From an uncultured Reyranella sp. (GTDB lineage: Bacteria; Pseudomonadota; Alphaproteobacteria; Reyranellales; Reyranellaceae), in NCBI GenBank assembly GCA_937915145.1, contig CALDNT010000035.1, forward strand, positions 1-48,337: a DNA stretch of 48,337 bases, written 5' to 3'. The notes under the pieces are model-generated. The model saw only the letters and a list, made by a program, of their open reading frames with translations. It did no database searches and was not told the DNA's origin. The position numbers and the translations under genes were made by a program. Within the stretch, counting starts at the first letter, position 1, and each line of letters starts with the position of its first letter. Positions 1 through 48,337 of this stretch are shown here, in pieces.

Positions 1-1325
1 CGGTGTGGGCCGGGGCTGCCAATGCCACCCCATCGGGCAAGCTCACGAAGGAATGTTGGGAGACCATCCGTGACATGATCGCGAATGCGGCGAAGAACGC
101 CGGCAAGCTCGACGCCATCTGTCTCTCCCTGCATGGCGCGGCGGTGACGGAAACCGAGGACGACGCCGAGGGCGCGCTGCTCGAAGCGTTGCGCGGCATC
201 GTCGGGCCGGGCATTCCCATGGTTGCGACACTCGACCTGCACGCCAATGCCACAACCAAGATGGCCAAGCACGCCAATGCACTGGTGAGCTACCGCACCT
301 ATCCGCACATCGACGGCTACGAGCGCGCGGCGCAGGCCGCGGCGCTGGTGCAGGAGGCGCTGGAGGGCAGGAAGAAGCCGCGCTGTCTTCTGGTCCAGCC
401 GGCGATGCTGCAAGGCGCCGACCATGGCCGCACGACGCAACCGGGCCTGATGCGCGACCTTCTGGCCAAGGCCGACGCCTTCGAGAAGGAACCGGGGATC
501 AACGTCGTCAGCGTTCAGGCGGGGTTTACCTGGTCCGACATTCCCTACACCGGCCCGTCGGTGGCGGTCAGTCACGAGCCGGCCGCCGAGGCTCGCGCCA
601 AGGCGGTGGCGGCGGCGATGCTGGACGAGATCTGGAAGCGCCGTGACGAAAGTTCGTCGGACTACCGGCCGATCGCGGATGCGATCACCGCGGCGCGGGC
701 GGGCGTGGGCAAGGAGGGGCCGCTGGTCGTGGCCGACGGCACCGATAATCCCGGCGGAGGCGGCTACAACGATACGACGCGTGTCCTGCAGGCGCTGATC
801 GACGCCAACGTCGAGAACGTGGCGTTTGGCACGATCATGGATCCCGGAACGGTCCAGCAGGCCATCGAGGCCGGTGTCGGTGCCGAGATCGACGTCGTGC
901 TGGGCGGCCACACCGATCCGTCGATGGGCGGGCCGGTCAAGGCCAAGGCGATCGTGAAGATGCTCTCCGACGGCGAGTTCAAGAACGACGGGCCGATGAA
1001 TGCCGGCGTCGAAACCTCGATGGGGTCGACGGCCGTGCTGCGGATCGGCGGCATCGACGTGGTGACGATTTCCAACCGGATCCAGACCATCGACCTGCAG
1101 GTCTTCCTGAGCCAGGGCATCGATCCCCGAACCAAGAGCGTCGTGGTCGTGAAGAGCGTGCAGCATTTCCGCGCCGCCTACGCGCCGATCGCGCGCGAGG
1201 TGATCCTGGTCGATTCCGGCGGCATCTGCTCGCCCGACATCAGCCGGCTCAACTTCACCAAGCTGCGCCGCCCGATCTGGCCGTTCGACGGCATCAATGA
1301 TCCCTATGCCGGCCAGCGCGCATGA
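1..1325 (+). CDS. M81 family metallopeptidase (MlrC-like), 5' partial
   Basis: The reading frame is already open at the left edge, so the start lies outside the window; 440 codons are visible from base 3. MlrC-type proteins are usually about 490-500 residues, so perhaps 60 residues are missing. Visible landmarks are LSLHGA (visible residues 41-46) and TLDLHAN (D78-x-H80), which correspond to the metal-binding part of the N-terminal MlrC domain, followed by the C-terminal MlrC_C region. The family takes its name from the microcystin-degradation protease MlrC, but most members hydrolyse unknown small peptides or amides. The stop codon overlaps the next gene's ATG (ATGA), implying translational coupling with the dioxygenase. 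Family is confident; the substrate is not known. Confidence 0.9.
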   Translation, partial: VWAGAANATPSGKLTKECWETIRDMIANAAKNAGKLDAICLSLHGAAVTETEDDAEGALLEALRGIVGPGIPMVATLDLHANATTKMAKHANALVSYRTYPHIDGYERAAQAAALVQEALEGRKKPRCLLVQPAMLQGADHGRTTQPGLMRDLLAKADAFEKEPGINVVSVQAGFTWSDIPYTGPSVAVSHEPAAEARAKAVAAAMLDEIWKRRDESSSDYRPIADAITAARAGVGKEGPLVVADGTDNPGGGGYNDTTRVLQALIDANVENVAFGTIMDPGTVQQAIEAGVGAEIDVVLGGHTDPSMGGPVKAKAIVKMLSDGEFKNDGPMNAGVETSMGSTAVLRIGGIDVVTISNRIQTIDLQVFLSQGIDPRTKSVVVVKSVQHFRAAYAPIAREVILVDSGGICSPDISRLNFTKLRRPIWPFDGINDPYAGQRA

Positions 1326-2323
1326 GCCTGACGTGCGAAGCGCCGCTGCCCGGTGCGGCTTTCGGTGCAACACTGCGCCTCGCCGGAACCGCGCGCGAGA
1401 TCGTCGCCGCGGCAGAACGCGATAGTGCGGCCCTGCCGGCGGCGCTGGCCGAGGCCAGGGGGCTGCTGCTGCTCCCGGGAATGGGCGCGATCACCGACGA
1501 TCCCGGCCTGCTCATTCGGCTGAGTCGCACCTTCGGGCCGGAAGTCGAGGATTATCGCCACACGCTCACCGACCTGAAATCGGTGCATGTGGCGGTACCG
1601 GAAATCCTGCTGGTCTCGAACATGCCCCCGGTCAGCAAGGCGCCGCCCAAGCGGCCGGAACCGCCAATCGCCGCCGACGGGCTGATCCCGGTGCAGTATC
1701 CGCATCGCAAGGGCTGGCACACCGACCAGAGCTACCGCCGGCCGCCGCCCGACATCTCGCTGTTCTATGCCGTCACGCCGGCCACCCGGGATGCGGGCCA
1801 GACGCTGTTTGCCAACGGCATACTTGCCTACGAGGCGCTACCGCCAGCGCTCAAGACCAGGGTCGACGGGCTCGAAGGCCTGCATGCCCAGCCGGGCTCC
1901 GGCCGTTCACGCGAAGCCGCACTTGCCGGCCGCATGCCACGCGCTTTCGCAACTCACGAACGCTCACAGCGCCAGCCGGTCGTGCGCACGCATCCGGTGG
2001 CCGGCGAACGCTCGTTGTATCTCTGCGAATGGGGCCAGATGGACTGGTTCGAGGGGCCGTTCGTCGGCATGGAGCCCGGACCGAACGGCGCCGGCGCGGC
2101 GCTGCTCGACGAGATCATGGCGCACCTGACGGAGCGGCGCTTCTGCTACGCCCACGAATGGACGCAGGGTGACCTATTGATCTGGGACAATCGCTGCCTC
2201 GTGCACGCGGCAACGTGGTTCGACGGCGACAGGGAAGGACGCCTGATGTGGCGTACGACCGTCCACGGCAATCCGGGTCCGCACTACGCCGGTGAAACCA
2301 AGAGCTGGATTCCAGCAGCCTAG
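1322..2323 (+). CDS. TauD/TfdA-family Fe(II)/2-oxoglutarate dioxygenase
   Basis: 333 residues. The Fe(II) triad of the TauD/TfdA fold is visible: H133-x-D135 in GWHTDQSYRR and the distal H295 in RCLVHAA, followed by the 2-oxoglutarate-binding arginine region (GRLMWR, R307/R311). The enzyme would hydroxylate a small organic acid or sulfonate-type substrate with release of CO2 and succinate; the specific substrate cannot be read from sequence. Its ATG overlaps the stop of the M81 peptidase gene (4 nt), so the two probably act in one catabolic pathway. Its stop overlaps, tail to tail, the stop of the convergent amidase gene (CTAG at 2320-2323). Confidence 0.9.
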   Translation: MSLTCEAPLPGAAFGATLRLAGTAREIVAAAERDSAALPAALAEARGLLLLPGMGAITDDPGLLIRLSRTFGPEVEDYRHTLTDLKSVHVAVPEILLVSNMPPVSKAPPKRPEPPIAADGLIPVQYPHRKGWHTDQSYRRPPPDISLFYAVTPATRDAGQTLFANGILAYEALPPALKTRVDGLEGLHAQPGSGRSREAALAGRMPRAFATHERSQRQPVVRTHPVAGERSLYLCEWGQMDWFEGPFVGMEPGPNGAGAALLDEIMAHLTERRFCYAHEWTQGDLLIWDNRCLVHAATWFDGDREGRLMWRTTVHGNPGPHYAGETKSWIPAA

Positions 2324-3222
2324 ATGACCCGGGTCATGCCCGCCGATTCGAGAACGGCGCGGGGGATCATGAGCCGCGCGCACATGACCGGCCGCGGTGA
2401 GGTGCCGATCCGGAGCTCGCCCGTGATGCCGAGCAGCATGTAGGCTTCCTCGCGGGAGAGCGTCGTCCGGCTGGCCACGAAGTCGACGGCGCCGCGCGAG
2501 GCATCTTCGGTCGCCGCCTCCACGGTCGGTCCCCAACCCAGGATCTGAATGGTATCGGGCTGCTCGATGATCGGCCGGTCGAGCTTCACGCTCTTGTTCA
2601 GGCCGATGCGGGCGCGCACCGAGGCGCTGCATTCGATGCCGGTGCCGGAGATGATGCCGTCACTGATCACCGCATGCGGATCGGCGAAGAACACCTGCGC
2701 GCCGGGATGAATCACCGGCAGATGCACCCGCGAGCCGACGCCTACGTCCTTCTGGTCGAAATCGCCGCCATAGGCACCGGCGTAGGACGGTTTGTAGCCT
2801 TCCGGCGGCATGGTCGAGATCGTGCCGAGGTTTGGGCAGAGTGGAATAGGAATGCGGTCGCCGAACCACGCCTTGCCGTCGCGTACCGGACAGGCGAGCG
2901 CCTTGGGGTCCGAAAATTCATCCTTGAGTACGCCGAACTGCTTGAGGATCGCGGTAACGCCATCTACGCGCGGTGTAATCTCGATCAGGTCGATGGCCAC
3001 GGCATCCCCGGGTTCTGCCCCATGCACGATGATCGGGCCGGCGATCGGTGTCAGCGGATGGCCCTCGCATTCCGGCGTGAACGGGGTTGGGATCGTCCTT
3101 ACGTCCGGGACCTCCGCCAGCGAACCCAGCACCTCAACGCGAAATTCCTCGTCAGGCTGAACCTTCATGAGGGCCGGCGTGTTGGGGTTGATGCTGAAGA
3201 GGTACGAATGCCGGTAAGCCAT
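2320..3222 (-). CDS. acetamidase/formamidase family protein
   Basis: 300 residues, full length for the FmdA/AmdA family. It shows the family's typical blocks: an N-terminal VQPDEEFRVEVL strand region, GPIIVHGAEPGDAVAIDLIEI in the middle (residues about 62-82), and a later block around VHLPVIHPGAQVFFADPHA. These zinc-type amidases release ammonia from short aliphatic amides such as formamide or acetamide. It is probably cotranscribed with the downstream 2OG oxygenase homologue's neighbourhood only loosely, since it lies 27 bp downstream of that gene on the same strand. It converges on the M81/TauD pair. Substrate range is not determined by sequence. Confidence 0.88.
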   Translation of the reverse strand: MAYRHSYLFSINPNTPALMKVQPDEEFRVEVLGSLAEVPDVRTIPTPFTPECEGHPLTPIAGPIIVHGAEPGDAVAIDLIEITPRVDGVTAILKQFGVLKDEFSDPKALACPVRDGKAWFGDRIPIPLCPNLGTISTMPPEGYKPSYAGAYGGDFDQKDVGVGSRVHLPVIHPGAQVFFADPHAVISDGIISGTGIECSASVRARIGLNKSVKLDRPIIEQPDTIQILGWGPTVEAATEDASRGAVDFVASRTTLSREEAYMLLGITGELRIGTSPRPVMCARLMIPRAVLESAGMTRVI

Positions 3223-3249
3223 GATGGGATTCCTCAGCTTGGAGTCGAT

Positions 3250-4314
3250 CTAGCTCTTATGCCGGAAGAACGTCGTCAGCACGAAGCGACGGCCGCGCGT
3301 CACCGGCAGGGCGACGTGCAGCAGCGAGCAGGAGAACACGGCTGCCGCGCCAGGCGGCGGGCAGACGCGGACACCGGCGTACTCCGGAAAGGCGAGTTCG
3401 CCGCCATCGTAGTCGTCATTGAGATTGAGGGAGACCGCGAAGGAGCGGTTGGCGGTCGTCGGCGCTCCATTGTCGCGATGGGCACCGAAGAAGTGCTTGC
3501 CCTCGGCGCTGTAGGACAGCACGACATGCGAGTCGAAGGTGAACTCGCGATCGTAGCCGAAGACCTTGGCGAGCTCGGGGCCGATGCGGTAGGCCAGCCG
3601 GTCGGAGATCGCCTTCAGCAGCATCGGCTCGACGACCGTGTAGTCCTCGGTCTGCTTCAGGTGCGATACGTTGACGTTGCCGTAGCGACTGGACACGCCG
3701 CTGTCCTGATGGTCGCCCTTGCCCCAGAGGCGGATGAGCTGGGTACAGAAATCCGGCTCGAAGACCCGCGGCAGCACCAGGACCGGTGCCATGGCGGTGC
3801 GCAGCACGAGATCGGCGCCGCCATCGGCCCGCACGCCATCGGCGATGGCGCCGATCGATTCGGCTGCGGCGAGCAGCGCGCGGGTGTCGAACGTCGTGGC
3901 GATCCGTTGATTGGGATCGAGGGCGATCACCCGCATGCGCAGGCCGGTGGCCGGGCCGAAGCCGATGCCGTTCCCCTGCGATAGCAGGGACGCCAGGATT
4001 TTGCCTTCGGGATCGCAGAGCAGCAGCGGCCCCTCGGCGTTGTCGCTGCTGCCGTAGCCCAGCTTCGACCAGAGCTTCGCGGCGGGCGCCACGTCGTTGC
4101 CGGCAACGACGACCAGCGTGGTCGAAGCGGTCCTGCAGGCGGCGGCCAGCGCGGTGAGCTGCCCACCGTCGAGATTGCCGAGATCGTCGACGGCCACCAG
4201 GGCGATGGGCGCGCCGGTGAACGACCAGATGAATTTGCGCAGTTTGCCGTCGAGCCCGGGCAGCGCGAAATCCGGGAGGCGATCACCAGGGCGAAGCGAC
4301 AGCGCGTTGGTCAT
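3250..4314 (-). CDS. peroxiredoxin-like domain fused to 2OG-Fe(II) prolyl-4-hydroxylase-like oxygenase
   Basis: 354 residues in two parts. Residues 1 to about 160 have a peroxiredoxin/AhpC-TSA-like layout (PDFALPGLDG at 14-23), but no cysteine lies in the peroxidatic position; the only early cysteines are at 60 and 100, so this half is unlikely to be a working peroxidase. Residues about 175-354 form a P4Hc-type dioxygenase domain with iron ligands H279-x-D281 (GAHRDNG) and H333 (LLHVAL), and 2OG-binding R342/R343. It is likely a cytosolic hydroxylase of unknown, perhaps protein, substrate. It lies upstream of the amidase gene on the same strand. Confidence 0.85.
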   Translation of the reverse strand: MTNALSLRPGDRLPDFALPGLDGKLRKFIWSFTGAPIALVAVDDLGNLDGGQLTALAAACRTASTTLVVVAGNDVAPAAKLWSKLGYGSSDNAEGPLLLCDPEGKILASLLSQGNGIGFGPATGLRMRVIALDPNQRIATTFDTRALLAAAESIGAIADGVRADGGADLVLRTAMAPVLVLPRVFEPDFCTQLIRLWGKGDHQDSGVSSRYGNVNVSHLKQTEDYTVVEPMLLKAISDRLAYRIGPELAKVFGYDREFTFDSHVVLSYSAEGKHFFGAHRDNGAPTTANRSFAVSLNLNDDYDGGELAFPEYAGVRVCPPPGAAAVFSCSLLHVALPVTRGRRFVLTTFFRHKS

Positions 4315-4352
4315 CGGCCGTTGATCCCGAAATGGCCCGGTATCCGGAATAA

Positions 4353-4427
4353 TGGTGGGCGCTGTAGGGATTGAACCTACGACCCCACCCGTGTGAAGGG
4401 TGTGCTCTCCCGCTGAGCTAAGCGCCC
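4353..4427 (-). tRNA. tRNA-Val (anticodon CAC)
   Basis: On the minus strand a complete cloverleaf can be folded: a 7-bp acceptor stem (GGGCGCT/AGCGCCC), a D arm GCTC/GAGC, a 5-bp anticodon stem CACCC/GGGTG with loop TTCACAC giving anticodon CAC, a 5-nt variable loop, and T arm GTAGG-TTCAATC-CCTAC. The discriminator is A and CCA is encoded. The 75 nt include CCA. It reads GUG valine codons. Confidence 0.95.
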
Positions 4428-4520
4428 GGAAGGGGCGCGTATAGGGCGTGCGGGCCGAATCGTCAACGGGTTGCGTCGGGGTTCGCCGGTGCCGGCCGAA
4501 GTCGGATCGTTGGGGGAGAC

Positions 4521-5747
4521 ATGGTACTTCTTGCAGTATTCATCGGGCTCGTTTTCGCCTACGGCTTGGTGTCGCGGCGGCTGGAACGGACGATTCTGAC
4601 CGGGCCAATGACGTTCACGGTTGCCGGCATCTGCGCCGGAATCCTGGCTCCCGGCGCATTAACCGCCAGCATGAACCCCCATTTCCTCCTCTACCTCGCC
4701 GAGGTCGGCCTGGTGCTGCTGTTGTTCACCGATGCCGCCCGCACGAACCTGTCGCTGTTGTGGAACATTCGGGAACTGCCGGCCCGGCTGCTCGGCATCG
4801 GCCTGCCTCTCACCATTCTACTGGGCGCCGTGGCGGCCCATCTGGTGTTTCCCGCCCTCGGCCTCTGGGAGGTGGCTGTCCTGGCCGCGATCCTGGCACC
4901 GACCGACGCCGGCCTGGGGCAGGTCGTCGTGGCGAGCCCGCGCGCTCCGCTGCGCATACGCGAGGCGTTGACCGTCGAGGCCGGCTTGAACGACGGCTTG
5001 TCGGTGCCTTTCCTGCTGTTCTTCATGGCGCTGGCGGCGGCAGCGGCAGAGGGGGCGCGCGCGAGTTTCGCCCAGTTCGTGGTCGAGCAGTTGGGCTATG
5101 GCGTGGCGGTCGGTGTGGGCGTCGGTCTGGTCGGCGGGTGGCTGCTGGACCGGGCCGCGCGACGCGACTGGATATCTGACGCATTCAGGCAGAGTGGCGT
5201 GGTGGCGCTGCCGCTGCTCTGCATGCTGATCTCGGATGCCATTTCCGCCAGCATGTTCATCGCCGCCTTCGTCGCGGGTCTGGCGGTTCAGAAAGGATTC
5301 CCCGCCGCCCGCCGCCACAGCCTGGAGTTCGGCGAGATCTGGGGCCAGATCATCAACCTGTCGGTGTTTTTCCTCTTTGGCATGGTCGTGGCGTACAGCT
5401 GGCACGCCATCGACCTCCGGATCGTCCTTTACGCCGTGCTAAGCCTCACCGTCGTGCGCATGATCCCGGTGGCGCTGTCGCTGATCGGCACCGGTCTTGA
5501 CCGCTCGACGGTGCTGTTCATGGGTTGGTTCGGGCCGCGTGGGCTGGCGTCCATTGTGCTCGGCCTCGTCTATCTCGAGCGCGAAATCAGGCTGCCGGGT
5601 GAATCGATCATTCGACTGTCGACGATCGTCACGGTGCTGCTCAGCATCTTCGTGCATGGGCTGAGCGCGCAGCCCGGCATCACGCTCTATGCCCGCCGGG
5701 TCGCCGGGCTTGCGACCGACGCGCCGGAGCGGCGTGCCGCGGACTGA
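4521..5747 (+). CDS. cation:proton antiporter (NhaP/CPA1-type)
   Basis: 408 residues, almost entirely hydrophobic, with about 12 predicted membrane segments, matching the Na+/H+ exchanger domain of CPA-type antiporters. A polar membrane motif APTDAGLGQ (residues about 130-138) is the equivalent of the ion-binding TDP/TDA region of NhaP proteins, and WFGPRGLASIV is the conserved GPRG helix near the end. It would exchange Na+ or K+ for protons in the inner membrane. The start is set by GGGGGAG seven or eight bases before ATG. There is no long C-terminal regulatory domain. It stands alone between tRNA-Val and the convergent phosphatase gene. Confidence 0.9.
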   Translation: MVLLAVFIGLVFAYGLVSRRLERTILTGPMTFTVAGICAGILAPGALTASMNPHFLLYLAEVGLVLLLFTDAARTNLSLLWNIRELPARLLGIGLPLTILLGAVAAHLVFPALGLWEVAVLAAILAPTDAGLGQVVVASPRAPLRIREALTVEAGLNDGLSVPFLLFFMALAAAAAEGARASFAQFVVEQLGYGVAVGVGVGLVGGWLLDRAARRDWISDAFRQSGVVALPLLCMLISDAISASMFIAAFVAGLAVQKGFPAARRHSLEFGEIWGQIINLSVFFLFGMVVAYSWHAIDLRIVLYAVLSLTVVRMIPVALSLIGTGLDRSTVLFMGWFGPRGLASIVLGLVYLEREIRLPGESIIRLSTIVTVLLSIFVHGLSAQPGITLYARRVAGLATDAPERRAAD

Positions 5748-5754
5748 ACACTGT

Positions 5755-6456
5755 CTAACGCACGGCGAGCCTGCCGAGGGCATCGGGCAGGGCATCGAAA
5801 CGGTCGATCACGGCGTCGGCGCCCAGTTCGCTGGCGGGCTTGACGGTGTAGCCCCAACTCACCAGCACGGCCGGAATGCCGGCGCCGTGGGCGGCCTCGG
5901 CATCGTGGATCGAATCGCCGATCATGACCGCGCGTCCAGGATCGGCACCCATGCGCGCAAGCAGCATCAGAATATGCTTGGGGTCGGGTTTGCGCACCGG
6001 GAAGGTGTCAGCGCCGGCCACATCGGAAATAGGCGGCATCAACTTCAGATGCCCGAGGATCGTGCGCGCCGGCCGCTCGAACTTGTTGGTGCAGACACCC
6101 TGCTTCAGCCCGAGGCGGGCGAAGCGGGCGACCACATCGGCAACGCCGTCGAACGCCGTGGTGTGGCTCACCGGATCGGCCTCGTAATAGCGCACGAATT
6201 CGCGGGTGGCGGCGCTCAGTGCAACATCATCAAGGGTTCGGCCGTTCTTGGCGAAGGCCTTGCCGATGGTCACCTTGCTGCCCTGGCCCATGAAGATCCG
6301 GGCGTCATGGTCGGAGATGGGCGGCAGGCCGTGGTCGGCCAGTACGCGGCTCACAGCCACGCCCATGTCGCGGGCGCTGTCGATCAATGTGCCGTCGAGA
6401 TCGTAGATCACGGTGTCGAAACGGGTGGCGAGGAGATTGTCGGCGTTGGGATGCAT
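5755..6456 (-). CDS. gph: HAD phosphatase, phosphoglycolate phosphatase-like
   Basis: 233 residues from the chosen ATG (MHPNADNLL); GGAA lies about nine bases upstream. HAD motif I is YDLDGTLIDS with nucleophile D19 and general acid D21; motif III/IV is KPDPKH followed by GDSIHDAEAA near residue 170-180. The cap domain is the helical C1 type as in Gph. The enzyme would dephosphorylate 2-phosphoglycolate arising from DNA repair or oxygenase side reactions. The frame continues open upstream into glmU, but that extension is antisense to glmU and is not expected to be translated. The gene is divergent from glmU, 58 bp apart. The assignment to Gph rather than another HAD is likely but not proven. 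Confidence 0.85.
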   Translation of the reverse strand: MHPNADNLLATRFDTVIYDLDGTLIDSARDMGVAVSRVLADHGLPPISDHDARIFMGQGSKVTIGKAFAKNGRTLDDVALSAATREFVRYYEADPVSHTTAFDGVADVVARFARLGLKQGVCTNKFERPARTILGHLKLMPPISDVAGADTFPVRKPDPKHILMLLARMGADPGRAVMIGDSIHDAEAAHGAGIPAVLVSWGYTVKPASELGADAVIDRFDALPDALGRLAVR

Positions 6457-6514
6457 GGGGGTTCCATAGCACATCCGCCTTGCGGGGCCTCCCGCTCCGT
6501 GGCATCCGACGGCC

Positions 6515-7885
6515 ATGACATCGCCCATTGCCGTGGTGGTGCTGGCGGCTGGCGCTGGCACACGAATGAAGTCGGCTCTCCCGAAAGTCCTGCATCCCCT
6601 GGCGGGCTGGCCGATGTTGCGACATGTGCTCGAAAATGTCGGCCAGCTGAAACCGGCCCGGACCGTCGGCGTGATCTCGCCGGGTGCCGCGCTGGTCGCT
6701 GAAGCTTTCGCACCGCATCCGACCGCGATCCAGAGGCGACCATTGGGCACCGGCGATGCGGCCAAGGCCGCACTGGGCGCGCTCCAAGGGCATCGCGGGC
6801 CGGTGCTGATCGTGTTCGGCGACGCCCCGCTGGTGACGGCCGCCAGCATGCGCCGCCTGGTGGCCGCCTGCCGGCGCAAGGATGCGGCGGTTGGTGTGCT
6901 GGGCTTCGTGGCGCGGGATCCCTCGCCTTACGGCCGGTTGATCGTGCGTGCCGGCGTGCTGGAGAAGATCGTCGAAAGCAAGGACGCCAACACGGCGGAG
7001 AAGACGATCGACTTCTGCAATTCCGGGGTCATGTGTCTGGACGGCCGGCTGGTTGCCAGGTTGCTGGGCGCGATCGGCAATCGCAACGCCAAGCGCGAAT
7101 TTTACCTGACCGATGCCGTCGCCATCGCGCGCGCCGCAGGCCACACGACCGTTGCTGTCGAGGGCGAGGAGGGGGAGTTCCAGGGCATCAACTCGAGGGC
7201 CGAGTTGGCGGCGGCGGAGCGCGCCTTGCAGCAGCGCCTGCGCGCCGCCGCGCTGACGGCCGGGGTCACCATGACGGACCCCGAGACGGTGTGGCTGGCT
7301 GCCGACACCCGGTTTGCCGCCGATGTCACGATCGGACCCAACGTGCGGTTCGGCCTGGGTGTCCGCGTGGCCAGGGGAGCCGAGATCAAGGCCTTTTGCG
7401 ACATCGCAGGTGCTCGCATCGGTCGCGGCGCCATCGTCGGTCCTTTCGCCCGCATCCGGCCGGGCTCGGAGGTGGGCGAGAATGTCCATATCGGCAATTT
7501 CGTCGAACTCAAGGCCACCCGCATGGGGCCCGGCGCCAAGGCCAACCACCTGGCCTACCTCGGCGACTCCGACATCGGTGCCAGGAGCAACGTCGGTGCC
7601 GGCACCATCGCGGTGAACTACGACGGTTACGGCAAGCATCGCACCATCATCGAGGACGATGTATTCGTCGGCTCCAACAGCGCGCTGGTGGCGCCGGTGC
7701 GGATCGGGCGCGGCGCGAATGTGACGGCAGGTAGCGTCATCACCGAGGACGTTCCCCGGGGCGCCGTGGCCTTCGGCCGGGCCCGCCAGGTGACAAAGCA
7801 GGGGCGGGCGGCGGCGCTTCGTGCGAAACTGAGGGCCCGTGCGGCCGCCAAGAAGGCTGGGACCAAGCGGGCCAAGAAGAAATAG
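6515..7885 (+). CDS. glmU: bifunctional N-acetylglucosamine-1-phosphate uridyltransferase / glucosamine-1-phosphate acetyltransferase
   Basis: 456 residues, normal for GlmU. The N-terminal uridyltransferase shows LAAGAGTRMKSALPKVLH (residues 10-27), with the phosphate-binding loop and Lys24; FGDAPL and later GINSRAEL mark the end of this domain. The C-terminal half is a left-handed beta helix of hexapeptide repeats with the acetyltransferase His in KANHLAYLGD (about residue 345) and the NYDG motif. It makes UDP-GlcNAc for peptidoglycan and lipopolysaccharide. The tail is lysine/alanine rich (KKAGTKRAKKK). It is followed 26 bp later by glmS, so the two consecutive enzymes of the same pathway form an operon. 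Confidence 0.97.
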   Translation: MTSPIAVVVLAAGAGTRMKSALPKVLHPLAGWPMLRHVLENVGQLKPARTVGVISPGAALVAEAFAPHPTAIQRRPLGTGDAAKAALGALQGHRGPVLIVFGDAPLVTAASMRRLVAACRRKDAAVGVLGFVARDPSPYGRLIVRAGVLEKIVESKDANTAEKTIDFCNSGVMCLDGRLVARLLGAIGNRNAKREFYLTDAVAIARAAGHTTVAVEGEEGEFQGINSRAELAAAERALQQRLRAAALTAGVTMTDPETVWLAADTRFAADVTIGPNVRFGLGVRVARGAEIKAFCDIAGARIGRGAIVGPFARIRPGSEVGENVHIGNFVELKATRMGPGAKANHLAYLGDSDIGARSNVGAGTIAVNYDGYGKHRTIIEDDVFVGSNSALVAPVRIGRGANVTAGSVITEDVPRGAVAFGRARQVTKQGRAAALRAKLRARAAAKKAGTKRAKKK

Positions 7886-7911
7886 CCAACCCCCCTCCTG
7901 GATCCCTCCCC

Positions 7912-9735
7912 ATGTGCGGCATCATTGGAATCATCGGCAAGGCGCCGGTCACCCCCCTGCTGCTCGATGCGCTGAAGCGGCTGGAATATCGCGGCTACGA
8001 CTCAGCCGGCGTCGCGACTCTGGTGAACGGCCACATCGACCGCCGGCGCGCCGAAGGCAAGCTGGTCAACCTCGAGGCGAGACTGAAGGCCGAGCCGCTG
8101 CCCGGCACGATCGGCATCGGCCACACGCGCTGGGCCACGCACGGCAAGCCAAGCGAACGCAATGCGCATCCCATCGCCACCGACCGGGTGGCGATCGTGC
8201 ACAATGGCATCATCGAGAATTTCCAGGAACTCAAGGATGGACTTGTCGCCGAGGGCCGCAGGTTCGACAGCGACACCGATACCGAGGTCGTGGCGCAGCT
8301 TCTGACGTCCTATCTGGAGAGCCAGATGTCGCCGGAAGAGGCGATGGGCAAGGCGATGGCGCGCCTGCGTGGTGCGTTCGCGCTGGTCGCGCTGTTCAGC
8401 GGCCGACACGACATCCTGATGGGTGCCCGCCGCGGCAGCTCGCTGGCGGTGGGCTACGGTGACGGCGAGATGTACATCGGCACCGACGCCCTGGCGCTGG
8501 CACCCTTCACCAGCCGGGTGAGTTATCTCGAGGATGACGACTGGGCCGTGCTGAAGGCCGACGGTGCCACGGTCTACCAGGGCACGCAGAAGGTGAAGCG
8601 GCCGATCAAGAAAAGCGGTCTCAGCAGCGCGCTGATCGGCAAGGGCAACCATCAGCACTTCATGCTGAAGGAGATTCACGAGCAGCCGACGGTGATCGGC
8701 GACACCTTGCAGAGCTATCTGGATCCAGCGACGCGCTCGGTCAGCCTGCCGGCCTTGCCGTTCGACTGGAACAAGGTCAGCCGGGTCACCATCACGGGCT
8801 GCGGTACGGCGTGTTATGCCGGCATGATCGCGAAGTACTGGTTCGAGAAGCTGGCGCGCCTGGCGGTCGAGGTCGATGTAGCCTCTGAAATGCGCTACCG
8901 CGAGCCGCCGCTGCCGGACGGCGGCGTCTGCATCGCCGTCTCCCAGTCGGGCGAGACCGTCGACACACTCGAGGCGCTGCGTTATGCGCAGTCGCAGAAG
9001 CAGACGCTGCTGTCGGTCGTAAATGTGCCGGAAAGCGCCATTGCGCGGCTATCGGATGTCGTGCTGCCGACCCTGGCGGGGCCGGAAATCGGCGTCGCCT
9101 CGACCAAGGCCTTCACCACCCAGTTGGTCGTCCTGCTGGCCGCCGCGATCGCCGCCGGCCGGGCGCGCGGGACGCTGTCGCGCGACGAAGAGGAGCGGCT
9201 GGTGCTTGCGATGATCGAGTTGCCGGCGCGCGTCAACGAAACGCTGAACATGGAAGAGGACTACCGACGCATCGCCGAGAACACGCTCGCGGCGGCGCGC
9301 GACGTGCTCTATCTCGGCCGCGGTTCGTCCTTCCCGGTGGCGCTCGAAGGTGCGCTCAAGCTGAAGGAGCTGTCCTACATCCATGCCGAGGGTTACGCTG
9401 GCGGCGAGATGAAGCACGGTCCGATCGCGTTGATCGACGACGAGGTTCCGGTCGTGGTGGTGGCGCCGACCGATCCGATCTTCGACAAGATCGCCTCTAA
9501 TTTCGAGCAGGTGAGGGCGCGGGGCGGCAGGCTGGTGCTGCTGAGCGACAAGGCAGGCGTGGCGCGGCTGGGCGCCAAGGCCGAGACGTCGATCATGATG
9601 CCCGACGTCGATCCGATCGTGGCACCGATCCTCTATACCGTCGCGGTGCAGCTGCTTGCCTATTACACCGCGCTGGCGAAAGGCACCGACATCGACCAGC
9701 CGCGCAATCTCGCCAAGAGCGTCACGGTCGAATAG
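7912..9735 (+). CDS. glmS: glutamine--fructose-6-phosphate aminotransferase (isomerizing)
   Basis: 607 residues, standard length. The initiator Met is followed by the glutaminase nucleophile Cys2 (MCGIIGIIG). The class II amidotransferase domain includes GHTRWATHG and HNGIIENF. Two SIS sugar-isomerase domains follow (TGCGTACYAGMIAKY; SQSGETVDT; LGRGSSFPVALEGALKLKE), and the C-terminus DQPRNLAKSVTVE carries the canonical lysine and the family ending. It makes glucosamine-6-phosphate from fructose-6-phosphate and glutamine, feeding GlmM and GlmU. It is transcribed with glmU. A GC-rich hairpin without a T-tract (AGCGACC/GGTCGCT, 9734-9758) covers the stop region. Confidence 0.97.
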   Translation: MCGIIGIIGKAPVTPLLLDALKRLEYRGYDSAGVATLVNGHIDRRRAEGKLVNLEARLKAEPLPGTIGIGHTRWATHGKPSERNAHPIATDRVAIVHNGIIENFQELKDGLVAEGRRFDSDTDTEVVAQLLTSYLESQMSPEEAMGKAMARLRGAFALVALFSGRHDILMGARRGSSLAVGYGDGEMYIGTDALALAPFTSRVSYLEDDDWAVLKADGATVYQGTQKVKRPIKKSGLSSALIGKGNHQHFMLKEIHEQPTVIGDTLQSYLDPATRSVSLPALPFDWNKVSRVTITGCGTACYAGMIAKYWFEKLARLAVEVDVASEMRYREPPLPDGGVCIAVSQSGETVDTLEALRYAQSQKQTLLSVVNVPESAIARLSDVVLPTLAGPEIGVASTKAFTTQLVVLLAAAIAAGRARGTLSRDEEERLVLAMIELPARVNETLNMEEDYRRIAENTLAAARDVLYLGRGSSFPVALEGALKLKELSYIHAEGYAGGEMKHGPIALIDDEVPVVVVAPTDPIFDKIASNFEQVRARGGRLVLLSDKAGVARLGAKAETSIMMPDVDPIVAPILYTVAVQLLAYYTALAKGTDIDQPRNLAKSVTVE

Positions 9736-9774
9736 CGACCGTCACGCCGAGGGTCGCTGCTTCGGCACGGATTT

Positions 9775-10896
9775 CTAGCGCGTACCCTGAGGCAGGCCTT
9801 GCGGCAGGCCGGGCGCCGGCTGCGGTGCCGGCTGGCCGCCGCGCGGTTGGGCCGGTGCCGGCCGCGGCGGTGGCGCCGCGGGCTGCAGCGTCTGGATCAG
9901 CGCCCGCACCTTTTTGCTCTCGGCCTCCTGGGCCTGCTTGAACTCCGCTTCGCTGAGGAAGCGGTCCTTGTTGAGGTCCATTTCAAGAAACTGCTTGACC
10001 GCGTAGCCGGTCAACTCGACGCGATCGAGCTGGCCGTCCTTGTTGAGGTCGATCTCCAGGAACTTGCGCTGGGCGATCTTCTTGCGCAGATCGTACGGCA
10101 GCAGGTTCTTGGCCTCGGGCCCGTCGGCCGGACCGGCAAGTGCAAAATACTCCTGCAGGCTGACCTTGCCGTCGCCGTTCTTGTCGAGCTGATCGGCATT
10201 GCGCAGCTGCATGTCGATGAATTCGTTGAGCGCCACCATGCCCTGGCGGCGGCGCGCCTCGATCTGCTGACGTTCGCTCGCCTCGCGCTGCAACGACCGT
10301 TGCACGATCAATCTCACCTCGGGTTCGGTGATCTTGTTGTCGCGATCGGTATCGTACTGGTTGAATTCCGCGTGGACCAGCGCTTCGGCCTCGCGGCGGT
10401 CGACGAAGCCATCCCGGTTGGTATCGAGATTCTGGAACTCGACGCGGGCGCGGGCGCGAAGTTCCTCCACGGGTGGCTTGTTGGGCACGTCGGGCGAGAG
10501 CGGCGGTTCGACGACCTTGAGGAACTCGTCGATCGTGAGCTTGCCATCCTTGTTGACGTCGAGCTGGTCGAACGACTTCATGCGGTACTTCAGGAACTCC
10601 TCACGCGTCACTTCGCCCTTCTTGTTGACGTCGATCTCTACGAACCACGACGGCAGGGGAATCGGCGGCGGCGTGTTGGTCGCCGCCTCCTGTGCGGCGG
10701 CTGGCGCGCCCGGGGGCGTGGCTGGAGCCGCCTGCGGTGGCTTTGCCGGCGGCGCGGCCTGTGGCGGACGGTTCGCCGGCCAGCCCTGGGTCGGCGGAGT
10801 CTGGGGTGGGTTCTGAGGTGGGGCCTGGGCAAACGCGGGTATAGCGGTCGCGGCGGCGAGGACGAGAAGGAGGTGCGGAACGAAAAGGCGATTCAT
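9775..10896 (-). CDS. exported EF-hand protein with seven EF-hand loops
   Basis: 373 residues from ATG at 10896 (MNRLFVPHLLLVLAAA), which begins a clear Sec signal peptide ending AFAQA; the longer open frame upstream lacks a signal at its N-terminus. A proline/alanine-rich segment follows, then seven EF-hand-type calcium loops beginning D-x-N/D-x-D/K: DVNKKGEVTREEF, DVNKDGKLTIDEF, DTNRDGFVDRREA, DTDRDNKITEPEV, DKNGDGKVSLQEY, DLNKDGQLDRVEL and DLNKDRFLSEAEF. The C-terminus is again proline/glutamine rich. It probably binds Ca2+ in the periplasm or outside the cell; its role is unknown. A second, smaller EF-hand protein lies at 16031-16531. Confidence 0.85.
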   Translation of the reverse strand: MNRLFVPHLLLVLAAATAIPAFAQAPPQNPPQTPPTQGWPANRPPQAAPPAKPPQAAPATPPGAPAAAQEAATNTPPPIPLPSWFVEIDVNKKGEVTREEFLKYRMKSFDQLDVNKDGKLTIDEFLKVVEPPLSPDVPNKPPVEELRARARVEFQNLDTNRDGFVDRREAEALVHAEFNQYDTDRDNKITEPEVRLIVQRSLQREASERQQIEARRRQGMVALNEFIDMQLRNADQLDKNGDGKVSLQEYFALAGPADGPEAKNLLPYDLRKKIAQRKFLEIDLNKDGQLDRVELTGYAVKQFLEMDLNKDRFLSEAEFKQAQEAESKKVRALIQTLQPAAPPPRPAPAQPRGGQPAPQPAPGLPQGLPQGTR

Positions 10897-11156
10897 GAGC
10901 GGTAGACCCGCGTTGTGAGGGATGATTCGTATCGGTTGCCCTGAGCGTCCTGTCAACGTCCACACAGCGGTTCAGTGTTGAGGGATAAAGGCGCCGAAAG
11001 AATGGCGCACGGCCATTTGGGTTGCGTCTTAGCGTCAGATAAGCCATCGTGCGGCGAATGCAGGTTCCGCAGAAGAGCCGCAAGTGATTGGGAGGAAAGG
11101 GTAATTTCGCGAAATCGCCGCTGCAGTCGCGGCGACCGGCGAAATCTAGCGTGATC

Positions 11157-11944
11157 ATGGCAGAACAGTCTTCATCCAGCGGAACGCCGCTGCTCAGCGT
11201 GCGTGATGTCTCGGTTCGCTTCGGCGGTATCGTGGCGCTTGACGGTGTCAGCTTCGACGTCGTTGCCGGCCAGGTGGCCGGCCTGATCGGTCCCAACGGG
11301 GCGGGAAAAACGACCCTCTTCAATTGCCTCAGCCGGCTCTACACGCCGAACAGCGGCGACGTGCTGTTCGAAGGCAAGTCGATCCTGCAGCGGCCACGCC
11401 ACGATATCCCGCATATCGGCATCGGGCGGACATTCCAGAACGTCGCGCTGTTCGACAAGATGACCGTGCTCGACAACATCAAGGTCGGGTGCCACAGCCG
11501 CAGCTCGACGAGCTTCTTCGAGAATGCTCTGCATCTGCCCAAGGTCGATGCCGAAGAAGAACGCATCACCCGGCGCGCGCTCGAACTGGTCGAGTTCATG
11601 GACCTCGTGCCATTCACCTCGGCGATCGCCGCCGGCCTGCCGTTCCCGATCCGCAAGCGCGTCGAACTGGCGCGGGCATTGGCCTCCAGTCCCAAGCTGC
11701 TTCTGCTCGACGAGCCCGCCGCCGGCTTGAATCACGAGGAAATCATAACCTTGGAGGCCCAGATCAAGCGCGTGCGCGACACCCAGAACGTCACGGTTCT
11801 GCTGGTCGAGCATCACATGAGTCTGGTCATGTCGGTTTCCGACAAGGTTGTCGCCATCGACTTCGGCAAGAAGATCGCCGATGGCACGCCGGCGGAAGTT
11901 CAGCGCGATCCGGAAGTGATCCGCGCCTACCTGGGGACGTCGTG

Positions 11945-11945
<1 letters not shown>
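11157..11945 (+). CDS. livG: branched-chain amino-acid-type ABC transporter ATPase LivG
   Basis: 262 residues from ATG 11157. Walker A is GPNGAGKTT, Walker B is LLLLDEPAAGLN, and the H-loop lies in LLVEHHM. The signature region reads LPFPIRKRVELARAL rather than a canonical LSGGQ, a variation seen in a subset of LivG proteins. The C-terminal BCA_ABC_TP_C tail (ADGTPAEVQRDPEVIRAYLG) identifies LivG. It energises uptake of branched-chain amino acids or a related substrate (amides, urea, short acids). Its TGA overlaps the ATG of livF by one base. An in-frame TTG at 11088 preceded by sequence without a good site is an alternative but less likely start. Confidence 0.93.
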
Positions 11946-12658
<713 letters not shown>

Positions 12659-12667
12659 GGCAGGGAA

Positions 12668-13573
12668 ATGGAACAGTTCCTCCAGCAACTCGCGTCCGGC
12701 CTCGCCAACGGCGCCATCTATGCCGCCTTGGCGTTGGCGCTGGTCATGATCTACGTGTCGACCGACCATATCAATTTTGCCCAGGGCGAGATGGCGATGT
12801 TCAGCACCTACATCAGCTGGCAGCTCATGAGCTGGGGGGCCGACTACTGGGTTGCCTTCATTGCCGCCGTGGCCTTCTCCTTCGTGATGGGCGTCACCAT
12901 CGAGCGCGTGATCCTGAGGCCGCTGCACAATGCGCCGGTGCTGTCGATCATCGTGGTCTTCATCGGCCTGCTGGCGATCTTCAATTCGGTGGCGGGCGCG
13001 ATCTGGAGCTACCTGATCAAGTCTTTCCCCTCGCCTTTCCCCAAGAGCGACTTCGGCATCGCAGGCGTCATCGGGGCGCACCAGCTCGGAGTCGTCACGG
13101 TGACACTGGTCGTGCTGGGGTTGTTGTTCGTGTTCTTTCGCTTCACGCCGCTGGGACTGGCCATGCGTGCGGCGGCGCAGAACCCGCAGATGGCCCGCCT
13201 GGTCGGCGTGCGCGTCGACTGGATGCTGGCCCTGGGCTGGGGGCTTGCGGCGTCGGTCGGCGCCGTGGCCGGAATCATGGTCGCCCACATCGTCTATCTC
13301 GATCCCAATATGATGGGCGGCATCCTGCTCTATGCCTTCGCCAGCGCCCTGGTCGGCGGCATTTCCAACCCCGGCGGCGCGGTCGCCGGCGGCTTCATCG
13401 TCGGCGTGCTCGAAAACATGGTGGCCTATGCCGGCAACCAGATCGAAAAAGCGACCGGCGTCTACATCATCGGCAACGGCGAGAAGCTCACTGTGGCCCT
13501 GATCATCGTCATCGTCGTGCTGACCGTGAAGCCGGCCGGCCTGTTCGGCCGCGTCGTCGTGAAGAGGGTCTGA
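12668..13573 (+). CDS. livH: branched-chain amino-acid-type ABC transporter permease LivH
   Basis: 301 residues with about eight membrane segments and the typical LivH opening (LASGLANGAIYAALALALVMIY, followed by DHINFAQGEMAM). It is one half of the inner-membrane channel. The start ATG is preceded by GGGCAGGGAA. It lies 9 bp after livF and 1 bp before livM, within the same operon. Confidence 0.94.
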   Translation: MEQFLQQLASGLANGAIYAALALALVMIYVSTDHINFAQGEMAMFSTYISWQLMSWGADYWVAFIAAVAFSFVMGVTIERVILRPLHNAPVLSIIVVFIGLLAIFNSVAGAIWSYLIKSFPSPFPKSDFGIAGVIGAHQLGVVTVTLVVLGLLFVFFRFTPLGLAMRAAAQNPQMARLVGVRVDWMLALGWGLAASVGAVAGIMVAHIVYLDPNMMGGILLYAFASALVGGISNPGGAVAGGFIVGVLENMVAYAGNQIEKATGVYIIGNGEKLTVALIIVIVVLTVKPAGLFGRVVVKRV

Positions 13574-13574
13574 G

Positions 13575-14579
13575 ATGCCGGCATTCCCGAAGAAGTGGCT
13601 GGCTGTCCTGCTGGTGCTGGCGGTTGCGATTCCGCTGCTGCAGCCGGTCCTGCCCGACGTCGTGTCGAACTACCGCCTTTTCCTTGTCAGCACCATGATC
13701 ATCGCGGCGATCGCCGTGCTAGGCCTCAACCTGCTGACCGGCTTCAATGGCCAGATATCCCTGGGGCATGGCGCCTTCTACGCGGTCGGTGCCTACACGG
13801 CAGCGATCCTGATGGATCAGGTCGAAGTGCCCTATTGGGCGACGGTACCGGCCGCGGCTGTGGTGTGCTTCATCGTCGGCTATCTGTTCGGCCTGCCTGC
13901 GCTGAAACTGGAAGGCCACTATCTGGCGCTGGCCACATTTGCGCTGGCACTCGCAGTGCCGCAGATCCTGAAATACAAATGGCTCGAGGATCTCACCGGC
14001 GGCGTGCAGGGTATCGTGCTGCTGAAGCCCGAGGCGCCGTTCGGCCTGCCGCTTTCCGAAGACCAATGGCTCTACTACTTCTGCCTGGTCGTCATGGTGA
14101 TCCTGTACTGGGCCGCGGCCAACATGCTGAACAGTCGCAGCGGCCGCGCGATGATGGCGATCCGCGACCAGCCCATGGCGGCGAGCACGATGGGAATCGA
14201 CCTGGCGCTCTACAAGACGGTCACCTTCGGCATCAGCGCCGCCTATACCGGCATCGCCGGCGCCTTGTCGGCGTCCGCCATCTCCTTCGTGGCGCCCGAC
14301 AGCTTCACCATCTTTTTGTCGATCAAGTTCCTGATCGGGCTGGTCGTCGGTGGCGTCGGCTCGCTGGCGGGTTCGGTGGTCGGTGGTATCTTCTATGTTC
14401 TCGTCGACAATTCGGCCCAGTCGCTCGCCTTGTTCGTGAAGGACGACCTCGGACTGCCCTTCGACCTGTCGGCCTATACGGTGTTCGGCGTCCTGCTGGT
14501 CGCGCTGATGTACCTGATGCCGATGGGCATCGTCGGCGGCGTGTATCTGGCGGTGCGCAAGTTGCGCAGCCACGGCTGA
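13575..14579 (+). CDS. livM: branched-chain amino-acid-type ABC transporter permease LivM
   Basis: 334 residues with about ten hydrophobic segments. The motif LNLLTGFNGQISLGHGAFYAVGAYTAA is the hallmark of LivM-type permeases. It pairs with LivH. The stop of livH (TGA) and this ATG are one base apart. A run of nine G residues (14585-14593) and a small CGGCGG/CCGCCG hairpin follow its stop, ahead of the binding-protein gene; the hairpin may reduce read-through but has no T-tract. Confidence 0.94.
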   Translation: MPAFPKKWLAVLLVLAVAIPLLQPVLPDVVSNYRLFLVSTMIIAAIAVLGLNLLTGFNGQISLGHGAFYAVGAYTAAILMDQVEVPYWATVPAAAVVCFIVGYLFGLPALKLEGHYLALATFALALAVPQILKYKWLEDLTGGVQGIVLLKPEAPFGLPLSEDQWLYYFCLVVMVILYWAAANMLNSRSGRAMMAIRDQPMAASTMGIDLALYKTVTFGISAAYTGIAGALSASAISFVAPDSFTIFLSIKFLIGLVVGGVGSLAGSVVGGIFYVLVDNSAQSLALFVKDDLGLPFDLSAYTVFGVLLVALMYLMPMGIVGGVYLAVRKLRSHG

Positions 14580-14739
14580 ACGGCGGGGGGGGGTGAACGA
14601 CCTCCGCCGTGTATCGATGCGTTGATTTCTTGCGGTGCAACATGGGTTTTATGTCTGCGACGGCGTGACTTTTTCCCTTTTCAGGGACCAGGTTTCGCGC
14701 GACGCTGATGTCACAGGGCGATAACCAGAGGAGGAAACA

Positions 14740-15960
14740 TTGAAGACCAACAGGCGCAGTTTCTTGGGTGGCGTTTCGACCGCCGCCGTCTTGGCGGCTT
14801 CGGGCACGGCGTTTGCCCAGAAGAAGTACGACAACGGAGCGACCGACAAGGAAATCAAGATCGGTCACACCAATCCCTATAGCGGACCGGCGTCGTCGTA
14901 TGGCGTGATCGGCAAGGCCGAAACCGCCTACTGGAAGGCGGTCAACGAGCGCGGCGGCATCAACGGCCGCATGATCAACTTCATCACCAAGGACGACGGC
15001 TACAACCCCTCCAAGACCGTCGAGGTGGTTCGCGAACTGGTCGAGCAGGACAAGGTGCTGGGCCTGTTCAACACGCTGGGCACGCCGACCAATACGGCGA
15101 TCCACAAGTACATGAACCAGAAAAAGGTGCCGCAGCTCTTCGTGGCGACCGGTGCCTCGAAGTGGGGCCAGCCGAAGAAGTTCCCATGGACCATGGGCTA
15201 CCAGCCCGACTACCACACCGAAGCCGTCATCTACGCCAAGCACATTCTGGCCAACATCAAGGACGCCAAGATCGGCGTGCTGATGCAGAACGACGACTAC
15301 GGCAAGGACTATTGGGAAGGCTTCAAGGAAGGCCTCGGCAAGGAAATCGGCAGGGTGGTCAAGCACGTGACCTACGAGACAACCGATCCGACGGTCGACT
15401 CCCAGGTCATCCAGCTCAAGGATTCGGGTGCCAACGTCTTCTTCAACATCTCGATTCCCAAGTTCGCTGCCCAGGCCATTCGCAAGGCCGCGGACATCGG
15501 CTGGAAGCCCGCGCAATATCTGAACAACGTCTCGTCGTCGGTGGCCTCGACGCTGAAGCCAGCCGGCTTCGAGAACAGCCAGGGCATCATCACTGCGCTG
15601 TGGCTCAAGGATCCCACCGACAAGCAGTGGGACAACGATCCCGAGATGAAGACCTGGCGGGCCTGGATGGACAAGAACATGCCGGGCGCCAATCAGGCCG
15701 ACGGCAACTACATCTACGCCTACTCGGTGTCGTTCCTGATCGAACACACGCTGAAGGCGTGCGGCGATGTGCTGACGCACGAGAACCTGATGAAGCAGGC
15801 CGCCAGCATCAAGAAGCTCCGCGTGCCGCTGCTGCTGCCGGGCATTCTGGTCAGCACCAGTGCGACGGATTTCTATCCGGTGCAGTCGGTCCAGCTGGCC
15901 CGCTTCAAGGGCGAGACCTGGAGCCTGTTCGGCGACATCATGTCCGCCGAAGGCTCCTGA
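14740..15960 (+). CDS. Liv-type ABC transporter substrate-binding protein, Tat signal, TTG start
   Basis: 406 residues. The start is TTG, fixed by a strong GAGGAGG site seven bases upstream. The leader has a twin-arginine pattern (NRRSFLGG) followed by a hydrophobic stretch and cleavage after GTAFAQ, suggesting Tat export, common for binding proteins in alphaproteobacteria. The mature part is a type I periplasmic binding fold (Peripla_BP_6): KIGHTNPYSGPASSYG at the start and LMQNDDYGKDYWEGF in the middle. It would deliver the ligand to LivHM. The gene is 160 bp downstream of livM, so it may have its own promoter. A clear terminator follows. The ligand is not predictable. Confidence 0.92.
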   Translation: MKTNRRSFLGGVSTAAVLAASGTAFAQKKYDNGATDKEIKIGHTNPYSGPASSYGVIGKAETAYWKAVNERGGINGRMINFITKDDGYNPSKTVEVVRELVEQDKVLGLFNTLGTPTNTAIHKYMNQKKVPQLFVATGASKWGQPKKFPWTMGYQPDYHTEAVIYAKHILANIKDAKIGVLMQNDDYGKDYWEGFKEGLGKEIGRVVKHVTYETTDPTVDSQVIQLKDSGANVFFNISIPKFAAQAIRKAADIGWKPAQYLNNVSSSVASTLKPAGFENSQGIITALWLKDPTDKQWDNDPEMKTWRAWMDKNMPGANQADGNYIYAYSVSFLIEHTLKACGDVLTHENLMKQAASIKKLRVPLLLPGILVSTSATDFYPVQSVQLARFKGETWSLFGDIMSAEGS

Positions 15961-15983
15961 TCGCTTCGAATATGACCGAGAGG

Positions 15984-16016
15984 AAAGGCCGCCGGGTTCC
16001 GGCGGCCTTTTTCTTT
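15984..16016 (+). terminator. intrinsic terminator of the liv operon
   Basis: A 10-bp perfect stem AAAGGCCGCC/GGCGGCCTTT with a 7-nt loop is followed by TTCTTT, 24 bp after the binding-protein stop codon. It would end the plus-strand transcript just before the convergent EF-hand gene. Confidence 0.9.
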
Positions 16017-16030
16017 GGCAAAACCGGTGG

Positions 16031-16531
16031 TCAGCGCTCCTGGCGGGCACGGTCGGCGGGCTTGCGCCGCAGGGCCTGGCGGCATTCCGCGCTGTCGATG
16101 CGGCCGTCCTTGTCGAGGTCGCAACGTGCGAAGTTGCGCTCGGCCTGGAGCATGAACTCCGCCAGGGTGACGCTGCCATCCTTGTCGGCATCGAGCCGCT
16201 GGAAATAGGCCGACTGGCGCAGCACTTGGCGGTCGGTCGGCAGCACGCTGCTGCCGGCGGCGGGCGTACGGGCAAACAACTCGTCCTGTGTGAGCTTGCC
16301 GTCGCCGTTGGCGTCGAGCCGCTTGAAGCGTGCTTCCTGGGCTGCGGTCCATTCGCCGCGGTCGACGACGCCGTCCTTGTTGGTGTCGTAGCGCATGATG
16401 CCGCTCGGCGGGCGGGCGGGCCTGGCGGCTGGGGCCGGGCCGTCGCCCGGCGCGGCGGGGTCAGGCGCGGCAAGGGCGGGGGCGGCGAGGAGAAGCAGGG
16501 CGGTCGTGGCCAGGGCGGTGAAATTCGGCAT
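16031..16531 (-). CDS. exported EF-hand protein with four EF-hand loops
   Basis: 166 residues from ATG at 16531 (MPNFTALATTALLLLAAPALA), which gives a Sec signal peptide followed by a proline/alanine-rich spacer. Four calcium-binding loops follow: DTNKDGVVDRGEW, DANGDGKLTQDEL, DADKDGSVTLAEF and DLDKDGRIDSAEC. It resembles a short relative of the seven-loop protein at 9775-10896. The likely role is Ca2+ binding outside the cytoplasm; the target is unknown. Its upstream region ends 52 bp before the insertion element at 16584, so its native promoter may have been displaced by the insertion. Confidence 0.85.
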   Translation of the reverse strand: MPNFTALATTALLLLAAPALAAPDPAAPGDGPAPAARPARPPSGIMRYDTNKDGVVDRGEWTAAQEARFKRLDANGDGKLTQDELFARTPAAGSSVLPTDRQVLRQSAYFQRLDADKDGSVTLAEFMLQAERNFARCDLDKDGRIDSAECRQALRRKPADRARQER

Positions 16532-16575
16532 TGGGAAGTGTCCTAAAAGTTGTATCAGGATATGGAAATACACCT

Positions 16576-16583
16576 TCCATTTC
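16576..16583. repeat. left target-site duplication TCCATTTC
   Basis: An 8-bp sequence, TCCATTTC, directly abuts the left inverted repeat and is repeated exactly at 19084-19091. Eight bp is the duplication length known for IS1595-family elements. Confidence 0.93.
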
Positions 16584-16607
16584 GGCGATTGTATACTTGA
16601 CATAGTA
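16584..16607 (+). repeat. left terminal inverted repeat of the IS1595-family element
   Basis: A 24-bp end matching 23 of 24 positions with the reverse complement of 19060-19083; the only mismatch is A versus G at position 19. The repeat also contains the -35 box of the transposase promoter. Confidence 0.93.
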
Positions 16608-16624
16608 CACCCCATCCCTATAAT
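16597..16624 (+). promoter_or_regulatory. sigma70-type promoter of the transposase gene
   Basis: TTGACA at 16597-16602 and TATAAT at 16619-16624 are both perfect consensus boxes separated by 16 bp. The -35 box lies inside the left inverted repeat. Transcription would begin close to 16631, immediately before the transposase ATG at 16632, and no Shine-Dalgarno sequence is present, so the message is probably leaderless. Confidence 0.75.
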
Positions 16625-16631
16625 CAGCGGC

Positions 16632-17570
16632 ATGAACACCGCCGATCTGACCAACCCCATCTTCAACGACGAAACCGCCGCCCGTGAGTACCTGGAGTCG
16701 AAGCGCTGGCCCGACGAGGTTTCCTGCGCCCATTGCGGCTCGCTGGAGGGCATCACGAAGATGCAGGGCAAGAGCCATCGGCCCGGCCTGTTCAACTGCA
16801 ATGCCTGCCGCAAGCCATTCTCAGTGACGATTGGGACGGTCTACGAGCGCAGCCATATCCCCCTGCACAAGTGGCTGTTAGCGACCCACCTGATGACGGC
16901 CAGCAAGAAGGGCATTTCAGCCCATCAACTGCACCGCATGCTCGGGATCACCTACAAGTCGGCTTGGTTCATGGCCCACCGCATCCGCGAGACCTTGGAC
17001 GACAAGGGCACCGCGCCCATGGGCGGCAATGGCGGCACTGTGGAAGCCGACGAGACCTACATCGGCACCAAGACTGCCCACACCAAGGGACAGGGCACTG
17101 GCCACAAGATGGCCGTGGTGACGCTGGTAGAGCGCAACGGCCGCGCCCGTTCGTTCAAGGTGGACAAGGCTACCGCCGCAGACGTGGTGCCGATTGTCCG
17201 CGCCAATGTCTCGAAAGAGGCCAAGTTGATGACGGACGAGGCCCGCCTGTATTGGGCCGTCGGTAAGGAGTTCGCCAGCCACGGCCGCGTCGCTCACAAG
17301 CTGGGCGAGTACGGTCGCGGCGAAGTCCACACCAACACGGTCGAAGGCTACTACTCGATCTTCAAGCGCGGCATGAAAGGCGTCTATCAGCACTGCTCAG
17401 AGCGTCACCTGCAGCGCTATCTGGCAGAGTTCGATTTCCGCTACAGTAACCGCGCCAAGCTGGGCGTGAGCGACAAGGAACGCGCCGAGAAGGCCATCAA
17501 GGGCATCGTCGGCAAGCGTTTGACCTATCGGCGGATTAACGAGCGGGCCGAAGCCTCTACGCTGGGGTAA
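16632..17570 (+). CDS. IS1595-family (ISXO2-like) transposase
   Basis: 312 residues. An N-terminal zinc ribbon has C32-x2-C35 and C56-x2-C59. A helix-turn-helix-like segment (ISAHQLHRMLGITYKSAWFMAHRI) follows, then a DDE catalytic domain with D140 in VEADETYIG, D202 in LMTDEA and E238 in HTNTVEGYYS. These match the ISXO2-like DDE transposase domain. The frame is open upstream into the antisense of the EF-hand gene, but the promoter and terminal repeat place the true start at 16632. All catalytic residues are present, so the enzyme looks functional and would mobilise this element. Confidence 0.95.
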   Translation: MNTADLTNPIFNDETAAREYLESKRWPDEVSCAHCGSLEGITKMQGKSHRPGLFNCNACRKPFSVTIGTVYERSHIPLHKWLLATHLMTASKKGISAHQLHRMLGITYKSAWFMAHRIRETLDDKGTAPMGGNGGTVEADETYIGTKTAHTKGQGTGHKMAVVTLVERNGRARSFKVDKATAADVVPIVRANVSKEAKLMTDEARLYWAVGKEFASHGRVAHKLGEYGRGEVHTNTVEGYYSIFKRGMKGVYQHCSERHLQRYLAEFDFRYSNRAKLGVSDKERAEKAIKGIVGKRLTYRRINERAEASTLG

Positions 17571-17916
17571 TGCCAAGCTGCGAAGGCTTTTCGCGTCGCT
17601 CTTGGACGACGATGGCACAACTTAAAATAGGTGTGACGATTCTGTCACACGCGGGCGAATGTTTTCGTTCTGTGCCTGTGGACATCCTCTAGGGATGGGA
17701 CTCCGAGCGCCATTTCTGCGAAGATGTAGCCGCGATCAGAAATGAGAAGGCCACCCGCTTGCAACAGGTGGCCCGACTCGATGGTCGCTACCGCAATGGT
17801 TGGAAAGCCGGCGGCAGCAAGTTTGTCTAACGAGAACAGTCTTAAGTTATTTTGACTCTTCTATCAAGCTAGTTGTTCGCCGGCTCTCCTTCACTAATCA
17901 AAGAAGGATTGAGCAA
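17571..17916. other. IS-internal region without a convincing gene
   Basis: 346 bp between the transposase and the Cas2-like gene. It contains a perfect 7-bp inverted repeat, GTGTGAC/GTCACAC (17631-17650, 6-nt spacer), that could be an operator. A frame open from 17693 to 17830 (45 codons, starting just after a TAG and beginning WDSERHFCEDV) reads like the tail of a protein but has no start codon. The opposite strand of the same stretch is also open without a usable start. I suspect a gene remnant but cannot name one. Confidence 0.4.
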
Positions 17917-18195
17917 GTGGCAAACTTTGTTGTGTCTTACGATCTAAACGGACCTAAGCCGTCTCACAAAGAGATGGACGATCATATTGCGAAGGTTTCC
18001 TCGGTTCGAGGACGGATTCTGGAGACGGTTTGGTATATCGCGTACTCGGGAACTGCGGCCCAACTTCGCAACCACCTACAGACGATCCTCGGGAATGAGG
18101 ATTTGCTTTTTGTAGCTCAAGCGACTTCTGCTGCATGGACTAAACTCCTTGTAAGCGATGAGTCTCTCCTCAATGCTTGGAACGCCAACGCGTAA
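17917..18195 (+). CDS. small Cas2/VapD-fold-like protein (often annotated SinR family), IS passenger
   Basis: 92 residues from GTG 17917, chosen because AGAAGG lies about ten bases upstream and because homologous proteins, as I recall them, begin at this point; an in-frame TTG at 17800 would add 39 non-conserved-looking residues. The start VANFVVSYDLNGPKPSHKEMDD is a beta strand ending in the YD (D9) characteristic of Cas2/VapD-like ferredoxin folds, and ILETVWYI forms the typical later strand. Such stand-alone proteins are sometimes labelled SinR or Cas2-like; their function is unknown, and no CRISPR array or cas1 is present. It is followed by a strong terminator. It lies within the insertion element, apparently as cargo. 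Confidence 0.7.
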   Translation: MANFVVSYDLNGPKPSHKEMDDHIAKVSSVRGRILETVWYIAYSGTAAQLRNHLQTILGNEDLLFVAQATSAAWTKLLVSDESLLNAWNANA

Positions 18196-18203
18196 TGAAT
18201 AGG

Positions 18204-18235
18204 GAAGCCGGCTTTAGCGAGCCGGCTTCTTTTTC
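18204..18235 (+). terminator. intrinsic terminator after the Cas2-like passenger gene
   Basis: A 10-bp perfect stem GAAGCCGGCT/AGCCGGCTTC with a 6-nt loop is followed by TTTTTC, nine bases after the stop codon. The stop codon of the opposing 39-aa gene (18214-18216) lies in the stem-loop, so the two convergent genes share this structure. Confidence 0.88.
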
Positions 18236-18333
18236 ACCGATTTCTTGACCGCCTTCTTCGGTTGAGGCGGAGTCGCAAGCATTCTCTTAACGGCCGCTTC
18301 AAAGGCCGGGTTGAGCTTGGGGGGCTTGGGCAT
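18214..18333 (-). CDS. 39-residue basic protein, IS passenger
   Basis: ATG at 18333 to TAA at 18214, 39 residues, beginning MPKPPKLNPAFEAAVKRML and ending in a lysine-rich tail (KKAVKKSVKKKPAR). The first half has the look of a small conserved helix (NPAFEAAVKRMLATPP), a pattern I recall from short hypothetical proteins of alphaproteobacteria, and the tail could bind nucleic acid. AAGG lies about ten bases upstream of the ATG. It is convergent with the Cas2-like gene and divergent from the HEPN-like gene, whose TTG start overlaps its own start codon by one base. It could be chance, but composition and position argue for a real gene. Confidence 0.5.
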   Translation of the reverse strand: MPKPPKLNPAFEAAVKRMLATPPQPKKAVKKSVKKKPAR

Positions 18334-18938
18334 TGGTTGGCGACCTTGAAGATGAAGACGGCTTGTTACCTGGAACCATTGTACCAGCAAACCTGTTGCC
18401 GGACATTGGGGCAGTAGCAGTCTATTTCGGGCACCTCGACAATCTATTGAATCGCATTCTTTGGGCGCTCTTGGGGCTAAAGGCGGAGCGCGGTCGTGTC
18501 GTCACTCAGTCAATCAACAGCTTCGCATCTCGTGTAGAACTGTTCCGGGCACTCGCCATTCAGAAACACCCCGCGCACAAACCGCGCATCGCCCTCATAG
18601 CCCAGCATCTCCGCTTCGCGGGCGACGACCGGAACCGACTGATGCACGACGACATAACGCAATCGCAACATGACACCGAGCGAAAGGACGTAGGGTCCGT
18701 TACAGCCTTTCGGGGTGACGACGCCTATCTCTTTGAGATCAAGACGCTCCGGGATCTACAGCAGCGACTTTGGCACCTCTACGACCTGTTGACCGACTTC
18801 GGGACCCAGAAGCAAGGCTGGCTAGACGCGCCTCTTCCATCGCTCGATAAATCTCCGACACTGCTTCTGCGGCGGGCGAAAGAGGAGAAGCCAAAGCAGG
18901 ACAAACCCCAACGCCCGCGCAAACCATCTCGGCGGTAA
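18333..18938 (+). CDS. uncharacterised protein with HEPN-like R-x4-H motif, IS passenger
   Basis: 201 residues from TTG 18333 (start uncertain; no good ribosome site is visible). The central part is helical: AVYFGHLDNLLNRILWALLG (residues about 29-48), a second helix pair around INSFASRVELFRAL, then GDDRNRLMHDD with R100-N-x3-H105. Helix pairs followed by R-x4-6-H are the signature of HEPN-fold proteins, many of which are RNases of toxin-antitoxin or defence systems. I infer a HEPN-like role but cannot confirm it. The last 40 residues are Lys/Arg/Pro rich and overlap an antisense gene, so that tail may be non-functional. It has no similarity to transposition proteins. Confidence 0.6.
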   Translation: MVGDLEDEDGLLPGTIVPANLLPDIGAVAVYFGHLDNLLNRILWALLGLKAERGRVVTQSINSFASRVELFRALAIQKHPAHKPRIALIAQHLRFAGDDRNRLMHDDITQSQHDTERKDVGSVTAFRGDDAYLFEIKTLRDLQQRLWHLYDLLTDFGTQKQGWLDAPLPSLDKSPTLLLRRAKEEKPKQDKPQRPRKPSRR

Positions 18939-18963
18939 TCTCGATCTCGTCTTTGGTGCCCAT
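18739..18963 (-). CDS. 74-residue protein antisense to the HEPN-like gene, IS passenger
   Basis: ATG at 18963, with AAGGA nine bases upstream, a better ribosome site than any of the other passenger genes has. The N-terminal part KDEIEITAEMVCAGV...EIYRAMEEARLA resembles a family of small hypothetical proteins of alphaproteobacteria and their phages that share an ITPEMIEAG core followed by an AM-rich helix; this is from memory. The last 30 residues are low-complexity Ser/Arg/Ala. It overlaps 200 bp of the opposing 201-residue gene. An 11-bp inverted repeat lies just upstream (18980-19024). Confidence 0.55.
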   Translation of the reverse strand: MGTKDEIEITAEMVCAGVGVCPALASPLSPAAEAVSEIYRAMEEARLASLASGSRSRSTGRRGAKVAAVDPGAS

Positions 18964-18979
18964 AACGGGCCGTCCTTAC

Positions 18980-19024
18980 GGGACCCCCTCAGGAAATTTC
19001 AGCGATGTATAGCGAGGGGGTCCC
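18980..19024. repeat. 11-bp inverted repeat near the right end of the element
   Basis: GGGACCCCCTC at 18980-18990 pairs perfectly with GAGGGGGTCCC at 19014-19024 across a 23-nt loop. There is no T-tract, so it is not a typical terminator. It could insulate the passenger genes from outside transcription or fold in the leader of the 74-residue gene. Confidence 0.7.
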
Positions 19025-19059
19025 TCGTGTCCTGACATGGCAGGCCCAGATTATGGGCT

Positions 19060-19083
19060 TACTACGTCAAGTATACAATCGCC
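19060..19083 (-). repeat. right terminal inverted repeat of the IS1595-family element
   Basis: The reverse complement of this end begins GGCGATTGTATACTTGAC and matches the left end at 23 of 24 positions. Confidence 0.93.
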
Positions 19084-19091
19084 TCCATTTC
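19084..19091. repeat. right target-site duplication TCCATTTC
   Basis: An exact copy of 16576-16583, abutting the right inverted repeat. Confidence 0.93.
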
Positions 19092-19176
19092 CCTTACCCG
19101 GCCGTCTAAGCGCCGATATAGTCTCTGCGGCGACCGAATTGTGGCCGTGTTGCGGTTTTGTTCTCAGGGTATCCCC

Positions 19177-20574
19177 ATGGCATACGATTACGATCTCTAC
19201 GTCATTGGCGCCGGTTCCGGCGGCGTACGCGCCTCGCGGATTGCCGCCGGTCACGGCGCGCGCGTCGGCATCTGCGAGGATTTCCGCGTCGGCGGTACCT
19301 GCGTGATCCGCGGCTGCGTGCCCAAGAAGCTCCTGGTGTACGGCTCGAAGTTCGCACACGACTTCGAGGATGCGGCCGGCTTCGGCTGGACCGTTCCGGC
19401 GCCGACCCATTCCTGGACGACCTTGCGCGACAATGTGAACAAGGAGGTCGATCGCCTGAACGCGGTCTATCTGCGCCTGCTCGACGGGGCGGGCGTGAAG
19501 TTGCACATGGGCCGCGGCCGACTGATGGATCGCCACACCATCCAGGTCGGCGAGCAGACGATCACCGCCGAGAAGATCCTGGTCGCCACCGGTGGCCGTC
19601 CGGTGATTCCGCCGATCCCCGGGCACGAACTCGCCATCACGTCCAACGAGGCGTTTCACCTGGCCGATCTGCCCAAGCGCATCACCATCGTGGGCGCGGG
19701 CTATATCGCCGTTGAATTCGCCGGCATCTTCAGGGGGCTCGGCAGCAAGGTCGACCTCGTGCTGCGGCGCGACCGCGTGCTGCGCGGTTTCGACGAGGAA
19801 TGCCGCACCTTCGTCCATGAGGCGCTGGCTGAGAGCGGTATCCGCCTCCGTACCGAGATGGAGATCGCGCGTATCGTCGCCAAGGGTGCTGGCAAGAATG
19901 ACAGCGGCCCCTATGAGATCCACACGCCGGGGGGCGGCATGTTCGAGACCGACCTCGTAATGTACGCCACCGGCCGCGCCGCCAATACGGCAGGCATCGG
20001 GCTGGAAAAGGCGGGCGTGCAACTCAACAAGGCCGGCGCCATCGCCGTCGACGAATGGTCGAAGACCACGGCCGACAATATCTGGGCGGTGGGCGACGTC
20101 ACCGACCGCATCAACCTCACCCCGGTCGCGATCATGGAAGGCCATTGCTTCGCCGACACCGAATTCGGCAACAAGCCGCGCAAGCCCGACCATCGCGACG
20201 TCCCGTCGGCGGTGTTCTGCCAGCCCGAGATGGCCAATGTCGGCCTGACCGAGGAGGAGGCGAAACTGCGGCTGGGCACGCTGCGCGTCTACACTGCAGC
20301 GTTCAGGCCGATGAAGTACACCGTTTCGGGCCGCCACCAGCGGACCTTCATGAAGATGATCGTCGAAGCCGCGACCGACAGGGTGGTCGGCATCCACATG
20401 GTGGGCGACGACGCCGCCGAACTGATCCAGGGCCTTGCTGTCGCCGTGAAGGCGGGAGCCACCAAGGCGCAGTTCGATGCCACGGTCGGCATTCATCCCA
20501 CGGCGGGCGAGGAGTTCGTCACCATGCGCACGGCGCGGGCCGATCCGGCGCCGGAACGCGCCGCAGCGGAGTGA
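19177..20574 (+). CDS. gor: glutathione-disulfide reductase
   Basis: 465 residues from ATG 19177 ([21 protein letters not shown]), giving the FAD-binding GxGxxG at the usual distance from the N-terminus. The redox-active disulfide is C42/C47 in [11 protein letters not shown]. The NADPH-binding Rossmann motif is [14 protein letters not shown], the second FAD motif is WAVGDVTDR, and the catalytic C-terminal His-Glu pair is in GIHPTAGEE. It reduces glutathione disulfide with NADPH in the cytosol. It lies 86 bp after the right flank of the insertion element; the insertion may have separated it from part of its promoter. A longer in-frame GTG start exists at 19141 but has weaker support. Confidence 0.93.
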
Positions 20575-20671
20575 CAGGCCGGTACCGTCTGGCTGGCCTT
20601 TTATCCACAGCACGTATAGTTTCACCAACCCCGACAGCCGGAGGTTCGGCCAACGGGACCAGGAGGAGTTG

Positions 20672-22108
20672 ATGACCGCGATTCAGGGCCCATCAAGGGC
20701 GGCCGCGAAGGCGCAGTCCCGCAGTTCCAGCGCCGCCGATTGGTCGCTGACGAGTTGGCGCGGCCGGCCGGCGCAGCAGATGCCGGTCTATAGCGATGCC
20801 GCCGGGCTTGCCGATGCCGAGGCGCGGTTGCGCCGCTATCCGCCGCTGGTTTTCGCCGGCGAGGCGCGCAAGCTCAAGGGTGCTCTGGCCAAGGTGGCGG
20901 CGGGCGAAGCCTTCCTGCTGCAGGGCGGCGATTGCGCCGAGAGCTTCGTCGACTTCAGTGCCAACAATATCCGCGACACGTTCCGCGTGCTGCTGCAGAT
21001 GGCGGTGGTGCTGACCTATGGCGCCGGTGTGCCGGTGGTGAAGCTCGGCCGCATGGCCGGCCAGTTCGCCAAGCCGCGCTCGTCCAACGTCGAGAAGGTG
21101 GGCGACGTCGAGCTGCCGTCCTACCGCGGCGACAACGTCAACGGCTTCGAATTCACCGCCGCCGCCCGCCAGCCGAATCCCGAGCGCATGGTGCAGGCCT
21201 ACAACCAGTCGGCGGCGACGCTGAACCTGCTGCGGGCCTTCGCCCAGGGCGGCTATGCCGACCTGCACGAGGTCAACCGCTGGAACCTCGACTTCGTGCG
21301 CAATTCTCCGGCGGCGGCGAAGTACGAAGACCTCGCAGCGCGGCTCGACGAGACGCTGAACTTCATGGCCGCCTGCGGCCTCAATTCGGCGACCACGCCT
21401 CAGATCGCCGAGACCGATTTCTTCACCAGCCACGAGGCGCTGCTGCTGCCTTACGAAGAGGCGCTGACCCGCGTCGATTCGACCTCGGGTGACTGGTACG
21501 ACTGCTCGGCCCACATGCTGTGGATCGGCGACCGCACCCGCCAGCCCGACGGTGCCCATGTCGAGTTCCTGCGCGGCGTGCGCAACCCGATCGGCTTCAA
21601 GTGCGGTCCCTCGCTCTCGGTCGAGGACACGCTGAAGCTGATCGATACGCTCAACCCGTCCAACGAGCCCGGCCGCATCGTGCTGATCGTGCGCATGGGC
21701 GCCGAGAAGGTGGCCGAGAAGCTGCCGCCTCTGGTCCGCGCCGTGAAGCGTGCTGGCAAGTCGGTGGTCTGGTCGTGCGATCCCATGCACGGCAACACCG
21801 TGACCGCGAACAACGGTCGCAAGACCCGCCACTTCGATTCCATCCTGCGCGAGGTGAAGGAGTTCTTCGCCGTGCATCGCGCCGAGGGAACGCACCCCGG
21901 CGGCGTGCATTTCGAAATGACCGGCCAGGAAGTGACGGAGTGCATCGGCGGTTCGACCGAGATCACCGTCGACAATCTGAACGAGCGCTACGAGACGCAA
22001 TGCGATCCGCGCCTCAACGCCAGCCAGGTGCTCGAGCTGGCGTTTCTTCTCGCCGAGCAACTCAAGGCCGAACGTCTGTCGGTCACGCGGGCGCGTCCGG
22101 TGATCTGA
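20672..22108 (+). CDS. class II 3-deoxy-7-phosphoheptulonate (DAHP) synthase
   Basis: 478 residues. The start is fixed by AGGAGGAG eight bases before the ATG, and an N-terminal low-complexity stretch precedes the conserved region. Class II DAHP synthase landmarks include [25 protein letters not shown] (metal/PEP site cysteine in GGDCAE), [22 protein letters not shown] and [10 protein letters not shown]. It condenses PEP with erythrose-4-phosphate, the first step of aromatic amino-acid synthesis. Class II enzymes of this type occur in plants, actinobacteria and many alphaproteobacteria. It lies about 100 bp after gor and probably has its own promoter. Confidence 0.96.
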
Positions 22109-22152
22109 GCCGTGTGCAAGATCACGCCCCGCGAGCATGGGATCTCACACGA

Positions 22153-22266
22153 ACCTCACCCTGAGGAGTGGTCCGCAGGACCGCGTCTCGAAGGGTGGGA
22201 ACGCGCACCTCGCCCTTTGCCCATCCTTCGAGACGCACCGCTCGGCGGTGCTCCTCAGGATGAGGT
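22153..22266. repeat. dispersed palindromic repeat, copy 1
   Basis: About 114 bp forming a large imperfect palindrome. The left arm reads ACCTCACCCTGAGGAG followed by a small hairpin and GTCTCGAAGG; the right arm has CCTTCGAGACGC, a GC hairpin, and CTCCTCAGGATGAGGT. The same arrangement recurs at 40136-40245. It lies between two plus-strand genes (DAHP synthase and nicotinate phosphoribosyltransferase) and resembles the intergenic palindromic repeat elements common in alphaproteobacterial genomes. Confidence 0.85.
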
Positions 22267-22326
22267 GAACCTGTCGTAAAGAGATACACTCTAGAGGCCG
22301 AAGGCGCGCAAGCCCGGGGAGGGCCG

Positions 22327-23475
22327 ATGAGGCATCCGAACAACGGCGAGATCGAACGCTACACCGATCACTACTTCAATCGTTCGAAGCAGGTGATCGG
22401 CAAGTTCGGCGACTGCCAGGTTACCTACGCCATCTTCATGCGCCGGCCGGTGGTGTTCGCGCCCCGCTTGGCGCTCGAGTGGCTGGAAGAGACCGGGCGT
22501 GCACGCAATACCAAGGTCGAACTCGACCTGCGCTACAACGAAGGCAAGTGGGTCGGCGCCGGCGAGCCGATGATGCACATCACCGGCTCGTTCTTCCATC
22601 TCGTCGATCTCGAGACGATCTTCCTGCAGAAACTTGGGCCGGCCTGCGTTGCCGCCTACAACGCCTGGACGATGTGCGCCGACATGCCGAAGGCGGCATT
22701 CCTTGCCATGGATGCGCGCCACTGCGCCGGCCAGGAAATGGCCGAGATGATGGCCTATGCCGCCTCGGTCGGCTCGGCGCGCGCCAAGCGGAAGGTCGGC
22801 GCGGTGGGCTTCATCGGCAACGCCACGCACGCGACCGCGCATTTCTTCGGGCGCGATCAGGGCCTCGGCACCATGCCGCACGCCCTGATCGGTTATGCCG
22901 GCACGACGCTGCGCGCCGCCGAGATGTTCCACGAGACCTTTCCCGGCGAGCCGATGACCGTGCTGGTCGACTACTTCGCCCGCGAGATCTCCGATTCGCT
23001 GGAGGTCTGCCGGCGCTTTCCCGACCTCGCCGCCAAGGGCATGCTGTCGCTCAGGCTCGACACCACCGGCGGCCGCTACATCGAGGGGCTTGATCCCGCG
23101 TCATCCTACGCCGTGCTGGAACGGTTCTCGCCCGAATCGATCCGCGGCTACCGCAGCGAGGAGGAACTGCGCTTCCTCGTCGGCACCGGCGTGTCGGCGG
23201 CGGCGATCTTCCATTTGCGCGCCGAGCTGGATCGCGAGGGATTCGACAAAGTGAAGATCGTGGCCTCTTCGGGTTTCGGTCCGGCCAAGTGCCGGATCAT
23301 GGCCGAGGCCGAAGCGCCGATCGACGTCGTGGGCTCGGGCTCGTTCCTGCCGTCGAACTGGACCGAGACCTACGCCACCGCCGACATCGTCGAATACGAC
23401 GGCCAGAAGCGGGTCAAGGTCGGCCGCGAATTCCTCCATCGCACGCGAGAGGCCGACAGTACGCGTTCGCCGTAG
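22327..23475 (+). CDS. pncB: nicotinate phosphoribosyltransferase family protein
   Basis: 382 residues. It shows the family's pattern: DHYFNRSKQVI at the start, a block AFLAMDARHCAGQEMAEMMAYAASVGSARA where the nicotinate-binding region lies, GTMPHALIGYAGTTLRAA containing the conserved GTMPHA motif, and LRLDTTGGRYIEG near the phosphoribosyl site; VGSGSFLP closes the domain. It makes nicotinate mononucleotide from nicotinate and PRPP in NAD salvage. It is shorter than E. coli PncB and belongs to the shorter subgroup of the family. It stands alone after the palindromic repeat. Confidence 0.9.
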   Translation: MRHPNNGEIERYTDHYFNRSKQVIGKFGDCQVTYAIFMRRPVVFAPRLALEWLEETGRARNTKVELDLRYNEGKWVGAGEPMMHITGSFFHLVDLETIFLQKLGPACVAAYNAWTMCADMPKAAFLAMDARHCAGQEMAEMMAYAASVGSARAKRKVGAVGFIGNATHATAHFFGRDQGLGTMPHALIGYAGTTLRAAEMFHETFPGEPMTVLVDYFAREISDSLEVCRRFPDLAAKGMLSLRLDTTGGRYIEGLDPASSYAVLERFSPESIRGYRSEEELRFLVGTGVSAAAIFHLRAELDREGFDKVKIVASSGFGPAKCRIMAEAEAPIDVVGSGSFLPSNWTETYATADIVEYDGQKRVKVGREFLHRTREADSTRSP

Positions 23476-23487
23476 CGGCGGCATCGG

Positions 23488-23513
23488 CCGGTGGAGTCAG
23501 CCGGTGGAGTCAG
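23488..23513. repeat. 13-bp tandem duplication
   Basis: CCGGTGGAGTCAG occurs twice head to tail (23488-23500, 23501-23513) at the 3' end of the convergent 137-residue gene; the second copy includes that gene's stop codon. Confidence 0.85.
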
Positions 23514-23923
23514 CCGACGACGAAGCTCTGGTACATGGATTTCAGGTCCTGGGCTTCCTGCGGCGTGATCTCGCCGTCCAGCACGCGGGCTTCGAGGCTG
23601 CGCAGCCGGCGCTTGATCTCGCCGGGCGTGCGCGGGCTCAGCAGCACCATGAAGAATTGTTCGTGCGGCGAGAGTTCGCGGTCGCGGCGATAGCCGAAGG
23701 GGCCGGTGCCGATCGCCCGGGACGACGGCCGCTCGATCTCCGGCGCCAGCGCCTCGTTCCAGGTGAGGCCGGCCTCGCGCACCATCGCCGAGGCGAGCTT
23801 GGCGGCCGCCAGCGCCTCGCTGGCGTCGGCGCTGTCGAGGATTTCCAGGACCTTGACCAGGGTGGCGCGGTTGAATGTCGACACGGCTTGGGTGTCTTTG
23901 ACTAATGTGTGAGGAAGCGTCAC
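23510..23923 (-). CDS. uncharacterised 137-residue protein
   Basis: It starts at GTG 23923 with AGAGG just upstream; a second in-frame GTG beginning VSTFNRATL, about 13 residues in, is an alternative start. The first half (NRATLVKVLEILDSADASEALAAAKLASAMVREAGLTWNEAL) has the repeated helical layout seen in small proteins where a short N-terminal domain scores with DUF2786-like motifs (ageing helix, then GLxW). The second half contains SPHEQFFMVLLSPRTPGEIKRRLRSLEARVLDGEITPQEAQDLKSMY, helical and charged, possibly a protein-protein interface. No signal peptide or membrane segment. It is divergent from the MFS gene. The function is unknown. Confidence 0.7.
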   Translation of the reverse strand: MTLPHTLVKDTQAVSTFNRATLVKVLEILDSADASEALAAAKLASAMVREAGLTWNEALAPEIERPSSRAIGTGPFGYRRDRELSPHEQFFMVLLSPRTPGEIKRRLRSLEARVLDGEITPQEAQDLKSMYQSFVVG

Positions 23924-23972
23924 TAAGCCTCTACAACATATAGTCCCTCCTGCCCCGGAGCAAGTACCACCC

Positions 23973-25202
23973 GTGTCCGGCCCCGCAACTTCCCGACCGA
24001 ACGCCTTCCCGGTCTATCTGCTGGGACTGGCCAGCTGGTTCGTGCCGCTGGGCATCCAGATGGTGCTGTTTCCCTGGCTGGTCGCGGTCGTCCTCCACAT
24101 GGATGCCTTTGCCGTGGGCGTGGCCCAGGCCGCCCTCATGGCGCCGTCGCTGCTGTTCCTGCCGTTGGGCGGCCTGGTTGCCGACCGCGGCAACGCGCGC
24201 CGCCTGCTGCTGCGCTATCACCTGCTCTATGCCATGCCGCCGCTGGCGCTCGCCCTGGTGCTGTGGGGCGGCGGGCTGAGCTACCCGCTGCTGATCGTCT
24301 ACGGCCTCGTCGCGGGCTCGATCGGCGCCTTCGCCGTGCCGACGCGCGATGCCCTGCTGCCGGTCGTGGCGCGCAAGGACGGCCCCGGGGGCGGCCTGCC
24401 GCGCGCGGTGGCGCTGGCCACGGCGCTGCAGTTCGGCGGCCAGCTTCTCGGCATCGCCTGCGCCTCGACCGCCGACCGCTTCGGGCCGCTGCCGCTGCTC
24501 GTCCTGCATGCCGTGCTGGTGCTGCTGGGCTGCCTCGCCGTTGCGCGCCTGCCCGATCCGCCGCCGCATCCGCCGGCCAAACATCCCGGGTTTTGGCGGA
24601 GCGTCGGCGAGGGCGTGTCGGCGGCGGCAAAATCCGACCAGATCTGGCCGGTGCTGCTGCTCAACTTCGGCGTCGGCCTGTTCTATGTCGGGCCGTTCAT
24701 GGCCGTGCTGCCGCTCGCCGTGCGCGACATCTACCACGGCGGCGCGCAGGAACTTGCTTATGTGAACCTGGCCTTCTGGGCCGCCACCATCCTGGCAGCC
24801 ATCGCCTTCGCCGGCCTCGCCCGCCGCTTCAGCCTGCGCGGCCGGCTGATCGGCATCTCCGTCGCCGTGGGCGCCGTGGTCCTGGTGGCGATGGCCAGCC
24901 TGCCGCCGTTCCCGGTGTTCGTGGCGCTGAATTTCGTCTGGGGCCTGGGCGCCGGCATCACCATGACCCAGAGCCGGACCGTCATCCAGATCGTGGCCCC
25001 GGCCACCCACCGCGCCCGGCTGATGTCGCTGTTCCAGCTGGGCCTGGGCGGCGGCGGCCCGATCGGCGCGCTGGTCACCGGCACGGTCTGCTCGATCTGG
25101 GGCCTGCAGGTGTCCCTGCTGCTGCCGGCCGGTGCGATGATGCTGCTGATCGCCGCGATATTCCTGCGCTCTCGACTGTGGTCGATGCGGACGGTGGAGT
25201 AG
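23973..25202 (+). CDS. MFS transporter
   Basis: 409 residues from GTG 23973, with about 12 hydrophobic membrane segments in two groups of six. The loop between segments 2 and 3 reads GGLVADRGNARRLLLRYHL, a version of the MFS motif A (GxxxDRxxRR). The layout (short termini, a break with Pro/His near residue 190) resembles MFS_3-type exporters. It would move a small molecule across the inner membrane; direction and ligand are not known. The promoter region is shared with the divergent 137-residue gene. Confidence 0.88.
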   Translation: MSGPATSRPNAFPVYLLGLASWFVPLGIQMVLFPWLVAVVLHMDAFAVGVAQAALMAPSLLFLPLGGLVADRGNARRLLLRYHLLYAMPPLALALVLWGGGLSYPLLIVYGLVAGSIGAFAVPTRDALLPVVARKDGPGGGLPRAVALATALQFGGQLLGIACASTADRFGPLPLLVLHAVLVLLGCLAVARLPDPPPHPPAKHPGFWRSVGEGVSAAAKSDQIWPVLLLNFGVGLFYVGPFMAVLPLAVRDIYHGGAQELAYVNLAFWAATILAAIAFAGLARRFSLRGRLIGISVAVGAVVLVAMASLPPFPVFVALNFVWGLGAGITMTQSRTVIQIVAPATHRARLMSLFQLGLGGGGPIGALVTGTVCSIWGLQVSLLLPAGAMMLLIAAIFLRSRLWSMRTVE

Positions 25203-25253
25203 GGGGGCGGGGGCCCGTCGCTGGTCGCGCAGTCGGATGCGGTGCGGGGCGCG

Positions 25254-25658
25254 CTAACTCTTGGGCGTAAAAACACGCCTGCAGGCGTTGATGGAACTGG
25301 TCATTTGGAATGGGCGGGCTCCGCTGCCCGGATCGAACGTTAGGTAGAACTTTCTGTTCTTGTCGTCTTTGCCGACAACTTTTCCAGAACCGTCGGGCTG
25401 CAACGCCTTCAAATCGAGAGCGAATGAACGGTTCGGTGCTTGGCTCGTACTCGAATAAGTGAGCGTGTTCCCCTTTATGTCGACCTGCCCGTCATCCTGC
25501 GCGATCCATTCCGGATCGGGAAACTGACCGCCGGCGCAGTACGGCGACATGCCATTCTCTAATGAGGAAACGGCACCCCACGTCGCGTCTGCCGCGCCGG
25601 AGATGTGAGAAGCACCCGCCAGCCCGATCAAAGTCGTGAGAAACAGTCCAGACCTCAT
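25254..25658 (-). CDS. small secreted uncharacterised protein
   Basis: 134 residues. MRSGLFLTTLIGLAGASHISGAADA is a likely Sec signal peptide. The mature part has two cysteines (in SPYCAGG and NACRRVF) that could form a disulfide, several short beta-prone strands (GQVDIKGNTLTYSS; KFYLTFDPGSG), and no recognised motif. It may be a periplasmic beta-rich protein. It is transcribed away from the toxin-like gene that begins 287 bp upstream of its start. I do not recognise a family. Confidence 0.7.
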   Translation of the reverse strand: MRSGLFLTTLIGLAGASHISGAADATWGAVSSLENGMSPYCAGGQFPDPEWIAQDDGQVDIKGNTLTYSSTSQAPNRSFALDLKALQPDGSGKVVGKDDKNRKFYLTFDPGSGARPFQMTSSINACRRVFTPKS

Positions 25659-25812
25659 TTGCCGCCTCCCAGGATCGCGGTTGTCTTATGACTGCACTCC
25701 GAAACACACCGATCCGTCAATGACTTGCACTTGATCTCTTCCTCTTCCTGTTATCCGCCACGACATCCCCCCGCACCGCATCCAGCGGCGGAATAGTATA
25801 TTTTCGGAACTA

Positions 25813-25818
25813 TTGACA
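25813..25818 (+). promoter_or_regulatory. possible -35 box TTGACA upstream of the toxin-like gene
   Basis: A perfect TTGACA; a -10 box at 16-18 bp is not obvious. An AATAGT/ACTATT inverted repeat (about 25793-25813) abuts it and could be an operator. Weak evidence, noted because it precedes the stacked hairpins at 25832-25926. Confidence 0.3.
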
Positions 25819-25831
25819 AATTGAACAGGAA

Positions 25832-25873
25832 TAGGCTAAGAAAAAGCCTACTATGGCGGATCGCGTGTCCGCC
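25832..25873 (+). other. two small hairpins in the leader of the toxin-like gene
   Basis: TAGGCT/AGCCTA (25832-25837 with 25845-25850) and GGCGGA/TCCGCC (25855-25860 with 25868-25873) are consecutive short stem-loops between the putative promoter and the terminator at 25879. They resemble a structured leader or a short terminated RNA. Confidence 0.5.
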
Positions 25874-25878
25874 CCTCC

Positions 25879-25926
25879 AGCCCGCCCGGCGCTCCCTCAA
25901 TCGAGGAGCGCGCGGCGGGCTTTTTC
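25879..25926 (+). terminator. intrinsic terminator immediately upstream of the toxin-like gene
   Basis: Stem AGCCCGCC/GGCGGGCT plus GCGCTCC/GGAGCGC, separated by a 2-nt internal mismatch, with a 9-nt loop and a TTTTT tract at 25921-25925. It ends only 19 bp before the ATG of the 712-residue gene, leaving just the ribosome site between them. It is either the end of an upstream transcript or an attenuator for this gene. Confidence 0.85.
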
Positions 25927-25944
25927 GTGCCTGCGGAGAACTTC

Positions 25945-28083
25945 ATGGGAATGATCAAACTGGACGGGCTGCCGGTCGAGCAGCCCGCGGCGGAGCCGTG
26001 GCCGCCCCTCTCGGACAACGGCGACGAGTACACGATCCGCGTCGACGAGATGTTCGCGCGCCAGCTCGACAATGCGTTTGCGGGCCACGTGCGCGGCCTG
26101 CTGCATGATCCCGAGACCGGGGTCGCGGCCCGGACCGGCGAGGTGGCGCTCGAGGCCATCGCCGCCGCCCTGCCGGCGCTCGATGAACTGAAGAACCGCA
26201 CGCTGTCCCAGGCCGTTGGGCCGCGGCAGCGCAGCATGCTGGAACCGCTGATCGACACCCGGCTCGACCGGGCGGCCGGCACGCTGGGCCGACTGGCGCA
26301 TCGGGCTACAGTGGAAGTGGACGATGCCAGCGTCGCCGATCGTATCGCCGGCCTAAAACAGGACGCGGCGACGGCGTGGCAGGACCCGGCCTACCTGCAC
26401 CAGCTCGGCCGGACCGCGGTCGATGAACTGCGCTACCAGGGCGAACGCCACGGTTGGGATCCGGCCGAGACGGACGCGCGGGTCCGCACCGGCCTCTCCG
26501 ATCTCTATGTCGGCGCTGTCGAAACCGCGATCGACCAGAACGATCTCGATGGTGCTGCGGCTCTTTACGATCACGCTCGCCCGGTCATTGATCCCGAACG
26601 CCAGACCGTAGTCGACCGCCGCTTCGTCGGGGCCCGCGAGGCCGCCCTCTATCGCGACGTCGACCGCGACCTGGCCGGCATCCCGATCGAGCCGGCGGGA
26701 CCGCCCGGCGCCGAGGTCTTCGCGGAACGCGCTGCCGAGCTCACGCCCGAGGATGCGAACGACGAGGTGTGTGCCCGCATCGGCCAGGTCGCCAACTTCG
26801 CCCAGCGCCGCGCCGAACGGCAGTGGGAAAAGCAACAGTCGGAGGCAGGTGTCGCCGCGCTCGACTGGATCGGGAAGAACCCGCAAGCCTCCGTGGCCAC
26901 ACTGCCGCCGGACATCGGCGACTGGCTGGCGCCCGACCAGTGGCGCGGGCTGGAAGCACTGCAGGTCGAAGGCCGGCTAAAGACTAACGGCGACCTCTTC
27001 GAGCGCCTCGACCGCCAGATGGTCTATGAGCCCGACAGGTTCGCCGCCCTCGACCTCGACCGCTATCGCCTGTCGCTCGACCACGAAGATCGAGCGCGCT
27101 TCGCCAGCGCGCAAAAGGCAATCGCCGACGGCAGGCTCGACCCCCGCTACGTACGCTACGACTGGCTGCGGCGCGGGATCGACCGGACGCTCAAGACTCA
27201 GGGCATCGACAGCGATGGCCCCGACGCAGTGCAGGTCCGCGCCGACGCGCGCGACCGGCTAAAAAGCTTCGAGACGATCGAAGGCCGCGTCCCGGTCGTT
27301 GGTGACCTCGACGATATCGCCCGTCGGGCGATCGACACCGTGGTTCCGCAAGACGCCTGGACTGGTTCGGACGAAAACATTCCGGCCGAGGATCGATCCT
27401 CGACACCGGATATCCCGCTCGATGAAGAGCGCCTGCCCTCGCCAGCCGACAACAACGTCCATCAGGTATCGGCTCATCCTGCGATGCCGGACGCCATGTC
27501 GGCCGAAGGCGGCACGATGCCCCCATACGCCGCCGATCCGAACATCATTCGTGTCGCAGGAGGCGGCAACTCCTCGCGCAGGGGAGGTGGCGGGCGCTCC
27601 GTTACACCGATCGAGGAGATGCGGCGGGCGAACTTCCAATCGACGCTCAAAGCCTTAAGAGAACTCGAACCGAACAACCGCGAATTGACGTACGTCGCCC
27701 CGCGCGACTGGGTGCCCAGAGAACACGACGTCGCCCGGGTACAGGAAGAACTCAGCCGCGCAAGAGCAAGAGCTGCCGGTGAAACGAGTGCAGTTCCCAT
27801 CGGCGAATATGCTGGAGAGTCGATCTCGGCTGGATCGCCGGGCCGACGAGTCACGAGCGAGGAAAGGCGCGAAGTCGATCGTATAGGGTCCGAGCAAGGA
27901 TGCCATTCCTGTGGAGCTACGGGTTCTGGCACACTGTTGAAACGCTGGGTACCGGATCATCAGCCTCCAACGGCATTGATTCGACAAGGACAGGCGCAAC
28001 GCCTGTATCCGCAGTGCATTAGCTGTAGTCGCCGGCAAGGTGGCGAAGTAAACAATCTCAAGCGGGAAAGGAACCGTGAATGA
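25945..28083 (+). CDS. 712-residue polymorphic-toxin-like protein: phage internal-protein-like N-terminus plus C-terminal HNH-type nuclease module
   Basis: The start is ATG 25945 with GGAG six bases upstream. Residues about 15-400 are helical and resemble internal virion/ejection proteins of tailed phages: LLHDPETGVAARTGEVALEAIAAALPALDELKN, repeated Asp/Arg-rich helices, and alternating QRRAERQWEKQQ segments. The middle (about 470-545) is Pro/Asp-rich and ends in a glycine/serine linker (GGGNSSRRGGGG). The last 63 residues hold C653-x2-C656, D671-H672 (WVPDHQPP) and C691-x2-C694 (YPQCISC), an HNH/treble-clef zinc nuclease pattern typical of toxin C-termini. Its stop overlaps the next gene's ATG by ATGA. 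No other phage structural genes are nearby. Function as a DNase toxin is inferred, not shown. Confidence 0.75.
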   Translation: MGMIKLDGLPVEQPAAEPWPPLSDNGDEYTIRVDEMFARQLDNAFAGHVRGLLHDPETGVAARTGEVALEAIAAALPALDELKNRTLSQAVGPRQRSMLEPLIDTRLDRAAGTLGRLAHRATVEVDDASVADRIAGLKQDAATAWQDPAYLHQLGRTAVDELRYQGERHGWDPAETDARVRTGLSDLYVGAVETAIDQNDLDGAAALYDHARPVIDPERQTVVDRRFVGAREAALYRDVDRDLAGIPIEPAGPPGAEVFAERAAELTPEDANDEVCARIGQVANFAQRRAERQWEKQQSEAGVAALDWIGKNPQASVATLPPDIGDWLAPDQWRGLEALQVEGRLKTNGDLFERLDRQMVYEPDRFAALDLDRYRLSLDHEDRARFASAQKAIADGRLDPRYVRYDWLRRGIDRTLKTQGIDSDGPDAVQVRADARDRLKSFETIEGRVPVVGDLDDIARRAIDTVVPQDAWTGSDENIPAEDRSSTPDIPLDEERLPSPADNNVHQVSAHPAMPDAMSAEGGTMPPYAADPNIIRVAGGGNSSRRGGGGRSVTPIEEMRRANFQSTLKALRELEPNNRELTYVAPRDWVPREHDVARVQEELSRARARAAGETSAVPIGEYAGESISAGSPGRRVTSEERREVDRIGSEQGCHSCGATGSGTLLKRWVPDHQPPTALIRQGQAQRLYPQCISCSRRQGGEVNNLKRERNRE

Positions 28084-28448
28084 TACGGAAAGCTCAATTT
28101 ACGCCTCAGAACGCGCAGGTCGTAATTGTCGATCCGAAGGGCAAGATTGTTGTTCCCAAGTGGACTCGAGATGCTGCTTTCGTCTGGACGGATACTTGTA
28201 TCTTTTTCGGTTGCCGCCCGGATATCGAGGGCGACACGATGCTTACGCTGGGGGACATGCGCGAGGTGGACCCGGGCACGCCGCCGGTGTTGCAGGTCAA
28301 GCTCAAGACCCCTTCACGCAAGATCGCTTTGGAATCGATTGACATACAGACCATCCTTGAGGCTGACGTTTCTGGTCAGGAGACGCTGGTTCGCATCTGG
28401 GCAAACCATCCAATGTCGCCGGACAACGTGATCGTCGGATTCGAATAG
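28080..28448 (+). CDS. 122-residue candidate immunity protein
   Basis: It starts at ATG 28080, overlapping the stop of the toxin-like gene (ATGA), so it is translationally coupled to it. It has no signal peptide or membrane segment and is beta-rich: NAQVVIVDPKGKIVVPKW, FVWTDTCIFFGCRP, PVLQVKLKTPSRKIAL and QETLVRIWANHP. The size, cytosolic nature and position directly behind a C-terminal nuclease module are what is expected of a cognate immunity protein. I do not recognise a family. The role rests on gene context only. Confidence 0.6.
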   Translation: MIRKAQFTPQNAQVVIVDPKGKIVVPKWTRDAAFVWTDTCIFFGCRPDIEGDTMLTLGDMREVDPGTPPVLQVKLKTPSRKIALESIDIQTILEADVSGQETLVRIWANHPMSPDNVIVGFE

Positions 28449-28853
28449 GCCTGCGCCCGGTCTACCGGACCGTTTTCAAAGTTGGCTTGCCCAAGCCCGA
28501 CCTGCCCTCCCAAAGGAAGGAGCGCAGCAGACCATGACCATGCCCCGCCCGGCGCGCCCGCCGGGTCAACTCCTTCGAGGACAAGGGGCCGTCCCGCGGT
28601 CTTGAGCCGTGAGTAGCAAGCACAAGGCTGCCTCCGCCGATGACTGTCCGGCAGGTGGGGTGGACCGAGGCGCGAGCAACGCGTCCGAGAACTGAGGCGT
28701 GACGGTCGTCTGCGGCTGCCCGAGGTGGGGCCGCAGGGTCAGATTCTGCTCGATGCCACAGGTGGGCGCTCAGCCTGTGTCACAACATTTGTCTCAATCT
28801 GGTGTGACACCTTTGGGTGTGACAGCCGTCGGGCGGGCGCCGGAAGTGCCGCC
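28449..28853. other. 405-bp stretch without a supported gene, between the immunity candidate and hemA
   Basis: No frame here has convincing coding character on either strand. The right part contains three TGTGACA heptamers, two direct (28803-28809 and 28818-28824, 15 bp apart) and one inverted (28778-28784), just beyond the 3' end of hemA. The left part is rich in short direct and inverted GC motifs and could be the degraded remains of further toxin or immunity cassettes. I cannot support a named feature. Confidence 0.5.
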
Positions 28854-30089
28854 CTATTCGGCGGCGGCGCGGCGGCCGAGGCCGCCCTGCAGGCCCAGCG
28901 TCTGCCAGACGTCCTGCAGGGCCACGACCAGTCGGGTCATGTCGTCGTCGCCGTGCAGCGGCGTCGGCGTGAGCCGCAGCCGCTCGGTGCCGCGCGGCAC
29001 GGTGGGATAATTGATTGGCTGGACGTAGATAGCGTGGCGATCGAGCAGCAGGTCGCTGGCCTGCTTGCAGAGTGCGGCATCGCCCACCGACACCGGCACG
29101 ATGTGGGTGGTCGAGGGCATCACCGGCAGGCCGGCGGCGGCGAGGCGGCGTTTTAGCGTCGCGGCGCGCTCCTGCTGGCGGCTGCGCAGCTCGGGATGGG
29201 CGCTGACATGGCGCACGCTGGCGAGTGCCGCCGCGGCGATGGCGGGCGGCATCGACGTCGAGAAGATGAAGCCCGCGCCGCAGGAGCGCACGAAATCGAC
29301 CGTCGCCTCGCTCGAGGCGATGTAGCCGCCGACCACGCCGAATGCCTTGGCGAGCGTGCCCTGCACGATGTCGACCTTGCCCAGCACGCCGTCGCGTTCG
29401 GCCACGCCGGCGCCGCGCGGCCCGTACATGCCCACCGCGTGGACCTCGTCGAGGTAGGCGAGCGCGCCATGGCGGTGGGCCACGTCGCAGATCTCGCCGA
29501 TCGGCGAGACGTCGCCGTCCATCGAATAGACCGATTCGAAGGCCACGATCTTGGGCCGCGCCGGATCGGCGGCGGCCAGCAGTTCCTCGAGGTGGGCGAC
29601 GTCGTTGTGACGGAAGATGCGGCGCACCGCGCCGGAGTGGCGGATGCCGGCGATCATCGAGGCGTGGTTGAAGGCGTCGGAATAGATCTCGCAGCCCGGC
29701 AGCATTGCGCCCAACGTCTGCAGCGTGGTCTCGTTGGCGACGTAACCCGAGGTGAACACCAGGGCGGCCTGCTTGGCGTGCAGGCGGGCGAGTTCGCGCT
29801 CGAGCGCCACATGCAGGGTGTTGGTGCCGGAGATGTTGCGGGTGCCGCCGGCGCCGGAGCCCTGGGCGCCGATGGCGGCCGTCATGGCCTCGATCACCAC
29901 CGGGTGCTGGCCCATGGCGAGATAGTCGTTGGAGCACCACACCGTGACGTCGCGCGGCGCCTCGCCGTCGCGGTGCAGGCGGGCGCGCGGAAAGGCGCCG
30001 ACGATCCGCTCCAGCTCGGCGAACACGCGATAGCGGCCCTCGTCCTGCAGTCGGGCGAGGTGGCCGGAGAAAAACGCCTCATAGTCCAT
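28854..30089 (-). CDS. hemA: 5-aminolevulinate synthase
   Basis: 411 residues from ATG at 30089 (MDYEAFFSGHLARLQDEGRYRVF), the standard ALAS start; the frame is open further upstream but without a typical start. Landmarks are WCSNDYLAMGQHP, GAGGTRNISGTN, YSDAFNHASMI, the PLP-binding lysine in GTLAKAFGVVGGYIA, and SCGAGFIFSTSMPP. It condenses glycine and succinyl-CoA to aminolevulinate for haem, bacteriochlorophyll or B12. This C4 route is typical of alphaproteobacteria. An FNR/FixK-type box lies at 30163-30176. The preceding membrane-protein gene on the same strand ends 119 bp upstream. Confidence 0.97.
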   Translation of the reverse strand: MDYEAFFSGHLARLQDEGRYRVFAELERIVGAFPRARLHRDGEAPRDVTVWCSNDYLAMGQHPVVIEAMTAAIGAQGSGAGGTRNISGTNTLHVALERELARLHAKQAALVFTSGYVANETTLQTLGAMLPGCEIYSDAFNHASMIAGIRHSGAVRRIFRHNDVAHLEELLAAADPARPKIVAFESVYSMDGDVSPIGEICDVAHRHGALAYLDEVHAVGMYGPRGAGVAERDGVLGKVDIVQGTLAKAFGVVGGYIASSEATVDFVRSCGAGFIFSTSMPPAIAAAALASVRHVSAHPELRSRQQERAATLKRRLAAAGLPVMPSTTHIVPVSVGDAALCKQASDLLLDRHAIYVQPINYPTVPRGTERLRLTPTPLHGDDDMTRLVVALQDVWQTLGLQGGLGRRAAAE

Positions 30090-30162
30090 CAAACTGGCTC
30101 TCCCCGTCCGATCATAGTCGGATCGCCGGCCGGCAGTAGGGGGATTTTGGTCGCGGCCGGCC

Positions 30163-30176
30163 TTGATCCGGCTCAA
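30163..30176 (-). promoter_or_regulatory. FNR/FixK-type binding box upstream of hemA
   Basis: On the hemA strand the site reads TTGAGCCGGATCAA, matching TTGA-N6-TCAA. It lies about 74-87 bp before the hemA start. Oxygen control of hemA by FnrL, FixK or AadR is known in Rhodobacter and Rhodopseudomonas, so a similar regulation is plausible here. Confidence 0.6.
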
Positions 30177-30208
30177 ATTGCCGCCTCCGGCACGAGAAAA
30201 AAGCCGAT

Positions 30209-30553
30209 TCAGGGGATCAGGACGCCGATCACGGCCGCACTCAGGAACAGCGAGACCGAGAGCAGGGGCAGCGCCCCCAGCCACCTGATCTGGCCGGGCA
30301 GGCCGTCCCAGTGGCGCAGCGTCGGGACGGCGGCCCAGATCGCGAACAACAGGCCGATCAACCAGAACAGGAAGGCGATCGGCAGCGCGGCGTTGGCCAG
30401 ATCGGCGGTCGTGGTGGCGATGCCGACACCGATCGCCGCCGGCGGCAGCGATGACGCGAACAGGGCAACCGCCCAGATCGCCCGGGTCCGGATGCGCTGC
30501 GCCGTGCCGTGGGGGGCCGTGACGGCGGGCGGCGTCCCGTCGGGCTGGGACAA
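30209..30553 (-). CDS. small membrane protein with three transmembrane segments
   Basis: 114 residues with three hydrophobic helices (AIWAVALFASSLPPAAIGVGIA, ALPIAFLFWLIGLLFAIWA, LGALPLLSVSLFLSAAVIGVLI). It starts at ATG 30553, 13 bp after the stop of the upstream aminotransferase gene on the same strand, so the two may be cotranscribed. The N-terminus is polar and probably cytoplasmic. There is no recognised domain; composition and coding character suggest a real gene of unknown role. Confidence 0.65.
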   Translation of the reverse strand: MSQPDGTPPAVTAPHGTAQRIRTRAIWAVALFASSLPPAAIGVGIATTTADLANAALPIAFLFWLIGLLFAIWAAVPTLRHWDGLPGQIRWLGALPLLSVSLFLSAAVIGVLIP

Positions 30554-30566
30554 GCGGCGTGCCCCC

Positions 30567-31979
30567 TCAGCCCTTGAAATGGCCTTCCGACTTGAGCTCG
30601 GCCAACGCGGCGTCGAACGACTGGCGCAGGCGGCCGAACAGGTCTCCGAGTTCGGCCTCGTTGATGATCAGCGGCGGGCAGATCGCGACGCGGTCGCCCA
30701 TGTTGCGGACGAACAGGCCTCGGGCGATCGCGTGGTTGTAGACCTTGGTGCCGGCGACGCCGATGGCGCCGAGTTCGAACGATGCCTTGGTCTTCTTGTC
30801 GGCGACGATCTCGATGGCGCCCATCATGCCGGCGCTCATCGCCTCGCCGACCAGCGGATGGTCAGCGAACGACTGGATGTGCTTGCGGAACACCGGCGTC
30901 AGGCGCTTGGCGTGGCCGAACAGGTCGGTCTCGTCGTAGATCTTCTGCGCCTCCAGCGCGACCGCGGCGGCAACCGGATGGCCGGAGTAGGTGAAGCCAT
31001 GGCCCCAGGTGCCGATCCTGTCGCTCTCGCTCATCAGCGCCTGGTAGACCTTTTCGTTGATCATCACCGCCGAGATCGGCAGGAACGACGCCGACAGCGC
31101 CTTGGCGCAGGTCAGGATGTCCGGCTTGATGTTCATGGTCTGGCTGCCCCAGACGTTGCCGGTGCGCCCGAAGCCGCAGATCACCTCGTCGGCGATGAAC
31201 AGCATGTCGTACTTGGTGCAGACCGCCTGGATCTTCTCGTAGTAGCCCTTGGGCGGCACGATCACGCCGCCGGCGCCCATCACCGGTTCGGCGATCATCG
31301 CCGCGACCTCGTCGGCGCCGCCCTCCTTGACGATCAGCTCCTCGAGCTCCTGGGCGCAGCGGGTGGCGAACTGCTCCTCGGTCTCGCCGTCCTTGCCGAA
31401 GCGGTAGAAGTGCGGGCAGCCGGTATGGACGATGCCCTGGATCGGCAGGTCGAACGAGCGGTGGTTCACCGGCAGGCCGGTCAGGCTGCCGGCGGCCACG
31501 GTGATGCCGTGATAGCCCTTGAGGCGGCCGACGATCTTCTTCTTCTTCGGGCGGCCGAGCGAGTTGTTCATGTACCACACCATCTTGACGACGGTGTCGT
31601 TGGCCTCCGAGCCGGAGTTGGCGAAGAACACCTTCGACATCGGCACCGGCGCCATGGACTTGAGCTTTTCCGCCAGGTTGATGGCGGGCTCGTGGCTGCG
31701 GTTGTTGAAGGCGTGATAGAACGGCAGCTGCTTCATCTGCTCGTAGGCCACCGTCGCCAGCCGCTCGTTGCTGAAGCCCAGCGCCGCCGACCACAGGCCG
31801 GCCATGCCCTCGATGTATTCCTTGCCGTCGTCGTCCATCACATAGACGCCACGGCCGCGCACGATGGTCAGGGGGCCGGTCTGCTCGTGCTTCTTGAAGT
31901 TCGTGTAGGGGTGCAGATGGTGGGCGATGTCGCGCGAGGCATTGGAATTGCCGCGAAAACTGCGTGAAACGTCGTTCAT
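30567..31979 (-). CDS. class III PLP-dependent aminotransferase
   Basis: 470 residues from ATG at 31979 (MNDVSRSFRGNSNASRD). It is a fold-type I aminotransferase of the omega/diamine class: FFANSGSEANDTVVKMVWY, LIVKEGGADEVAAMIAEPVMGAGGVI, LFIADEVICGFGRTGNVWG and the PLP lysine in LTCAKALSASFLP. The family acts on omega-amino acids, beta-alanine, GABA or aromatic amines, often with pyruvate as acceptor. It is divergent from the peptide-type ABC transporter operon (198 bp between starts), which suggests its amine donor may come from the imported compound. Confidence 0.88.
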   Translation of the reverse strand: MNDVSRSFRGNSNASRDIAHHLHPYTNFKKHEQTGPLTIVRGRGVYVMDDDGKEYIEGMAGLWSAALGFSNERLATVAYEQMKQLPFYHAFNNRSHEPAINLAEKLKSMAPVPMSKVFFANSGSEANDTVVKMVWYMNNSLGRPKKKKIVGRLKGYHGITVAAGSLTGLPVNHRSFDLPIQGIVHTGCPHFYRFGKDGETEEQFATRCAQELEELIVKEGGADEVAAMIAEPVMGAGGVIVPPKGYYEKIQAVCTKYDMLFIADEVICGFGRTGNVWGSQTMNIKPDILTCAKALSASFLPISAVMINEKVYQALMSESDRIGTWGHGFTYSGHPVAAAVALEAQKIYDETDLFGHAKRLTPVFRKHIQSFADHPLVGEAMSAGMMGAIEIVADKKTKASFELGAIGVAGTKVYNHAIARGLFVRNMGDRVAICPPLIINEAELGDLFGRLRQSFDAALAELKSEGHFKG

Positions 31980-32177
31980 GGCCGCACCCATCCAAATGCT
32001 GTGTGGCGGCCACATTAGCCCGCTTCAGGCCTATGTCCATCCTATGTGACCATGCAAATTTCTTGTGCAATTGACGGGTGTCCGGCGCCGGTGCACCGTA
32101 CCCGCCATATGTGTCCGCGCTTGGTCCGATCGGGGGGGCCAACCGGCGGGCGGGCCGCATCCACAATGAGGTTACAG

Positions 32178-33791
32178 ATGACAATCAGTCTCCGGCATTC
32201 CTTCGCGCTGACCGCGGTCATGTGCGCGGGACTTTCGATGGCGACCGCTGCCGACGCCAAGACCTTCAAATGGGCCAACTCGGGCGACGTCAGCTCGATG
32301 GATCCCTATGCCCGTCAGGAGACCTTTCTCCTGACCTTCAACTCGAACATCTACGAGCCGCTGATCCGCCGCGACAAGGACCTGAAGCTCGAGCCGGCGC
32401 TGGCGACCAAGTGGGGCCAGAGCGACCCGACGACCTGGTTCTTCGACATCCGCCCCAACGTGAAGTTCCACGACGGGACGCCGCTCACCGCCGACGACGT
32501 GGTGTTTTCGCTCAACCGGGCCAACGGTCCCGGCTCGAACATGGGCAGCAACTTCGTCTCGGTGAAGGAGATCAAGAAGGTCGGCGACTCGCGTGTCGAA
32601 GTCACGACCAAGTACCCGGACCCGCTGCTTGCCGACAAGTGGGCGGCGCTGGGTATCATGTCGAAGGCATGGGCCGAGAAGAACAACGCCCAGAACTCCG
32701 CCGACATGACCAAGAGCGAGGAGAACTTCGCCACCCGCAACGCCATGGGCACCGGCCCGTTCATGCTCAAGGAACGCCGGGCCGGCGAAAAGACCGTCCT
32801 GGTCAACAATCCAAACTGGTGGGACAAGCCAACCCACAATCTGACCGAGGTGATCTTCACGCCGGTGTCCAATCCCGCGACCCGCGTGGCGGCGCTCAAG
32901 GCCGGCGACATCGACATGACCTACGAGGTTCCGCCGGCGGATACCGAGAGCCTCAAGAAGGAAGCCAACGTCAAGGTTCTGGAAGGGCCTGAGACGCGCG
33001 TCGTCTTCCTCGGCTTCGACCAGGAACGGCCCGAGCTTCTCGAGTCGAACGTCAAGGGCAAGAACCCGTTCAAGGACAAGCGCGTGCGCGAAGCCATCCA
33101 TCGCTCGATCGACGTCGATGCGATCAAGCGTACCGTGATGCGTGGCCAGTCGTTCCCGACCAATCTGATGGTGGCGCCGGGCATCAATGGCTACAACAAG
33201 AGCCTCGACAAGCGGCCGGCGCTGCTCAAGCCGGAGGAAGCCAAGAAGATGCTCGCCGACGCGGGCTACCCCAACGGCTTCGAAGTCGGCCTCGACTGCC
33301 CCAACGACCGCTATGTCAACGACGAGAAGATCTGCCAGGCCGTGGTGGCGATGCTGGCCAAGATCGGCGTCAAGGTGAACCTGCTGGCGCAGACGCGCAG
33401 CAAGTACTTCGCCAAGATCCTGCGCAAGTCGGATCTCAAGCCGGGCGAGACCAGCTTCTACATGCTGGGCTGGTCGCCGGCGCAGACCTATGACGTGCAC
33501 AATGTGTTCGAGGCGCTGATCCAGACACCGAACCCGGCGACGAAGAAGGGCCAGTTCAACGCCGGTGGCTACTCGAACCCCAAGCTCGATGCGCTCGCCG
33601 ACAAGATCGAACAGGAGACCGACAAGGCCAAGCGTGATGCCATGATCGCCGAGGCCACCAAGCTCTATGTCGACGACTTCGGCTATATTCCCCTGCATCA
33701 GCAGGCGGTGGTGTGGGCGGCACGCAAGAACATCGATCTCGTGCAGCCAGCCGACAACAGCTTCCCGCTGCGCTTCGTGACGGTGAAGTAG
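32178..33791 (+). CDS. peptide-type ABC transporter substrate-binding protein (SBP_bac_5)
   Basis: 537 residues from ATG 32178, with GAGG six bases upstream. A Sec signal peptide (SLRHSFALTAVMCAGLSMATAADA) is followed by the Opp/Dpp-type type II binding fold, with conserved WFFDIRPNVKFHDGTPLTADDVVFSL near residue 90-115 and GTGPFML. It would capture oligopeptides or similar solutes in the periplasm. It is the first gene of a complete transporter operon. A large intercistronic hairpin separates it from the permease genes, which could favour higher expression of this protein over the membrane parts. Confidence 0.94.
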   Translation: MTISLRHSFALTAVMCAGLSMATAADAKTFKWANSGDVSSMDPYARQETFLLTFNSNIYEPLIRRDKDLKLEPALATKWGQSDPTTWFFDIRPNVKFHDGTPLTADDVVFSLNRANGPGSNMGSNFVSVKEIKKVGDSRVEVTTKYPDPLLADKWAALGIMSKAWAEKNNAQNSADMTKSEENFATRNAMGTGPFMLKERRAGEKTVLVNNPNWWDKPTHNLTEVIFTPVSNPATRVAALKAGDIDMTYEVPPADTESLKKEANVKVLEGPETRVVFLGFDQERPELLESNVKGKNPFKDKRVREAIHRSIDVDAIKRTVMRGQSFPTNLMVAPGINGYNKSLDKRPALLKPEEAKKMLADAGYPNGFEVGLDCPNDRYVNDEKICQAVVAMLAKIGVKVNLLAQTRSKYFAKILRKSDLKPGETSFYMLGWSPAQTYDVHNVFEALIQTPNPATKKGQFNAGGYSNPKLDALADKIEQETDKAKRDAMIAEATKLYVDDFGYIPLHQQAVVWAARKNIDLVQPADNSFPLRFVTVK

Positions 33792-33807
33792 CCGTCCATA
33801 GATCGCC

Positions 33808-33858
33808 GAACCGATCGGCCCCGGCTGCGCACGAAATGCGGCCGGGGTCGGTTCCGTT
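33808..33858 (+). other. stable intercistronic hairpin after the binding-protein gene
   Basis: GAACCGA and CCCCGGC on one side pair with GCCGGGG and TCGGTTC on the other (outer arms 33808-33814 and 33848-33854), ahead of CGTTTC. It has a weak T-tract. It may act as a partial terminator or as an mRNA-stabilising structure between SBP and permease genes. Confidence 0.6.
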
Positions 33859-33904
33859 TCAGTGCCAATCCTGCTAGGCCTGCCGCAGGCCCAACAACCA
33901 TCCG

Positions 33905-34897
33905 ATGCTTGCCTTCATCCTCCGCCGCCTGCTGCAGTCCATCGCCGTTCTCCTGACGGTAGGGCTGGTTGCCTTCTCGCTGTTTCGTTACGTCGGCGAT
34001 CCGATCAACGCCATGGTCGGCCAGGACACGTCGATGGAGGATCGCGAGGCATTGCGCGAAAAGCTCGGCCTGAACGATCCGGCGCCGATCCAGTTCTTCC
34101 ATTTCATCGTCAATGCCGCGCAGGGCAAATTCGGCCTGTCCTATCGCACGTCCGAGCCGGTTGGCCGCCTGATCGCCGAGCGGATACCGGCCACCCTCGA
34201 GCTCTCGTTCTGCGCCGCGGTGTTCGCGCTGTTCGTCGGCGTGCCGATGGGGGTTTATACCGGCCTTTACCCACGGCATTGGTCGAGCCGGTTGTTTCAG
34301 GCGGTATCGCTGATCGGCATCTCGCTGCCGACATTCCTGATCGGCATCCTGCTGATCCTGGTCTTCGCTGTATGGCTGCGGCTGCTGCCTTCGTTCGGGC
34401 GCGGCGACACCGTGATGATCGGCTGGTGGTCGACCGGCTTCCTGACCTGGTCGGGGCTGAAGGCGCTGATCCTGCCGTCGATCACGCTTGGCATGTTCCA
34501 GCTCACGCTGCTCATGCGCCTGGTGCGCTCCGAAATGCTCGAGGTGATGCGGGCCGACTACATCAAGTTCGCCCGCGCCCGCGGCCTCACCAACCGCGCG
34601 ATCAACTTCGGCCATGCGCTGAAGAACACTCTGGTCCCGGTGATCACGGTCACCGGCCTGCAGCTCGGCGCCCTGATCGCCTTTGCCATCGTGACCGAAA
34701 CGGTGTTCGCCTGGCCCGGCGTCGGGCAGCTGTTCATCCAGTCCGTCCAGTTCTCCGACGTGCCCGTGATGGCCGCCTATCTGCTGCTGATCGGCCTGCT
34801 GTTCGTCCTGATCAACCTTGCGGTCGACCTGCTCTATTTCGTGGTCGATCCGCGCCTGCGCAGCCAGGGCGGCTCGGCCCGCGTGGCGGGGCACTGA
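33905..34897 (+). CDS. dppB: peptide-type ABC transporter permease (DppB-like)
   Basis: 330 residues, with six membrane segments, opening MLAFILRRLLQSIAVLLTVGLVAFSLF as in DppB/OppB, and the BPD_transp_1 EAA region RADYIKFARARGLTNRAINFGHALKN. It forms half of the membrane channel of the peptide-type transporter. It is one base before the next permease gene (TGA then ATG). Confidence 0.92.
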   Translation: MLAFILRRLLQSIAVLLTVGLVAFSLFRYVGDPINAMVGQDTSMEDREALREKLGLNDPAPIQFFHFIVNAAQGKFGLSYRTSEPVGRLIAERIPATLELSFCAAVFALFVGVPMGVYTGLYPRHWSSRLFQAVSLIGISLPTFLIGILLILVFAVWLRLLPSFGRGDTVMIGWWSTGFLTWSGLKALILPSITLGMFQLTLLMRLVRSEMLEVMRADYIKFARARGLTNRAINFGHALKNTLVPVITVTGLQLGALIAFAIVTETVFAWPGVGQLFIQSVQFSDVPVMAAYLLLIGLLFVLINLAVDLLYFVVDPRLRSQGGSARVAGH

Positions 34898-34898
34898 G

Positions 34899-35834
34899 AT
34901 GGCGGCTCGGTCGGGCTTCTCGGGATGGCTTCATCGCGCGTCGGACAGCGACGTCTGGTGGAGTTTCAAATCCTCGCCGATGACCGTCACCGCCGCCGTC
35001 GCGACCGTGCTGATCGTGGCGATCGCGTTCCTCTCGCCGGTGCTGGCGCCCCATACGCCGTTCGACCCGGCGACGCTCAACCTCATCGACGGCCTCAAGC
35101 CGCCGGCGATGCTCTCCAGCGACGGCGACTGGACTTTCCCGCTCGGCACCGACGACCAGGGCAGGGACGTGCTGTCTTCGATCATGTATGGCACCCGCCT
35201 GTCGCTGGCTGTGGGTTTTGCGTCGGTTGTCGTGGCGATGGTCCTTGGCATCGGGCTCGGCCTGGTCAGCGGCTATTTCGGCGGTACGATCGATGCGGTC
35301 ATCATGCGCATCGCCGACGTTCAGCTCACCTTTCCGGCGATCCTGGTCGCGCTGCTGATCGACGGCATCGTGCGCAGCACCATTTCGGTGCAGCGTCATG
35401 ACGAGATCGCGCTGTTCGTCATCGTCGGTGCGATCGGCCTGTCGTTCTGGGTGCAGTACGCGCGCACCGTCCGCGGCTCGGTGATGGTCGAGAAGAACAA
35501 GGAATATGTGCAGGCAGCGCGGGTCATCGGTCTGTCGCCGCTGCTCATCATGGTGCGCCATGTGCTGCCCAACGTCACCGGGCCGGTGCTGGTCATCGCC
35601 ACGATCAACCTCGGCCTCGCCATCATCACCGAGGCGACGCTGTCGTTCCTGGGTGTCGGACTGCCGCCGACGGAGCCGTCCCTGGGAACTCTCATCCGCC
35701 TCGGCAACGAGGTGCTGCAGTCGGGCGACTGGTGGATCACGGTGTTCCCCGGCGCCACGCTGGCGGCGCTGGTGCTGGCGGTGAACCTGCTGGGTGACTG
35801 GTTGCGCGACGCTCTCAATCCCAAGCTGCGTTGA
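34899..35834 (+). CDS. dppC: peptide-type ABC transporter permease (DppC-like)
   Basis: 311 residues from ATG 34899, one base after the preceding stop. It has the OppC_N-type N-terminus (WWSFKSSPMTVTAAVATVLIVA), the GTDDQGRDVLSSIMYGTRLSL hallmark, and an EAA loop NKEYVQAARVIGLSPLLIMVRHVLPN. It pairs with the DppB-like protein. Confidence 0.92.
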   Translation: MAARSGFSGWLHRASDSDVWWSFKSSPMTVTAAVATVLIVAIAFLSPVLAPHTPFDPATLNLIDGLKPPAMLSSDGDWTFPLGTDDQGRDVLSSIMYGTRLSLAVGFASVVVAMVLGIGLGLVSGYFGGTIDAVIMRIADVQLTFPAILVALLIDGIVRSTISVQRHDEIALFVIVGAIGLSFWVQYARTVRGSVMVEKNKEYVQAARVIGLSPLLIMVRHVLPNVTGPVLVIATINLGLAIITEATLSFLGVGLPPTEPSLGTLIRLGNEVLQSGDWWITVFPGATLAALVLAVNLLGDWLRDALNPKLR

Positions 35835-35848
35835 GGTTGGAGACGCAG

Positions 35849-36871
35849 ATGGCCACCGAATCCAACAATCCACCGCTGCTCGATGTCAGGAACCTCAGGG
35901 TCGAGTTTCCGACGCGCCGCGGCACACTGGTGGCGGTCGACGACGTGTCGTTCGACATCGCGCCGGGCGAAGTGCTGGGCGTGGTGGGCGAATCCGGCGC
36001 CGGCAAGTCGCTGACGGGCAATGCCATCATCGGTCTGCTTGAGCCGCCGGGGCGCATTGCCGGCGGCGAGATCCATCTCGAAGGCCGGCGCATCGACAAC
36101 TTGCCCTATGAGGAGATGCGCAAGATCCGCGGTGCCCGGATCGGCGCCATTTTCCAGGACCCCCTGACCAGCCTCAATCCGCTCTATTCGGTGGGCCGTC
36201 AGCTGGTCGAGACCATTCGGACCCACCTGCCTTTGTCGGCTGGCGAGGCGCGGACGCGGGCGCTCGACCTCCTGAAGGAGGTCGGAATTCCGGGCGCCGA
36301 GAGCCGGCTCGACCATTATCCGCACCAGTTCTCGGGTGGCATGCGCCAGCGTGTGGTGATCGCGTTGGCGCTGTGCGCCGGGCCGCGGCTGATCGTGGCC
36401 GACGAGCCCACGACGGCACTCGACGTGTCGATCCAGGCCCAGATCATCGCTCTGCTGAAGCGGCTTTGCCGTGAGCATGGCACCGCGGTGATGTTGGTAA
36501 CTCACGACATGGGCGTGATCGCCGAGACGGCCGATCGTGTCGCGGTGATGTATGCCGGCCGCATCGCCGAGATCGGGCCGGTGCGCGACGTGGTGAAGCA
36601 TGCCAGGCATCCCTACACCAAGGGGCTCATGGGCTCGATTCCAAACCTCGGCGTGCGCACAGAACGGCTGACCCAGATCGACGGCGCCATGCCGCGGCTC
36701 ACCGAGATTCCCGCGGGTTGTGCCTTCAACCCGCGTTGCGCCGAACGCGGCAGCCGATGCCTGGTCGAGCGACCGGACCTCATGCCGGCAGGGGCCGACA
36801 AGGCCGCCTGCTGGCTGCACGACCGCGGCGGCGTCGGCCGGCCGTTGGCGAAGGAGACGATCGATGCCTGA
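35849..36871 (+). CDS. dppD: peptide-type ABC transporter ATPase (DppD-like)
   Basis: 340 residues from ATG 35849, preceded by GAGGTTGGAG. Walker A is GESGAGKSL, the signature is FSGGMRQRVVIALAL, and Walker B is LIVADEPTTALD. The oligopeptide-transporter C-terminal domain carries four cysteines (CAFNPRC...C...C) typical of the DppD/DppF iron-sulfur-like motif. It powers import together with the following ATPase, whose start overlaps this stop by eight bases. Confidence 0.93.
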   Translation: MATESNNPPLLDVRNLRVEFPTRRGTLVAVDDVSFDIAPGEVLGVVGESGAGKSLTGNAIIGLLEPPGRIAGGEIHLEGRRIDNLPYEEMRKIRGARIGAIFQDPLTSLNPLYSVGRQLVETIRTHLPLSAGEARTRALDLLKEVGIPGAESRLDHYPHQFSGGMRQRVVIALALCAGPRLIVADEPTTALDVSIQAQIIALLKRLCREHGTAVMLVTHDMGVIAETADRVAVMYAGRIAEIGPVRDVVKHARHPYTKGLMGSIPNLGVRTERLTQIDGAMPRLTEIPAGCAFNPRCAERGSRCLVERPDLMPAGADKAACWLHDRGGVGRPLAKETIDA

Positions 36872-37904
36872 CGGCGGCGGCGCGCAATTCGTCCGCCTTG
36901 CGGGACTGAAGCGGTACTTCGACGTTTCGGCGCCATGGCTGGTGCGCAAGATCGAAGGCCGGCCGCGCCAGATCGTCCAGGCAGTCGACGGCATCGACAT
37001 CGAGATCGCCAAGGGTGAGACCTTCTCGCTGGTGGGCGAGTCCGGCTGCGGCAAGTCGACGGTGGCGCGCCTGGTTGTCGGTCTCTATCCGCCGACCGCC
37101 GGCACGATCGAGTTCGACGGCAACGACATGGCCGGCCGGCGCAGCCGATCCGATATGGCCGCACTCCGGCGGCGCATGCAGATGATCTTCCAGGACCCGT
37201 ACGCCAGCCTCAACCCGCGCTGGCGCGTGTTCGACATCATCGCCGAACCGATCCGCGCCTTTGGTCTTTCGACGGACAAGGCCGATTTGCAGAAACGCGT
37301 GGAAGACCTGCTGCGGCAGGTGAAGCTGACGCCGGCCGACGGCCGAAAGTATCCGCATGAGTTTTCCGGCGGCCAGCGCCAGCGCGTCTCGATCGCCCGC
37401 GCGCTGGCCAGCCAGCCGGAGTTCCTGGTGTGCGACGAGCCGACCTCGGCGCTTGACGTGTCGGTTCAGGCCCAGATCCTGAACCTGATGGTCGACCTGC
37501 AGCGCCGCTTCGGCCTCACCTATCTGTTCATCTCGCACAACCTGGCGGTGGTCTATCACATCTCGACGCGCGTCGGCGTGATGTACCTCGGCCGCCTGGT
37601 CGAGGTGGCGCCCACCGAGACGCTTTTCACACGGCCCAAGCATCCCTACACGCGGATGCTGCTCGACACGATCCCCGACCTCGACATGACCGGCCGCCAG
37701 CGCAGCCCGGTCGCGGGTGAAGTGCCGAGCCCGCTCAATCCGCCGTCCGGCTGCACCTTCCATCCGCGCTGCCCCTTTGCCAACGATCGCTGCAAGATCG
37801 AGCGGCCGAAGGCGCTTTCGATCGAGGGTGGCACGGTCGCCTGCCACGCGATCGCGGAGGGACGCTTGGCCGTCGAGGAACGCAGCTACGCCGCCAACAG
37901 CTGA
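36864..37904 (+). CDS. dppF: peptide-type ABC transporter ATPase (DppF-like)
   Basis: 346 residues from ATG 36864, with AAGGAG ahead of it. Walker A is GESGCGKSTV, the signature is FSGGQRQRVSIARAL, and Walker B is FLVCDEPTSALD; the C-terminal oligo_HPY domain contains CTFHPRCPFANDRC. It is the second motor subunit. It completes a full SBP-permease-permease-ATPase-ATPase set, followed by an M20 amidohydrolase. Confidence 0.93.
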   Translation: MPDGGGAQFVRLAGLKRYFDVSAPWLVRKIEGRPRQIVQAVDGIDIEIAKGETFSLVGESGCGKSTVARLVVGLYPPTAGTIEFDGNDMAGRRSRSDMAALRRRMQMIFQDPYASLNPRWRVFDIIAEPIRAFGLSTDKADLQKRVEDLLRQVKLTPADGRKYPHEFSGGQRQRVSIARALASQPEFLVCDEPTSALDVSVQAQILNLMVDLQRRFGLTYLFISHNLAVVYHISTRVGVMYLGRLVEVAPTETLFTRPKHPYTRMLLDTIPDLDMTGRQRSPVAGEVPSPLNPPSGCTFHPRCPFANDRCKIERPKALSIEGGTVACHAIAEGRLAVEERSYAANS

Positions 37905-37959
37905 TAGAGCGATCTTTTCCTGATAGGCCGTGATGTGCATGGGCGCATAGCGAGTGCGC

Positions 37960-37987
37960 TTGACCCGTTGCGGCGCTGCCGTACGAT
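37960..37987 (+). promoter_or_regulatory. candidate sigma70 promoter of the M20 hydrolase gene
   Basis: TTGACC (37960-37965) and TACGAT (37982-37987) with a 16-bp spacer, 30 bp before the ATG at 38017. This gives the hydrolase gene its own transcription start despite following the ABC genes closely. Confidence 0.5.
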
Positions 37988-38016
37988 CTGCGCTCCTTTT
38001 TTCTGGAGAGTCCCGG

Positions 38017-39210
38017 ATGCCGGTCATCAACCGCATTGCGTCGTTTCACAAGGACATGACCGCCTGGCGTCATGACATCCACAGTCATCCCGAGACGGCC
38101 TTCGAGGAAGTGCGGACGGCCGACGTCGTCGCCGAAAAGCTGAAGTCGTTCGGTCTTGAAGTTCATCGCGGCCTGGCCAAGACCGGCGTGGTGGGCGTGC
38201 TGCGCTCAGGCACGTCGAAGCGGGCGATCGGGCTGCGCGCCGACATGGACGCGCTCGATGTCCACGAGACCAACCAGTTCGACCACAAGTCGACGATCCC
38301 GGGCAAGATGCACGCCTGCGGCCATGACGGTCACACCGTGATGCTGCTGGGGGCCGCGAAATACCTGTCCGAAACGAAGAACTTCGACGGCACGGTCTAC
38401 TTCATTTTCCAGCCGGCGGAGGAAAACGAAGGCGGCGGGCGCGTCATGGTGGAAGAGGGACTGTTCGAAAAGTTCCCGGTCGAAGGCGTCTACGGCATGC
38501 ACAACATTCCGGGTATTCCGGTCGGCAAGTTTGCCGTTCGGCCCGGCCCGATGATGGCCGCCTACGACATCTTCGAAGTCGTGGTGAAGGGTGTCGGCGC
38601 TCACGGCGCCATGCCGCATCACGGCATCGACCCGGTTGTGGTCGGTGCGCACATCGTGACGGCACTGCAGTCGATCGTGGCACGTAATGTCGATCCGATG
38701 GATACCGCCGTGGTCTCCACGACACAGATTCATGCCGGCGACACCTGGAACGTGATCCCGCAGGAATGCGTGTTGCGCGGCACGGTCCGCACCTTCAAGA
38801 AGCCGGTGCAGGACATGATCGAGAAGCAGATCGAGAAGATCGCCCGCAACGTCGCGGCGGGTTTCGGCGCCGAGGTTGCCAAGTGGCGCTACGAGCGGCG
38901 CTATCCCGCCACCGTGAACAGCGTCCAGGAGACCGAGTTCGCCGCCCAGGCGGCATCGGCGCTGGTCGGCCTGGATAACGTCAACCGCAATCCGACGCCG
39001 GCGATGGGCAGCGAGGATTTTGCCTGGATGCTTCTCAAGCGGCCGGGTTGCTATATCTGGATTGGCAATGGCGACGGCGAAGGCAGTTGCATGGTCCACA
39101 ATCCGGGCTACGACTTCAACGATGAGATCCTGCCGATCGGGGCCTCGTACTGGGCAACTTTGGTCGAGCAGCAGCTTGTCCGCGCGGCTGTGTCTCGGGC
39201 AGCGGATTAG
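38017..39210 (+). CDS. M20 family metal-dependent amidohydrolase
   Basis: 397 residues from ATG 38017, with TGGAGAG upstream. It is of the hippurate hydrolase/IAA-amino acid hydrolase type: WRHDIHSHPETAFEE at the start, GLRADMDALDVHE, the metal-binding cysteine-histidine block HACGHDGHTVML, QPAEENEGG with the catalytic and metal-binding glutamates, and the distal histidine in CMVHNPGYDFND. It removes an N-acyl or amide group from amino-acid conjugates in the cytosol. Its place after a peptide-type transporter suggests that it processes the imported compound. Confidence 0.92.
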   Translation: MPVINRIASFHKDMTAWRHDIHSHPETAFEEVRTADVVAEKLKSFGLEVHRGLAKTGVVGVLRSGTSKRAIGLRADMDALDVHETNQFDHKSTIPGKMHACGHDGHTVMLLGAAKYLSETKNFDGTVYFIFQPAEENEGGGRVMVEEGLFEKFPVEGVYGMHNIPGIPVGKFAVRPGPMMAAYDIFEVVVKGVGAHGAMPHHGIDPVVVGAHIVTALQSIVARNVDPMDTAVVSTTQIHAGDTWNVIPQECVLRGTVRTFKKPVQDMIEKQIEKIARNVAAGFGAEVAKWRYERRYPATVNSVQETEFAAQAASALVGLDNVNRNPTPAMGSEDFAWMLLKRPGCYIWIGNGDGEGSCMVHNPGYDFNDEILPIGASYWATLVEQQLVRAAVSRAAD

Positions 39211-39248
39211 GCACCGGCTGTTCGTCGATACGAGGCCAGTGCTTTTCA

Positions 39249-40103
39249 ATGGTGCATCCCTACCGGCATGAACGGATAGGTCTGGCGACGATCCACGCCA
39301 AGGAACTTGCGGTTGCGCCGCCGTTTTGGCGTCTGCTGGATGCGCAGATTGTGGTCGCGCCCAATGTCGACACCGACAGCCTTGGCACTTTCTCCGGTGA
39401 AGTGCCCCGGCCGGCGCCGGTGGTAGAGACCTGTGCGGCCAAGGCGGAACTCGCATTCCGGACCCTCGATGTCGATTGCGCGATCGCCAGCGAAGGCAGC
39501 TACGGTCCTATCGATCGCGTGCCGCTCAATCCCGCCGGCGTTGAGGTCATGGCGTTCGTCGATCGCCGCCGCGGCTTGCGGGTGATCGAAACGCTTGCGA
39601 CTCATCGGACAAATTGGCGTCTGATGCGGTTCAAAGCCGGGGACCCCGGCGTGCCGTTGGCCGTCAAGGCGCTGGGTTTCCCCGACTATGGCGTCTTCGT
39701 GATCTGCAACAGCGACGGCAGCCAACCGGTCAAGGAACTGGCGTGCCTGGACGAAGTTGTGGCGGCTGTCGACCGTGAGGCGAGCCGCTCGGAAGACGGT
39801 CTTGCCATGCTGATTGCCGATATGCGCGCGCATCGCAATCCGATGCGCATGAAGGTGTTGCGGGCGTTGTCGTGGAAACTCGCCAGGCGGCTGCAGCGGC
39901 TTTGCCCCAAGTGCCATACCCCAGGCTTCGGCCATATCGAGTCGCGCCGCGGCCTGCCCTGCGAGGATTGTGGTGATGCCACGCACTGGATCGACTTCGA
40001 GATCGACGGCTGCGCCGCCTGTGGCCATGCAGTGGGCCGGCCGCGCAAGGACGGCCGCCTGACCGCCTCGAAGCTCTCCTGTGCAAGCTGCCGTGGTGAC
40101 TAA
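39249..40103 (+). CDS. DUF6671-like protein with C-terminal zinc ribbons
   Basis: 284 residues. The N-terminal two thirds (ERIGLATIHAKELAVAPPF...GSYGPIDRVPLNPAGVEVMAFVDRRRG) match, as far as I recall, the DUF6671 family; residues about 217-282 hold five CxxC-type pairs (LCPKCHTPGFG, PCEDCGDATHW, CAACGHA, LSCASC), so two zinc-ribbon-like sites are expected. It is probably a soluble cytosolic protein. Its biochemical role is unknown. It lies 38 bp after the M20 hydrolase and 32 bp before the second copy of the palindromic repeat. Confidence 0.75.
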   Translation: MVHPYRHERIGLATIHAKELAVAPPFWRLLDAQIVVAPNVDTDSLGTFSGEVPRPAPVVETCAAKAELAFRTLDVDCAIASEGSYGPIDRVPLNPAGVEVMAFVDRRRGLRVIETLATHRTNWRLMRFKAGDPGVPLAVKALGFPDYGVFVICNSDGSQPVKELACLDEVVAAVDREASRSEDGLAMLIADMRAHRNPMRMKVLRALSWKLARRLQRLCPKCHTPGFGHIESRRGLPCEDCGDATHWIDFEIDGCAACGHAVGRPRKDGRLTASKLSCASCRGD

Positions 40104-40135
40104 AGCGTGATGATTTAGGCCCATCTCACAAACCA

Positions 40136-40245
40136 ACCTCATGCTGAGGAGGCGCCTAGTGCCGTCTCGAAGCATGGGCTGCAGATGAGGTGCTCGTTCT
40201 GTCCCTTCGAGACGCATCGCTGCGCGACGCTCCTCAGGGTGAGGC
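40136..40245. repeat. dispersed palindromic repeat, copy 2
   Basis: 110 bp with the same layout as 22153-22266: ACCTCATGCTGAGGAG, then GTCTCGAAGC, a spacer, CCTTCGAGACGCATCGC and CTCCTCAGGGTGAGGC. It lies between convergent genes (DUF6671 protein and GNAT). The two copies share arms but have different centres. Confidence 0.85.
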
Positions 40246-40278
40246 GGCAGGGTGAGACGAACTTCGACTCATCATGCT

Positions 40279-40722
40279 CTAGTTGGCTGGGGCGGGCGCC
40301 GGCAGCACTTTCGTCATGAAGATGCGCGCGGTGCCGGGCGGGTCGCAGGGAATGCGGCCGAATTCGCGCCAGCCGTGACGGCCATAGAAGCCGGGCGCCT
40401 GAAAGCTGATGGTGTAGAGCATTGCCGAGCGACAGCCGCGCCGTGCGCCTTCTTCCTCCGCCAGGCGCAGCAGGCGACTGCCGAGGTCGTGGCCGCGCAA
40501 GTCCTTCGGCAGATAGACCAGGTCGAGGAACAGCAGACCGAGCGAGGTCCGTCCCAATATGCCGCCGAGCGTTTTGCCGTCCGCATCTTGCGCCAGCACG
40601 GCAAGCGGCCGCGAATCGCGGTAGCCCACCTGCTCGGCGTTGTAGTCCGCGAGGCCATTGCCGATGACGCTGCGCGCGGCATCGTCAGGCGCATCGGTCA
40701 GGAAGAGAGTGGGATCGGCCAT
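40279..40722 (-). CDS. GNAT family N-acetyltransferase
   Basis: 147 residues from ATG at 40722, with GAAGGA about 12 bases upstream. Motif A of the GNAT fold is visible in LYLPKDLRGHDLGSRLLRLAEEEGARRGC (Q/R-x-x-G-x-G/A acetyl-CoA loop reads RGHDLG), and motif B in LYTISFQAPGFYGRHGWREFG. It transfers an acetyl group from acetyl-CoA to an unknown amine. The frame runs open far upstream but without support. Downstream lies the palindromic repeat. Confidence 0.87.
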   Translation of the reverse strand: MADPTLFLTDAPDDAARSVIGNGLADYNAEQVGYRDSRPLAVLAQDADGKTLGGILGRTSLGLLFLDLVYLPKDLRGHDLGSRLLRLAEEEGARRGCRSAMLYTISFQAPGFYGRHGWREFGRIPCDPPGTARIFMTKVLPAPAPAN

Positions 40723-40734
40723 GGATGGGGGTCC

Positions 40735-40830
40735 TTCGACGGCAAGCTGAATTTGCAGCTTCAGCAGGTTTAGCCTGGTATTTCTGTCACGATGGGAAAC
40801 GCCCGCGGAGAGATCCGGCGGGCGTTTTTC
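40735..40830 (+). ncRNA. candidate small RNA ending in an intrinsic terminator
   Basis: Three stem-loops follow each other: AAGCTG/CAGCTT, CAGG/CCTG, and the terminator hairpin at 40797-40829. No coding frame of any length uses this stretch and no plus-strand gene precedes it, yet it ends in a canonical terminator. A promoter is not obvious. It could alternatively be a structured leader of the divergent GNAT gene. Confidence 0.35.
40797..40829 (+). terminator. orphan intrinsic terminator
   Basis: A perfect 10-bp stem AAACGCCCGC/GCGGGCGTTT is followed by a TT tract. No plus-strand gene lies upstream that would need it, which is why a small RNA is proposed for 40735-40830. Confidence 0.85.
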
Positions 40831-41014
40831 ATGGTCCACGAATGGTCCATCACAGCGGACATTTTTTAGACACGCATTTCGAAAAGGTCGTTCGTCGATT
40901 CGGCGGCAGGCGTCGCGGCGATTTCGGTTCACGATCAACGGCTTGGACGTGATTTTCAGACACCGACACCGGACAAACAAACCCCGTTCAGGCGTGGCAC
41001 GATATGGTCCACCT

Positions 41015-42052
41015 TCAGCCCGAGATATCCGTCGCCAGATGGAACAGACAATCGCCACGCTCGCAGCGCGCCGGGACGCGCTTGCAGAGCACCAGTCCGT
41101 CACGCTTGAAGGACAGGAGGTCGGGTTCGCGCCACGGCGTATGGTGGAAGTGGATGCGGGCCGCGGGCTGCCCCGCCTTGACCTCCGCGCCGAGGTCTAC
41201 CAGAGGCTCGAACAGGCCGCCTTCGGAGGCATAAACGTAATAGTCGTCGCCGCCGATCTCGGTGAGGCGGGTAGGCGAGGGGGCGGGCGCCGGTCCCTGC
41301 AACAAGCCGATATGCGCCAGCACCCGGCGCATGCCGCTCTCCATCACCGCCAGGGATAGTGGAGTGACGAGGCCGCCGCCGCCGAGTTCGGTGCCCATGG
41401 CCAGAACGCCCTGGCGCGCCGAAGCCGACGTGAAGGTGCGGCCACCGCCCTGGGGAGCCGCCGCGATGTAGCTGACCGGCGCACCGAAGGCTTTCAAGAG
41501 ACCGACTATCTTGTCCATGCGGGCGGGGTCGGGGTGGCGCGGTGCCAGCGCGCTTGGAATGTAGGTGAGCGAACTGCCGCCGGAGTGGAAATCGAAGCCG
41601 TAGTCGAACCCTGGCAGCAGGGCATGTTCGATCCAGTAGGCGATCTGCTGCGTGATCGTGCCTTCGGCGTCGCCGGGGAACGACCGGTTGAGATTGCCGT
41701 CGTCGATCGGCGAGGTCCGCTGGCCGGCCATCGCAGCGGGGAAGTTGGCCGACGGCAGGATCACCAGCCGGCCTTTTATGTCCTTGGGCTCGAGGCTGCG
41801 GATCAGGTTGCCGAGCCCGATCTGGCCTTCCCATTCGTCGCCGTGGTTGCCGGCCTGCATCAGGACGTTGGGACCATCGCCGTTCTTGATGCGCACGATT
41901 GGAATCGGGATCCAGCCATAGGCCGAGCGATGGACCGAATGCGGCACGCGGACAAAACCGGTTGCCTTGCCTTCGGCGTTGAGGTCGATGTCGGCCGACA
42001 GGCGGCTCATGGCCGAGAAATCGGTGAGTTTGGGAGTTGTCATGTTCGTCAT
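41015..42052 (-). CDS. succinylglutamate desuccinylase/aspartoacylase family deacylase
   Basis: 345 residues from ATG at 42052, which overlaps the stop of the upstream permease gene (ATGA); a second ATG nine bases in is possible. The zinc-carboxypeptidase-like site is clear: GNHGDEWEGQ provides the first His and Glu, and YGFDFHSGGSS the second His; a C-terminal beta domain with EGGLFEPLVDLGAEVKAGQ resembles a lipoyl-type fold seen in this family. It would hydrolyse an N-acyl amino acid. Coupling to the permease genes implies that its substrate is the imported compound. Confidence 0.9.
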   Translation of the reverse strand: MTNMTTPKLTDFSAMSRLSADIDLNAEGKATGFVRVPHSVHRSAYGWIPIPIVRIKNGDGPNVLMQAGNHGDEWEGQIGLGNLIRSLEPKDIKGRLVILPSANFPAAMAGQRTSPIDDGNLNRSFPGDAEGTITQQIAYWIEHALLPGFDYGFDFHSGGSSLTYIPSALAPRHPDPARMDKIVGLLKAFGAPVSYIAAAPQGGGRTFTSASARQGVLAMGTELGGGGLVTPLSLAVMESGMRRVLAHIGLLQGPAPAPSPTRLTEIGGDDYYVYASEGGLFEPLVDLGAEVKAGQPAARIHFHHTPWREPDLLSFKRDGLVLCKRVPARCERGDCLFHLATDISG

Positions 42053-42951
42053 CGCCTCTCGCTGCGGGGATCGAGTGCGTCCTGCAGGCCGTCGCCGACG
42101 AAATTGAAGGCGATCACGGTCAGAAAGATCAGCAGGCCCGGCCACACGGCGAGCATCGGCGCCTGCTGCAGCAGTTCCTGCGCGCCCGTCAGCATGTTGC
42201 CCCAGCTCGCGGCGGGCGGCTGCGTGCCGAGCCCGAGAAAGGACAGGGTCGACTCGAAAAGGATGAGGGCGCCGACCGACATGGTGGTGGCGACCACCAG
42301 CGAACCGGCGGCGTTGGGCAGGATATGGCGGAACATGATGCGGGCGGGTTGCGCGCCCAGGGCCTGAGCGGCGCGGGTGAAATCGCGTGCCTTGAGCGAC
42401 AGCGTCTCGGCGCGCACCAGCCGGGCGACGGTCGTCCAGCCGGTCAGCGCCACGATGACGACGATCCGGTAGAGCGAGAAGGACTCCGACTGCGCGATCT
42501 CGGCCGGGATGCCGATCTTGCGCGGGTCGATGGCGGCCAGAACGATCAGCAGGGGCAGCAACGGCAGGGAGATGACGCCGTCGGTGAACCGCATCAGAAA
42601 GCCATCGAGACGGCCGCCGAGGTAACCGGCAACGACCCCGACGGCGGCCCCCAGGATAGCCGACAGTACCGCGCCGGACAGGCCAACCAGCAGCGAGACC
42701 CGGCCGCCATCGAGCAGACGCTGGAAGAGGTCGCGGCCGAGGTCGTCGGTGCCCAGCCAGTACTCGGCCGAGGGTGGCTCGAAGCGGCGAAAGAGGTCGG
42801 TCGTCGCCGGATCGACGCCGCGGAGGGCGGCGATCAGCGGCGCGAAAAGCGACAGCAGGACCAGCACCACGAGGAATATCAGGGAGGTCCGCGCCAGCCG
42901 ATGGCGGGTGAGCCGGGTCCAGACCCGTCGGCGTGGACTGGCCGCCGTCAC
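42049..42951 (-). CDS. peptide-type ABC transporter permease (DppC-like), second cluster
   Basis: 300 residues starting at GTG 42951, overlapping the stop of the preceding permease by three or four bases (GTGA). The open frame continues far upstream but that part is antisense-frame of the DppB-like gene. It shows an OppC_N-type start, GTDDLGRDLFQRLLDGGRVSLL and an EAA loop SLKARDFTRAAQALGAQPARIMFRHILPN. It is half of a second channel. No ATPase gene accompanies this cluster. Confidence 0.9.
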   Translation of the reverse strand: MTAASPRRRVWTRLTRHRLARTSLIFLVVLVLLSLFAPLIAALRGVDPATTDLFRRFEPPSAEYWLGTDDLGRDLFQRLLDGGRVSLLVGLSGAVLSAILGAAVGVVAGYLGGRLDGFLMRFTDGVISLPLLPLLIVLAAIDPRKIGIPAEIAQSESFSLYRIVVIVALTGWTTVARLVRAETLSLKARDFTRAAQALGAQPARIMFRHILPNAAGSLVVATTMSVGALILFESTLSFLGLGTQPPAASWGNMLTGAQELLQQAPMLAVWPGLLIFLTVIAFNFVGDGLQDALDPRSERR

Positions 42952-43928
42952 CTGGCGTCCCCGGCGATCGACACGCGCGGATCGATCCAGACATAGCCGA
43001 GGTCGGCTGCCAGATTGCCGGCCATGGTGGCGAGTGTGGCGATCAGCAAGCCGACAAGGGCAAGATTGTAGTCGTTGTCGAGGATCGCCTGGTAGATCGC
43101 CCTGCCCATGCCCGGCCAGGCGAACATCGTTTCGGTGATCAGGGCTCCCGAAACCAGGCCGCCAAAGGACAGGGCCAGCACGGTCAGCACGGGGGCCAGT
43201 GCGTTGCTGAAGGCGTGCCCCCACAGCACGGTGCGTTCGGGCGCGCCCTTGGCCCGCGCTGTGCGGATGTAGTCCTGGCGCAGGATCTCGATCATGGCGC
43301 CGCGCATGTAGCGCGTGTACGCACCGAGCTGGACCAGCGTCAGTGTCGCCGCCGGAAGTGCGAGATGGCGGAGCTGTTCGCCGAGTGCGGTGAACCACGG
43401 CGTCCCGGGCCGCGGGTCGGCCATCCCGCCCGCCGGCAACCATCCGAGGAAAACCGCGAAGAAGGTGATGAACAGCAGCGCCAGCCAGAACGGCGGCGCC
43501 GAGATGCCGGCGAAACACAGCAGGTTGATCAGGTAGTCGGTGCGGCTGCGTGGCCGGGTCGCGGCCCAGATGCCGAGCGGCAGGGCGATCGCCGTGGCCA
43601 GGACGAAGGCCGTACCGGCGAGCACCACCGTGTTCAGCAGCCTCGGCCACAGGACGGAGAGCACGGGCTGGGCGAAGGAGCGCGAATATCCGAAGTTGCC
43701 CTGCAGCGCTTGCAGTGCCCAGGCGAGGTATCGCTCGAACAGCGGCTTGTCGAGGCCGTAGACGGCGCGCAGCCGGGCCGCATCGGCGCTGGTCATCTGC
43801 GGATCGCCCGCGATCATCATGTCGATCGGATCGCCCGGCATCAGGCCGATCAACACGTAGACGACGAAGCTCATCAGCACGAGCGTGACGGCCGTCTGCG
43901 CGGCGCGGGCGGCCAGATAGCGACTCAT
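42948..43928 (-). CDS. peptide-type ABC transporter permease (DppB-like), second cluster
   Basis: 326 residues beginning MSRYLAARAAQTAVTLVLMSFVVYVLIGLMPGDP, the characteristic DppB/OppB opening, with six membrane segments and an EAA loop RQDYIRTARAKGAPERTVLWGHAFSN. It lies four bases downstream of the GNAT gene and overlaps the DppC-like gene. Confidence 0.91.
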   Translation of the reverse strand: MSRYLAARAAQTAVTLVLMSFVVYVLIGLMPGDPIDMMIAGDPQMTSADAARLRAVYGLDKPLFERYLAWALQALQGNFGYSRSFAQPVLSVLWPRLLNTVVLAGTAFVLATAIALPLGIWAATRPRSRTDYLINLLCFAGISAPPFWLALLFITFFAVFLGWLPAGGMADPRPGTPWFTALGEQLRHLALPAATLTLVQLGAYTRYMRGAMIEILRQDYIRTARAKGAPERTVLWGHAFSNALAPVLTVLALSFGGLVSGALITETMFAWPGMGRAIYQAILDNDYNLALVGLLIATLATMAGNLAADLGYVWIDPRVSIAGDAR

Positions 43929-43932
43929 GCCG

Positions 43933-44520
43933 TCATGTCGAATGCGCGGCCAGGCGCTTTTCCAGGTCCGCTTTTACCGTTGGCCAATCGGTGTCGATGA
44001 TCGAAAAGAAGATCGAATCGCGGACATGGCCATCAGCCATGATCAAGTGCTTGCGGAAGATGCCTTCCTGGCGGGCGCCGAGTTTCAGGATGGCGGCGCG
44101 GCTGCGCAGGTTGCGCAGGTCGGTCTTGTATTCGACGCGATGGAAGCCGAGCGTATCGAAGGCATGGCCCATCAGCAGGAGCTTGCACTCGGGATTGACG
44201 GGGCCACCCCAGGTCGAGGGCTCGTACCAAGTCGCGCCGATCTCGAGTTTCTTGTGTGCTTCCTCGATGTTGAGGTAGCGCGTCATGCCGACGTAGCGTT
44301 GGCCGGACTTCAGCCATACGGCGAAAGCCCGTTCCTGTGGGCCGGCGCAACGCGTCAGCGCATTGTCGATATAGGGATCGTACAGCGGCCCCAGCGCCGA
44401 GGTCGTGACCGCGAAGATCTCGGGATGCTGCGCCACCGGCCGGATGGCTTCGCGATGGCGTTCAGCGAGTGGCTCCAGGCGGACGAATTTGCCGTCGAGC
44501 GCGACCTTTCCGAGGCTCAC
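43933..44520 (-). CDS. GNAT family N-acetyltransferase (RimJ/RimL-like)
   Basis: 195 residues from GTG 44520, which follows the stop of the binding-protein gene with no intervening base. The RimJ/RimL layout is visible (LDGKFVRLEPLAERHREAI at the start; ATWYEPSTWGGPVNPECKLLLMGHAF in the middle; NLRSRAAILKLGARQEGIFRKHLIM as motif A/B). It acetylates an amino group of a protein or small molecule. Its place inside a transporter operon suggests a role in acylating or detoxifying the imported compound. Confidence 0.88.
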   Translation of the reverse strand: MSLGKVALDGKFVRLEPLAERHREAIRPVAQHPEIFAVTTSALGPLYDPYIDNALTRCAGPQERAFAVWLKSGQRYVGMTRYLNIEEAHKKLEIGATWYEPSTWGGPVNPECKLLLMGHAFDTLGFHRVEYKTDLRNLRSRAAILKLGARQEGIFRKHLIMADGHVRDSIFFSIIDTDWPTVKADLEKRLAAHST

Positions 44521-46170
44521 CTAGTTCTCCCAGCGCCACTGTTCGACCCACAGGGTCGAGCTATTGAGGGTGCCGGTTGGTACGACCCCCTTGAGCGGTT
44601 TGGGGATCACGAAGGGATCGACCCGGAAGAACAGCGGCAGTACCGGCAGGTCGTCGGCATGGATGCGCTGGATGTCGGCGAACAGCGCCCGGCGCTTGTC
44701 GGCATCTAGGGCCCGTTCGGCGGCATCGAGCGCCTTGTCCATCTCGGGGTTGGCGTAGCCGGGGTAGTTCTGGCCGCTCCAGGCGTTTTCTGCGGAAGGA
44801 ATCTCGGTCGAATAGAGCGTCGACCGCGGCACGCCGCCCGGCTGCTGGACCCAGGCGTACATGGCGAGGGCGGGAAACTGCCGCCGGTTCAGTCCTTCCG
44901 AGAATATGCGCGGCGGCTCGGCCTTGATGCGCAGTTCAATGCCAACCTGGCGCAACTGGCTCTGGATGACCTGGGCCACCAGTTCGCGCACCCGATTGCC
45001 GGCGGTCGTGGTGATCTCGATCGAAAAGCGCTCGCCTTGGCCGTCGTGGCGCACGCCGTTCTTGATCGTGGTGAAGCCGGCTTCGTCCAGGAGCTTGCGT
45101 GCCGCCGCCGGATCGTAGCCATACCGCCGCGCGCCCGGGCTGAACATCGGGTCGAGCGGGCTGATCGGGCCGTCGGCGATCGGCTGTTTGCCCTCGAACA
45201 GTTTTTCGGAGATCGCCTTGCGGTCGATGGCAAGCAGCATCGCCTGGCGCACGCGTCGGTCAGCAAACAGTCTGTTGTCGAGCTTGACGTCGATGTGTTC
45301 GTAGATCAGCGCCGGCTTGTAGATGACGTTGTATTTGTCCTTGTGGCGCTTGTCGAAAGCCAGCGCCTGGTCGAGCGACAGTCCAAGCTCGCCCAGGACA
45401 TAATCGACGTTGCCCGACAGCAGGTTGGCTTCCAGGGCTGCCGTGTTTTCAATGATCTTGACCACGATGCGCTTGAAGTGCGGCTTCTCGCCGGTCCAGG
45501 TCTGGTTGTGCTCCAGCGTGATGCGGCTGCCGGGTACGATTTCGACGATGCGGAAAGGGCCGAAGGCAAGGCCGGGATTGGTCGAGTCGGTATCGTACGC
45601 GGTCTTGTTGCGATACTCGGCAGGATTGGCGTCGAAGATCGGCTTTTCGATGTGCGCCGGCAGGAGGGTGAGGCCGAGGCTGTTGTAGTCGAAGGTGATG
45701 CGGTCGATCGTCATGGTGAACCGGCGGTCGTCCTTGACGTCGAGCTTCAGCACGCGCTTGTAGCCCTCCGACGAGGCGACGCCGGACAGCGGGTGCTTGC
45801 CGACTTCGTAGGTGAAGACCACATCGTGCGAGGTGACCGGTGTGCCATCACCCCAGCGCAGCTTCCGCAGCTCGACATCGATCTCCATGCCCTTGGTGCC
45901 GTCGGGCAGGTCGATCGTCCGTGCCTTGCCGTTCTCCAGGGTCGGAAGCTCGGCGCAGGCCAGGCAGACCAGTTTCCAGTTCGCGTCGTAGGCCGTCAGC
46001 GGCCGCGCCGTCATGTTGGATATCAACGACTTGGCCAGCATCGAACTGATCAGCGGATTCCAGGTGCCCGGCGTCTGCGTCATGGCAACCACCAGCTCGT
46101 CCTTGGCATGGGCCGGCAGGACGAGGGCACAGAACGACAGGGCAACCGAGAGGAAAAGGCGGCGGATCAT
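44521..46170 (-). CDS. peptide-type ABC transporter substrate-binding protein (SBP_bac_5), second cluster
   Basis: 549 residues from ATG at 46170 (MIRRLFLSVALSFCALVLPAHA), giving a typical Sec signal peptide. The mature fold is the Opp/Dpp type with LRKLRWGDGTPVTSHDVVFTYE and NPGLAFGPFRIVEIVPGSRITLEHN. It is the periplasmic receptor for the second transporter. It lies 59 bp downstream of pyrE on the same strand and may be cotranscribed with it. Ligand unknown. Confidence 0.92.
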   Translation of the reverse strand: MIRRLFLSVALSFCALVLPAHAKDELVVAMTQTPGTWNPLISSMLAKSLISNMTARPLTAYDANWKLVCLACAELPTLENGKARTIDLPDGTKGMEIDVELRKLRWGDGTPVTSHDVVFTYEVGKHPLSGVASSEGYKRVLKLDVKDDRRFTMTIDRITFDYNSLGLTLLPAHIEKPIFDANPAEYRNKTAYDTDSTNPGLAFGPFRIVEIVPGSRITLEHNQTWTGEKPHFKRIVVKIIENTAALEANLLSGNVDYVLGELGLSLDQALAFDKRHKDKYNVIYKPALIYEHIDVKLDNRLFADRRVRQAMLLAIDRKAISEKLFEGKQPIADGPISPLDPMFSPGARRYGYDPAAARKLLDEAGFTTIKNGVRHDGQGERFSIEITTTAGNRVRELVAQVIQSQLRQVGIELRIKAEPPRIFSEGLNRRQFPALAMYAWVQQPGGVPRSTLYSTEIPSAENAWSGQNYPGYANPEMDKALDAAERALDADKRRALFADIQRIHADDLPVLPLFFRVDPFVIPKPLKGVVPTGTLNSSTLWVEQWRWEN

Positions 46171-46229
46171 GTCCGCCGCACCGTCGCATTGCGAAGAGTC
46201 CGAGGCAACCGCCTCGCCGAAACCGCTGG

Positions 46230-47012
46230 CTAGCGGCCGAGCATCGGCCGGGGTGCCGGCGGCCGGCCGCCATGATTGGCCGACCACTGTTCCGGTGCCT
46301 CGAGGAAGGCTCGGGTCTCGGTAAGGCCGCGCTCGTCGAAGTACTTGTGCTTCTGGGCCGCTTCCAAGGCATCCCACCAGGTCGCCAGCGCATGCAGCTT
46401 GACGCCGCCGGCGGCCAGCATCTCGATGCTCTGGGGGAAAATGCCGTAGTGGAAGATCACGAAGCAATCCGTCACCTTGGCTTCGGCCTTCTTCAATGCC
46501 TCGATGAAAACCAGCTTGCTGCCGCCATCGGTGGCGAGATCCTCGACCAGCAGGACGCGCTTGCCGGGCTTGAGGTCGCCCTCGATCTGGGCCATGCGGC
46601 CGAAGCCCTTGGGCTCCTTGCGGACATAGATCATCGGCTTCTTGGCAAGGGCCGCCAGGAACGCGGCGAACGGGATGCCTGCGGTTTCACCGCCCGCCAC
46701 GACGTCGATCTTGTTCCAGCCGATGTCCTTGTCGATCATCTTGAGCGCGTGGCTCATGATCTTCGTGCGGGCTTCGGGAAAGGAGATGAGCTTTCGGCAA
46801 TCGATGTAGACCGGGCTCGCCCGCCCCGAGGTAAAGATATACGGGTTGTCGGGCCGACAATGGATAGCTTCGATATCGAGCAGCAGGCGCGCGGTTTCGC
46901 GCGCCGATGCCGTGCCGCTGGTCCGGGCCGATGCCGCGGTTCCATTGAGCTTTCCGGCCGGCTTGTCCACAGGTGAAGTGCCGGGCGACTTTGCTTTCTT
47001 CTTCGCCGCCAT
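46230..47012 (-). CDS. pyrE: orotate phosphoribosyltransferase
   Basis: 260 residues from ATG at 47012, which has GGGGGA ahead of it. The first 45 or so residues are a Lys/Ala/Ser-rich extension (MAAKKKAKSPG...), longer than in E. coli PyrE. The PRPP-binding motif is VLLVEDLATDGGSK (about residue 160-175), preceded by MIYVRKEPKGFGRMAQIEG. It converts orotate and PRPP to OMP in pyrimidine synthesis. It lies between the TRIC channel gene and the second transporter cluster. Confidence 0.93.
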   Translation of the reverse strand: MAAKKKAKSPGTSPVDKPAGKLNGTAASARTSGTASARETARLLLDIEAIHCRPDNPYIFTSGRASPVYIDCRKLISFPEARTKIMSHALKMIDKDIGWNKIDVVAGGETAGIPFAAFLAALAKKPMIYVRKEPKGFGRMAQIEGDLKPGKRVLLVEDLATDGGSKLVFIEALKKAEAKVTDCFVIFHYGIFPQSIEMLAAGGVKLHALATWWDALEAAQKHKYFDERGLTETRAFLEAPEQWSANHGGRPPAPRPMLGR

Positions 47013-47123
47013 GCTGCTTTTCCCCCACGCCGCTTGCGACAAAATGACGGCCGTGTGTTTAGCGTTCATCCACAGGACCGGCAAGAGCGCCAGGTGGGAT
47101 TCAGCCGTCCGCTTGTGTCGAAT

Positions 47124-47762
47124 TCAGTCAGTCTTCTTAAGAGACTTACGTATTGCCGCGGCAGTAGGCAGACGCCACCCCCGGTAAATCGACATCAGGC
47201 GGATGAAAAGGCAAAGACCCGCCCCGAACAGCGCGGTAGGCAGGACCGGCAATTCGGCCCAGTGACCGAAGGAAACCGTGCCAGCCCCGGCTAAAGCCGC
47301 CACGGCATAGAGCTCCGAGCGCAGCACGGACGGTATCTGCAAGGTCAACAGGTCACGAGCGACACCGCCGCCGATGCAGGTGATCATGCCCATTACCGCC
47401 GCCATCACGGGATCGAGGCCATAGGTCAGCGCTTTTTCGGTTCCGGTCACGGCGAAAAGGCATAGTCCGGCGGCATCGAACAGCAACACCGGCGTTTTCA
47501 GGCGCGCGATCAGGTCCGAGGCGATGAAGCCCAGCAGTCCGGCCGCGACGGGGGTCACCAGGTAGCGCCAGTCGGCGATGGCGGCCGGCGGCACGGCACC
47601 GATCAGCAGGTCGCGGGCAATTCCGCCGGCGACGCCGGCCGCCCAGGCGACCACCAATACCCCAAACAGGTCGAGCCGCTGGCGAACGCCACGGGTGGCG
47701 CCACTGATGGCGAACACGAAAGTGGCGCCAAGGTCCATCGCCTCGAACAGCATTGCTGTCAC
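47124..47762 (-). CDS. trimeric intracellular cation channel (TRIC) family protein
   Basis: 212 residues with seven hydrophobic segments and two repeats of the family motif GGxxRD (GGIARDLLIG, residues 46-55, and GGVARDLLT, about 132-140), which place it in the TRIC/UPF0126 (YadS-like) family. Prokaryotic TRIC proteins form trimeric potassium-permeable channels in the inner membrane. It starts at ATG 47762, divergent from the DUF1345 gene by 56 bp. Confidence 0.9.
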   Translation of the reverse strand: MTAMLFEAMDLGATFVFAISGATRGVRQRLDLFGVLVVAWAAGVAGGIARDLLIGAVPPAAIADWRYLVTPVAAGLLGFIASDLIARLKTPVLLFDAAGLCLFAVTGTEKALTYGLDPVMAAVMGMITCIGGGVARDLLTLQIPSVLRSELYAVAALAGAGTVSFGHWAELPVLPTALFGAGLCLFIRLMSIYRGWRLPTAAAIRKSLKKTD

Positions 47763-47818
47763 AATACACCAATTGCCGCCGTGCGCCGAGGTGGCAGAGT
47801 GCGGCCAGGGGAGTGCGG

Positions 47819-48337
47819 ATGGAAATGAGTTCCTTTTGGGAATCGCGGCTCTACCGCTTTGTCATTGGCCGTCGCCGCCTGCTGTCGTCGATCGCTGTTG
47901 GTCTGGTGTTGCTGACGCTGCTGCCCGGCTGGATGCGCGAAGCGACCCGCCTGCTGGTGGCCTGGGATGTTGCAACGCTCCTCTATGTCGGCCTGACCTT
48001 TTGGATGATTGTGCGCTCGACTGTCGAGACATGCCGGGCGCGGGCCGCGCAGTACGATGAAGGCGAACAGTTGATCCTGCTTATCGTGGTCGTCAGTGCA
48101 GCAGCCAGTTTCGGTGCGATTTTTGCGGAACTGGCTACGGTGAAATCCAACGGCGAAGGCTATGTCGAGTGCCTGGTGGTCTCAGGTGTCACGGTGGCAC
48201 TGTCGTGGACCTTCACGCACCTGGTTTTCACGCTGCACTATGCTCACGTCTATTATAAGCCCGACGACGATGGATCGGGGGGCCTGAGGTTTCCCGGCGA
48301 ACGCGAGCCGGACTATCGCGACTTCGTCTACTATTCC
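47819..48337 (+). CDS. DUF1345 membrane protein, 3' partial
   Basis: 173 codons are visible and the frame runs off the right edge. ATG at 47819 (or the in-frame ATG at 47825) starts a protein with at least four membrane segments and the DUF1345 landmarks THLVFTLHYAHVYY and GGLRFPGEREPDYRDFVYYS close to the edge. Members are inner-membrane proteins of unknown function. It is divergent from the TRIC gene. Confidence 0.85.
   Translation, partial: MEMSSFWESRLYRFVIGRRRLLSSIAVGLVLLTLLPGWMREATRLLVAWDVATLLYVGLTFWMIVRSTVETCRARAAQYDEGEQLILLIVVVSAAASFGAIFAELATVKSNGEGYVECLVVSGVTVALSWTFTHLVFTLHYAHVYYKPDDDGSGGLRFPGEREPDYRDFVYYS

Follow-up and report, generated by a model that had tools for sequence, protein, structure and literature searches.

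The question raised by this locus is whether the genes that accompany the transposase of a short transposon belong to the element itself or are passengers that can be replaced. The window, i.e., the whole stretch of DNA that was analysed, comprises 48,337 nucleotides of a contig from an uncultured Reyranella sp. Positions 16584-19083 of it hold a complete IS1595-family element of 2,500 bp, whose coordinates are exact. An earlier note, made from the letters of this stretch, had described the element as bearing an unfamiliar combination of non-transposition cargo, namely a Cas2-like, a basic, a HEPN-like and an antisense open reading frame (ORF). In this work, we define the boundaries of the element, compare it with its sister copies and weigh the explanations for its composition. 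The features discussed are collected in Table 1.

In the IS1595 family, the transposase recognises the two ends of the element, and its insertion of the unit produces an 8-bp duplication. The terminal arms of the window element, 29 nt each, are 90% complementary, with one mismatch in the first 24 nt of the two ends (23/24). When the flanks were joined with a single copy of the duplication, they aligned contiguously over the junction in approximately 38 same-genus genomes, at about 74-83% identity among the same-genus genomes searched. Such contiguous alignments show that the insertion is real and its boundaries are right, and the empty site in relatives shows a past insertion of the window element. 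It took place between an EF-hand protein gene and an oxidoreductase gene, neither of which is disrupted. The boundaries that the earlier note had drawn from 23 of 24 matching end positions and the exact 8-bp duplication are thus upheld by the arms, by the two copies of TCCATTTC and by the empty sites, which it had proposed to seek in close relatives.

Table 1. Features of the window element and its flanks (positions are those of the window)
Feature	Position	Strand	Basis or remark
EF-hand protein gene	16031-16534	-	neighbour on one side of the element
Left copy of the 8-bp target duplication, TCCATTTC	16576-16583	.	only one copy in relatives with the empty site
Left terminal inverted repeat, 29 nt, GGCGATTGTATACTTGACATAGTA...	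16584-16612	+	end shared by the 32 complete elements
IS1595-family transposase, 312 aa, zinc ribbon and ISXO2-like DDE domain	16632-17570	+	profile matches
Cargo slot 1: predicted Cas2-fold protein, 92 aa, GTG start	17918-18195	+	homologues, fold, phrog_1090
Terminator-like hairpin 3' of the Cas2-like gene	18204-18234	+	inverted repeat, then T run
Small basic gene of family B (39 aa), constant in the subgroup	18214-18333	-	homologues in sister elements
Cargo slot 2: HEPN-motif protein (RNRLMH), 201 aa, TTG start	18333-18938	+	homologues, motif
Right-end antisense ORF, 74 aa	18739-18963	-	family at about 13 loci
Right terminal inverted repeat, 29 nt	19055-19083	-	inverted-repeat match to the left end
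Right copy of the target duplication, TCCATTTC	19084-19091	.	exact match to the left copy
Pyridine-nucleotide-disulphide oxidoreductase gene, probably glutathione reductase	19177-20574		neighbour on the other side of the element

The transposase matched the IS1595 profile NF033547 with an E-value of 5e-58 and 196 bits (cut-off 75), as well as PF12762 (123 bits, cut-off 27) and PF12760 (41 bits, cut-off 25), which bears out the family assignment made earlier. Its reading frame is open, and D140, D202 and E238 are candidate catalytic residues by inspection. The element therefore combines the features by which the IS1595 family is recognised, i.e., the transposase domain, flanking terminal inverted repeats and the 8-bp duplication. 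Three further full-length transposases of the same subgroup (C131, C91 and C261), with 55-69% identity, are present in the same genome; one of them, C131, belongs to a complete 1,994-bp element whose duplication, ACCTGCAA, is exact. The window element is thus compact, probably autonomous, and of the transporter-IS kind within the IS1595 family.

The end sequence, with up to two mismatches allowed, is present in 22 of 388 relatives, and a search of the genome collection found its exact form on 56 stretches, most of them from Alphaproteobacteria. Pairing of the ends yielded 32 distinct complete elements (the window's included), in genomes that are mostly drafts or MAGs. Each has an IS1595 transposase, with 39-100% identity to P0001, and their lengths range from 1,869 to 3,236 bp (median 2,346). 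Exact 8-bp duplications occur in 25 of the 32, and the duplications are AT-rich (26% GC versus 59% in the flanks). No transposase-only element exists among the 32 complete ones; in all of them, at least about 0.84 kb is not taken up by the transposase. The subgroup is mainly alphaproteobacterial and has a fixed frame, consisting of the left end and transposase, a slot, a constant small basic gene, a second slot and the right end.

The families of the small gene were obtained by clustering all non-transposase ORFs of the complete elements. A basic gene of 40-60 aa is found in 29 of the 32 (28 by clustering and one by eye). Family A (QLDRFKEAARELETDDDE...) is represented in 16 elements and family B (RMLxTPPxPxK...), which includes the 39-aa protein of the window, in 12, while L068 carries a thirteenth B-like copy. 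On the maximum-likelihood tree of the transposases, the A/B split corresponds to a single change with support of 100/99; shuffled labels gave a mean of 9.6 changes, and none of 500 shuffles was as low as the observed value. Of 11 subgroup transposases, 8 have a family-A gene at a distance of up to 3 kb, as against 0 of 30 IS1595 transposases outside the subgroup (p=1.7e-6); no such gene was detectable for the other 3 of the 11. Counted from the small genes, 8 of 9 small-A matches and 14 of 17 strong small-B matches, the latter always on the opposite strand, are situated beside a subgroup transposase. Differences at codon positions 1/2/3 number 614/372/932 for family A and 35/19/103 for family B, and this third-position excess indicates that both are coding. 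Family A had no match in NCBIfam, family B had one chance-level match and none that was convincing in Pfam, and no small-A gene was found in the phage collection. Judged from sequence, the 39-aa gene is a backbone gene and not cargo, because it is inherited with the transposase. The earlier label of non-transposition cargo is accordingly apt for the larger genes of the element but has to be withdrawn for this one.

All four non-transposase ORFs of the window element have homologues in other elements, and their reading as chance ORFs was ruled out by this homology and by the coding signal. The AF2 model of the Cas2-like protein has the order beta-alpha-beta-beta-alpha-beta. In a Foldseek search with this model, the top PDB matches were nearly all Cas2 or Cas2-like proteins (E-value 3e-4, probability 1.00), with VapD lower. 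The protein matched the phrog_1090 profile strongly (E-value 2.6e-14) and Cas2b weakly; its own profile gave only weak matches to Cas2, and a plasmid search with it returned three distant matches. By its predicted structure, the slot-1 protein is placed in the Cas2 fold family; cas1, by which a CRISPR-associated Cas2 would be recognised, is absent among the ORFs of the window element.

The HEPN-like set comprises 12 sequences, picked in part by the R-x4-H motif itself, and no column other than R100 and H105 of this motif is invariant in it. The model is all-helical with a pLDDT of 74 (medium confidence), and in VIA-align it reached HEPN toxins at Z of about 7, not above other helical bundles. 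Foldseek gave no significant match for this model, the family has no sequence relative in the PDB, and a plasmid search with the protein returned no match. Pairwise identity within the set matches that of shuffled controls and shows no correlation with the identity of the transposases (r=0.02). No MNT nucleotidyltransferase domain, the partner that defines a HEPN-MNT pair, occurs in the neighbours of the gene. The HEPN-like identity of the slot-2 protein thus rests on the R-x4-H motif and on the all-helical model. About 13 loci have a member of the antisense-ORF family at their right end, and these loci are of family B wherever a small gene was seen. The natures ascribed to the four ORFs at the outset have held, with homologues for each, the fold for the Cas2-like protein, and the motif and helical model for the HEPN-like one.

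The cargo of the sister elements is diverse. It includes SocA/Panacea proteins (L090, L091 and L099), DUF3800 proteins (L073 and L106, with a protein of L111 clustering with that of L106), DUF1828 proteins (L055 and L123), PIN proteins (L078 above the cut-off and L065 below it) and an NYN protein (L051); the Pfam families matched were PF13274, PF12686, PF08861, PF01850 and PF01936. Additionally, elements on Methylobacterium and Roseomonas plasmids carry VapC/PIN proteins. HEPN-like proteins are the dominant cargo of family-B elements, and Cas2-like proteins occur in the window, L058, L091, L084 and L050. Several cargo ORFs have no Pfam match, so the designation "nuclease/toxin type" covers the recognisable part only. 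For the cargo, PADLOC gave only weak matches (Cas2b with an E-value of 0.009, and NYN), and DUF1828 had a single candidate match, PDC-M24B. Slot-1 genes of G014 and L051 had been considered HicA/HicB- and WYL-like, but these readings were dropped, as Pfam support was absent.

These cargo types are dispersed over the tree of the transposases without respecting the A/B border. In L049 and L106, the transposases are 85%, the small genes 88% and the last 24 nt 100% identical, with unrelated genes between them. Similarly, L005 and L081 are 83% identical through the end of the small gene, and then again only at the last 25 nt. The closest sisters of the window element have DNA identities of 84-87% in the transposase and 75-82% in the small gene, and no common cargo DNA; its two nearest relatives (transposases 91% and 85% identical) have, at the level of DNA, only the transposase, the small gene and the ends in common with it. 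Passengers therefore vary freely between persisting ends and transposase, in keeping with a transporter IS, whose passenger genes are not needed for transposition. The order Cas2-like, basic, HEPN-like and antisense ORF recurs once, in the element of G112/L094.

The search with the ends and the comparison of cargo, both suggested in the earlier note, thus led to 32 complete elements with varied content. The combination that had seemed unfamiliar is not a unique oddity, since it recurs in G112/L094, and the other sisters hold other cargo within the same frame. Sisters with identical ends that everywhere lacked this cargo had been named as evidence against the original reading; the nearest ones do lack it, but they contain other cargo instead. 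The same was said of homologues occurring only as chromosomal neighbours, and such confinement is unsupported, as the small genes adjoin subgroup transposases in the proportions given above. From these comparisons, the element looks like a compact platform of the transporter-IS kind, in which one accessory gene is constant and cassettes of the nuclease, toxin-antitoxin or defence type can be exchanged.

The junction between the small gene and the cargo has a recurrent form. In elements with a small-B gene and a HEPN-like gene, the divergent start codons overlap as CATG in 9 of 12, a count that depends on the choice of start codons, which were assigned by inspection. In the window, the TTG of the HEPN-like gene and the ATG of the small gene share one base (CATTG), and in L098 the two start codons abut. 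Most pairs of cargo and small gene that run in the same direction overlap, by 4-41 nt, and the distance from the small gene to the start of divergent DUF3800 neighbours is 5-6 nt. Such overlaps and abutments across the elements suggest that the small gene's start codon tends to mark the limit of the exchanged DNA; recombination could account for this, as could selection for coupled expression.

The explanation that we favour, and consider probable as a whole, is that of a transporter-IS frame with exchangeable cargo. The transposase would move the entire unit by recognising both ends, while cargo would be swapped through recombination between the constant blocks of different copies. The HEPN-like protein of the window, and perhaps the Cas2-like protein too, may act as an RNase with a function of the toxin-antitoxin or abortive-infection type, favouring retention of the element; recognisable cargo in general could confer an addiction or anti-phage benefit through RNA cleavage. 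The small protein would be made together with the cargo, because in most elements its start codon overlaps the cargo gene or lies very close to it; the small protein may moderate either the cargo or transposition. By comparison, a chance capture of local chromosomal genes is hardly credible. It would suit the cargo genes that lack a match in the libraries used, but the exact duplications lie outside the cargo, a common layout is present in 32 elements, and the cargo-free empty sites of relatives refute such a capture for the window copy.

The role of the small protein leaves more room for alternatives. It is conceivable, if rather doubtful, that this protein is a transposition factor involved in end binding, target choice or regulation, the other genes being neutral or host-beneficial passengers. 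Its perfect co-inheritance with the transposase, confined to the subgroup, and its basic tail are consistent with such a role; however, its start codon adjoins the cargo and not the transposase, three subgroup transposases have no detectable copy of the gene, and no DNA-binding domain was matched in the libraries tried. If the small protein were instead the antitoxin of the adjoining toxin, each element would simply be an IS1595 transposon that carries a type II addiction module of two genes. The tight adjacency, with start or stop overlap of the small gene and its neighbour, would be explained in this way, as would the nuclease-type partners (HEPN, PIN and NYN). We nevertheless regard it as unlikely, as one small family is paired with HEPN, NYN and DUF1828, and the other with SocA, DUF3800, PIN and DUF1828, and the small family tracks the transposase, not the cargo. 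Such strict co-inheritance argues against a dedicated antitoxin for each toxin. It is a speculative and rather improbable idea that the two families are general partners, i.e., adaptors through which unrelated cargo of the nuclease type is tied to the mobile element in its expression or control; if true, the elements would be among the smallest modular vehicles in which toxin or defence genes can be interchanged.

The favoured reading, a transporter IS with exchangeable cargo, can be set beside several known systems. The name transporter IS (tIS) is given to IS1595 elements that carry passenger genes, and the passenger reported for ISNha5 is a transcription regulator (Siguier, Gagnevin and Chandler 2009, as cited in PMC11891212). 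The window element resembles the ISNha5 type in its transposase family and in having a passenger between the ends; it differs in that its subgroup has a constant, co-inherited small gene, and nuclease, toxin-antitoxin or defence-type families in the slots. In Tn3-family transposons, several unrelated toxin-antitoxin pairs occur beside the resolution module (Lima-Mendez 2020, PMC7157771). The likeness lies in unrelated cassettes of the toxin-antitoxin type that were independently acquired at a conserved place, but Tn3 elements have a resolvase and res, whereas the window subgroup has the 40-60-aa basic gene and putative pairs only. A distant IS1595 element in G101, present in five copies of about 1.9 kb, has an IS1595-type transposase, similar TATAC-containing ends and one passenger, KilA-N. 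In contrast to the window subgroup, its transposase belongs to another subgroup (36-37% identity) and its single passenger is fixed; no small basic gene was seen in it. This passenger makes it unsuitable as a cargo-free comparator.

At the protein level, the predicted ferredoxin-like fold and the Asp ending strand 1 are shared with Cas2/VapD fold ribonucleases, but the window gene stands alone in a transposon, without cas1 in the element. Similarly, HEPN toxins of HEPN-MNT pairs (SO_3166; 7ae8/7ae9) share the R-x4-H motif and, as far as its medium-confidence model goes, a helical bundle with the HEPN-like protein, the neighbour of which is the 39-aa basic ORF and not an MNT nucleotidyltransferase gene. 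Passengers of IS1595 elements are known, while no description of a constant small gene or of exchangeable cassettes in this family was found in the searchable literature, in which Siguier 2009 is represented by its citation in PMC11891212.

An element that is barely of IS size would thus act as a modular carrier, in which the ends, transposase and small gene are fixed and the cargo is replaced from copy to copy. Its 20-bp end and 45-aa gene provide a handle for collecting cargo annotated without function, maybe including new toxins or anti-phage proteins. They also raise the question of why a transposon retains a tiny basic gene with its start codon adjoining whatever cargo is present.

A sister element in G008, divided between contigs C104 and C9, occupies exactly the target nucleotide of the window element, in the opposite orientation and with other cargo. 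Its duplications are GCCATTTC on both sides, and differ from those of the window element by one base in both copies (T/T versus G/G). The dS of gor between G008 and the window's species is 0.61, with several empty-site species at 0.46-0.70, and by this measure G008 is not the nearest species; the transposase dS between the two elements is 0.45. Since the duplications differ and G008 is not nearest by gor dS, two independent insertions at one site appear to fit these sequences better than a single inherited insertion that was later flipped.

Two short inverted repeats, both perfect, lie inside the window's IS1595-family element. In genome G008, a sister element occupies the same insertion point, to the nucleotide, as the window's element (16576-19091 including its duplications). 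The G008 element is inserted in the opposite orientation and carries unlike cargo, and the first base of the duplications is T/T versus G/G between the window's and G008 elements.

Inverted repeats in the window's element and position of the sister element in G008
Feature	Position	Location
Terminator-like hairpin	window 18204-18234	3' of the Cas2-like gene
11-nt inverted pair	window 18980-19024	close to the element's right end
G008 sister element	L157 (G008:C104) ~1904; L156 (G008:C9) ~636	

A single contig (L061, G153:C85) apparently carries a pair of neighbouring subgroup elements, each with its own gene of the small basic family B. Genes of this family were also found without a nearby subgroup transposase at L130 (G004:C182), L134 (G134:C74), and L131 (G091:C98), with a HEPN-like neighbour at two of the three loci and one element end present at L131. 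These loci are possibly remnants or non-autonomous derivatives.

The contigs with element ends at L081, L076, L110, L122, L113, and L117 were assigned by binning to Cyanobacteria, Mucilaginibacter, Chloroflexi, Rubrobacter, and Acidimicrobiales, reflecting either misbinning or wider transfer. Genome G101 carries five copies of a distant, ~1.9 kb IS1595 element (L144-L147, about 1124-3050), whose ends are GGTAATTATATACATTTATAC and whose passenger contains a KilA-N domain (PF04383, E 3.5e-24).
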